NCBI GenBank assembly: GCA_963170165.1
Contig: CAUJGQ010000058.1
Location: 1-45,457 of the forward strand
DNA length: 45,457 nucleotides
Source of the DNA: Chloroflexota bacterium
GTDB lineage: Bacteria > Chloroflexota > Dehalococcoidia > CAUJGQ01
Direction of reading: 5' to 3'
The notes below the pieces were generated by a model. That model did no database searches and was not told the DNA's origin. It saw nothing but the letters and a program-made list of their open reading frames with translations. Positions 1 to 45,457 of the stretch are shown piece by piece. The position numbers and the translations under genes were made by a program. Numbering within the stretch: position 1 is the stretch's first letter; every line of letters begins with the position of its first letter.

Positions 1-14
1 CCTGCCCTCCGGGC

Positions 15-120
15 ATCCCCCCTGCTAGGGGGGATAACGAGGAGGGGCGGGCAGCGCCCCCTCGGTCACCCCCCTAGCAGGGGGGTCGTGAGCGGAGCGA
101 GCGGGGGGGTACGGGCAGCG
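15..120. repeat. Nested GC-rich inverted repeat, copy A
   Basis: Two short hairpins lie here. The first (15-35) has perfect 8-bp arms ATCCCCCC/GGGGGGAT around loop TGCTA. The second (68-86) has 7-bp arms ACCCCCC/GGGGGGT around loop TAGCA, the reverse complement of the first loop. Between them (about 40-63) is another imperfect stem, GAGGGGCG/CGCCCCCTC. The 45-nt segment 76-120 recurs at 11140-11184 with three differences. The block lies downstream of secDF on the minus strand, so the hairpins could end that transcript, but no U-run follows. No gene is visible in 1-133. Confidence 0.7.
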
Positions 121-133
121 CGGAGGAGGCCGG

Positions 134-2554
<2,421 letters not shown>

Positions 2555-2579
2555 GGCGGAATGCGGATCCCTTCCGGCG

Positions 2580-3002
2580 CTAGTGGGGGCGGCTGACGAT
2601 GGCGGGGCCGGTGTCCTGCGTCACCGGACCATCTTCGCCCCCGGCGGGGGCTGCATCAACCGTCTGGTGGGGCAGGTCTTCCTCTTCATCTTCCTCGCTG
2701 AGCGCCGCGGCGTCGAGCCGGGGCAGCCGTTCGGCGACGGCGCTGGGGCGGGCGCGCACCAGCCGGCCATCGCCCAGGTCCAGCAGCAGCACCTCGGCGC
2801 CATCGGCCAGCTGGTCCACCTCTACCAGCGTGGCGATGAAGCCCGAGGTGGTGACGATCTGGTCACCGGGCTGGAGCCCCGCCACCACGCGCCGCTGCCG
2901 GTGCTGGGCATCGACGGTGGGCCGGTAGAAGATGAAATACACCGCCCCCAGTGCGAGCGAGGTGAGCACGATGAGCTGAATCATCTGGGCCAGCGGTGAC
3001 AT
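2580..3002 (-). CDS. yajC: Preprotein translocase subunit YajC
   Basis: Small single-pass membrane protein that associates with SecDF. Residues 9-26 form one TM helix ending in YFIFYRP, followed by the cytoplasmic family core (QHRQRRVVAGLQPGDQIVTT and a beta-rich stretch to about residue 90). At 140 aa it is longer than many homologues because of an acidic tail (SEEDEEEDLP) and a low-complexity C-terminus. The ATG at 3002 is preceded by AAAGG with an 8-nt spacer. It sits 12 nt after cca and 25 nt before secDF, consistent with one transcript. Confidence 0.93.
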   Translation of the reverse strand: MSPLAQMIQLIVLTSLALGAVYFIFYRPTVDAQHRQRRVVAGLQPGDQIVTTSGFIATLVEVDQLADGAEVLLLDLGDGRLVRARPSAVAERLPRLDAAALSEEDEEEDLPHQTVDAAPAGGEDGPVTQDTGPAIVSRPH

Positions 3003-3014
3003 GGTGGGTGCCTT

Positions 3015-4493
3015 TCATGCTCCGGCGGGCTGCTGCGCGGCCTGTGCCAGCCGCCGGGCCAGGCGCAGCGCGCCGTCTCGGGTGGTGATACGGCCGCCGG
3101 CCTGCGCCTCCCGCACCGCCTCCAGGATGACGCCGATCAGCGGCCCGGCCGGCAGCGCCAGCTCGCGCAGCAGGTCGTGCCCCGTCAGCAGCTTGGGCGG
3201 GTCGGCGATGCCCTGCTCCGGCGCACGCTGCTCCAGCAGCCAGCGGATGTAGCCGGCGTGCCCGGCCCACGCCTCGTCGCTGAGCAGCGGGCCGCGAGCG
3301 GCGGCGTGATCGGCCAGGTTGAGCAGCAGCAGATCCGGCGCGGCCTCGCCCAGATCGCGGTAAAAGCGATACAGCGCCCGCCGCGACGGCAGCTGGTGCT
3401 TGGCGGCAAGCTGGCCGGGGCGCATATGTTCCTTGATCAGCAGCTCTACCAACCGCGTCTCCCGCGAGGTGAACCGCAGCCGCTCCAGGATGGCCGCCGC
3501 CTGCTGTGCTCCCCGATCGTCATGACCGAAGAAGCGGATGCGGCCGCCGATCATGGCTTTCGTCTCCGGCTTGCTGATGTCGTGCAGGAAGCCGGTGAGC
3601 TTGAGCAGGGCGCGGTAGGTGCGTCCCTCCGCCACCTGCTCAGTGTAGCGAAAGCGCAGCGCCTCCGCCCCGGGCAGCACCGCCCACAGCAGCCGGTGGC
3701 GCGCCGCCTGCGGCTCGGTCTCCGGCGGCTCGTGCAGCACCATATCCAGCACTGCCACGGTCTCGACCAGGTGATCAAACACATCGTAGTAATGCTCTTT
3801 GGGCTGGATGCAGCCCTTGGCGGCGATGCTCTCGGGGAAGAGCACATCTATCAAGCCCAGACCGTCCGCGAGCCGCAGCATCGCCCCGGCAACAGGTGTG
3901 TCCAGCACCTTGACCAGCTCATCGCGCTGGCGCTCGCCGGCCGCCTGCGGCAACAGCCCGGCATCCCGGCGGATAATCGCTGCCGACGGCTCATCGAGCG
4001 TGAAGCCGAGCGTGGCCACGAACCGCACCGCCCGCAGGGCGCGCAGCGGGTCATCGCGCACGGCGCCATCCGAGGCCAGCCGCAGCCGGCCGGCGTGCAG
4101 GTCGGCCAGGCCACCCAGCGGGTCAATCAGCGCCGTCTCCCCCACAGACCAGCCGAGCGCGTTGACGGTGAAGTCGCGGCGGGCGAGGTCGGCGGCCACG
4201 GTGCCGCGGCGGGTAGCGACATCGAGATGGCGGACGCTCTCCACCGGGGTGCGCAGGGTGACGCGGTGGATGGCGTGATCGGCGCCGAGGGCAAAGGCGA
4301 CCCCGCCCAGCCGCGCGGCGAGCTGCCGGGCGATAGGCGCAGGGTTGCCGCTGACCGTGAGATCGAGGTCGGCTGAGGAGCGGCCGAGCAGCTGGTCACG
4401 CACGTAGCCGCCGACAACCACGGCATCCCCGGCGGAGACGGCAAGCAGCGCGGCCCGCAGCGGCGCAGGCAACAGCTCTGGCAGGTCGGTCAT
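3015..4493 (-). CDS. cca: CCA tRNA nucleotidyltransferase / poly(A) polymerase family protein with HD domain
   Basis: Class II nucleotidyltransferase that adds or repairs the 3' CCA end of tRNA; homologues can instead be poly(A) polymerases. Seen: VVGGYVRDQLLGR at 26-38, the metal-binding pair D42/D44 in ADLDLTV, RRDFTVNA at 105-112 and DDPLRALRAVRF at 147-158. An HD-domain motif, FLHDISKPET (H304, D305), follows. The 492-aa length fits the HD-containing branch, in which the HD domain can act as a phosphohydrolase. The gene lies 16 nt after def and 12 nt before yajC in a same-strand run. CCA-adding versus poly(A) specificity cannot be settled by eye; CCA addition is more likely because no other candidate is in view. 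Confidence 0.88.
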   Translation of the reverse strand: MTDLPELLPAPLRAALLAVSAGDAVVVGGYVRDQLLGRSSADLDLTVSGNPAPIARQLAARLGGVAFALGADHAIHRVTLRTPVESVRHLDVATRRGTVAADLARRDFTVNALGWSVGETALIDPLGGLADLHAGRLRLASDGAVRDDPLRALRAVRFVATLGFTLDEPSAAIIRRDAGLLPQAAGERQRDELVKVLDTPVAGAMLRLADGLGLIDVLFPESIAAKGCIQPKEHYYDVFDHLVETVAVLDMVLHEPPETEPQAARHRLLWAVLPGAEALRFRYTEQVAEGRTYRALLKLTGFLHDISKPETKAMIGGRIRFFGHDDRGAQQAAAILERLRFTSRETRLVELLIKEHMRPGQLAAKHQLPSRRALYRFYRDLGEAAPDLLLLNLADHAAARGPLLSDEAWAGHAGYIRWLLEQRAPEQGIADPPKLLTGHDLLRELALPAGPLIGVILEAVREAQAGGRITTRDGALRLARRLAQAAQQPAGA

Positions 4494-4509
4494 GTGATTC
4501 GTGAGCGCG

Positions 4510-5061
4510 CTAGTGATGCGCCACCAGCGGGGCTTCGGGGTCTGCCTCGGTCTCGCGCTCGTGCTCCGGCAGTTTGATCAGGTCTTCGTGCGCCTTGAGG
4601 TGGTCCAGATAGAGGATGCCGTTGGTGTGGTCAATCTCGTGCTCCAGCGCCTGGGCGAGCAGCAGATTCGCCTTGACCTTGAACTCCTTGCCCCGCCGGT
4701 CCAGGCCCTTGGCCCACACCCAGTCACAGCGGTCAACGAGCCCCTTGTACCCCGGCACCGACAGGCAGCCCTCCTCAATACGGCGCTGGCCCTTGCACTT
4801 GACGATCTCGGGGTTGACCAGCACCAGCGGGTCGTCGTCTTCGTCCCCCATCTCGGTGAAGCTCAGCTCGATCACCACCAGCCGCAGGCTCTCACCGACC
4901 TGAGGCGCCGCCAGGCCGACGCCGCGGGCGTCGCGCATCGTCTCAATCATGTCGTCCATCAGCTTCTGGATGGAGCGTGACTTGATCTGATCCGGCGCCA
5001 GGCGGATGCCCTTCCGGCGCAGAATCGGGTCGGGGACGATACGGATGGGCAGCACGGCCAA
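4510..5061 (-). CDS. def: Peptide deformylase
   Basis: Metalloenzyme that removes the formyl group from the N-terminal methionine of new proteins. All three family motifs are present: GVGLAAPQVG (motif 1), EEGCLSVPG (motif 2, metal-binding Cys) and HEIDH (motif 3, in place of HELDH, with both His and the catalytic Glu intact). Length is 183 aa, normal. The start is inferred to be TTG at 5061 because GGAGG lies 7 nt upstream; an in-frame GTG at 5055 is the alternative. A TACACT -10 (5096-5091) lies upstream in the priA-def gap, so def-cca-yajC-secDF may be a separate transcript from priA. Confidence 0.95.
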   Translation of the reverse strand: MAVLPIRIVPDPILRRKGIRLAPDQIKSRSIQKLMDDMIETMRDARGVGLAAPQVGESLRLVVIELSFTEMGDEDDDPLVLVNPEIVKCKGQRRIEEGCLSVPGYKGLVDRCDWVWAKGLDRRGKEFKVKANLLLAQALEHEIDHTNGILYLDHLKAHEDLIKLPEHERETEADPEAPLVAHH

Positions 5062-5090
5062 GGGAGAACCTCCAGGTAGCGCGTGGTTCC

Positions 5091-5096
5091 AGTGTA
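5091..5096 (-). promoter_or_regulatory. Candidate -10 element of the def operon
   Basis: TACACT on the minus strand, about 30 nt before the inferred def TTG start. It is the same hexamer seen before ftsH, radA, clpC, rpsA and the S8 protease. No convincing -35 is at the expected distance. Confidence 0.4.
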
Positions 5097-5118
5097 TCGC
5101 ACCCGTGCCGCATCCGGG

Positions 5119-7362
5119 TCATGCGAAGGATGCCGGGTCGATATCGACGCTCCAACCGCGCGGCAGCTCCACCGCCGCCAGCAGCTCGCCCGGCTGTGCC
5201 GCCCGCAGGATCAGATGCCAGCGCCAGCGGCCCTTGAGCCGCTCGAAGGCAGCGGGAGCCGGTCCGATGATCTCTACCCCCGGCAGGCCGCGCAGCCGCC
5301 GCTGCTCTGCCAGCTCCCGCGCCAGCCGCCGCGCCTCCTCCTCGGCCCGTTGCGCGTTGGTGTGGCTGTACAGCAGCCGCGCCAGCCGGCCGAACGGTGG
5401 ATAGCCCGCCCGCTGGCGCTGCCGGATCTCGGCGTAGTACAGGCTAATGTAGTCATGCCGGGCCGCCGCCTGCACGGCGTAGTGCTGCGGGGCGTACGTC
5501 TGGATGATGACGCGGCCGGGCTGCGCTCCCCGCCCGGCGCGGCCCGCCACCTGCGTCAGCAGCTGGAAGGCGCGCTCGCCGGCGCGGTAGTCCGGCAGGT
5601 TGAGGGCGATATCGGCCGTGACGACGCCAACCAGCGTGACGCCCGGCAGGTCCAGCCCCTTGGCAATCATCTGCGTGCCCACCAGCACATCCGCCTCGCG
5701 CCCGGCGAACATCCCCAACAACCGCTCGTGGTCGGCCGCTGTCCGCGCGACATCGCGGTCCCAGCGCAGCACCCGCGCGGCGGGGAAGCGGCTGCGCACC
5801 TCCTCCTCCACCCGCTGGGTGCCCAACCCGAGGTAACGAATGCGGGGCGAGGCGCACTGCGGGCAGTCCACCGGCGCGGCCCGGGCGCGGTTGCAGTGGT
5901 GGCAACGCAGCCGCTCGACACCGGAGTGATAGGTATACGGCACCAGGCAGGCGGTGCAGCGCGGCACATGACCGCAGTCGCGGCAAAGCACGAAACTGGC
6001 GGCGCCCCGCCGGTTCAGGAACAAGATCGCCTGCTCGCCGGCGCGCAGCGTCTCGTGTAGCGCCCGGTCCAGCGCCCGCGAGAAGATCGTGCGGTTGCCC
6101 GCACGCAGCTCCGCCGCCAGGTCAACCACGCTGATCGCCGGCAGCGAAGGGGAGGAGTGCGCCGCGTCATCGGTGGGGGGCCCAACCCGATCCGGCAGGA
6201 GCAGCAGGTCATAGGCGCCTTGCTCGGCGTGCCAGTACGAGACGACATCGGGTGTGGCGCTGCCGAGCACCACGGTGGCGCCGGTCAGCGCCGCCAGCTG
6301 CAACGCCACGGCGCGGGCATGATAGCGCGGGGCCGGATCATACTGCTTGTACGAGGCCTCGTGCTCCTCATCGAGGATGATCAGCCCGAGCTCCGGCTGC
6401 GGCGCAAACACGGCGCTGCGTGCGCCCACCACCACACACGCCCGGCCCGCCCGCACCTCGTGCCACCAGCGCGCGCGCTGCGCCGCCGTCAGGCCGGAGT
6501 GGGCAATGGCCACCCGCCCGGGAAACCGGCCCTCGACCCGCGCGGTGGTCTGGGGGGTGAGGGCGATCTCCGGCACCAGCAGCAGCGCTCGGCGGCCAAG
6601 GCGCTCGGCCGCGGCGATGGCCGCCAGATACACTTCGGTCTTGCCCGAGCCGGTGACGCCATGCAGCAGATAGGTCATCCCCAGTTGCCGTTCCATCGAG
6701 CCGGCAATGGCGGCCACGGCGGCAGCCTGCGCCGGCGCGAGCGGGGGCGGCGGCGACGGCGGCTCGGCCCCCGGGGTCACCGGCGCCGGCGGCGGCAGCA
6801 ACATCCGCCGCACAGCCAGCCCCAAACCCTCCAGCCGTGCCACCGCGGCATCGACCTCCCCGCCGAAGCTGCGGCGCAGCGCCGCCATCTGCGCGACGCC
6901 GCTGCGCTGGATACGGGCGGCGATGCGGCGATCGGCGGGCGAGAGCTCCTCCGACACGGCCGCGCCGCACCAGCGCACCGCCTCGCGAAACCGCTCAAAG
7001 GCGGCTGGCGGCAGCATCAGCGCCACGCAGGCGGCGACGCGGGCCTGATACTCGTGCGCCAGCCACTGTGCCAGGGCAAGTTGGTGTGGCAGCAGCGCCG
7101 GCTCACCGGGGCACAGCAGGTCACGGGTCTCGCCGGTGTAGGTCAGCTGCTCCGTGACCGATAGGACAATCGCCGGTAGCTGCCGGCGGCCGAACGGGGC
7201 CAGCACGACATCGCCGGCGGTCACGGGCATGCCGGCGGGGATGTGATAGCTGAAGGTGCCCCGCAGTGGCAGGTCGGGGCTGATGGCCACTTCGGCGTAC
7301 GGCACGGCGCGCCCCCACTGGAACAAGTGTACGAAACGCCGCCCCGGGACGGCATCCGCCAT
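5119..7362 (-). CDS. priA: Primosomal protein N', replication-restart helicase PriA
   Basis: 3'-5' DNA helicase that reloads the replisome at stalled forks. Numbered from the ATG at 7362: Walker A GVTGSGKT 235-242, DEEH box 331-334, and eight zinc-binding cysteines (C460, C463, C469, C472, C487, C490, C500, C503) interrupting the helicase core as in all PriA proteins. The N-terminal DNA-binding domain is present. Homologues often begin near PYAEVAI, so the true start may be the GTG at 7305 (residue 20), which has GGGGG 6 nt upstream; that would give 728 aa. It is first in the minus-strand run and divergent from uvrA. Confidence 0.95.
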   Translation of the reverse strand: MADAVPGRRFVHLFQWGRAVPYAEVAISPDLPLRGTFSYHIPAGMPVTAGDVVLAPFGRRQLPAIVLSVTEQLTYTGETRDLLCPGEPALLPHQLALAQWLAHEYQARVAACVALMLPPAAFERFREAVRWCGAAVSEELSPADRRIAARIQRSGVAQMAALRRSFGGEVDAAVARLEGLGLAVRRMLLPPPAPVTPGAEPPSPPPPLAPAQAAAVAAIAGSMERQLGMTYLLHGVTGSGKTEVYLAAIAAAERLGRRALLLVPEIALTPQTTARVEGRFPGRVAIAHSGLTAAQRARWWHEVRAGRACVVVGARSAVFAPQPELGLIILDEEHEASYKQYDPAPRYHARAVALQLAALTGATVVLGSATPDVVSYWHAEQGAYDLLLLPDRVGPPTDDAAHSSPSLPAISVVDLAAELRAGNRTIFSRALDRALHETLRAGEQAILFLNRRGAASFVLCRDCGHVPRCTACLVPYTYHSGVERLRCHHCNRARAAPVDCPQCASPRIRYLGLGTQRVEEEVRSRFPAARVLRWDRDVARTAADHERLLGMFAGREADVLVGTQMIAKGLDLPGVTLVGVVTADIALNLPDYRAGERAFQLLTQVAGRAGRGAQPGRVIIQTYAPQHYAVQAAARHDYISLYYAEIRQRQRAGYPPFGRLARLLYSHTNAQRAEEEARRLARELAEQRRLRGLPGVEIIGPAPAAFERLKGRWRWHLILRAAQPGELLAAVELPRGWSVDIDPASFA

Positions 7363-7610
7363 CCGTCATCCGCCCTGATCCTCCGGACACTTGCCGGGCC
7401 GGTTGCCGTAACCCTACGATGGCGGCGGCGGGCCCCAGGGCTGCCATCCCTCCCCATCACCATCAGGGCTGCTGACAGGATGCCGTCACGCGGCGGCGGG
7501 TACGGTGAATGCTGCCGCGCGCGCGGTGGCGAAGGGGAGCGCCATGGCTCGGACTGCGGGGCACAACGGCCATCACCCCGGGGCGGGTGATCCGGCGGGC
7601 GGCGGGGATC

Positions 7611-7619
7611 TGGTACGCT
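7611..7619 (+). promoter_or_regulatory. Candidate extended -10 promoter for uvrA
   Basis: TGG-TACGCT fits an extended -10 (TGn followed by TAnnnT). Transcription would begin near 7626, leaving a leader of about 40 nt with GGGAG 8 nt before the GTG at 7667. This agrees with translation starting at 7667 rather than farther upstream. Confidence 0.35.
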
Positions 7620-7666
7620 TTGCGGAGAGAGTCGCACAGAAGTTCGAACCGGCGGGAGCGACACCC

Positions 7667-10579
7667 GTGCCTCTAGATGCCATCGTGGTCCGCGGCGCGC
7701 GCGAGCACAACCTCAAGAACATCGATGTCACCATCCCCCGCGACAAGCTGGTGGTGATCACCGGCCTCTCCGGTTCCGGCAAGTCCTCGCTCGCCTTCGA
7801 TACGATCTATGCCGAGGGCCAGCGGCGTTACGTCGAGTCGCTCTCCGCCTACGCCCGCCAGTTCCTGGGCCAGATGGAGAAGCCAGACGTCGATTACATC
7901 GAGGGGCTGTCCCCGGCGATCTCCATTGACCAGAAGGGCGCCTCGCGCAATCCGCGTTCTACCGTCGGCACCGTCACCGAGATTTATGACTACTTGCGGC
8001 TGCTGTACGCCCGTGCCGGCCGGCCGCACTGCCCCAACGACGGCACACCACTGGAGCGCCAGACGGTGCAGCAGATGGTCGATGCCATCCTGGCGCTGCC
8101 GTCCGGCCGCCGCCTGCTGCTGCTCGGCCCCGTGATCAAGGACCGCAAGGGCGAGCACGAACGCGTCTTCGAGGATGCGCGCCGCGCCGGCTTCGTGCGT
8201 GCCCGCGTCGATGGCGAGGTGGTGGATGTTGGCGATGACATCAAGCTGACCAAGAACAAGCGCCACACCATCGAGATCGTGGTTGACCGGCTGGTGACCG
8301 AAGCGCCCGAGGAGCGTGACCCCGGCATCAATAGCCGGCTGTCCGACTCCATCGAGACGGCGCTGAAACTGGGCGGCGGGCAGCTGCTGGTGTGGATCGG
8401 CGGCGCTGCGGGCGCGCCAGACGAGGAGCGGGTGTTCAGCGAGTACGCCGTCTGCCCGCTGGACGGCTTCTCGATGGGGGAGATCGCGCCGCGCAACTTC
8501 TCCTTCAACAGCCCGCACGGCGCCTGCCCCTCGTGTACCGGCCTGGGCACCAAGATGGAGCTTGACCCGGAGCTGGTGATCCCGAACAAGGATCTCCCGC
8601 TCACCGGCGGAGCCGTCGCCCCCTGGTCGCGTGCGGCTACGACCAACACCTGGTACGGCCGCATCGTCGAGGCCGTGGCCGCCGAGCACGGCTTTTCCAC
8701 CAGCGTACCCGTGCGCACGCTGCCACCCGAGGCGCTCCACATCATCCTGTATGGCAACGGCGGCCGGCCCGTCTCGGTCAAGTACAAGAACCAGTACGGC
8801 CGCACGCATACCTACGACACCACGTACGAGGGCATCATCCCCAACCTCGAGCGCCGCTATCGCGAGACCGACTCCGACCACATGCGCCAGGAGATTGAGC
8901 GCTACATGGCGGCCACGCCCTGCCCCACCTGCCACGGCCAGCGGCTCAAGCCCGAATCGCGCGCCGTCAAGGTAGCGGGCAGGAACATCGTCGAGCTGAC
9001 CAGCCTGTCGGTGGTGGAGGCGCTGCACTGGACGGAGCAGCTGGCCGGGCCCGCCACACCGCTGAGCGAGATGCAGCAGATGATTGCCGCCCAGGTGCTG
9101 AAGGAGATCCGCTCGCGGCTGACCTTCCTGGTCGATGTCGGGCTGGACTACCTGACGCTGGACCGCGCCGCCGCCAGCCTGTCCGGCGGCGAAGCGCAGC
9201 GCATCCGTCTCGCCACCCAGATCGGCTCCTCGCTGATGGGCGTGCTGTATGTCTGCGACGAGCCATCGATTGGCCTGCACCCGATTGACGATGCCCGCCT
9301 GATCCGTACCCTGGAGCGGCTGCGTGACCTGGGCAACACCGTGCTGGTGGTGGAGCACGACGAGAGCATGATGCGCGCTGCCGACTGGATCATCGATATG
9401 GGCCCCGGCGCCGGCGAGCACGGCGGCCACATCATCGTTGATGGTCCCATCGACCGGATCATGGCCTGCCCGGAATCGATGACCGGCGCCTATCTCTCCG
9501 GCCGGCGGGAAGTGCCGGTCCCCGCCTTCCGGCGGCCGGGCAACGGCAGCGCCATCACCATCCGCGGCGCGCGCGAGAACAACCTCAAGAACGTCGCCGT
9601 GTCGGTGCCGCTGGGCAAGCTGGTCGTCGTCACCGGCGTCTCCGGCTCCGGTAAGTCCACGCTCATCGAGGACATCCTGTACAAGAAGGTGGCGCAGCTG
9701 CTCTACAACGCCAAGGACCGGCCGGGCGCCGTGGACGCCATCGAGGGGCTGGAGCAGATCGACAAGGTCGTCGATATCGACCAGTCGCCCATCGGCCGCA
9801 CCCCCCGCTCGAACCCAGCGACGTACACCGGCGCCTTCGGCCCGATCCGCGAGCTGTTCGCCTCGGTGCCGGAGGCCAAGGCGCGTGGCTACACCGCCGG
9901 CCGCTTCTCTTTCAACGTCAAAGGTGGCCGCTGCGAGGCCTGCAAGGGCGAAGGCTACATCGAGATTCAGATGTCGTTCCTGCCAGACGTGACCGTGCCC
10001 TGCGAGATCTGCAAGGGCAGCCGTTACAACCGCGAGGCGCTGGAAATCCACTACAAGGGCAAGACCATCGCCGAGGTGCTGGATATGACCGTCACCGAGG
10101 CGGTGGAGTTCTTCAAAGCCAGCACCGCCATCCGCAACAAGCTGGAGACGCTGGCTGCCGTCAACCTCGGCTACATCCGGCTCGGCCAGCCCGCTACCAC
10201 CCTCTCCGGCGGCGAGGCGCAGCGCGTCAAGCTGGCAACGGAGCTGTCGCGCCGCTCTACCGGCCGCACCCTGTACATCCTCGATGAGCCCACCACCGGC
10301 CTATCGTTTGAGGACGTGGCCCACCTGCTGACGGTGTTGCAGCGGCTGGTCGATGGCGGCAACACTGTCCTGGTGATTGAGCACAACCTCGATGTGATCA
10401 AGAGCGCGGACCACCTGATCGACCTGGGGCCGCAGGGGGGGCATCGCGGCGGTCAGATCATCGCCCAGGGGACGCCGGAGGTGGTGGCGCGGGTGGAGGG
10501 CAGCTTCACCGGCCAGTTCCTGCGCCCTATCCTGGAGCGCCACGCCGCCCGCCACGCCCTGGCCGCCGCTGGCGATTGA
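7667..10579 (+). CDS. uvrA: Excinuclease ABC subunit UvrA
   Basis: Damage-recognition ATPase of nucleotide excision repair, loading UvrB at lesions. It has two ABC modules: Walker A GLSGSGKS at 33-40 with its [12 protein letters not shown] signature, then GVSGSGKST with [12 protein letters not shown]. Zinc-binding CxxC pairs are visible (CPSC, CPTC, CEAC...CEIC). The start chosen is GTG at 7667: it has GGGAG 8 nt upstream, gives a normal 970 aa, and begins just before the conserved [15 protein letters not shown]. The frame stays open upstream to 7505, and an ATG at 7544 also has AAGGGGAG. However, codons between 7544 and 7667 use far more A/T in third position than the gene body, so I read that part as leader. 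It stands alone on the plus strand; uvrB/uvrC are not in the window. Confidence 0.96.
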
Positions 10580-10614
10580 CGGGCGTCCTGCGCCCCCCGG
10601 ATTTCTGGGGTTAA

Positions 10615-10630
10615 CGAAGCACAGGCTTCG
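10615..10630 (+). terminator. Possible uvrA terminator hairpin
   Basis: CGAAGC-acag-GCTTCG, a perfect 6-bp stem with a tetraloop followed by CTTTC, 35 nt after the uvrA stop. The stem is short and the T-run weak. Confidence 0.35.
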
Positions 10631-10638
10631 CTTTCGGG

Positions 10639-10667
10639 TTGCTTCTGCTCGGAGGGGATTCTAGGAT
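10639..10667 (+). promoter_or_regulatory. Candidate ferredoxin promoter
   Basis: TTGCTT (10639-10644), a 17-nt spacer, then TAGGAT (10662-10667). The predicted start is near 10674, giving a leader of roughly 48 nt that opens with the hairpin at 10677-10696. Spacing is ideal; the -35 matches only in TTG. Confidence 0.4.
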
Positions 10668-10676
10668 AGTCTCGCA

Positions 10677-10696
10677 TCGGGTCCTGCAAGACCCGA
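10677..10696 (+). promoter_or_regulatory. 5' leader hairpin of the ferredoxin mRNA
   Basis: Perfect 7-bp stem TCGGGTC/GACCCGA with loop CTGCAA, placed at the predicted 5' end of the mRNA and 7 nt before the AGGAGGA ribosome site (10704-10710). It may stabilise the message; no ligand-type riboswitch is recognised. Confidence 0.4.
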
Positions 10697-10721
10697 GAAC
10701 AGCAGGAGGAGAGCGCGCGCG

Positions 10722-11006
10722 ATGGCCTATGTCATCACGTCCCCGTGCATCGGGACCAAGGACCGCTCCTGTGTCGACGTCTGTCCGGTGGACTGCATCC
10801 ACGACGACGGCGACGAGGACATGATGCTGTATATCGACCCGGCCGAGTGCATCGACTGTGGTGCCTGCGAGCCGGCCTGCCCCGTCACCGCCATCTTTGC
10901 TGAGGATGACGTGCCGGACGCCGAGAAGGGCTTCATCGAGGTCAACCGCGGCTGGTACCAGGACAAGGACGCGGCCCGCGCCAAGGTGCTGGAGCTGACG
11001 GCGTAA
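10722..11006 (+). CDS. fdxA: 7Fe ferredoxin ([3Fe-4S][4Fe-4S])
   Basis: Small soluble electron carrier of the Thermus/Mycobacterium FdxA type. It opens with the diagnostic CIGTKD. Ligand cysteines inferred from the family: C9, C17 and C53 for [3Fe-4S]; C21, C43, C46 and C49 for [4Fe-4S] (CIDCGACEPACP). C25 is an extra cysteine. Length 94 aa plus a charged C-terminal tail is normal. The ATG is preceded by AGGAGGA with a slightly long 11-nt spacer. It looks monocistronic, with its own promoter upstream and a strong hairpin downstream. The partner oxidoreductase is not in the window. Confidence 0.95.
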   Translation: MAYVITSPCIGTKDRSCVDVCPVDCIHDDGDEDMMLYIDPAECIDCGACEPACPVTAIFAEDDVPDAEKGFIEVNRGWYQDKDAARAKVLELTA

Positions 11007-11033
11007 CGAAGCTCGTAGCTTGTCCACGCGCAG

Positions 11034-11066
11034 CGCCCCCTCGCCCGACATGCCGGCGAGGGGGCG
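11034..11066 (+). terminator. Ferredoxin transcription terminator
   Basis: A 12-bp GC stem (CGCCCCCTCGCC / GGCGAGGGGGCG, loop of 9 nt) starts 27 nt after the fdxA stop and is followed by TCTTGT. The stem is strong, the T-run modest. Confidence 0.6.
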
Positions 11067-11139
11067 TCTTGTCACTGCTCGCGGCTCGGGGAAGGAGGGG
11101 AGCGGTGTGGGTGCGCATCCCCCCTCGCTCCACCCCCCG

Positions 11140-11208
11140 AGCAGGGGGGCCGTGAGCGGAGCGAGCGGGGGGGTACTGGCAACGAGGGGCGGGCAGCCCC
11201 CCCTCGTT
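11140..11208. repeat. GC-rich intergenic repeat, copy B
   Basis: 11140-11184 matches 76-120 at 42 of 45 positions, including the G6 and G7 runs flanking GTGAGCGGAGCGAGC. It continues into a perfect 9-bp stem, AACGAGGGG (11181-11189) / CCCCTCGTT (11200-11208), which corresponds to the module at about 37-65 in copy A but in a different order. A further shared 15-mer, CGCCCGCCGCTGCGG (11232-11246), recurs at 40870-40884. The rest of 11067-11292 shows no gene. Confidence 0.7.
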
Positions 11209-11292
11209 CACCACTGTCACCGGCTGTCCCGCGCCCGCCGCTGCGGGAGAGGGGGCGTACACCGCCGCCGGCTCCCTTCCTCACCATGGGTG

Positions 11293-11454
11293 CTATCGCG
11301 CGCCGCCCTCGCCGTCGATGTCGAGCGCGGTGGCGCCCCAGGGGGTGCTGGGCCGGGCTGGGTCGAAGGCGCGCCGCCGCCGCCGCACCACCCGCCGCGC
11401 CGCCATCGCGGCCGCCGCCATCGCCACCATCCCTGCCAGCCTGCGCTTCCTCAT
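11293..11454 (-). CDS. Hypothetical 53-aa basic micro-ORF after sbcC
   Basis: An ORF below usual size cut-offs. The ATG at 11454 is preceded by an excellent ribosome site, GAGGAGGG, with a 7-nt spacer, 26 nt after the sbcC stop on the same strand. The product starts MRKRRLAG, has a short Ala/Met-rich hydrophobic stretch (about residues 6-19), a run of arginines (20-28: RRVVRRRRR) and a polar tail ending GEGGAR. It could be a small membrane-anchored or nucleic-acid-binding peptide expressed with sbcC. No family is recognised, and the high GC content makes chance ORFs more likely. The translation signal is the main evidence. Confidence 0.45.
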   Translation of the reverse strand: MRKRRLAGMVAMAAAAMAARRVVRRRRRAFDPARPSTPWGATALDIDGEGGAR

Positions 11455-11480
11455 GCCGCTGCCCTCCTCGTCCTGCGCAC

Positions 11481-14465
11481 CTACCCCGCGACTACGCGGG
11501 CGATTGAACCATCACCACTCTTGGATACCTCGATCCGGGTGTCAAACAGGTCCTTCAGCTCGCTGATGTGCGTCACCACCAGCAGGCACTGGAAGTGGTC
11601 CTGAATGGCGGTGATCGCCTCAATGAGCCGTTCCCGGCCGGCGGCATCCTGGGTGCCGAACCCCTCATCAATCACCAGCGTGGCCAGCGGCGCACCGGCC
11701 CGGCGGGCCAGCAGCTTGGACAGGGCGATGCGCAACGCCAGATCGATGCGGAAGGCCTCGCCACCACTGAACAGCTCGTACGGACGGGTTCCCCACTCAT
11801 CGGCGATGCGTACCTCCATCGTCTCGACGGTCTCGCCCTTCTGCGTCAGGCGCTGGGTGTCGAGCGTCAGGTGCATGCGGTTGTTGGTCATGCGCGATAG
11901 CAGCTCGTTAGCTGCCTCCTCAATCTCCGGCAACACCGTCTCGATCAGCAGTCCCTGCACGCCGTGTTTGCCAAAGGCCTGCACCAGCTCGTCGTAGATG
12001 CCCGCCTGCCGCTGCTCTTCGACCAGTTGCCGCCCATGCTCCCGTCGCCGCTGCTGCAGCTCGGTCAGCCGCTGCACCTCCGCCTTGACCTTGCCCAACT
12101 CTTGCTGGAGCTGGTGCAGCCGCTCCCGCAGGTCCGCCACCCGCGCCCGGCAGTCCGGCAGCGCCGCATCGGTCTCGGGCAGCGATGCCAGCTCCTGCCC
12201 GGCCCGCTGCGCGCGCTGCTCGGCCTCGGCCCGCTCGGCTGCGGCGCGCGCCGCGTTCGCCTGGTGGGAGGACAGCGCGGCGCGGGCCGGGTCGATACCA
12301 CCCCGGGCCTGCTGGAGCCTGCGGTGCGCATCCTCGTGCGGCGCCAGCTCGGCCACGCGAGCCGCCAGCGCCGCCAGGGGCAGTGCCGACGCCGCCGCCT
12401 GGAACGCGCCTGCCCGCTGCCTGGCCTGCTGCAGGCGCTCCTCCACATCGTGCCGCTGTTCACCCAGGCCGGCCAGCAGGCGCGCGGCGGCGGCCTGGCG
12501 CGCTTCGGCCTGCGCGAGCGCCTCGTATGCCGGCTGGGCGCCGGCCAGCTGCTCTACCTGGGCCAGCGCCTCCCGGTACGCCTGCGGGTCATGCGGCAGG
12601 CCGGCCCGCTCCTGCGTCAGCCGCGCCATTTCGGCCCGCTCCGCGGGACAGAATGCCGGGCCGGCCAGCGCCGCCGCCACCGCCACCCGTTCCGGGTCGA
12701 GCGCCGCCAGCCGTGTGGCTGCCTGGCGGGCCTCGCGCAGCTCGGCTACCACCTGGCCGAGCACCTGCCGCCGCTCGCCCGTGCGCCGTTCTAGCTCGGC
12801 GGTCTGCCGCCGCACCCGCTCGGCCGCCGTCTGCGCTTGCGCCTCCAGCTCCGGCAGCCGGGCACGGTTGGCGCGGTGCCGCCCGGCCAGCCCGCTGCCC
12901 TGCGCGTCGTAGTCTGCCACCACGCGCCGGATGCCATCGCCGTCTAGCCTTGTGCGGCACAACGGGCAATCGCCTGTGCCGGCCTCCTCGAGCTTAAGCA
13001 GCTCATCTCGCCGTGCGGCCAGCAGCTTCATCTCATCGAGCAGGCGCTGATTCTCGGCTCGGAGCGCTCCTTGCTCTTCCCGCCGTTCCGCCTCCTCCTG
13101 CTGTGCATCGTGGATGCTGCGGCGGAGGGCGAGCACGCTGGCATCATCGCCTTGCAGCGCCGCATGCTGCGCTTCGAGCGCGGGCACCCGCTCTGCGCGG
13201 GCAGCAATCTCGCCGCGCTCCCGCTCCAGCGCCTCCTGACGCTGCTGCAGGCGGGCCTGTTCGCGGTCGATGGCGGCCGCCAACCGGCTCTGCTGCTGCT
13301 CCAGCGCCGCCACACGCTGGGCGAGCGGCGCCTGCTCGTTCAGCACCCGGCGGGCGTCCTCCAGCAAAGCATACTGGGCACGGATGCGGCCGGCCTCTGC
13401 CAGCTGCCGAAGGTGGCCGTCGTGCTCGCGCTCCACCTCCGCAAGCCGCCGCAGGAGGGTGGTACGCTCATCCGCCAGCCGGGCCGCCTCCTGGCGTGCT
13501 GCCTCAGACTGAGAGGTGAGCCGGCGGTGCTCGGTGTGCTGCTCCTGTTCCTGCGCGCGGGCGGCGGACAGTTCGGCGTACCCGGACTCGACGGCCTCTG
13601 CCCGCGCGAGGATGGCTTCAAACTTGGCGAGGGCGGGCGTCTGGGCGTCGATGCCTGCCTGCGCCTCTGCCAGGCGGTTCGCCGCGGCGATGGCGGCCCG
13701 CCTGGCCTCTGCCAGCAGCTCGCCCAGCCGGTGCCGCTCCTGTGCTGCGGACTGCAGCCGCTCCAGCTCATGCTGGGCGCCGGTGTACTGCTCGTTGAGC
13801 GCATCGACGCCATCCTGAAGCTGGATCAGTTCGCCGGGGCGGTCCTCCAGGGCGCTGATCTCCCGCTCAGCGGTGGCGATGGCGTCCGAGGTGCGGGTGA
13901 CGCGCTGGTTCGCCTCGCGCAGGAGCGCCCGCGCCCGTGCCTCCCAGCCGTCGTAGCGGCCCAGGTCGAGAATCTCGGCGAGCACGGCCTTGCGCTGGCC
14001 TGCGGACTTGGAGGTAAACAGGCCGGACTTGCCCTGAACCAGAAAGGAGGAGTTGATGAAGGCGTCATACGACAGCTTGAGCAGCTGCTCGATGGCGCGC
14101 TCGGTCTCCGCTATCGTACTGCCGGTCAACGCCCGCCAGCCCGTGCTGTCCTGCACCTGCAGCTCGAGTCCGGGGGTGCCGCTGCGCGCGCCGGTCCGCC
14201 GCCACTTGCGCAAGACGCGGTAGCGCGCCTCGCCGGCGTAGAACTCGAACTCGACCTCCATATCGGTCGCGCCCAGGGAGACGAGGTCGGCGCCGTGGCT
14301 GCTGCGGGCCTTGCCCCACAGCGCCCAGGTGATGGCATCCAGCAGCGCGGACTTGCCGTAGCCGTTGTCGCCGGTGAGACAGGCGACATGCACGCCTTCG
14401 AGGTCCAGCGGCGGGCAGTCACGGTAGCAGAGGAAGTTGCGCAGCGCGAGCTTGGCAGGTACCAC
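11481..14465 (-). CDS. sbcC: Exonuclease SbcCD subunit SbcC (Rad50-like ATPase)
   Basis: ATPase subunit of the SbcCD nuclease, which opens hairpins and processes blocked DNA ends. Domains in the 994-aa product: N-terminal ABC half with Walker A GDNGYGKS (32-39), a long coiled coil (about 185-890), the zinc hook CPLC at 500-503 in its centre, then the C-terminal half with signature LFSGGEAFRIDLA from 898 and Walker B LVIDEGFG near 933. The start is GTG at 14465 with GGAG 7 nt upstream. A TAGAAT -10 and palindromes lie just before it, so it probably has its own promoter as well as any read-through from sbcD. Confidence 0.96.
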   Translation of the reverse strand: MVPAKLALRNFLCYRDCPPLDLEGVHVACLTGDNGYGKSALLDAITWALWGKARSSHGADLVSLGATDMEVEFEFYAGEARYRVLRKWRRTGARSGTPGLELQVQDSTGWRALTGSTIAETERAIEQLLKLSYDAFINSSFLVQGKSGLFTSKSAGQRKAVLAEILDLGRYDGWEARARALLREANQRVTRTSDAIATAEREISALEDRPGELIQLQDGVDALNEQYTGAQHELERLQSAAQERHRLGELLAEARRAAIAAANRLAEAQAGIDAQTPALAKFEAILARAEAVESGYAELSAARAQEQEQHTEHRRLTSQSEAARQEAARLADERTTLLRRLAEVEREHDGHLRQLAEAGRIRAQYALLEDARRVLNEQAPLAQRVAALEQQQSRLAAAIDREQARLQQRQEALERERGEIAARAERVPALEAQHAALQGDDASVLALRRSIHDAQQEEAERREEQGALRAENQRLLDEMKLLAARRDELLKLEEAGTGDCPLCRTRLDGDGIRRVVADYDAQGSGLAGRHRANRARLPELEAQAQTAAERVRRQTAELERRTGERRQVLGQVVAELREARQAATRLAALDPERVAVAAALAGPAFCPAERAEMARLTQERAGLPHDPQAYREALAQVEQLAGAQPAYEALAQAEARQAAAARLLAGLGEQRHDVEERLQQARQRAGAFQAAASALPLAALAARVAELAPHEDAHRRLQQARGGIDPARAALSSHQANAARAAAERAEAEQRAQRAGQELASLPETDAALPDCRARVADLRERLHQLQQELGKVKAEVQRLTELQQRRREHGRQLVEEQRQAGIYDELVQAFGKHGVQGLLIETVLPEIEEAANELLSRMTNNRMHLTLDTQRLTQKGETVETMEVRIADEWGTRPYELFSGGEAFRIDLALRIALSKLLARRAGAPLATLVIDEGFGTQDAAGRERLIEAITAIQDHFQCLLVVTHISELKDLFDTRIEVSKSGDGSIARVVAG

Positions 14466-14479
14466 ACGGTCGCTCCGGT

Positions 14480-14501
14480 GAACGTTCGTACAAACATTCT
14501 A
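14480..14501 (-). promoter_or_regulatory. sbcC promoter -10 with adjoining palindromes
   Basis: On the minus strand TAGAAT (14501-14496, five of six matches to TATAAT) is followed directly by two overlapping palindromes: GTTTGTACGAAC (14495-14484, one mismatched pair) and perfect GAACGTTC (14487-14480). The sbcC GTG lies 15 nt farther. This placement over the transcription start is typical of repressor operators. The half-site GAAC/GTTC is shared with the LexA-type box before radA, but the spacing differs. Confidence 0.45.
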
Positions 14502-14514
14502 GCCGGAGCGCCGC

Positions 14515-14781
14515 TCAGTCCGCGAGCAGGGCCGGGGGGCGGGCTGCCGTGGGGAGCGCAGCCGCCGGCCGCCGGATGCCCGCGGGCGGCTCCAGCCGGT
14601 TGGCTGCCGCGCCGGAGCGCAGCGCGTGATGCCAATCGTACACCGATGGCAGATCGCTAATCGGTAGCAGCGCGGTGTAGCCCTCCTGCTGGAGCGTGCC
14701 AGCGAAGTCATCGCGCAGCCGCGCCGCGAAGGCCGGATCGGTGATCAGCCGCAGCCAGATGTGAGGCAACACAGCAGCCAT
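14515..14781 (-). CDS. Small leader-peptide-like protein between sbcD and sbcC
   Basis: An 88-aa ORF starting at ATG 14781, with GGAGG 10 nt upstream; a GTG at 14805 would add eight residues. The N-terminal half contains LITDPAFAARLRDDFAGTL, which resembles the TDPxFRxxL motif of the NHLP/nitrile-hydratase-alpha-like leader-peptide clan (Franean1_4349/Os1348 type proteins). Then comes an aromatic segment (SVYDWHHAL) and a Pro/Ala-rich tail ending ALLAD. The tail has no cysteine and no RiPP-modifying enzyme is nearby, so a peptide natural product is doubtful. It ends 49 nt before the sbcC GTG. The 121-nt gap to sbcD holds an imperfect promoter (TTGTGG-18-TAGCAT) and a 7-bp stem (14838-14872). 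The gene is likely real; its function is unknown. Confidence 0.55.
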   Translation of the reverse strand: MAAVLPHIWLRLITDPAFAARLRDDFAGTLQQEGYTALLPISDLPSVYDWHHALRSGAAANRLEPPAGIRRPAAALPTAARPPALLAD

Positions 14782-14902
14782 GGGAGCGCGCCCTCCGCGG
14801 TCCACCCCACCACCGGATGCGCGTTCCCCATGCTACGCACCGGCCAGCCTCAGCCACAACGGACCGCCGGTGACAGTCTGGTGAAGGGCGCCAGGGCGTC
14901 GA

Positions 14903-16150
14903 TCAGCCGGCGTCCGCCGCGCCCTCGATGATGTCGCGGGCAACGCGCAGCAGCTCCGCCTTACGGTCTGGAGGGGTTTGCTTGTGGTCAAAGTACAGCG
15001 CCAGCGCCTCGGCCGGGGTCAGCTCCTCCGCCCGGCGATCCGTACCCAGGCGCGCACGTGCGCCCCGCTCGATGCTCTTGGTGATGGTGGCGACGGTGTG
15101 GGCGCCGGCTAGCGCCTGGCGGATGGCGCGCTCATCGAGGCCGGCCGCCTGCGCCGGTGTAAGGGTGAGCAGCACGCGGACGATTGCCCCGTCCACGGGC
15201 GCCCGCGCGATGCGGGCCAGCACCTCGGGCATCGGGTCTTCTGCGCGCGGGCGCACCTCCACCGTCACGAAGCGCCGGGCCGTCACGGGGCGGAAGCGCA
15301 CGCCGTCCATGGTCACCCGCTCGCCGCGTGGTTTCGCGAGGTCTAGATCGAGGAGCACGAAGCCTTTGTCGTCGTCTTCCTCACCAAAGTCGACGCGCTG
15401 GGTGCTGCCCGCGTACAGCACCGGCGGTCGCTCGTTCAGCACCTGAAAGGCGTGATGATGCCCCAGGGCAACGTAATCGAAGGCGTCTAGACGCAGGTCG
15501 CTGCGGTTGAGCTTGGGGAACCGGCCGATGGTCATCCATTGCTCGGAGCGCGTCTTGACGATGCTGTCGCTCATGGCGATGTGCGCGGTGAGCACGGCGG
15601 GCAGCGCCGGGTCGAGCTGGTCCGCCACGGCGCTGATGTGATCGGCGATGCCGGCAGCCAGCAGCTTATCGATCTCGTCCAGGGTCATGTTCTTGTACTC
15701 GTCGCGGCGCAGCCACTGCGATACGGACGGCCACGGTACGCCCACGACCTGCAACGGACCGGCGCGCGTCTGCATCACCGTCAGCCCCAGCCGCGCGCCG
15801 ACATGCACCTGGTGGACGCCCAGCGTGGTGAAGATCTCCAGCGCATTGGCGCGCGTGATCATGTTGGGCAGGTCGTGGTTGCCGACGAGCAGGTACACCG
15901 GGATGCCGGCCTGCACCAGCCGCATGACGCGCGTGGCGAACTCACGCTGGTGTGTCTGCTCGGGGTTGCGCGACTTGTAGGCGTCACCGGCAAAGATGAC
16001 GGCGTCTACGCCTTCGCTGATGGCCGTCTCCACCAGCTCATCGAAGGCGGCAAGGAAGTCCAGCAGCCGGGTGGATAGGCCGGTCTGCGGGTCGGGCCGG
16101 CCGTAGTTCTCCACGCCGATATGCAGGTCGGCGAAATGTAACAGGCGCAC
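14903..16150 (-). CDS. sbcD: Exonuclease SbcCD subunit SbcD (Mre11-like nuclease)
   Basis: Metallophosphoesterase nuclease subunit paired with SbcC. The phosphoesterase motifs are in order: HFADLHIG (residues 5-12), FAGDAY near 53-58, VGNHDLP near 94-100, then histidines in VLTAHIAMSD and ALGHHHAF. The 415-aa length is normal, with a C-terminal capping/SbcC-binding region. The GTG at 16150 has a strong GGAGGAG 5 nt upstream; a GGGGG/CCCCC hairpin (16163-16177) lies just before it. Unlike the usual adjacent sbcD-sbcC pair, an 88-aa ORF separates the two here. Confidence 0.96.
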   Translation of the reverse strand: MRLLHFADLHIGVENYGRPDPQTGLSTRLLDFLAAFDELVETAISEGVDAVIFAGDAYKSRNPEQTHQREFATRVMRLVQAGIPVYLLVGNHDLPNMITRANALEIFTTLGVHQVHVGARLGLTVMQTRAGPLQVVGVPWPSVSQWLRRDEYKNMTLDEIDKLLAAGIADHISAVADQLDPALPAVLTAHIAMSDSIVKTRSEQWMTIGRFPKLNRSDLRLDAFDYVALGHHHAFQVLNERPPVLYAGSTQRVDFGEEDDDKGFVLLDLDLAKPRGERVTMDGVRFRPVTARRFVTVEVRPRAEDPMPEVLARIARAPVDGAIVRVLLTLTPAQAAGLDERAIRQALAGAHTVATITKSIERGARARLGTDRRAEELTPAEALALYFDHKQTPPDRKAELLRVARDIIEGAADAG

Positions 16151-16224
16151 CGGCGCTCCTCCGGGGGAGCAGCCCCCTGCAGACCACGATAGCAGCCGTG
16201 AGCCGCCCCGCGCGGCGACGGTGG

Positions 16225-17580
16225 CTAGAACACGTCCGTCTTCTCGCGCAGGCGGTCGACCAGCTCGGGCAGGGGCACGCGTTCCTGGGCCATACTGTCG
16301 CGCTCGCGGATGGTGACGGCGTTGTCCTCTTCGATGGTCTGGAAATCGACGGTGACGCAGAAGGGGGTGCCGATCTCATCCTGGCGTCGGTAGCGGCGGC
16401 CGATGGACTGGGCATCGTCGTACTGGGTCACGAAGTGACGGCGCAGCAGCGCCCACACCTCACGCGCCTTGGGCACCAGCTTCTCGTTGCGCGACAGCGG
16501 CAAGATGGCGACCTGCACCGGCGCTATCGCCGGGTGGAGGTGCAGGACGGTGCGGGTTTCACCCTTGCTGTCCGTCTCTTCGTCGTAGGCGTCCAGCAGC
16601 AGGATGAGCATGATCCGGTCCACGCCGACGGCGGGCTCGACAACGTGGGGGATGATGTGCTCCTTGGTCTCCTCGTCGTAATAGGTCAGGTTGCGACCCG
16701 AGAACTGCTGGTGCTGCGACAGGTCGTAGTTGGTGCGGTAAGCGACGCCCTCCAGCTCGCCCCAGCCCCACGGGAAGGCGAACTCGATATCGGTGGTGCC
16801 GCCGGAGTAGTGCGAGAGCTTCTCGCGTGGATGGTCGTAGCGGCGCAGGCTCGTTTCCTTGATGCCGATACGCCGGTACCACTGGTAGCGCTCATCCCGC
16901 CAGTAGTCGAACCAGCGGAAGCCGTCCTCCGGCCGGCAGAAGTACTCCATCTCCATCTGCTCGAACTCACGCGTGCGGAAGATGAAGTTGCCGGGGGTGA
17001 TCTCGTTGCGGAAGGACTTGCCAGTCTGGGCGATGCCGAACGGCAGCTTGCGGCGGGAGGTGGTCAGCACATTCTCGAAGTTGACGAACATGCCCTGCGC
17101 CGTCTCCGGGCGCAGGTAGGCCACGGCCGCGGCATCCTCCACCGGGCCGATGAAGGTCTTGAGCATCATGTTGAACTGCCGCGCCTCGGTGAAGGAGTTG
17201 GTGGCGTTGCAGTTGCGGCAGGTGGTGGGCTGGCGCAGCGCCCGCGCCTCGTCGTCCCACTCCGGCAGGTCATCGGCGCGAAAGCGGAAGTTGCAGGTGC
17301 GGCAATCCACCAGCGGGTCGGTGAAATGCTTGAGATGGCCGGACGCCTCCCACACCCGCGGGTTGGTGACAATCGCGCCTTCCAGGCCGGCGACATCGTC
17401 CCGTTCGGTGACCATCGCCCGCCACCAGGCGTCCCGGATACGGCGGCGCATCTCGACACCGAGCGGCCCGTAGTCCCAGGCGTTGGCAAAGCCGCCATAG
17501 ATCTCCGCCGAGGGGAACACAAACCCGCGCCGCTTGCACAGCGACACGATCTTCTCCATCTCCACCCGCTCGTTTACCAC
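16225..17580 (-). CDS. glyS: Glycine--tRNA ligase (alpha2 type)
   Basis: Class II synthetase charging tRNA-Gly, single-chain type rather than the alpha2-beta2 enzyme. Seen: opening EKIVSLCKRRGFVF, YGPLGVEMRRRI, motif 2 around GKSFRNEITPGNF, motif 3 around VGVDRIMLILL, and an inserted zinc-like set (CRTC, CRNC). The frame stays open to 17763, but conserved sequence begins only at ATG 17559. I place the start at GTG 17580, which has a G7 run close upstream, giving 451 aa. A promoter at 17640-17611 fits this. No T-box leader is visible. Confidence 0.95.
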   Translation of the reverse strand: MVNERVEMEKIVSLCKRRGFVFPSAEIYGGFANAWDYGPLGVEMRRRIRDAWWRAMVTERDDVAGLEGAIVTNPRVWEASGHLKHFTDPLVDCRTCNFRFRADDLPEWDDEARALRQPTTCRNCNATNSFTEARQFNMMLKTFIGPVEDAAAVAYLRPETAQGMFVNFENVLTTSRRKLPFGIAQTGKSFRNEITPGNFIFRTREFEQMEMEYFCRPEDGFRWFDYWRDERYQWYRRIGIKETSLRRYDHPREKLSHYSGGTTDIEFAFPWGWGELEGVAYRTNYDLSQHQQFSGRNLTYYDEETKEHIIPHVVEPAVGVDRIMLILLLDAYDEETDSKGETRTVLHLHPAIAPVQVAILPLSRNEKLVPKAREVWALLRRHFVTQYDDAQSIGRRYRRQDEIGTPFCVTVDFQTIEEDNAVTIRERDSMAQERVPLPELVDRLREKTDVF

Positions 17581-17610
17581 CACGGCCCCCCCAGCAGCGT
17601 CCTGAGGGGC

Positions 17611-17640
17611 AGGGTATCGACCGCCTCGCGGGAGGGTCAA
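17611..17640 (-). promoter_or_regulatory. glyS promoter
   Basis: On the minus strand TTGACC (17640-17635), an 18-nt spacer and TACCCT (17616-17611), with a predicted start near 17604 and a short leader. The -35 matches the consensus at five of six positions. It is back-to-back with TTGACG (17649-17654) on the plus strand; together they form the perfect inverted repeat GTCAAGC-tgac-GCTTGAC (17636-17653). Confidence 0.5.
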
Positions 17641-17683
17641 GCTGACGCTTGACGGCCGCCCGCCCAGCGGTGATCGTTGGGCC

Positions 17684-17797
17684 ATGGTCAAGTTCATGCT
17701 GGGCTTTGTCTTGGGGCTGGTGGCCGGGTACGTCGCGATGCAGTTCGTGCGGGCAGCACCCATCGATGTGGCGGAGACGCCCCAACCGCTTCCCTAA
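17684..17797 (+). CDS. Hypothetical 37-aa single-helix membrane protein
   Basis: A very small ORF, ATG 17684 to TAA 17797, divergent from glyS. The product is one hydrophobic helix (MVKFMLGFVLGLVAGYVAMQ, residues 1-20) followed by a short polar tail ending in PQPLP. This is the shape of a real small membrane protein rather than random GC-rich frame. The ribosome site is weak (GGTGA 10 nt upstream). TTGACG at 17649 with GATCGT about 17 nt on would put the transcript start at or near the ATG, that is, a leaderless message. No family is recognised. The following 124 nt up to the HD-GYP gene hold nothing I can identify. Confidence 0.5.
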   Translation: MVKFMLGFVLGLVAGYVAMQFVRAAPIDVAETPQPLP

Positions 17798-17921
17798 GGA
17801 GCCGCTGGCACGTTGCGGCCCGTGCGGCGGCACAGCCATGCCCAACGCACAACCGCGACACCCGGCGATCGGCGCGGGGCGCGCGGCCCTCGCGGCAGGC
17901 CACCGGCTCAGCCGCACTTGG

Positions 17922-19292
17922 TCAGCTGGCCTCTGCGTCCTCGGCGAGGAGCGAGGCGACTTCGCGAAAGGCGTCGAAGACGTAGGGATCGAGGTTCTGG
18001 CCGACGAGGCCGTCCATCACGCGCAGCGCTTCCTTAGGGTTTAGGGCGGTGCGGTGCGGGCGGTCGGCGGTGAGCGCCTCATGGATATCGGCGGTGGCGA
18101 GGATGCGCGCCTCAAGCGGAATCTCGACCGAACCCAGGCCTTCCGGGTAGCCACGGCCGTCCAGCCGCTCATGATGCCCGGCCACCCAATCGGCGATTGG
18201 CTCCCAGCCGGGCACTGTGCGCAGGATATCGGCGCTCTCGCGCGGATGCTCGTGCAGCAGCGCCATCTCCTGTACGGTCAGGATCTCCGGCTTACCGATC
18301 ACGCGGCTGGGCACACGCAGCATCCCGATATCATGCAGCAGCGACGCCAGCTCGATGGCCTGCTGATGGCCTTCATCGAGACCGAGCGCCGCCGCCAGCG
18401 CGCGGGCATGGCTGGCCACGCGCCGGGAGTGGCCGCGCTTGTACGGATTCTTGCTGTCCACGATATCCGCGAAGTCGCCGGTCACGCGCAGCGTCGCCGC
18501 GGCAACCAACGGCCGCGAGTCCGGGTCGCCAAACTCCGACACCAGGTTGATCAACGCATGATCGAAGAAGCCAAGCCAGAACTCGTCACGACGGGCGACG
18601 GCGGTCATGGCATCAACCACATGGGGATGGAAAGCCCGGCCGGACTGTTCGCGCAGGCCGGCATCCAGATGGCGGCGGGCAAACAGTGGATTGGGATCGG
18701 CCGTCAGTAGTGACTCACTGTAATCGGCCACGGCGATGATGCGCGCGGCAGCCGGCACCTCGCTACCTGCCAGGCCCATCGGATAGCCGCCGCCGTCGTG
18801 CCGCTCGTGATGGCACAATACCGCCTCCGCCACTTGCGGTGGCAGGCCCAGCGAGGCAATGGCGCTCGCCCCTTCGAAGCAGTGGTCATGGAAGGCTTCG
18901 GTGATGGTGGTAAGGTTGCCTGCGCCGGCGCGCGCTGCCAGCATATCCGGTCCCTGGAGGGGCGAGGCAGCAAACAGCTCGTGCTCGTACATGCGGCCGA
19001 TGCTGGCCAGGCTCTCGGAGACGCGCGGCACGCCGGCATCATGCAGCAGTGCCGCGAAGAACACGGCCGAACGCTGGCCCCGCGGCAGCGCCAGTTCGCG
19101 CGCCAGCGATGCGGCGATGTAGCACACCCGTAGCGCGTGGCCCTTGCGCCGGCCCTCGGCCAGGTCCAGCGCCTGCGCCAGCGAGGCGACTAACTGCTCG
19201 ACCGTCACCGCGGGGATCTGTTCCAGCGCGCTCAGGGGCTGCTCTGGCTGCGTCATCGGTTCCAGCGATCTTGGGGGAATCCTCGAGTTCAC
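17922..19292 (-). CDS. Tandem HD-GYP domain protein (putative cyclic-di-GMP phosphodiesterase)
   Basis: Predicted cyclic dinucleotide phosphodiesterase with two complete HD-GYP domains and no sensor or receiver domain. Numbered from GTG 19292: domain 1 has HD at 84-85 and HHERHDGGGYP at 161-171; domain 2 has HD at 320-321, HHERLDGRGYP at 373-383 and TADRPHR near 408-414. Domain 1 lacks that last motif, so domain 2 may be the better catalyst. The start is chosen because GGAGG lies 5 nt before GTG 19292; it gives 456 aa (upstream GTG 19337 and downstream ATG 19256 are alternatives). No GGDEF protein is in the window. The product lacks a signal peptide or TM helix and is likely cytoplasmic. Confidence 0.9.
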   Translation of the reverse strand: MNSRIPPRSLEPMTQPEQPLSALEQIPAVTVEQLVASLAQALDLAEGRRKGHALRVCYIAASLARELALPRGQRSAVFFAALLHDAGVPRVSESLASIGRMYEHELFAASPLQGPDMLAARAGAGNLTTITEAFHDHCFEGASAIASLGLPPQVAEAVLCHHERHDGGGYPMGLAGSEVPAAARIIAVADYSESLLTADPNPLFARRHLDAGLREQSGRAFHPHVVDAMTAVARRDEFWLGFFDHALINLVSEFGDPDSRPLVAAATLRVTGDFADIVDSKNPYKRGHSRRVASHARALAAALGLDEGHQQAIELASLLHDIGMLRVPSRVIGKPEILTVQEMALLHEHPRESADILRTVPGWEPIADWVAGHHERLDGRGYPEGLGSVEIPLEARILATADIHEALTADRPHRTALNPKEALRVMDGLVGQNLDPYVFDAFREVASLLAEDAEAS

Positions 19293-19493
19293 CGCACCCT
19301 CCCCACCGGCAACGTGCGACGGTTTGCGACCCGCCACTGTAGTTATCGGTGGTTCGCATCAGTCCTTTAGCGCGACAGGTTATCGCCGGCCGAGTTGCCG
19401 CCGGCAGCCAGGGCGGCCGCCCGCACCACCACGCCGGCAGCAAGCGGGCCCTCGCCGCCCCGAGTCTGCATGCATGAGCCGGACACAGAAACA

Positions 19494-19526
19494 GGGACCG
19501 CGACAGTCGCTGCTGTCTGCGGTCCC
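19494..19526 (-). terminator. Terminator of the rplU-rpmA-rpmE operon
   Basis: A long stem read on the minus strand: GGGACCGC pairs with GCGGTCCC, with an inner GACAG/CTGTC pair and a 6-nt loop, followed by the T-rich TGTTTCTGT. It lies 27 nt past the rpmE stop. It is the clearest intrinsic terminator in the window. The remainder of the 19293-19552 gap shows only the HD-GYP leader and no gene. Confidence 0.8.
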
Positions 19527-19552
19527 CGGTATGGTGGCCCGGCTGGGGCGGC

Positions 19553-19753
19553 TTACTTCAGGCCGTAGCGGCGCTTGAAGCGCTCCACGCGGCCGGCCGT
19601 ATCGACGATGCGCTGCTCACCGGTGAAGAACGGATGGCAGTTACTGCACACTTCCGTATGCAGCGAAGGCTTCGTCGAGCGGGTCTTGAAGGTGTGGCCG
19701 CAGGCGCACACCACGGTGGCTTCCACGTACTTCGGGTGAATCTTGGTCTTCAT
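19553..19753 (-). CDS. rpmE: 50S ribosomal protein L31
   Basis: Ribosomal large-subunit protein of the zinc-binding (C+) L31 form: C16 and C18 in VCACGH, C37 and C40 in VCSNCHPF. The product is 66 aa and starts [12 protein letters not shown], ending in [11 protein letters not shown] as in the family. It is the last gene of a three-gene operon with L27 and L21 (51 nt after rpmA), an unusual neighbour since rpmE is often elsewhere. The zinc ligands suggest expression under zinc sufficiency. Confidence 0.96.
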
Positions 19754-19804
19754 GGATTACCTTCTTGGCGGGAACGTCCCCACCGGGGCGGCAGACAGAC
19801 GCCG

Positions 19805-20083
19805 CTACGCTTCAACAGACTCCGGCTCAACGGCAGGCAGCACGCTCACCTGCTTGCGCCCGCGGCTGTACGGGCCAAACTTCACCCGCCCTTCGATGAC
19901 GGCGAAGATGGTGTGGTCCCGGCCCATGCCAACGTTCTTACCGGGATGAATGTGGGTGCCGCGCTGGCGCAGGATGATGTTGCCGGGAATGACGTACTCG
20001 CCGTCATACCGCTTGACGCCCAGCATCTGCGGGTTGCTGTCGCGCCCGTTCTTCGAGCTGCCAACGCCCTTCTTATGTGCCAT
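19805..20083 (-). CDS. rpmA: 50S ribosomal protein L27
   Basis: Large-subunit protein whose N-terminus reaches the peptidyl-transferase centre. The product is 92 aa: [19 protein letters not shown], then [21 protein letters not shown] and an IEGRVKFG segment, all diagnostic. It starts directly with MAHKK, without the cleaved extension found in some Firmicutes. It is second in the operon, 48 nt after rplU; no ysxB-type gene lies between. Confidence 0.97.
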
Positions 20084-20131
20084 GTCGTGTTCCTCGCCTG
20101 TGGTTCCGGCGCCTGCCCGCGCGGGCGGGGC

Positions 20132-20449
20132 TCAGCCGGCGATGCGCTTGATCGCCAGCTGCGTGTAGCGCTGGCGGTGGCCGGTGCGCTTGGAGTAGCG
20201 GACCTTGGCCTTGTAGTGAAAGACGTGAATCTTGGGGCGCTTGCCGTGCGCCACGATCTCGGCGACGACCTTCGCGCCCGCAACGGTGGGCGCGCCCACG
20301 GTCACATCACCCCCCTCGTTGGAGAGGAGCAACACTTCGGGCAGCTCGACACGGTCGCCAACCTCGCCCGGGAGCAGCTCAACCTTGAGGGTGTCACCCT
20401 CGCGCACGGTGTATTGCTTACCACCGGTGCGAATCACCGCGTACGACAT
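20132..20449 (-). CDS. rplU: 50S ribosomal protein L21
   Basis: 23S rRNA-binding protein of 105 aa. It starts [19 protein letters not shown] and ends with the conserved [14 protein letters not shown] segment. It is first in rplU-rpmA-rpmE. A promoter sits between it and the ftsH stop, and a GC hairpin lies in its leader (20486-20503). L21 leaders regulated by the protein are known in Firmicutes; whether this hairpin acts the same way is inference. Confidence 0.97.
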
Positions 20450-20485
20450 GGCTCAGGTTCCTCGTTCGTGTGACGCATGGGCAGA

Positions 20486-20503
20486 GCCGGGGTCACCCCC
20501 GGC
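20486..20503 (-). promoter_or_regulatory. Leader hairpin of rplU
   Basis: Perfect 7-bp stem GCCGGGG/CCCCGGC with a 4-nt loop inside the predicted 62-nt leader of the L21 operon mRNA. It may be an autoregulatory or stabilising element; no match to a named leader family can be claimed by eye. Confidence 0.4.
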
Positions 20504-20517
20504 CCTCCGCTCAATCC

Positions 20518-20545
20518 ATCATACCCGGCACACGGCCGGGCGCAA
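20518..20545 (-). promoter_or_regulatory. Promoter of the rplU-rpmA-rpmE operon
   Basis: TTGCGC (20545-20540), a 16-nt spacer and TATGAT (20523-20518) on the minus strand, immediately after the ftsH stop (20551-20549). The -10 matches five of six consensus positions. A CCCGGC/GCCGGG stem in the spacer may end ftsH transcription. Confidence 0.5.
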
Positions 20546-20548
20546 GTG

Positions 20549-22498
20549 CTAGGTACTGGCGCCGCTGCCCCAGGCCAGGCCGGGCCGCGGTGGCGCCGGC
20601 CGGATGGCCGGGTCATCCTGCTGGCGCGGAGCGTCCACCGGCGGCGGGGCGGGCGGCAACGCTGGCGCGCCCCCGGCGCCGTCATCCTCGCCCGTCATGA
20701 TGCGCTGGAGCGGTTCCCCTTCCAGGGTCTCCACTTCCAGCAGGCGGCGGGCCAGCCGGTCCAGCACATCGCGGTGCTCGGCCAGCAGGCGGCGGGCAAC
20801 CTCGTGCGCCTCCTGGACGATGCGATGCACCTCGTCGTCAATCTCCTCTGCCACCTTCTCGGAGTAGTCGCGCTGCTCGGAGATGTCGCGGCCGAGGAAG
20901 ACCAGCTCTTCCTTGCGGCCGAAGGTGCGCGGCCCGAGCTTGTCGCTCATGCCGTAGCGCGTCACCATCGCACGGGCGATGTGCGTCACCTTCTGGATGT
21001 CGTTGCCTGGCCCGGTGCTCATCTCCCCAAAGACCAGCTCCTCCGCCACGTGGCCGCCCAGCGCCATCGCCAATTGCCCCTCAAAGTGGGAGCGGGTCGT
21101 GTAGTTGCGGTCCTCCTCGGGCAGGACCATGGTGTAGCCGCCAGCCATGCCGCGCGACACGATGGTGATCTTATGCAGCGGGTCGCAGTGGGGGTGGAAC
21201 CATGCCACCACGGCATGTCCCCCCTCGTGGTAGGCGGTCAGCTCCTTCTCCTTGGGGCTCATCACCTTGGACTTGCGCGCCGGACCGAGCATCACCCGGT
21301 CAATCGCCTCCTCGAACTCCGACATGCCGATCTTCTTCTTATTGCGGCGGGCGGCGAGGATGGCGCCCTCGTTCACCAGGTTGGCCAGGTCCGCGCCGGA
21401 GAAGCCCGGCGTCTGCTTGGCCAGCACGTCGAGGTTGGCGCTGCTCTCCAGTGGCTTGCCCCGGGAATGCACATCGAGGATCTGGCGGCGGCCTTTGACG
21501 TCCGGCGCATCCAGAATCACTTGGCGATCAAACCGGCCGGGGCGCAGCAGCGCCGGGTCAAGGATGTCGGGCCGGTTGGTGGCGGCAATCACGATCACGT
21601 TGGTGTTCGTATCGAAACCGTCCATCTCCACCAGGATTTGGTTCAGCGTCTGCTCGCGCTCATCGTGGCTGCCACCCAGGCCGGCGCCGCGCTGGCGGCC
21701 GACAGCGTCAATCTCGTCCACGAACACGATGCACGGGGCGTTGCGCTTGGCCTGGTCGAACAGGTCTCGCACGCGCGAGGCGCCGACACCGACGAACATC
21801 TCGACGAACTCGGAGCCCGAGATGGAGAAGAACGGCACCCCCGCCTCTCCGGCGACCGCACGCGACAGCAGCGTCTTGCCGGTGCCCGGAGGGCCAACCA
21901 GCAGCACGCCGCGCGGGATACGCGCGCCCAGTGCGGCGAACTTCTCCGGGTACTTGAGGAACTCGACGACCTCTTGCAGCTCTTCCTTGGCCTCATCGAC
22001 CCCAGCGACATCAGCAAACGTGACGGTTGGTTTGTTGCCGGTAAACATCCGTGCCCGCGACTTGCCGAAGCTCATCGCCTGCGAGTTCGAGCCCTGCGCC
22101 TGGCGCATCATGAACAACAAGATCGCGCCAAAGATGATCAGCGGCAGGAAGTTGACCAGCAGGCCAATCCAGCTACCGAACTGGCTGGGCTCCTTTACCT
22201 TGATCTGCACCGGTTGCAGCCGCTCGCTGGTCACCCCAAATGCCCGCAGCTGCTCCGTCAGCGATGAGCCCGACTCCTTGCGCGACTTGTAGCTGTCGCC
22301 GGTGGTGGGCTTGACACTGAGGGAATCGCCCTGCACCTCGATGACGTCGACCTTGCCGTCATTGATCTGCTGGGCAACGGTGGACAGCGGCTTGCTGGGC
22401 GTCGCCTTCCCCGGCTGGAAGAAGGAGAACACCAGGGCGATCACCGCGACCAAGATCAGCAGGTAGATAAAGCTGTTGCGCAGCCAGCGTGAGGCCAT
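20549..22498 (-). CDS. ftsH: ATP-dependent zinc metalloprotease FtsH
   Basis: Membrane-bound AAA+ protease for quality control of membrane and short-lived proteins. From ATG 22498 the product is 649 aa: TM1 at about 9-25, an extracytoplasmic region, TM2 near 108-128 ([19 protein letters not shown]), the AAA core with Walker A GPPGTGKT and [13 protein letters not shown], the SRH region [20 protein letters not shown], and the zinc protease motif HEGGHA. The tail is Pro/Ala-rich. The frame stays open to 22876, but that part overlaps rnhB on the other strand and lacks homology. ATG 22498 has AGGGGA 6 nt upstream and starts at the expected MASRWLRN. Its promoter is TTGGCG-17-TACACT. Confidence 0.97.
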
Positions 22499-22567
22499 TG
22501 TTTGTCCCCTATCCTCGGGGCGGCGACACCGCCTCCGCCCGGGCGTGCTTCCTCCCCAATACATGCG

Positions 22568-22596
22568 AGTGTAGCATCGGCTGCCAGGGTCGCCAA
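22568..22596 (-). promoter_or_regulatory. ftsH promoter
   Basis: TTGGCG (22596-22591), a 17-nt spacer and TACACT (22573-22568) on the minus strand, leaving a leader of about 65 nt. It is nearly identical in both boxes to the radA promoter (TTGGCT-17-TACACT). Confidence 0.6.
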
Positions 22597-22648
22597 TAAC
22601 AAACACGTCAGCGAAGCGCTCGGCCCGCGTCTCCGGGGGCACATCCGG

Positions 22649-23320
22649 ATGGGCACTGACACGTTGGCCGCCAGGCAGCCGCCCCGCACGCCCATCCCGA
22701 CGCTCGCCCATGAGCGGGCGCTGTGGCAGGCCGGTCTCACGCTTGTGGCCGGCCTGGACGAGGTGGGGCGGGGGCCGCTGGCCGGCCCGGTGGTGGCAGC
22801 GGCGGTCATCTTGCCACCGTTCATCGATGCGCCGTGGCTTTGCCAGGTGCGCGACAGCAAGCAGCTGTCCGCTCATCGCCGCGAGTCCCTGGCGTCATCC
22901 ATCCGGCGGGATGCGGTCGCCGTGGGGCTGGGCGCGGCCTCTGCGGCGGACATTGATCGCGGCGGCTTGAGCGCGGCCAACCGCGCGGCCCTTACCGCGG
23001 CCCTGGCGGCGCTCGCCCTGCCGCCTGACTTTCTGCTGCTCGATGCCACCCTGCTCCCCGAGCAGCCGTTCAACCAGACGGGACTGATCAAGGGCGACGC
23101 GCGTTGCATCTCCGTGGCCTGCGCGGCGATCATCGCCAAGGTGGCGCGCGACGCCATGATGACCATGCTGGATCATTACTATCCGGGTTACGGCTTTGCC
23201 CTGCACAAGGGATACGGCACACGCGCGCATCTGGATGCGCTGGCCCGCCGCGGTCCCTCCCCCGTTCACCGGCGCAGCTTCGCGCCCGTGCGGGCGGCTG
23301 CGACCAGCCGGGCGCCCTGA
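22649..23320 (+). CDS. rnhB: Ribonuclease HII
   Basis: Endonuclease that cleaves RNA in RNA/DNA hybrids and at misincorporated ribonucleotides. From ATG 22649 the product is 223 aa. The catalytic set is visible: D37-E38 in [16 protein letters not shown]132 in LLLDATLL and D150 in [11 protein letters not shown], followed by AKVARD. The C-terminal [14 protein letters not shown] is diagnostic. The frame is open upstream to 22502, but that stretch overlaps the ftsH promoter; GGGGG 9 nt before 22649 supports the start. It is convergent with hisF, ending 12 nt from it. Confidence 0.94.
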
Positions 23321-23332
23321 CGGAGCGGACCG

Positions 23333-24091
23333 CTACAGGCGCATCGGCAGCCCGCGCCGGGCGAGGTATTCCTTCACCTCGCGGATGCGGTAGGTGCCAA
23401 AGTGAAAGATGGAGGCCGCCAGCACGGCGTCGGCGCCACCCCGGGTAATCGCGTCGTACATGTGCTCAGGGCCGCCCGCGCCGCCGGAGGCGATCAACGG
23501 CACCGGTACGGCGCTGGAGATGGCATGCAGAAGCTCGACGTCATAGCCGTGCCCGCGCCCATCCTCGTCCATACTCGTGACCAATAGCTCACCGGCGCCC
23601 AGGGCCACCGCCTCGCGTGCCCAGGCCACGGCCTCTTTGCCGGTGGGGTGGCGGCCACCGTGGCTGTATACCTCCCACCGGCCGGGACCGGCGCGCTTGG
23701 CGTCGATGGCGACAACGATACACTGGCTGCCGAAGCGCTCGGCGCCGCGGGCGATCAGGTCCGGCTCTGCTAGGGCGGCGGTGTTGAGCGAGACTTTCTC
23801 GGCGCCGCGCTCCAGCATCATCCGCATGTCGAGGTCAGTGCGGATGCCGCCACCGACCGTGAACGGGATGAACACCTCGGCGGCGGTGCGCTCCACCATG
23901 TCAAACACCGCCGCCCGGTTGTCTGACGATGCCGTGATATCCAAGAACACCAGCTCGTCTGCTCCCTCGGCGTCGTAGGCGCGGGCCAGCTCCACCGGGT
24001 CCCCGGCATCCCGCAACTCGACGAAGCGGATGCCCTTGACAACACGGCCGTTGTCGACGTCGAAACAGGGGATGATGCGCTTGGTAAGCAC
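23333..24091 (-). CDS. hisF: Imidazole glycerol phosphate synthase subunit HisF
   Basis: Cyclase half of the HisFH complex, making IGP and AICAR from PRFAR plus ammonia. TIM barrel with catalytic D11 ([14 protein letters not shown]) and D130 (VVAIDAKR), and phosphate-binding VGGGIRT and ASGGAG. From GTG 24091 (AGGAG 7 nt upstream) it is 252 aa, the family norm. It starts only 4 nt after the stop of the MFS/SpeE-like gene, implying coupled translation, and is last in hisH-hisA-X-hisF. Its glutaminase partner HisH is first in the same operon. Confidence 0.97.
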
Positions 24092-24095
24092 GGTG

Positions 24096-26477
24096 CTACT
24101 CCTGGAGCACGTTGCGGATGTCACGGCTGAAGCCGGTCAGGTCGGGTGGCCGGCGCTCGCTGCCGAGGGTGCGATGGTACTCCACGTACGGGCGGTCATC
24201 GCTAATCGTGCGCTGCTCCTCTGCGAGGTAGCGCAGCGCCTCGGCCCGGTTACCGGTGTACAGGTTGAGCACGTCGTCTGGGGTGTTGAGCCCGCTGGCC
24301 GCCAGCGAGGAACGCGCCTGCGGATCGGCCAGGCGGGCGGCCAGCCCGGCGCGCGTCAGCTGGATGGGCTCGTTGCTGCCCGCCAGCAACGAGGCGTTGG
24401 CCCACAGTTCGACGTAGGGAAACGACTCGACGAATGTCCGCAGCATTAGCCGGTAGTGCTCTTCATCAAGCTGCTGGAGCCACTGCAACATGATGCCGCC
24501 CGGCGCCAGCGCCTCTCGTGCCAGGGCGTAGTACTCGCGCGAGTAGAGGGCTGTCGCGCCGGCGTGCTCGGGCCGGATGACGTCGGCCGTGATCACGTCG
24601 TATGGCCCGCCGTGCAGCAGCAGGAAATTGCGGCCATCATCCACCCGCAACGTCACATTGGGGCGGTCCAGCACGCCGCCATTGATGGTACCGAAGTGCC
24701 GGGCCCCGCCGGCCACGGCAGATGACAGCTCGACCAGGTCCACCTGCACGCCGCTGTGCGCCGCCAGTGCGCCCCCCGTCGCGCCACCACCGAGGCCGAT
24801 CACCAATGCCCGCTGCGGATTGGGATGCAGCACCATTGGCAGATGCCCGATCAGGCGGTGGAAGCCCGCGATGAAGGCCACGGTGCTGGCCTGCGGCTGG
24901 CCGTTGATGTACATCTTGCGTTCGCCGGTGTCGGTGTTGTCAGCGACGACGACGGTGTTCTCCAGCCCTTCGTCATACCAGACGATGCGCTGCGCCGCGA
25001 AGCGATCGTGAAAGATGCCTGCCAGCAGGCTGGGCGCGGTGAGCACGCCGGCAGCGGCGATGACCAGTGCGGCCCCGCCGGCGGCCAGCCAGCCCGGGCG
25101 CGGCAGCACGCTCCATGCCAGGGCGGCGGCCAGCGCCAGGTTGACGCAGGCGAGCAGCAACAGGCTGTCCTGCGCACCCAGCCGCGGCAGCAGCACAAAG
25201 CCACCGAGCAGCGCGCCGCCGATGCCGCCAAAGACGTTGACGGCGTAGACGCCGCCGACCCGCCGGCCGGCCCGCCCACCGGTGCCGGCCACGCGGGCAG
25301 CGATGGGAAAGGTCGCCCCCAGCAACGTCATCGGCGGCAGCACCAGCATCACCGCTGCGAACGCCATGAACCGCAGGGAGAACTGCCCCAGCGGCCCGGG
25401 GTCGTGGTAGAGACCCAGGCGCTCACCCAGGGGGATGAGCCGCACCAGCAGCGGCAGGGACAGCAGCCCTAGCACTCCCACCCCACCCTGAACCGCCGCA
25501 AACAGCAGCGGCCAGTGCCAGCGACGGGCAATCACCGGCGCCACCAGCCAGCTACCCAACGCAATACCGAGCAGCACCACCGTCAACATCAGCGAGAAGC
25601 CGTAGGTCGAGGCATCGAAGAACATCGCCAGCAGCCGTGCCCACACGACCTCGTATGCCAGCGATACCGCTCCGGAGATGCCGAAGACGATGATGGCGGT
25701 GGTGGCGGCACGTTCGCCCCAGGGCGCCACCTCGGCATCGGGCAGCGTTGCCACCTCGGCGCTCGCCAGCGGCGCGGGGGCGCGGCTCAATACCAGCGCC
25801 AGCAGGGCAGCCACCACGTTGCAGCCGGCCGCCACGACGAGTGATGCCCGCAGCCCGTAGCGGCCGATCAGCTCGAAACCGGCGAGGAACGTCCCGGCCA
25901 TGGCGCCAAAGGTGTTGGCGGCGTACAGCCATGATAGGTTGCCGGTCACCGCCGACCCGCGCGCCAGGGAGGAGCGCACCATCAGCGGCAAGGTGGCGCC
26001 CATCAACGTGGTCGGGGCGAGCAGGAGCAGAAACGCGAGGGCGAAGCGGACGGCAGTCAGCGGGCCTAAGCCGGAGATAGCCAGCACATCGTATAGCCAG
26101 ACATAGAGCTCTCGCGCTATGGCGAAGGCAGGAATCGTCAGCAGCCCCAGCAACGCGATGGCCAGCTCAACACCGGCGTAGGCGCGCAACGGTGATCGCA
26201 GCCGGTCAGCCAGCCGGCCGGAGAGCATCGAACCCAGCGCCAGGCCGGCGAAGAAGCTGCTCAGCACGGTGCTGATGGCGTAGGCGGTGACGCCGAACAC
26301 CAGTGACAGCATCCGCACCCAGACCACCTGATAGATCAGGCCGCTCGCACCGGAAATGACAAAGACCAGCACCAGCGCTGCCAGAATGACATGCGCCGGC
26401 GCCCCAGACGCAGCCGGTGCGCCGGCGTCCTGGTGCAGCGCGCCCTCGGCGACGCCCCGGCGCCGGGTATCACTCAT
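24096..26477 (-). CDS. Fused MFS-type membrane / spermidine synthase-like protein
   Basis: A 793-aa fusion. Residues about 30-480 form roughly 12 TM helices with a clear internal duplication: [17 protein letters not shown] (41-57) against [17 protein letters not shown] (267-283), and TTLMGATLP (156-164) against MTLLGATFP (383-391). Residues about 495-770 are a SpeE-like Rossmann domain with GLGGGATGG (561-569), VELSS, and DDGR at 613-616. Where polyamine synthases have the D-x-x-D-P substrate loop, this protein has [11 protein letters not shown]632 is kept, but the second Asp is replaced by Arg. Binding of a decarboxy-SAM-like cofactor is plausible; putrescine as acceptor is doubtful. It overlaps hisA by 4 nt and precedes hisF by 4 nt, so it is translated with histidine enzymes. 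The true reaction is unknown. Confidence 0.88.
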
Positions 26478-27226
26478 TGGCCGGCGTCCCCTTGCCGGTG
26501 CGGTTCCCCGGCCGCCGCCAGCGCCACGGGCAGGGCGATGTCGCCCGTGTACAGGGCACGGCCGATAATCGCCGACTCTGCGCCGCAGGCGGCCAGCCGC
26601 GCCAGCTGCGCGACGCGGGCCACACCGCCGGAGGCGATCACCGCCGCGCCGGTCTCGCGCACCAGCGCCGCCAGCGCAACGTAGTTCGGCTCCGTCAGCG
26701 TCGCGTCGCGGCTGATGTCGGTGTAGAGGAAGCGGCGCACCCCCAGCGTCATCGTCCGCCGCGCCAGGTCAATGGCCGTCACACCGGAGGAGGCGGTCCA
26801 GCCGTCCGTGCGCACGACACCGTCGCGGGCATCCAGCGCCACGATCACGGCGTCAGGGTCGAGGGCGGTCAGCGCCTGCACCAGCGCGGGCTGCGTAACG
26901 GCGGCCGTGCCCAGCACCAGGCGGGTCACACCCGCCGCCAGATAGGCACGCGCCGTTGCCTGATCGCGAATGCCACCGCCGAGCTGCACCGGAATCGTCA
27001 GCGCGGCGACGATGGCCAGCACGCTATCGCGGTTGGCGGGCACGCCGGTGCGGGCGGCATCGAGATCAACCACGTGCAGGCGCGTGGCGCCTTCGGCCTG
27101 CCAGCGACGCGCCACCGCCACGGGGTCATCGGCGTAGACCGTCTCCTGGGCATAGTCGCCCTGCATCAGCCGGACACAGCGGCCGGCGCGGATGTCGATG
27201 GACGGAATCACTTCCAGCGGAGGCAT
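26474..27226 (-). CDS. hisA: ProFAR isomerase HisA
   Basis: Amadori isomerase of histidine biosynthesis, converting ProFAR to PRFAR for HisF. TIM barrel of 250 aa from ATG 27226 (GTG 27232 two codons earlier is also possible; neither has a good ribosome site, suggesting coupling to hisH 22 nt upstream). Catalytic D11 in PSIDIRAGRCVRL, D132 in ALDARDG and T169 in LYTDISRD are present, with phosphate loops QLGGGIRD and IASGGVA. The Trp/His dual enzyme PriA-HisA of actinobacteria cannot be fully excluded, but trp genes are not nearby. Confidence 0.95.
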   Translation of the reverse strand: MPPLEVIPSIDIRAGRCVRLMQGDYAQETVYADDPVAVARRWQAEGATRLHVVDLDAARTGVPANRDSVLAIVAALTIPVQLGGGIRDQATARAYLAAGVTRLVLGTAAVTQPALVQALTALDPDAVIVALDARDGVVRTDGWTASSGVTAIDLARRTMTLGVRRFLYTDISRDATLTEPNYVALAALVRETGAAVIASGGVARVAQLARLAACGAESAIIGRALYTGDIALPVALAAAGEPHRQGDAGQ

Positions 27227-27248
27227 CGTCACACGGCGCGGGGTGCGC

Positions 27249-30019
<2,771 letters not shown>

Positions 30020-30049
30020 CCGTTCATCGCTGCCTTGGCGGCGGCTGAG

Positions 30050-31090
30050 CTAGGCGTTACCGGCAATCACTGCCAGGGTCAGCTGCTCTTCAGGGTGCAG
30101 GCCCTCCACCGCTCGTACCTGGGCGTGTGCGAGCCGGCCGTCCTCGTACGCCGCAAGGACGGCCGGATGAATGTAGCTGGCGCGGCAGACAGCGGCGGTG
30201 TTGCCCAGGTGTGCGGCCGTTTCCCGCACCGCCCGGGCGATCACCCGAGCGGCCTCAGGCGGGCCGGCCGGCGGAGGCAGCGCCGCCAGCAGGCCAGCGC
30301 AATACACCGTGCCGCTCCACGTGCGGACGTCTTTGGCCGTGAAGTCCTCACCCATCGCTTCACGCAGGTAGGCATTGACATCTGCCGCGGTCACGCGCTG
30401 CACGTCACCTGCTTCGGCGATGTACTGAAATAACTCTTGGCCATCGAGATCGCGGCAGCGCCGCACGACCGCTGCCAGCCGCCGATCATGCAGGTCCAGC
30501 CGGTGCGCTTTGCCGCTCTTGCCGCGGAAGGAGAAGCGGATCCGCGCCCCTTCAACGCGCACGTGACGGTCGCGGAGGGTGCTCAGACCGTGCGTGCCGT
30601 TCGCCCGGGCGTACTCCTCATTCCCGATGCGGATGCAGGTTGCCTCCAGCAACGCCACCAGGGCAGCGAGCACCTTGCGTCGCGGCAGTCCGGGTGCCCC
30701 AAGGTCGGCGTTGACGCGGGACCGCAACGCGGGCAGCGCCTGTGCAAAGGCTGCCAGCCGCTCATACTTGCGGGCCGAGCGGTGGGCGACCCAGGCCGGA
30801 TGATAGCGGTATTGCTTGCGCCCGCGGGCATCGCGGCCGGTGGCCTGGATGTGCCCGTACGGATCGGGGCACAGCCAAACATCGCCCCAGGCCGGTGGCA
30901 CGGCCAGCGCCCGCAGCCGCGCCAGCTCCGCCGGCGCGCGCACCGGCTCCCCAGAGGCATCGATGAAGCGAAACCCCCGGCCAGCCCGCCGGCGGCGAAT
31001 GCCAGGGGCTGCGTCGCTGCTGAACCGCAGACGGCCGGCGACAACCGGCGCGCCGCTTCCTCCGCCGCCCCTGGGGGCGCCGCTCCGCAT
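30050..31090 (-). CDS. DNA topoisomerase IB (poxvirus type)
   Basis: Relaxes supercoils by a transient 3'-phosphotyrosine nick, without ATP. From ATG 31090 the product is 346 aa with all catalytic positions visible: R154 in CIRIGNEEYA, K191 in FRGKSGKAH, R256 in KDVRTWSGT, H294 or nearby in HLGNT, and nucleophile Y306 in ASYIHP. An N-terminal beta-rich DNA clamp region (about 35-105) precedes. GGAGG lies 11 nt before the ATG; GTG 31102 is an alternative. Bacterial TopIB occurs sporadically and is not essential. It follows the hemerythrin gene on the same strand after about 90 nt, so co-transcription is possible. Confidence 0.92.
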   Translation of the reverse strand: MRSGAPRGGGGSGAPVVAGRLRFSSDAAPGIRRRRAGRGFRFIDASGEPVRAPAELARLRALAVPPAWGDVWLCPDPYGHIQATGRDARGRKQYRYHPAWVAHRSARKYERLAAFAQALPALRSRVNADLGAPGLPRRKVLAALVALLEATCIRIGNEEYARANGTHGLSTLRDRHVRVEGARIRFSFRGKSGKAHRLDLHDRRLAAVVRRCRDLDGQELFQYIAEAGDVQRVTAADVNAYLREAMGEDFTAKDVRTWSGTVYCAGLLAALPPPAGPPEAARVIARAVRETAAHLGNTAAVCRASYIHPAVLAAYEDGRLAHAQVRAVEGLHPEEQLTLAVIAGNA

Positions 31091-31180
31091 CGTTCTGTCC
31101 ACCTCCGAGGCAGACCAAGGCAGAGCCGCGGCAGCTCATGCGCCGCGGCCGAACCGCTCGCCGCCTCGGTCACGGGCTGA

Positions 31181-31645
31181 TTAGCCGCGTAACAGAGCGG
31201 CCTTCCGCTTAGCCATCTGCTCACCCAGGCGCTCACGCTCCTCCTGGTCCAGCTTCTTCTTGGCGTCCTTGAGCATCTCATCCTCTTCTTCCTGGATGTG
31301 ATGCTCGACATTCTCCATCAGCACCTTCATCTTCGCCTCATACTGCTCGCCACCGGGATTCATCGCCTTCAGTTCCATGACCAATTGGTCGACGATGGCG
31401 TGTTCTTCATACCCCTCGGCAACGACATCACTCAGTTCCCTTGCCGCCTTGGCCTTTACAGCAGGGTAGAAGATCTCTTCTTCAATCTTGCTGTGGGCAT
31501 CCAGTTCGCTGAGAATCTCTTCCGCCAGCGTCGCGCGGCGCGACTGGCCGGCAGACTCGTACTCCCGGAACAGCTTCTTGACGTTCTTATGATCTTCGAG
31601 CAGCAGAGAGATCGCCTCGGTCGTCGGGGTCTGGCGTGCTGGCAT
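31181..31645 (-). CDS. Hemerythrin HHE-domain protein
   Basis: A four-helix bundle that binds a diiron centre, in bacteria linked to oxygen, NO or oxidative-stress sensing and iron storage. The 154-aa product shows the spaced ligands H19 (LLEDHKNV), H51 and E55 (DAHSKIEEEIFYP), H82 (YEEHAIVD) and H115/E119 region (VEHHIQEEE). The tail is highly charged (KKKLDQEERERL). The ATG has AAGGA 9 nt upstream. It is divergent from mreB across a 257-nt gap that is locally A/T-richer than its surroundings. Pairing with topoisomerase IB is the only contextual hint. Confidence 0.9.
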   Translation of the reverse strand: MPARQTPTTEAISLLLEDHKNVKKLFREYESAGQSRRATLAEEILSELDAHSKIEEEIFYPAVKAKAARELSDVVAEGYEEHAIVDQLVMELKAMNPGGEQYEAKMKVLMENVEHHIQEEEDEMLKDAKKKLDQEERERLGEQMAKRKAALLRG

Positions 31646-31843
31646 GACGCAACATCCTTCGATGTGGGGATGTCTTCAGCGTAGGCAGCAGCCCAACGGT
31701 GCGGCATGCCACAGTCGGGCTAGCACGCAGCAGTCAAGCGGATTAGGACACGCCATAAGAAAAACTGGGCGATCACAATCCACAATTCTCCCCCGGCAAA
31801 TCGAAACAAGATAGGGCCCTTTCTGGTTGGGCCGAGCGTTCGC

Positions 31844-31849
31844 TACAAT
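31844..31849 (+). promoter_or_regulatory. Candidate -10 element of the mreB operon
   Basis: TACAAT (five of six) lies 53 nt before the mreB GTG. The hexamer 17 nt upstream (TTCTGG) is a poor -35. The rest of the 31646-31902 gap shows nothing else I can name; a hemerythrin promoter must lie there but is not obvious. Confidence 0.4.
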
Positions 31850-31902
31850 CCCAAAGACGCGCGTCCCCCACGCGGCATATCCTCCCGGTGCGGAGGGGGT
31901 TT

Positions 31903-32967
31903 GTGGGCTTCAATCCCCTGGCGGCGCTGTTCGGCCTCTTCTCCCATGACATCGGCATCGACCTCGGCACCGCGAACACGCTGGTGATGGTCAAGGGCCG
32001 CGGCATCGTCATCAACGAGCCCTCGGTCGTCGCCATCGACCGCTACACCAAACGCATCCTGGCCATCGGCGCTGAGGCCAAGCGCATGGTCGGTCGCACG
32101 CCGGCCAACATCGTGGCCGTCCGGCCGCTGAAGGACGGCGTCATCTCCGACTTTGAAGTGACGGAGAAGATGCTGCAGTACTTCATTCGCGCGGTGCATG
32201 ACCGCTTCGGTTTCGGCTTCCCGCGGCCGCGGGTCGTCGTTGGCATCCCCAGCGGTGTGACCGAGGTGGAGAAGCGCGCCGTGCATGACGCCGCCCTGAA
32301 CGCCGGCGCCCGTGCTGCCTACCTGATAGAAGAGCCGATGGCCGCGGCGATTGGCGCAGGCCTGCCCATCACCGAGCCCAGTGGCACCATGATCGTCGAT
32401 ATCGGTGGCGGTACGACCGAGGTGGCCGTCATCGCCCTCGGCGGCATCGTCGTCTCTACCTCAATCCGCACAGCCGGTGACGAGATGGACCAGGACATCA
32501 TCGCCTACGCCCGTCAGGTGCATAATCTCCTGATCGGCGAGCGCAGCGCCGAGGAGATCAAGATCTCGGCAGGGTCGGCCTTTCCCGTCGATGGCGAGAC
32601 CACCGTCACTATTCGCGGCCGCGACCTCGCGACGGGCCTGCCCAAATCGGTAGAGGTCAGCGGTGTCGAGCTGCGTGACGCCCTCAGCGGCTCCATCAAC
32701 GCCATCGTCGATGCCGTTCGCTCTACCATCGAGATTACGCCACCAGAACTGATCGCCGACCTGATGGCGCACGGTATTGCCCTGGCAGGCGGCGGGGCGC
32801 TGCTGCGCGGCCTTGACCGGCGGCTCCAACAGGACACGCGCTTTCCCGTGTATGTGGCGGATGACCCGCTCACCTGCGTCGTCCGCGGCACCGGCGAGAC
32901 CCTGGAGGAGCCGGAGATCCTGCAGAAGGTCCAGGCGCCGCTGGCTCGCCGCAAACCGCCGCGCTAG
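31903..32967 (+). CDS. mreB: Rod shape-determining protein MreB
   Basis: Bacterial actin that organises lateral cell-wall synthesis on the inner membrane face. The 354-aa product has the actin-fold motifs: phosphate 1 DIGIDLGTANT, phosphate 2 MIVDIGGGTTEVAVI, and the adenosine loop GIALAGGGALLRG. A short N-terminal hydrophobic stretch (GFNPLAALFGLF) may be the membrane-binding helix. The start is GTG 31903 with GGAGG 7 nt upstream; the frame opens at 31888. It leads mreB-mreC-mreD-mrdA-rodA, separated from mreC by 194 nt with a weak GGGTAG/CTACCC stem (33070-33103). Confidence 0.97.
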   Translation: MGFNPLAALFGLFSHDIGIDLGTANTLVMVKGRGIVINEPSVVAIDRYTKRILAIGAEAKRMVGRTPANIVAVRPLKDGVISDFEVTEKMLQYFIRAVHDRFGFGFPRPRVVVGIPSGVTEVEKRAVHDAALNAGARAAYLIEEPMAAAIGAGLPITEPSGTMIVDIGGGTTEVAVIALGGIVVSTSIRTAGDEMDQDIIAYARQVHNLLIGERSAEEIKISAGSAFPVDGETTVTIRGRDLATGLPKSVEVSGVELRDALSGSINAIVDAVRSTIEITPPELIADLMAHGIALAGGGALLRGLDRRLQQDTRFPVYVADDPLTCVVRGTGETLEEPEILQKVQAPLARRKPPR

Positions 32968-33161
32968 CCCGGATTACCCGCGAGTAGCCAGCGATCCCCG
33001 ACATTGCGGAGTTCCCGACCCGGACGCTGCGGCATCACTGCGTCTGCCACGGCCGGCAGCCTGCGCACAGGGTAGGGGCTATCGCTGGAGCTACAGGCTA
33101 CCCGAACTACCGTCGTGTCTTTTGTGGTACCGTTCCTAAAGAACGCGCGGAAGTTGCCCCC

Positions 33162-33992
33162 GTGACCTCCTCCCGTACCCTCACCTGGTTCATCATGGTG
33201 GCCGGCCTGGCGGGGCTGGGGCTGTTGATGTCAGCCACCGGAGCGGCGCGGCCGTTGCAGTCCGTCGCGCAGCGCGCCGGCGAACCGCTGATTGCCGTGA
33301 CGCACTCGGTCACCACCCCCATCACCGAGTTCTTCGCCGACCTGGGCCGCGCCGGCCGTCTGCGCGACGAAAATCGCGCGCTGATGGCGGAAAATGAGCG
33401 GCTGCGCAGCGCGCTGGCGGGCGCACGGGAAGGTGAGCTGCGCGAAGCTGACCTCGCGGCACTGATGGCGCTGACCAATCTGCCAGGCGGTCAGCTCACC
33501 GTGGCCGGCGTCATTGCCCGTGACCCCAGCCCCGTGCGCGACGTCATCCAGATTAATCGCGGCCGCCGCGATGGCGTCGAGGACGGGATGAGCGTCGCCG
33601 GCAAAGGCGGCGCGCTGATTGGCACCGTGGAGAAGTCGTTCGACAGCGTCGCCTGGGTACGGCTGATCACAGACCCCAAGAGTGCAGCGAACGCCATCGT
33701 GCAGGAGTCCCGCGCCACGGCCACGGCGGTCGGCGCCGCCGGGCATGTGGTGCGGATGGAGTTCGTGACGCAAGGGGCGGAGGTCAAGCCCGGCGACACT
33801 GTGCTCACCTCGGGTTTGGGCGGCAGCTATCCGGCCGGGCTGCTCATCGGCCGGGTCGCCAAGGTCGAGGGCGGCCCGCTGGATGTGTTCAAGGACGTGC
33901 AGGTCGAGCCGGCGTCGCGCCTGAGCTCCCTGGAGTCCGTGGTGGTGCTCACCGGCTTCCGTCCCCAGCCGGTGGAGGGCATCGGCCGGTGA
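33162..33992 (+). CDS. mreC: Rod shape-determining protein MreC
   Basis: Bitopic protein linking MreB to the extracellular wall-synthesis machinery. The 276-aa product has an N-terminal TM helix (about 9-28), a coiled coil (about 62-98, RLRDENRALMAENERLRSAL) and the beta-barrel domain (about 110-265) with VIQINRGRRDGVEDGMSV and DTVLTSGLGGSYPAGLLIG. It starts with GTG 33162; GGAAG lies 8 nt upstream. Its stop overlaps the mreD start by 4 nt (GTGA), a translational-coupling arrangement. An inverted repeat GTTC-ctaaa-GAAC (33133-33145) sits just before the start. Confidence 0.93.
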   Translation: MTSSRTLTWFIMVAGLAGLGLLMSATGAARPLQSVAQRAGEPLIAVTHSVTTPITEFFADLGRAGRLRDENRALMAENERLRSALAGAREGELREADLAALMALTNLPGGQLTVAGVIARDPSPVRDVIQINRGRRDGVEDGMSVAGKGGALIGTVEKSFDSVAWVRLITDPKSAANAIVQESRATATAVGAAGHVVRMEFVTQGAEVKPGDTVLTSGLGGSYPAGLLIGRVAKVEGGPLDVFKDVQVEPASRLSSLESVVVLTGFRPQPVEGIGR

Positions 33993-34495
33993 GCCTGCTG
34001 GCGCTGCTGATCCCGGCCCTAATCGCGGCGGTCCTGGACTTGACGGTAGGATCGCAGCTCGATCTGTTCGGCGGCAGGCCCGCCTTCGCGGTGGCCGTGG
34101 TGGCGGTCTGGGCCGTCCTGCGCCGCCGTGATGAAGCCTTGGTCTTGGCCCCACTGACCGGGTTGCTGCTCGGCCTGCTGGGAAACGAGCCACTGGGCGC
34201 CTCCGTCATAGGCCTGGCGCCGGTGGTGCTGATTGCCGGGTTGCGCGATCCCTCAGCGGTTGAGGGCCGGTTTGCCATGACCCTGATCGCAGCGGCGGCC
34301 GGCGCCGCGTTGTACACGTTGGTCGTGGCCATCGCCAACGCCGCCGTCGTCCGGGTGGGGCTGGCGCCCCTGGCCACCCTGCGGGCGGCGCTGGCCGGCG
34401 CGGTGTTTACGACGCCGGTGGCCGGTCTGCTATACTTCCCGATGACGCGGGTGGCATGGCGCGAGCGGATGCCCGGCCAGTTCCGCCGCTACTAG
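33989..34495 (+). CDS. mreD: Rod shape-determining membrane protein MreD
   Basis: Polytopic partner of MreC in the elongasome. The 168-aa product is almost entirely hydrophobic, with about five TM helices, the usual size and topology. It starts with GTG 33989, overlapping mreC by 4 nt. Sequence conservation in this family is low, so the call rests on position between mreC and mrdA plus topology. A TATACT at 34431-34436 inside its 3' end could be an internal promoter for mrdA-rodA, but this is weak. Confidence 0.88.
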   Translation: MSLLALLIPALIAAVLDLTVGSQLDLFGGRPAFAVAVVAVWAVLRRRDEALVLAPLTGLLLGLLGNEPLGASVIGLAPVVLIAGLRDPSAVEGRFAMTLIAAAAGAALYTLVVAIANAAVVRVGLAPLATLRAALAGAVFTTPVAGLLYFPMTRVAWRERMPGQFRRY

Positions 34496-34543
34496 GCTTC
34501 CTCTCCGCCGGCCCGTTCCCCGGCGCGCCGCACAGGTACCACC

Positions 34544-36478
34544 ATGGGGCTGTTCTTCCGCGAGCGGCGCTGGCGCTCCGAGCGCCGGACGGCGCCCGCC
34601 GCCAAACTGTCCCTGTCCCGGCGGCTGGCGGTGCTCGGCGCGGTGACGGTACTGTGCTTTGGCGTGCTGTCGGCGCAGCTATTTCGTCTCCAGGTGCTGG
34701 ACACCGGCTACTATCAGCTCCAGGCCGAAGGCAATCGCCTGCGCTTGGCGCCGATCACGCCGGCGCGCGGTCTGATCTACGACCGTAACGGGCGGCTGAT
34801 CGCTGAGAACGTCGCCGCGCCGTATGCCGTGCTGGTACCCAGCCGCCTGCCAAAGGGCCAGGAGGCGGAGACCTACGCCGCCATCGAGGCGCTCCTGCGC
34901 GTTCCCACGCACGAGCTCGACGCCAAAGTGACCAAGGCTCGCAGGTCCAACGATCTCGAAACGCCGATCGTGATCAAGCGCGAGCTGGACCGCGACACGA
35001 TGCAGATCCTCCGTGAGCGGGAGTCGTCGCTACCCGGCGTCAAGGTCGAGTACGAACCGGTGCGGCGCTATCCATATGCGGATCTGCTGGCGCATATGCT
35101 CGGGTACACCGGCCGGGTAGAGCCAGAGGACCTCAAAGCCAAGCATGACCACCCATATCAGCCAGCCGACCGCACCGGCAAGGCGGGGCTGGAACTGACG
35201 TACGAGGGCTACCTGCGCGGCGCTCCCGGGCGAGAGACCGTCGAGGTGGACGCGGCGGGCCGGCTCCTGCGGCGGCTGGATGCTGAGCCGGCCCAAAATG
35301 GCTATAACCTGGTCACAACTATCGATGTCGAGCTGCAGCGCGAAGTTCGCCGCATCCTCGAGGAGTCCGTACGCGACCTGGACTCCAAGAAGGCGGTGGC
35401 GATTGTCATGGACGTGCGCACCGGCGAGCTGCTAGCCAACGTCTCGCTGCCCGCGTATGACAACAACATCTTCTCCGGCGAGCTGGATGACGCGAAGTTC
35501 GAGGCCATTACCCGCACCCCCGATAAGCCGCTGCTTGACCACGCCATCGCCGAGAAGTTCCCACCGGGATCAACGTTCAAGCTGGTGACGGGCGTCGCCG
35601 CGCTGCAGGAGGGCATCGCCAAGCCCGGCACGACCATCACCAGCAACGGCGCCTTGCTGGTCCCGCGTGATTACGACCCAACACAGTTTGACTCCTTCCC
35701 GGACTGGCGCGCCGGGCTGGGGCCGCTCAACTTCTACCGCGGCGTCGCGATGTCCTCCGACGTCTACTTCTACTGCCTGGCGGGGGGCCAGTGCCCTGAC
35801 TTCAAGACCGGCCTCGGCTCGGAACGGCTGGCCAAGTATGCCCGGGCCTTCGGCTTTGGCGAGCAGACTGGTGTCGACCTCCCCGGCGAGACCGATGGGC
35901 TGGTCGGCGACGCCGTGTGGCTGAAGAAGGTCTCGAGCGGCGCGGACAACTGGTTCCTGGCAGATACGTTCTATCTCGGCATCGGCCAGGGCTACATGGA
36001 AGCAACCCCGCTGCAGGTTGTGCGGATGACGGCGGCGCTGGCCAATGGCGGCAAGCTCATGCGCCCCAAGGTGGTACGCGAGGTCCGCGATGCGGATGGC
36101 GGCGTCATCCTGCCGGCGCGCACCGACGTTACGCGCCAGGTACCGGTATCTGAAGAGAACCTGGTGATCATTCGCGAGGCGATGCGCCAGGCAGTAGCGG
36201 ATGGCACCGCCACAACCGCCCAGGTGCCGGGCGTGACGACCGCAGGCAAGACGGGCACGGCGGAGTTCGGCGCGCGCCTAGGCGCCGGCAGCGTCTATGG
36301 CAAGTACAAAGAGCATGGCTGGTACACCGGGTTTGCCCCCTTCGAGCAGCCGGAAGTTGCGGTGGTCGTGTTTCATTACCAGGGTGGTGGCGCACTGACG
36401 GCGGCGCCCACCGCCGGCCGCATTCTCAAGGCGTACTTCGACCTCAAGAACCGGCCACAGGCCGGCAGCCAGCGCTGA
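34544..36478 (+). CDS. mrdA: Penicillin-binding protein 2 (elongation transpeptidase)
   Basis: Class B PBP that cross-links lateral peptidoglycan together with RodA. The 644-aa product has a TM anchor at about 27-47, the PBP dimerisation region (RGLIYDRNGRLIAEN at about 75-89; RRYPYADLLAHMLGYTG at 174-190) and a transpeptidase domain with nucleophile S343 and K346 in PPGSTFKL, SSD at 404-406 and KTGT at 569-572. It starts at ATG 34544, 48 nt after mreD, and is followed 11 nt later by rodA. The second motif is SSD rather than SxN, as in many PBP2 proteins. Confidence 0.96.
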   Translation: MGLFFRERRWRSERRTAPAAKLSLSRRLAVLGAVTVLCFGVLSAQLFRLQVLDTGYYQLQAEGNRLRLAPITPARGLIYDRNGRLIAENVAAPYAVLVPSRLPKGQEAETYAAIEALLRVPTHELDAKVTKARRSNDLETPIVIKRELDRDTMQILRERESSLPGVKVEYEPVRRYPYADLLAHMLGYTGRVEPEDLKAKHDHPYQPADRTGKAGLELTYEGYLRGAPGRETVEVDAAGRLLRRLDAEPAQNGYNLVTTIDVELQREVRRILEESVRDLDSKKAVAIVMDVRTGELLANVSLPAYDNNIFSGELDDAKFEAITRTPDKPLLDHAIAEKFPPGSTFKLVTGVAALQEGIAKPGTTITSNGALLVPRDYDPTQFDSFPDWRAGLGPLNFYRGVAMSSDVYFYCLAGGQCPDFKTGLGSERLAKYARAFGFGEQTGVDLPGETDGLVGDAVWLKKVSSGADNWFLADTFYLGIGQGYMEATPLQVVRMTAALANGGKLMRPKVVREVRDADGGVILPARTDVTRQVPVSEENLVIIREAMRQAVADGTATTAQVPGVTTAGKTGTAEFGARLGAGSVYGKYKEHGWYTGFAPFEQPEVAVVVFHYQGGGALTAAPTAGRILKAYFDLKNRPQAGSQR

Positions 36479-36489
36479 GGGGCGGATCC

Positions 36490-37632
36490 ATGCCGGTAAG
36501 AGGCTGGCGCAGGTATGATCCATGGCTGGTGGTGACGGCGCTGGTGCTGTTCGGCTACAGCCTGGTGCTGATTTACAGCGGCTCGCTCGGGCAGTACGCC
36601 ACCCCGGGCGATGTGCTGCGCGGCCCGCTGTTGCGGCAGGTGGTCTACCTGGCGGCGGCGCTGATGCTGATGGTATTGGTGGCACGGCTGGACTACCGCA
36701 CCTGGAGCGGCTACGCGCCGGTACTGTTCGCCCTCGCCTGCTTAGGACTGGTGATTGTGTTCTTCGCCGGCACCAGCGAGTACGGGTCGCGCCGCTGGAT
36801 TGCCCTCCCCGGCTTTCAGATTCAGCCGTCTGAGCCGGCCAAGCTGATGACGATCGTGCTGCTGGCGCGGATGTTCGCGGCGTGCAGCGGCGGAGCGCTG
36901 CCCGGCCGCGTCTTCCTCACCTCGCTTGGCCTCGCGGCCATCCCTGCGATGCTCGTCTTCAAGGAGCCGGACCTCGGCACGGCCATTGTCTTTCTCTCTA
37001 CCTGGCTGGGGATGGTCTATGTTGCCGGTGCACGCGTCAAGCACATCACCATGCTTGGTGCAGTGTTTGCGATGACGCTGCCATTCATCATGCTGGTCGC
37101 CATTCACGGCTACCAGAAGGAACGGCTGGCCGTCTTCTTCAACCCAGACCGTGACCCGCTGGGCACCGGATTCAATGTCAACCAAGCATCGATCTCCATC
37201 GGCTCAGGCGGCCTGTGGGGCAAGGGGCTGACCGACGGTACCCAGACACAACTGGAGTTCCTGCGCACGCAAACCACGGACTACATTTTCAGCGTGCTGG
37301 GCGAGGAGCTGGGCTTCATCGGCGCCATGCTGCTGTTCGCGCTGTATCTGTTGTTGCTGTACCGGGCACTGCGCATCGCCGCCGCGGCGTCGGATGACAC
37401 GGGCAAGCTAATCGCCGCCGGTATCGTGGTCATGATCCTGACCCAAGTGTTCATCAACATCGGCGTCAACATCCGCCTCTTCCCGGTCACCGGCATCCCA
37501 TTGCCGTTCATCAGTCAGGGTGGCTCTTCACTGCTCTCCATGTTCATGGCGCTCGGTGTGCTGCAGTCTATCCATGCCCGCCGCCGGCAGCCGGGCATGG
37601 CGCGTCCGCTCTCCCGTCTGGAGTGGGCCTGA
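36490..37632 (+). CDS. rodA: Peptidoglycan glycosyltransferase RodA (SEDS family)
   Basis: Polymerises lipid II into glycan strands for cell elongation, working with PBP2. The 380-aa product has about ten TM helices, FKEPDLGTA, a large extracytoplasmic loop with the conserved TTDYIFSVLGEELGFIG (its Asp is the presumed catalytic residue), and the family signature NIGVNIRLFPVTGIPLPFISQGGSS near the C-terminus. RodA rather than FtsW is chosen from the mre-mrdA context. ATG 36490 follows mrdA by 11 nt, with a GAGG ribosome site at the mrdA stop. Confidence 0.95.
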   Translation: MPVRGWRRYDPWLVVTALVLFGYSLVLIYSGSLGQYATPGDVLRGPLLRQVVYLAAALMLMVLVARLDYRTWSGYAPVLFALACLGLVIVFFAGTSEYGSRRWIALPGFQIQPSEPAKLMTIVLLARMFAACSGGALPGRVFLTSLGLAAIPAMLVFKEPDLGTAIVFLSTWLGMVYVAGARVKHITMLGAVFAMTLPFIMLVAIHGYQKERLAVFFNPDRDPLGTGFNVNQASISIGSGGLWGKGLTDGTQTQLEFLRTQTTDYIFSVLGEELGFIGAMLLFALYLLLLYRALRIAAAASDDTGKLIAAGIVVMILTQVFINIGVNIRLFPVTGIPLPFISQGGSSLLSMFMALGVLQSIHARRRQPGMARPLSRLEWA

Positions 37633-37693
37633 CGCAGCCACGCGTGCCGCCGTCTCCGTCACCATTGCGACACACTTTCGGGGCACGAATCGC

Positions 37694-37699
37694 TACACT
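37694..37699 (+). promoter_or_regulatory. Candidate -10 element of the S8 protease gene
   Basis: TACACT lies 97 nt before the protease ATG in the 163-nt rodA-protease gap. TTGCGA is upstream but 23 nt away, too far for a normal -35. Confidence 0.35.
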
Positions 37700-37795
37700 A
37701 GGGGACGGTTCCGGCCGGCCTAACCGTGCGCCTCCGGAAGGGCGGGCCGCCACCTTAGTACGCCGCACGTTGCGTGCAGGCGAGAAGGAAGGCGC

Positions 37796-39289
37796 ATGTC
37801 CCGTCGATGGCTGCTCACGGTTGTGCTCGCTGCAGTTCTGTCGGTCTCGTGTGGCGGTGACAAGAAGTCCAGCGGTGGCGGAAGTCCTGGACCGGCAGAC
37901 CAGGGCTCCACTATCGGCACGCCTGCCCCGGCGGCCACGGCGCCGCCAACCCCCGCCGCCGCTGCCACGCCAAACGAAGCAACCCTCCGCGACCTCCAGG
38001 CGCAGGTTGATGCCGGCCGGCTCGACCAGCAGGTGTTCGACAACATGAAGAACACCGGCGCCTCCGATACCCTCGTGGTGCTGGACGAAGCGAAGGCGCT
38101 GGATACGCTGCGCAAAGAGGCCGCCGCGCGTGGCATCCAGCTCTCCGAGGAGCGAATCGTCGAGCTGAAGCCCCAGATCTACGCCGAGATCAAGAAGCAG
38201 GTTGCGGGCGGCATCGGTGGCGGCGGCGCCGTCGTGCAGGACTTCGACAGCCTTGGCGTCGTGCAAGTGCGCTTCACCAGCGGCGCCACCCTGCTTACCG
38301 TCCTCCGCCGGTCCGAGGTCGAGGGCGTCCGCGACGTCCAAACCTACAAGCGCCAGACCAAGGAAAGCCTGCCGCTGATTAACCAGCCCAAGGCCACCAA
38401 GGACGGCTACACCGGCGCCGGCACCACCGTTGCCGTTCTGGATACCGGCGTGGATTACCGCCACAGCGCCTTCGGCAGCTGTCAGCGCCCTGGCCTGCCG
38501 GCGAACAAGTGCCGCGTCACCTTCGCCGCCGACGTGCTCCAGAATGACAGCGTGCTCGATGACGACGGCCACGGCACCAACGTCTCGGGGATCGTCGCCG
38601 GCGTGGCTCCGCAGGCGCGGCTGGCCGTGCTGGATGTCTTCCAGGGTGAGCAGGCCAGCGACCGCGCGGTGTTGGTGGCGCTGGATTGGGTGCTGAAGAA
38701 CAAAGCCACGTACAACATCGTCGCTGTCAACCTCTCCCTCGGATCGTCGCAGTTCTACCACACGGCGGCTTGCAGCCGGTCTCCGTACGTCACCGTGTTT
38801 CGGGACCTGCGAGCGGCCGGTGTCCTACCGGTGGTAGCGGCCGGCAACGATGGCATCGTCAAGGGGAAGTTCCGCAACGGCCTCGGTGATCCGGCCTGTG
38901 CCTCCGGCGCGTTGAGCGTGGGCGCTGTGTACGATGCCGACACCGGCCGCCGCGTGTACGGCCCAGACTGCACCGACGAGAAGACGGTAGCCGATCAGAT
39001 TACCTGCTTCTCGCAGACCGGCCCCAACCTCGGCATCCTCGCGCCGGGTTCGCGCATCACGGCCGCCGGCGTTACCCAGGGCGGCACCTCGCAGGCCGCC
39101 CCCCACGTCGCCGGCGCCGTCGCCGCGCTCGCCTCCAAGTGCCCGCGCGCTACCCCGGAGCAAATCGAGAAGGCAATCACCACCAGTGGCCCAGAGATCA
39201 ATGACAAGCGCAACAATGTCACACGCCGGCGGCTGGACGTCTCGGCAGCCGCACAGTCTTTGAACGCCGCCGGCGCCTGCCGCCGCTGA
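37796..39289 (+). CDS. Subtilisin-family (S8) serine protease, predicted lipoprotein
   Basis: Exported protease of 497 aa. The signal peptide ends in a lipobox-like LSVSC with C19 as the lipidated residue, followed by a Gly/Ser/Pro/Ala-rich linker (20-60), an inhibitor-I9-like propeptide region (about 90-190) and the catalytic domain. The triad is D216 (AVLDTGVD), H259 (DGHGTNVSG) and S432 (GGTSQAAPHVAG), with oxyanion N351 (AAGND). At least six cysteines in the catalytic domain suggest disulfides, consistent with an extracellular location. The ATG has a GAAGGAAGG ribosome site. It sits between rodA and radA; substrate unknown. Actinobacterial-type mycosins are similar, but no type VII genes are present. 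Confidence 0.9.
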   Translation: MSRRWLLTVVLAAVLSVSCGGDKKSSGGGSPGPADQGSTIGTPAPAATAPPTPAAAATPNEATLRDLQAQVDAGRLDQQVFDNMKNTGASDTLVVLDEAKALDTLRKEAAARGIQLSEERIVELKPQIYAEIKKQVAGGIGGGGAVVQDFDSLGVVQVRFTSGATLLTVLRRSEVEGVRDVQTYKRQTKESLPLINQPKATKDGYTGAGTTVAVLDTGVDYRHSAFGSCQRPGLPANKCRVTFAADVLQNDSVLDDDGHGTNVSGIVAGVAPQARLAVLDVFQGEQASDRAVLVALDWVLKNKATYNIVAVNLSLGSSQFYHTAACSRSPYVTVFRDLRAAGVLPVVAAGNDGIVKGKFRNGLGDPACASGALSVGAVYDADTGRRVYGPDCTDEKTVADQITCFSQTGPNLGILAPGSRITAAGVTQGGTSQAAPHVAGAVAALASKCPRATPEQIEKAITTSGPEINDKRNNVTRRRLDVSAAAQSLNAAGACRR

Positions 39290-39294
39290 TGCCC

Positions 39295-39323
39295 TTGGCT
39301 CTCCGCCGTCTGCCGGTTACACT
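39295..39323 (+). promoter_or_regulatory. radA promoter
   Basis: TTGGCT (39295-39300), exactly 17 nt, then TACACT (39318-39323). It closely matches the ftsH promoter. The predicted start is near 39330, inside the LexA-type box, giving a leader of about 80 nt. Confidence 0.6.
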
Positions 39324-39361
39324 GATAAGAACACATGTTCCGGGTACAACCGGCAGACGGC
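39305..39361. repeat. Perfect 14-bp inverted repeat around the radA operator
   Basis: GCCGTCTGCCGGTT (39305-39318) pairs with AACCGGCAGACGGC (39348-39361) around a 29-nt centre that contains the -10 and the SOS-type box. It could be a terminator for the upstream protease mRNA (no T-run) or a DNA-level element; only the right arm would be in the radA mRNA. Confidence 0.75.
39329..39340 (+). promoter_or_regulatory. LexA-type SOS box before radA
   Basis: GAACACATGTTC fits the Gram-positive LexA consensus GAAC-R-N-R-Y-GTTC at every defined inner position. It begins 6 nt after the -10 and covers the predicted transcription start, the usual place for repression. radA is a repair gene induced by DNA damage in some bacteria. 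lexA/recA are not in the window, so recognition is inferred. Confidence 0.65.
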
Positions 39362-39409
39362 ACGGCCCGACGCACCGGGTGGGCCGCCGGCCAGGCGCTC
39401 AGGTGAAGC

Positions 39410-40798
39410 ATGGCAGAACGGGCGAAGACGCGGCAGGTGTTTGTCTGCTCAGAGTGCGGACAGGAGGCAGTGCGCTGGCAAGGTCGCTGTCCCGAGTGCC
39501 AGGCCTGGAACACCCTCGCCGAGCGAACGGTCTCATCGCGCAGTAGCAGCACCCCCAGCATGGGACGGGTGCGGAGCAGCGGCCCGCTTTCCGCACCCGT
39601 CGCGCTGGCAACGCTCGACAGCGAGGCGTATCCGCGGCTGGATTCCGGCATCGGTGAGTTCGACCGGGTGCTGGGTGGTGGCATCGTGCCCGGTTCGCTG
39701 GTGCTGATCGGCGGTGACCCCGGTATTGGCAAGAGCACACTGCTGCTCCAGGTGGCGGGGCGCATCGCAACCGGTGATCGGCGGGTCCTGTATGTCTCCG
39801 GAGAGGAGTCCGGCCATCAGCTCAAGCTCCGTGCGTCCCGCCTGGGCATCCGCGGTGATCAGTTGTATCTCCTTACCGAGACCAACCTTCAGGGAGCCCT
39901 GGAGCACGCAGATCAGCTGCAGCCGGACCTCGTGGTCATCGACTCCATCCAGACGGTATACATGCCTGAGCTGCAGAACGCGGCCGGCAGCGTGGCGCAG
40001 CTGCGCGAGTGCACGCTGCGGCTGATGCAGTGGGCCAAGAGCGGGACGGTGCCGGTGTTCGTCGTCGGACACGTCACCAAAGAGGGCGAGATCGCCGGGC
40101 CACGTCTGCTGGAGCACATCGTCGATGTGGTGCTCTACCTGGAGGGAGAACGGTTCAGCAGCTACCGGCTGCTGCGCGGTGTCAAGAACCGCTTCGGCGC
40201 AGTCTCTGAGATCGGCGTGTTCGAGATGCTGGGGGCGGGGCTCACCCCGGTAGACAACCCCTCTGAGATCTTCCTTGCCGAACGGCAGGAGGGGGCGATC
40301 GGCTCGGCTATCACCCCGGCCGTCGAAGGTAGCCGGCCGTTGCTGCTGGAGGTCCAGGCGCTCACCTCTCCCGCCGCGGCCGCCATGCCCCGGCGCGTGG
40401 CCAACGGTATCGACTTCAATCGGCTATTGATGCTCACGGCCGTCCTCACCAAACGTGCCGGGGTGCGGCTGTCGGACCAGGACGTGATCGTCAACGTCGT
40501 TGGCGGTCTGCGCGTGAGTGAACCGGCCGCCGATCTGGCGGTGGCGCTGGCGATTGCCTCCAGCCATCGCGATGCCCGGCTTCCCGGTGACCTGATCGCG
40601 CTGGGGGAGATTGGGCTGTCCGGCGAGCTGCGGTCGGTTAGCCACCTTGACCGGCGGCTGGGCGAGGCTGAGCGGCTCGGCTTCACCCGCTGCCTGCTGC
40701 CCCGGGCGGCGCTGCGCCGGGGCCGGCCCGCGACAACCATCGACCTCCTGCCAATGGACACGCTGCGCGACGCGATGGCGTTGCTCGATCCGTTCTGA
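39410..40798 (+). CDS. radA: DNA repair protein RadA
   Basis: RecA-like ATPase that drives branch migration during recombinational repair. The 462-aa product has an N-terminal zinc finger (C13, C16, C27, C30), Walker A GGDPGIGKST at 101-110, the RadA-specific KNRFG at 259-263, and a Lon-protease-like C-terminal domain (about 290-462, GEIGLSGELRSV) without a recognisable Ser-Lys dyad. The ATG at 39410 is preceded by AGG about 7 nt upstream. Its promoter overlaps a LexA-type box. It is convergent with clpC across a 16-bp hairpin. Confidence 0.96.
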   Translation: MAERAKTRQVFVCSECGQEAVRWQGRCPECQAWNTLAERTVSSRSSSTPSMGRVRSSGPLSAPVALATLDSEAYPRLDSGIGEFDRVLGGGIVPGSLVLIGGDPGIGKSTLLLQVAGRIATGDRRVLYVSGEESGHQLKLRASRLGIRGDQLYLLTETNLQGALEHADQLQPDLVVIDSIQTVYMPELQNAAGSVAQLRECTLRLMQWAKSGTVPVFVVGHVTKEGEIAGPRLLEHIVDVVLYLEGERFSSYRLLRGVKNRFGAVSEIGVFEMLGAGLTPVDNPSEIFLAERQEGAIGSAITPAVEGSRPLLLEVQALTSPAAAAMPRRVANGIDFNRLLMLTAVLTKRAGVRLSDQDVIVNVVGGLRVSEPAADLAVALAIASSHRDARLPGDLIALGEIGLSGELRSVSHLDRRLGEAERLGFTRCLLPRAALRRGRPATTIDLLPMDTLRDAMALLDPF

Positions 40799-40854
40799 TG
40801 CCGCAGGGGCTCAGCAACGGGTAATGTCGACTTCGCCACTTCGCCGGCAATCAA

Positions 40855-40902
40855 TTGCGAAGTCCCCCTCGCCCGCCGCTGCGGAGGAGGGGGACTTCGC
40901 AA
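40855..40902. terminator. Bidirectional hairpin between radA and clpC
   Basis: A perfect 16-bp stem: TTGCGAAGTCCCCCTC (40855-40870) pairs with 40887-40902, loop of 16 nt. It sits between convergent genes (radA ends 40798, clpC ends 40935), so it can serve both transcripts. No long T-run follows on either strand. The loop shares the 15-mer CGCCCGCCGCTGCGG with 11232-11246. Confidence 0.65.
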
Positions 40903-40934
40903 CCGCCGCTCCATGTGGGGCCAAGGCAATAGCC

Positions 40935-43409
<2,475 letters not shown>

Positions 43410-43528
43410 GGTCGTTGTCTCCGTAGAACCGGACGCCGATCCCGCGTGTGCCCTCGCCAGCGGGGTTCCTCTCAGGGGGCTGAGACGAGAACAGCCACGG
43501 GGTCCATTCTGGCACCGTAGCTGTCCTT

Positions 43529-43534
43529 AGTGTA
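43529..43534 (-). promoter_or_regulatory. Candidate -10 element of clpC
   Basis: TACACT on the minus strand, about 120 nt before the clpC ATG, with no good -35. It sits just downstream of the hairpin at 43551-43574, consistent with separate transcription from rpsA. Confidence 0.4.
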
Positions 43535-43550
43535 CCCCTTTGGGGACGAT

Positions 43551-43574
43551 TCTGGGGTCCGCGTGGACCCCAGA
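43551..43574 (-). terminator. Hairpin after rpsA
   Basis: A perfect 10-bp stem, TCTGGGGTCC/GGACCCCAGA, with loop GCGT, 41 nt past the rpsA stop; a CCCC-aaa-GGGG stem follows at 43535-43545. No T-run on the minus strand, so it may be a 3' stabilising or Rho-linked element. The rest of the 43410-43614 gap is the clpC leader. Confidence 0.5.
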
Positions 43575-43614
43575 TTGATGAGTGCTTGGATGCGGTGGTG
43601 GGGTGCTTGCCCGC

Positions 43615-45222
43615 TCACGCCTCCTCTGGAGGTGCGCTGTTGCCCTCGGCGGGCGTCTCACTCTGCTCGGCTGCCTGACTGGCGCGCAGCGCCTCGCGGA
43701 GCGCCTGCGCCATCGAGGTCTGCGGGAACTCATCGTCCTCGGGCAAGCCCCCGATGGATGTGATCGCCGGTGGACGGTCTCGGTCCCGGTCTCGGCCGCG
43801 ATCGCGGCCGCCACCACGCGGCTCCCGCTCCGGTTCCCGGTCGCGCTCCTGGAACGCCGGCCGCGATACCGGTGCCGGTCCGGAGAGGTCGGGGGCGGTT
43901 GAAGGTACGTACGGCTCCTCGCCCTCCCGCGGCTCCGCCGGCGGTGGCAGCGTCACGCCGAGCTTGCTCTCCACTTCATTGCGCATGTACTCGGGCACCA
44001 CCCGAACGGCGCCCTGCTGGTCAAACTCCCAGCCCATACGTTCCGCGTCGTCGCGCGCGCCCCGCAATGACAGGCCGATGCGGTGCTTATCGCGCTCGAC
44101 GCGCACGATCTTCAGCGGGACGATGTCACCCTCGTGCACCACCTCGCGCGGATGCGTGATACGCCGGTCCGACAGCTCGGAGACATGCACCAGCCCTTCT
44201 ACTGGACCTTCGATCCGTGCAAAGGCGCCGAATGTCACGAGCTTGGTGATGCGGCCGGGGACCAGCTGGCCCACGCGGTAGCGGTCGACAATCTCTTCCC
44301 ACCGCTCCGGCTGTGCACGGCGCAGGGAGAGGGCGATCTTCTTGGTTTCGGGGTCGACCTTCATCACGAAGGCGTCCACCTCGTCGCCGACCTTGTAGAT
44401 CTCCTCGGGCGACTTGCCGCGCTCCCAGGTAAGCTCGGACAGATGCGCCAGGCCGTCCGCGCCGCCGAGATCGACGAAGACACCGAACGGACGGACGGAG
44501 GTGATGCGGCCGCGGCGAATTTCACCCTCTTGGAGTTCCGACAAGAGCTTTTCTTTGCGCTGGCTGCGGAACTCTTGGAGGGCAGCGCGCTCGGACAGGA
44601 TAACGCGGTTGCGCCGGCGGTTGATCTCGATGACCTTCAGCCGCAGGCTGCGACCTGCCATCTGCGCAAGGGAGCTGTCGGCGCCCTCACGCTGGTCCGG
44701 CCGGACGCCGACAACCTGCGACAGGGGAACGAAAGCGTTGACGCCCTCGACATTCACCAGCAGGCCACCCTTGTTGTAACCGGTGACCTCCGCCTCGAAG
44801 GATTCGTTGTCGTCGTAGCGCTGCTGGAGGACATGCCAGCCGCGCTCGCCACGGGCCCGGTCCAGCGACAGCAGCACCTGACCTTCTTGGGTTTCGGGCT
44901 GGAGGACCGTGGCGAAGACCTTCTCGCCAACCTGGACTCGGCTCAGGGGTTCAGCGCCGAGCGAATGCATCTCGCTGAGCGGAATAAACCCCTCTGATTT
45001 GGAACTGACGTCGACGATGACGCCGTCGCGGCCCACGCTGATGACCGTGCCTTCCAGCACTTCCCCACGGCGTGGGTCACGGAAGTTCCGGCTCTCCTCC
45101 TCGAGGAGATCCTCCATGCTTTCGACGTTCTCGTCGTCGTACGGGACGTTAGTCAACGTCGCATCCCCGCTGATATCCAGATTGGCGGCCGGTGAAGACA
45201 CCGACACAGGCGCGCGCCGCAT
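43615..45222 (-). CDS. rpsA: 30S ribosomal protein S1 (four S1 domains)
   Basis: RNA-binding protein that helps mRNA engage the 30S subunit. The 535-aa product has four S1 repeats at about 52-123, 138-212, 232-303 and 318-389 (such as RPFGVFVDLGGADGLAHLSE), fewer than the six of E. coli, as in other Gram-positive-like groups. An acidic N-terminal region (to about 48) and a long disordered tail (390-535) with an Arg/Asp/Gly run (GGGRDRGRDRDRDR) flank them. The ATG at 45222 has no clear ribosome site and sits about 12 nt past a predicted start, so the message may be nearly leaderless or begin translation downstream. It lies just after the rrn operon. Confidence 0.93.
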   Translation of the reverse strand: MRRAPVSVSSPAANLDISGDATLTNVPYDDENVESMEDLLEEESRNFRDPRRGEVLEGTVISVGRDGVIVDVSSKSEGFIPLSEMHSLGAEPLSRVQVGEKVFATVLQPETQEGQVLLSLDRARGERGWHVLQQRYDDNESFEAEVTGYNKGGLLVNVEGVNAFVPLSQVVGVRPDQREGADSSLAQMAGRSLRLKVIEINRRRNRVILSERAALQEFRSQRKEKLLSELQEGEIRRGRITSVRPFGVFVDLGGADGLAHLSELTWERGKSPEEIYKVGDEVDAFVMKVDPETKKIALSLRRAQPERWEEIVDRYRVGQLVPGRITKLVTFGAFARIEGPVEGLVHVSELSDRRITHPREVVHEGDIVPLKIVRVERDKHRIGLSLRGARDDAERMGWEFDQQGAVRVVPEYMRNEVESKLGVTLPPPAEPREGEEPYVPSTAPDLSGPAPVSRPAFQERDREPEREPRGGGRDRGRDRDRDRPPAITSIGGLPEDDEFPQTSMAQALREALRASQAAEQSETPAEGNSAPPEEA

Positions 45223-45240
45223 GGACGCACGCCCGCTGGC

Positions 45241-45249
45241 AGTGTAGCA
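45241..45249 (-). promoter_or_regulatory. rpsA extended -10 promoter
   Basis: TGC-TACACT on the minus strand, an extended -10 motif. A perfect TTGACA (45265-45260) lies only 13 nt upstream, too close for a normal -35. The predicted start is near 45234. Confidence 0.5.
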
Positions 45250-45298
45250 CGCGCCGATTTGTCAATGGAAGCGCCGCCCGGTGGCGGCCAGAGGTGGC

Positions 45299-45328
45299 AA
45301 TGCCCCTGAGCTCATCGCTCAGGGGCAT
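45299..45328 (-). terminator. Terminator hairpin after 5S rRNA
   Basis: A perfect 12-bp stem, ATGCCCCTGAGC/GCTCAGGGGCAT, with a 5-nt loop, about 9 nt past the predicted 5S end and before the rpsA promoter. It is strong but lacks a T-run. Confidence 0.65.
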
Positions 45329-45336
45329 CAGGGAGG

Positions 45337-45457
45337 GCCGGCGGTGGCCTATTGTCCGCACCGCCTCGCGGCGGCAGTATCGTCGGCGCTGGAACGTTTC
45401 ACGACCGTGTTCGGGATGGGAACGGGTGGGACCGTCCCGCGCGAACCACCGACCCGG
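45337..45457 (-). rRNA. rrf: 5S ribosomal RNA
   Basis: Read on the minus strand, the sequence holds the conserved 5S segments CCCGTTCCCATCCCGAACAC, GTGAAACG, and CAGCGCCGACGATACTGC in correct order and spacing. The first bases at the window edge (CCGG, then CGGTGG) pair with the last (CCACCG, then CCGG), forming helix I. About 120 nt, so complete or missing at most a few bases at its 5' end beyond the window. It is the distal gene of an rrn operon whose 23S would lie past the right edge. Confidence 0.93.

Follow-up and report, generated by a model that had tools for sequence, protein, structure and literature searches.

A candidate NHLP-clan-like small protein in the sbcD–sbcC spacer of a Dehalococcoidia genome

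The spacer between sbcD and sbcC in this member of the Dehalococcoidia contains an 88-codon open reading frame (ORF) that is probably a real gene and is apparently restricted to its own lineage, as far as that could be searched. The explanation that we prefer, at a probability of about 0.5, is that it encodes a stand-alone small protein resembling the NHLP clan, with a helical N-terminal half, that lies in a variable spacer and is neither a RiPP precursor nor tied to SbcCD. The N-terminal half would be a domain of helices with a remote relationship to the motif-1 helix that Os1348, NHLP and the alpha subunit of nitrile hydratase have, and the Ala/Pro-rich C-terminal tail is probably disordered. 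Such a product should be a small cytoplasmic protein, most likely one that self-associates or docks onto a partner via its helices, and would be one among several stand-alone Os1348-like proteins of the same genome. Docking is suggested because Os1348 forms a dimer in the crystal and because Os1348 domains are fused to enzymes in genomes of the same class.

The reading frame and its coding character

The ORF occupies positions 14515..14781 of the window (the whole 45,457-nucleotide stretch that was analysed) on the minus strand, stop codon included, and begins with an ATG at 14781; an alternative in-frame GTG at 14805 would extend the product to 96 residues. A GGAGG that is presumably the ribosome-binding site lies 10 nt 5' of the ATG (14792..14796, minus strand), which bears out the earlier note in placing an 88-residue ORF with a good ribosome site between sbcD and sbcC. 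The upstream neighbor (14903..16150, minus strand) is identified as sbcD by TIGR00619 at 147.9 bits, exceeding the cut-off of 77.65. The downstream neighbor (11481..14465, minus strand) carries the Pfam domain AAA_23 and has as its top NCBIfam match TIGR00618 (sbcc), though this match (E 2.4e-71, 241 bits) is below the cut-off of 478.5. Read along the minus strand, the order is sbcD, 121 bp, the 88-codon ORF, 49 bp and sbcC, so that the ORF is contained within a spacer of 437 bp (14466..14902, minus strand). The spacer is not repeated elsewhere in its own genome, where the best other match covers ∼30 bases at E 0.0016. The predicted product reads MAAVLPHIWLRLITDPAFAARLRDDFAGTLQQEGYTALLPISDLPSVYDWHHALRSGAAANR, followed by the Ala/Pro-rich tail; the motif TDPAFAARL is found in it and cysteine is absent, both in agreement with the earlier note, which had reported this motif and no cysteine-rich core.

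The length of the ORF is no evidence for coding, because, when the 437-bp spacer was shuffled 5000 times with its dinucleotides preserved, 16.7% of the shuffles contained a sense ORF of at least 88 codons starting with ATG. Its composition is more telling. Among 6000 shuffles of the spacer, 3959 contained one or more ORFs of at least 80 codons on either strand, and none of these 5883 ORFs reached the codon score of 0.201, while a single one reached the difference between GC3 and GC2 of 0.261. The same codon score was reached by 1 of 53 shadow ORFs from nine gene regions of the window, and it falls at the 6% level among 84 windows taken from real genes, so that the ORF is a weakly typical gene. 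The signal is concentrated in the first 62 codons (0.253), and the tail hardly contributes (0.076).

Resemblance to the Os1348 and NHLP families

The sole NCBIfam model to match the ORF is NF038399 (Os1348 family NHLP clan protein), which aligns residues 11-36 with profile positions 9-34 (E 4.4e-5, 23.5 bits). These residues comprise the motif-1 helix, are encoded by 14674..14751 on the minus strand, and score between 22.9 and 24.3 bits against a curated cut-off of 40, with 23.3 to 24.3 bits for the protein as a whole; at such a sub-cut-off score the protein is not, on its sequence, classed as a member of the Os1348 family. As a control, 78 shadow ORFs of 70-125 residues from the same window were compared with NCBIfam, and none had a match within an E limit of 0.05. 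A second profile was built from 13 Os1348-like sequences of the same class, three of them from the own genome and from G001, a second member of the family. Its alignment begins at residue 5, near the start methionine, and gives the ORF 10.0 bits, a score equalled by one of 20000 residue shuffles, although among 17915 frames of the loci the ORF reaches only E 0.85. Of 20000 shuffles, 58 equalled the score that the ORF has with a four-member profile of nitrile hydratase alpha subunits. When 17-mers in 154 kb were scored crudely for the published motif 1, that of the ORF came 13th (tied) of 234491. The motif-1 helix (D-x-x-F-x-x-x-L) is thus present near the N-terminus; the second helix of Os1348 members in the class, (Y)DLTxEExAAL, is missing by eye, and the profile alignments stop at residue 32-36.

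No Pfam family matched the ORF at E up to 10, Franean1_4349 (PF14407) included, nor did TIGR03793 or TIGR03795 at the same threshold, and PHROGs and PADLOC left it unmatched. A sequence search of the PDB yielded just three chains (E 0.49 to 1.5). The HMM comparison that had been proposed for this ORF therefore gave a divided answer: the Os1348 model matches below its cut-off and better than controls do, but TIGR03793 and Franean1_4349 go unreported. The claim of an NHLP-like protein survives in a reduced form, as a resemblance to the clan that looks faint but above chance and that extends over ∼26 residues, far below the cut-off.

This stretch of the profile does detect relatives within the clan. 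NF038399 matches 53 of the 393 genomes of the class at E up to 5e-4, with 25 above the cut-off, and the ORF is the weakest among the matches listed there. Of nine weak matches examined, four are nitrile hydratase alpha subunits, in frames of 214-233 residues with a CTLCSC site; the two that were checked score over the cut-off of TIGR01323 and align with NF038399 at positions 4-36 and 5-33, where the ORF matches too. These subunits are found through their own motif 1, so that the clan feature present in the ORF is at best the motif-1 helix. Of the 17 positions of this motif it shares 7 with the nitrile hydratase consensus, 5 with NHLP-Burk and 3 with NHLP. It differs from the alpha subunit (TIGR01323) in lacking the CTLCSC metal site, in having 88 rather than ∼220 residues, and in matching the four-member profile only marginally.

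Os1348 from Pseudomonas sp. Os17 is described as a six-helix protein, a homodimer by X-ray, whose mechanism is unclear (PMC7726476). Os1348 (NF038399) and the ORF product are alike in size (85 and 88 residues) and can be aligned over the 26 residues of the motif-1 stretch, but the cluster of Os1348 has an acetyltransferase, a peptidase and a SagB-like gene, and the neighborhood of the ORF has none of these (PMC7726476). The ORF also differs in its score, in its missing second helix and in having no known antibiotic role. The hallmarks of NHLP leader peptides include a motif 2, a Gly-Gly site and a core open to modification (PMC2887384); set against TIGR03793 and TIGR03795, the ORF has no motif 2, no Gly-Gly and no core rich in Cys, Ser or Thr.

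Single-sequence AlphaFold2 predicts three helices (5-13, 16-32 and 41-56) at a mean pLDDT of 71.2 and a pTM of 0.49, and in this model of modest confidence residues 5-56 are mostly helical, with the Ala/Pro-rich tail following. The structure prediction is nonetheless uninformative, because a control shadow ORF of equal length scores alike (mean pLDDT 71.5, pTM 0.35). Foldseek, run on the model with an E limit of 0.001, matched nothing (its best E was 6.5), and a second structure comparison with five chains gave none with Z of at least 2.

Relatives of the reading frame and of its junction

No convincing homologue of the ORF was found in 148 relatives, 400 genomes of the phylum and 393 of the class (overlapping sets), nor among viral contigs and plasmids. 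With the 88-residue query, 82 of the 148 relatives, the own genome counted, gave a match at E up to 1, and the non-self matches are weak. The best of these (E 2.0e-4) lies in a 438-residue frame of G029, possibly the C-terminus of a thiolase, with similar matches in frames of ∼400 residues in G056, and was judged to be a chance match within a larger enzyme; another, in G076 (E 3.7e-4), contains two stops. A query of 62 residues matched only G377 (E 0.0054, in a 1326-residue frame) and G563 (E 0.0046, in a 249-residue frame). When the ORF was compared by tblastn with 117 sequences, comprising 110 sbcD loci, the G001 junction and six larger stretches from the class, it returned itself and one match at chance level (E 0.30). 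The earlier note had proposed to look for the same ORF in related genomes; neither the G001 junction nor any of the other 109 sbcD loci, many of them short, yielded a copy. Absence of homologues and of conservation had been named in advance as evidence against the proposal; such absence is indeed seen as far as was searched, but the codon statistics still point to coding. Among the titles listed by searches of openly licensed papers, none deals with an sbcD–ORF–sbcC arrangement.

The N-terminus of sbcC was detected downstream of sbcD in 9 of the 110 sbcD loci, the own locus counted, which is a lower bound because many of these loci extend at most 1.5 kb past sbcD; the sbcC of G001 was missed in this count and detected afterwards. 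In the other eight loci the gap between the two genes is -4, -4, 6, 15, 81, 97, 763 and 1558 bp. Six class members thus have gaps of -4 to 97 bp, which leave no room for an 88-residue ORF. In G001, the sole further family member among the 148 relatives, sbcD and sbcC keep their order and strand. A gene that by eye resembles glyS lies upstream of them, and ∼5.7 kb separates the two (L181:1842-7500, G001 contig 74). The opened junction holds a 427-residue frame with no Pfam match, a 1005-residue LuxR-type AAA regulator and a 241-residue protein whose match to sigma-70 region 2 is weak and below the cut-off. Its DNA has no clear relation to the spacer studied here (best E 0.025, over 19 bases), and no relation was found between it and the ORF. 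The statement that sbcD and sbcC are normally adjacent holds here only in part. The junction is not constant among members of the family, and sbcDC has no conserved companion in this ORF, since the junctions of relatives lack it; with a spacer this variable, the neighborhood says little about the function of the ORF.

Alternative explanations and Os1348-like domains elsewhere

It might be supposed that the ORF is spurious or decaying, a chance frame in a GC-rich spacer or the remnant of a gene, and that its likeness to the motif is coincidental. Such an origin would accord with the lack of a homologue in any set searched, with a length expected in 16.7% of shuffles, with a low-complexity tail whose codon score is 0.076 against 0.253, with the different junction in G001, and with an AlphaFold2 model no better than its control. 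It is unlikely, given a codon score unreached in 5883 shuffle ORFs, a GGAGG and a start codon that fit the start of the domain, and a match to the clan where 0 of 78 controls had any. A spacer that is mainly regulatory, for example one with a separate promoter for sbcC and a perhaps incidental ORF, is quite unlikely, and would be compatible with the other explanations. By eye, a TAGAAT 13 nt past the stop of the ORF (14496..14501, minus strand) could be the -10 element of such a promoter, and similar sequences precede sbcC in G036 (TACGAT) and G001 (TACAAT). A GAAC-N4-GTTC box with one mismatch also lies before sbcC at 14480-14491, and recA of the same genome has an exact GAACACTTGTTC upstream (L197:1370-1381), which we take to be an SOS box of the Gram-positive type. 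However, the window contains 13 such boxes with at most one mismatch where 10.3 are expected, which is not above chance. A simple scan of the spacer (14466..14902) found neither a sigma-70-like promoter nor a terminator, Rfam gave zero matches there at E up to 1, and regulation would leave the codon signature of the ORF unexplained. Exact GAAC-N4-GTTC boxes occur in the window at 29213 and 39329. A palindrome before sbcC (GTTYGTACRAAC) was also considered as an operator and has two sites in the genome; this was dropped because the second falls inside a 349-residue frame, oxidoreductase-like by eye.

The placement of the ORF between sbcD and sbcC, on their strand and with spacings (121 and 49 bp) that permit co-transcription, could indicate an accessory or regulatory subunit of SbcCD that binds SbcC or SbcD, and a regulator or partner of this complex had been suggested before. 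We consider this distinctly improbable, as tblastn against the other 109 sbcD loci, of which many are short, detected no copy of the ORF, the junction of G001 is occupied by different genes, and the gaps of at most 97 bp in six class members are too small for it. We infer that the ORF has no link to SbcCD: this Rad50-Mre11-like nuclease is its genomic neighbor only, and no conserved association was found. Very improbable is a broader proposal, in which the NHLP-clan fold was recruited in the Dehalococcoidia, away from RiPP biosynthesis, as a general docking module, fused to the C-terminus of formate-dehydrogenase-type enzymes and of a formate/nitrite transporter-like protein, placed before a phosphatase domain or free, with the ORF product tethering SbcCD or another machine. 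The least probable alternative, and an extremely doubtful one, is a RiPP precursor on which an enzyme encoded elsewhere acts in trans. The likeness to the leader of the NHLP clan would suit it, and precursors can be encoded far from their modifying genes (PMC2887384). Yet the ORF has no Gly-Gly, no Cys and no Ser/Thr-rich core, a genome-wide search, confined to YcaO among the RiPP enzymes, found none, and a Pfam scan of 20 genes of the window, a set that does not include some identified by eye (uvrA, glyS and ftsH among them), revealed no RiPP-modifying enzyme. A precursor role is accordingly not supported. The scanned genes include a subtilase (37796-39289), 23 kb from the ORF.

The stand-alone NHLP-clan-like protein that we prefer has its own points against it, namely the lack of a homologue, the sub-cut-off score, the modest results with the class profile (E 0.85), the nitrile hydratase profile and the crude motif-1 score, the missing LTxEE helix, the failure of AlphaFold2 to separate the ORF from its control and the empty Foldseek result. 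The earlier note had offered a stand-alone protein with a borrowed fold as one of its options, and this is the better of them; the own genome has other stand-alone copies, although all are below the cut-off of 40. Small stand-alone proteins match NF038399 on contig 69 (35.8 bits, E 6.5e-9), on contig 21 (31.0 bits, E 1.9e-7) and, weakly, on contig 47 (15 bits, E 0.019), and no RiPP enzyme was recognized by eye in the translations of the frames around them. Together with the lack of YcaO in the genome, these copies favor a use of the domain other than in RiPP biosynthesis. If real, the ORF would be a further sign that domains of the NHLP clan need not be RiPP leaders, which is relevant to the labelling of such proteins as natural-product precursors in genome mining. 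A phosphatase of the DSP/PTP type on contig 138 of the same genome (L177:5628-6593, minus strand) has an Os1348-like stretch (24.7 bits) ahead of its catalytic domain.

The fusions of Os1348 domains in genomes of the same class are more striking than the ORF itself. An over-cut-off NF038399 domain lies at the C-terminus of molybdopterin oxidoreductases in all six long frames tested, and a formate/nitrite transporter-like protein has a C-terminal Os1348 domain (1 of 1 tested); these counts leave out three further long frames (G537, G557 and G566). The fusion frames are L185:4910-7909 (minus strand), L186:5337-6677 (plus strand), L035, L037, L039, L040 and L042. The oxidoreductase fusion in L185 is complete and has a formate-dehydrogenase/NuoG-like architecture, the other five being cut by the end of the locus. 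Attachment to enzymes and to a transporter-like protein suggests a docking role, and the C-terminal Os1348 domains look like a common docking tag outside RiPP biosynthesis. Through these fused domains, what the fold does beyond RiPP pathways could be tested directly. A small stand-alone Os1348 copy stands first in a gene series of L185 and L191 that includes NuoE- and NuoF-like genes, and the copies in L185, L186, L189, L191 and L192 have in common a tail like TWLWCRLSQEKW.
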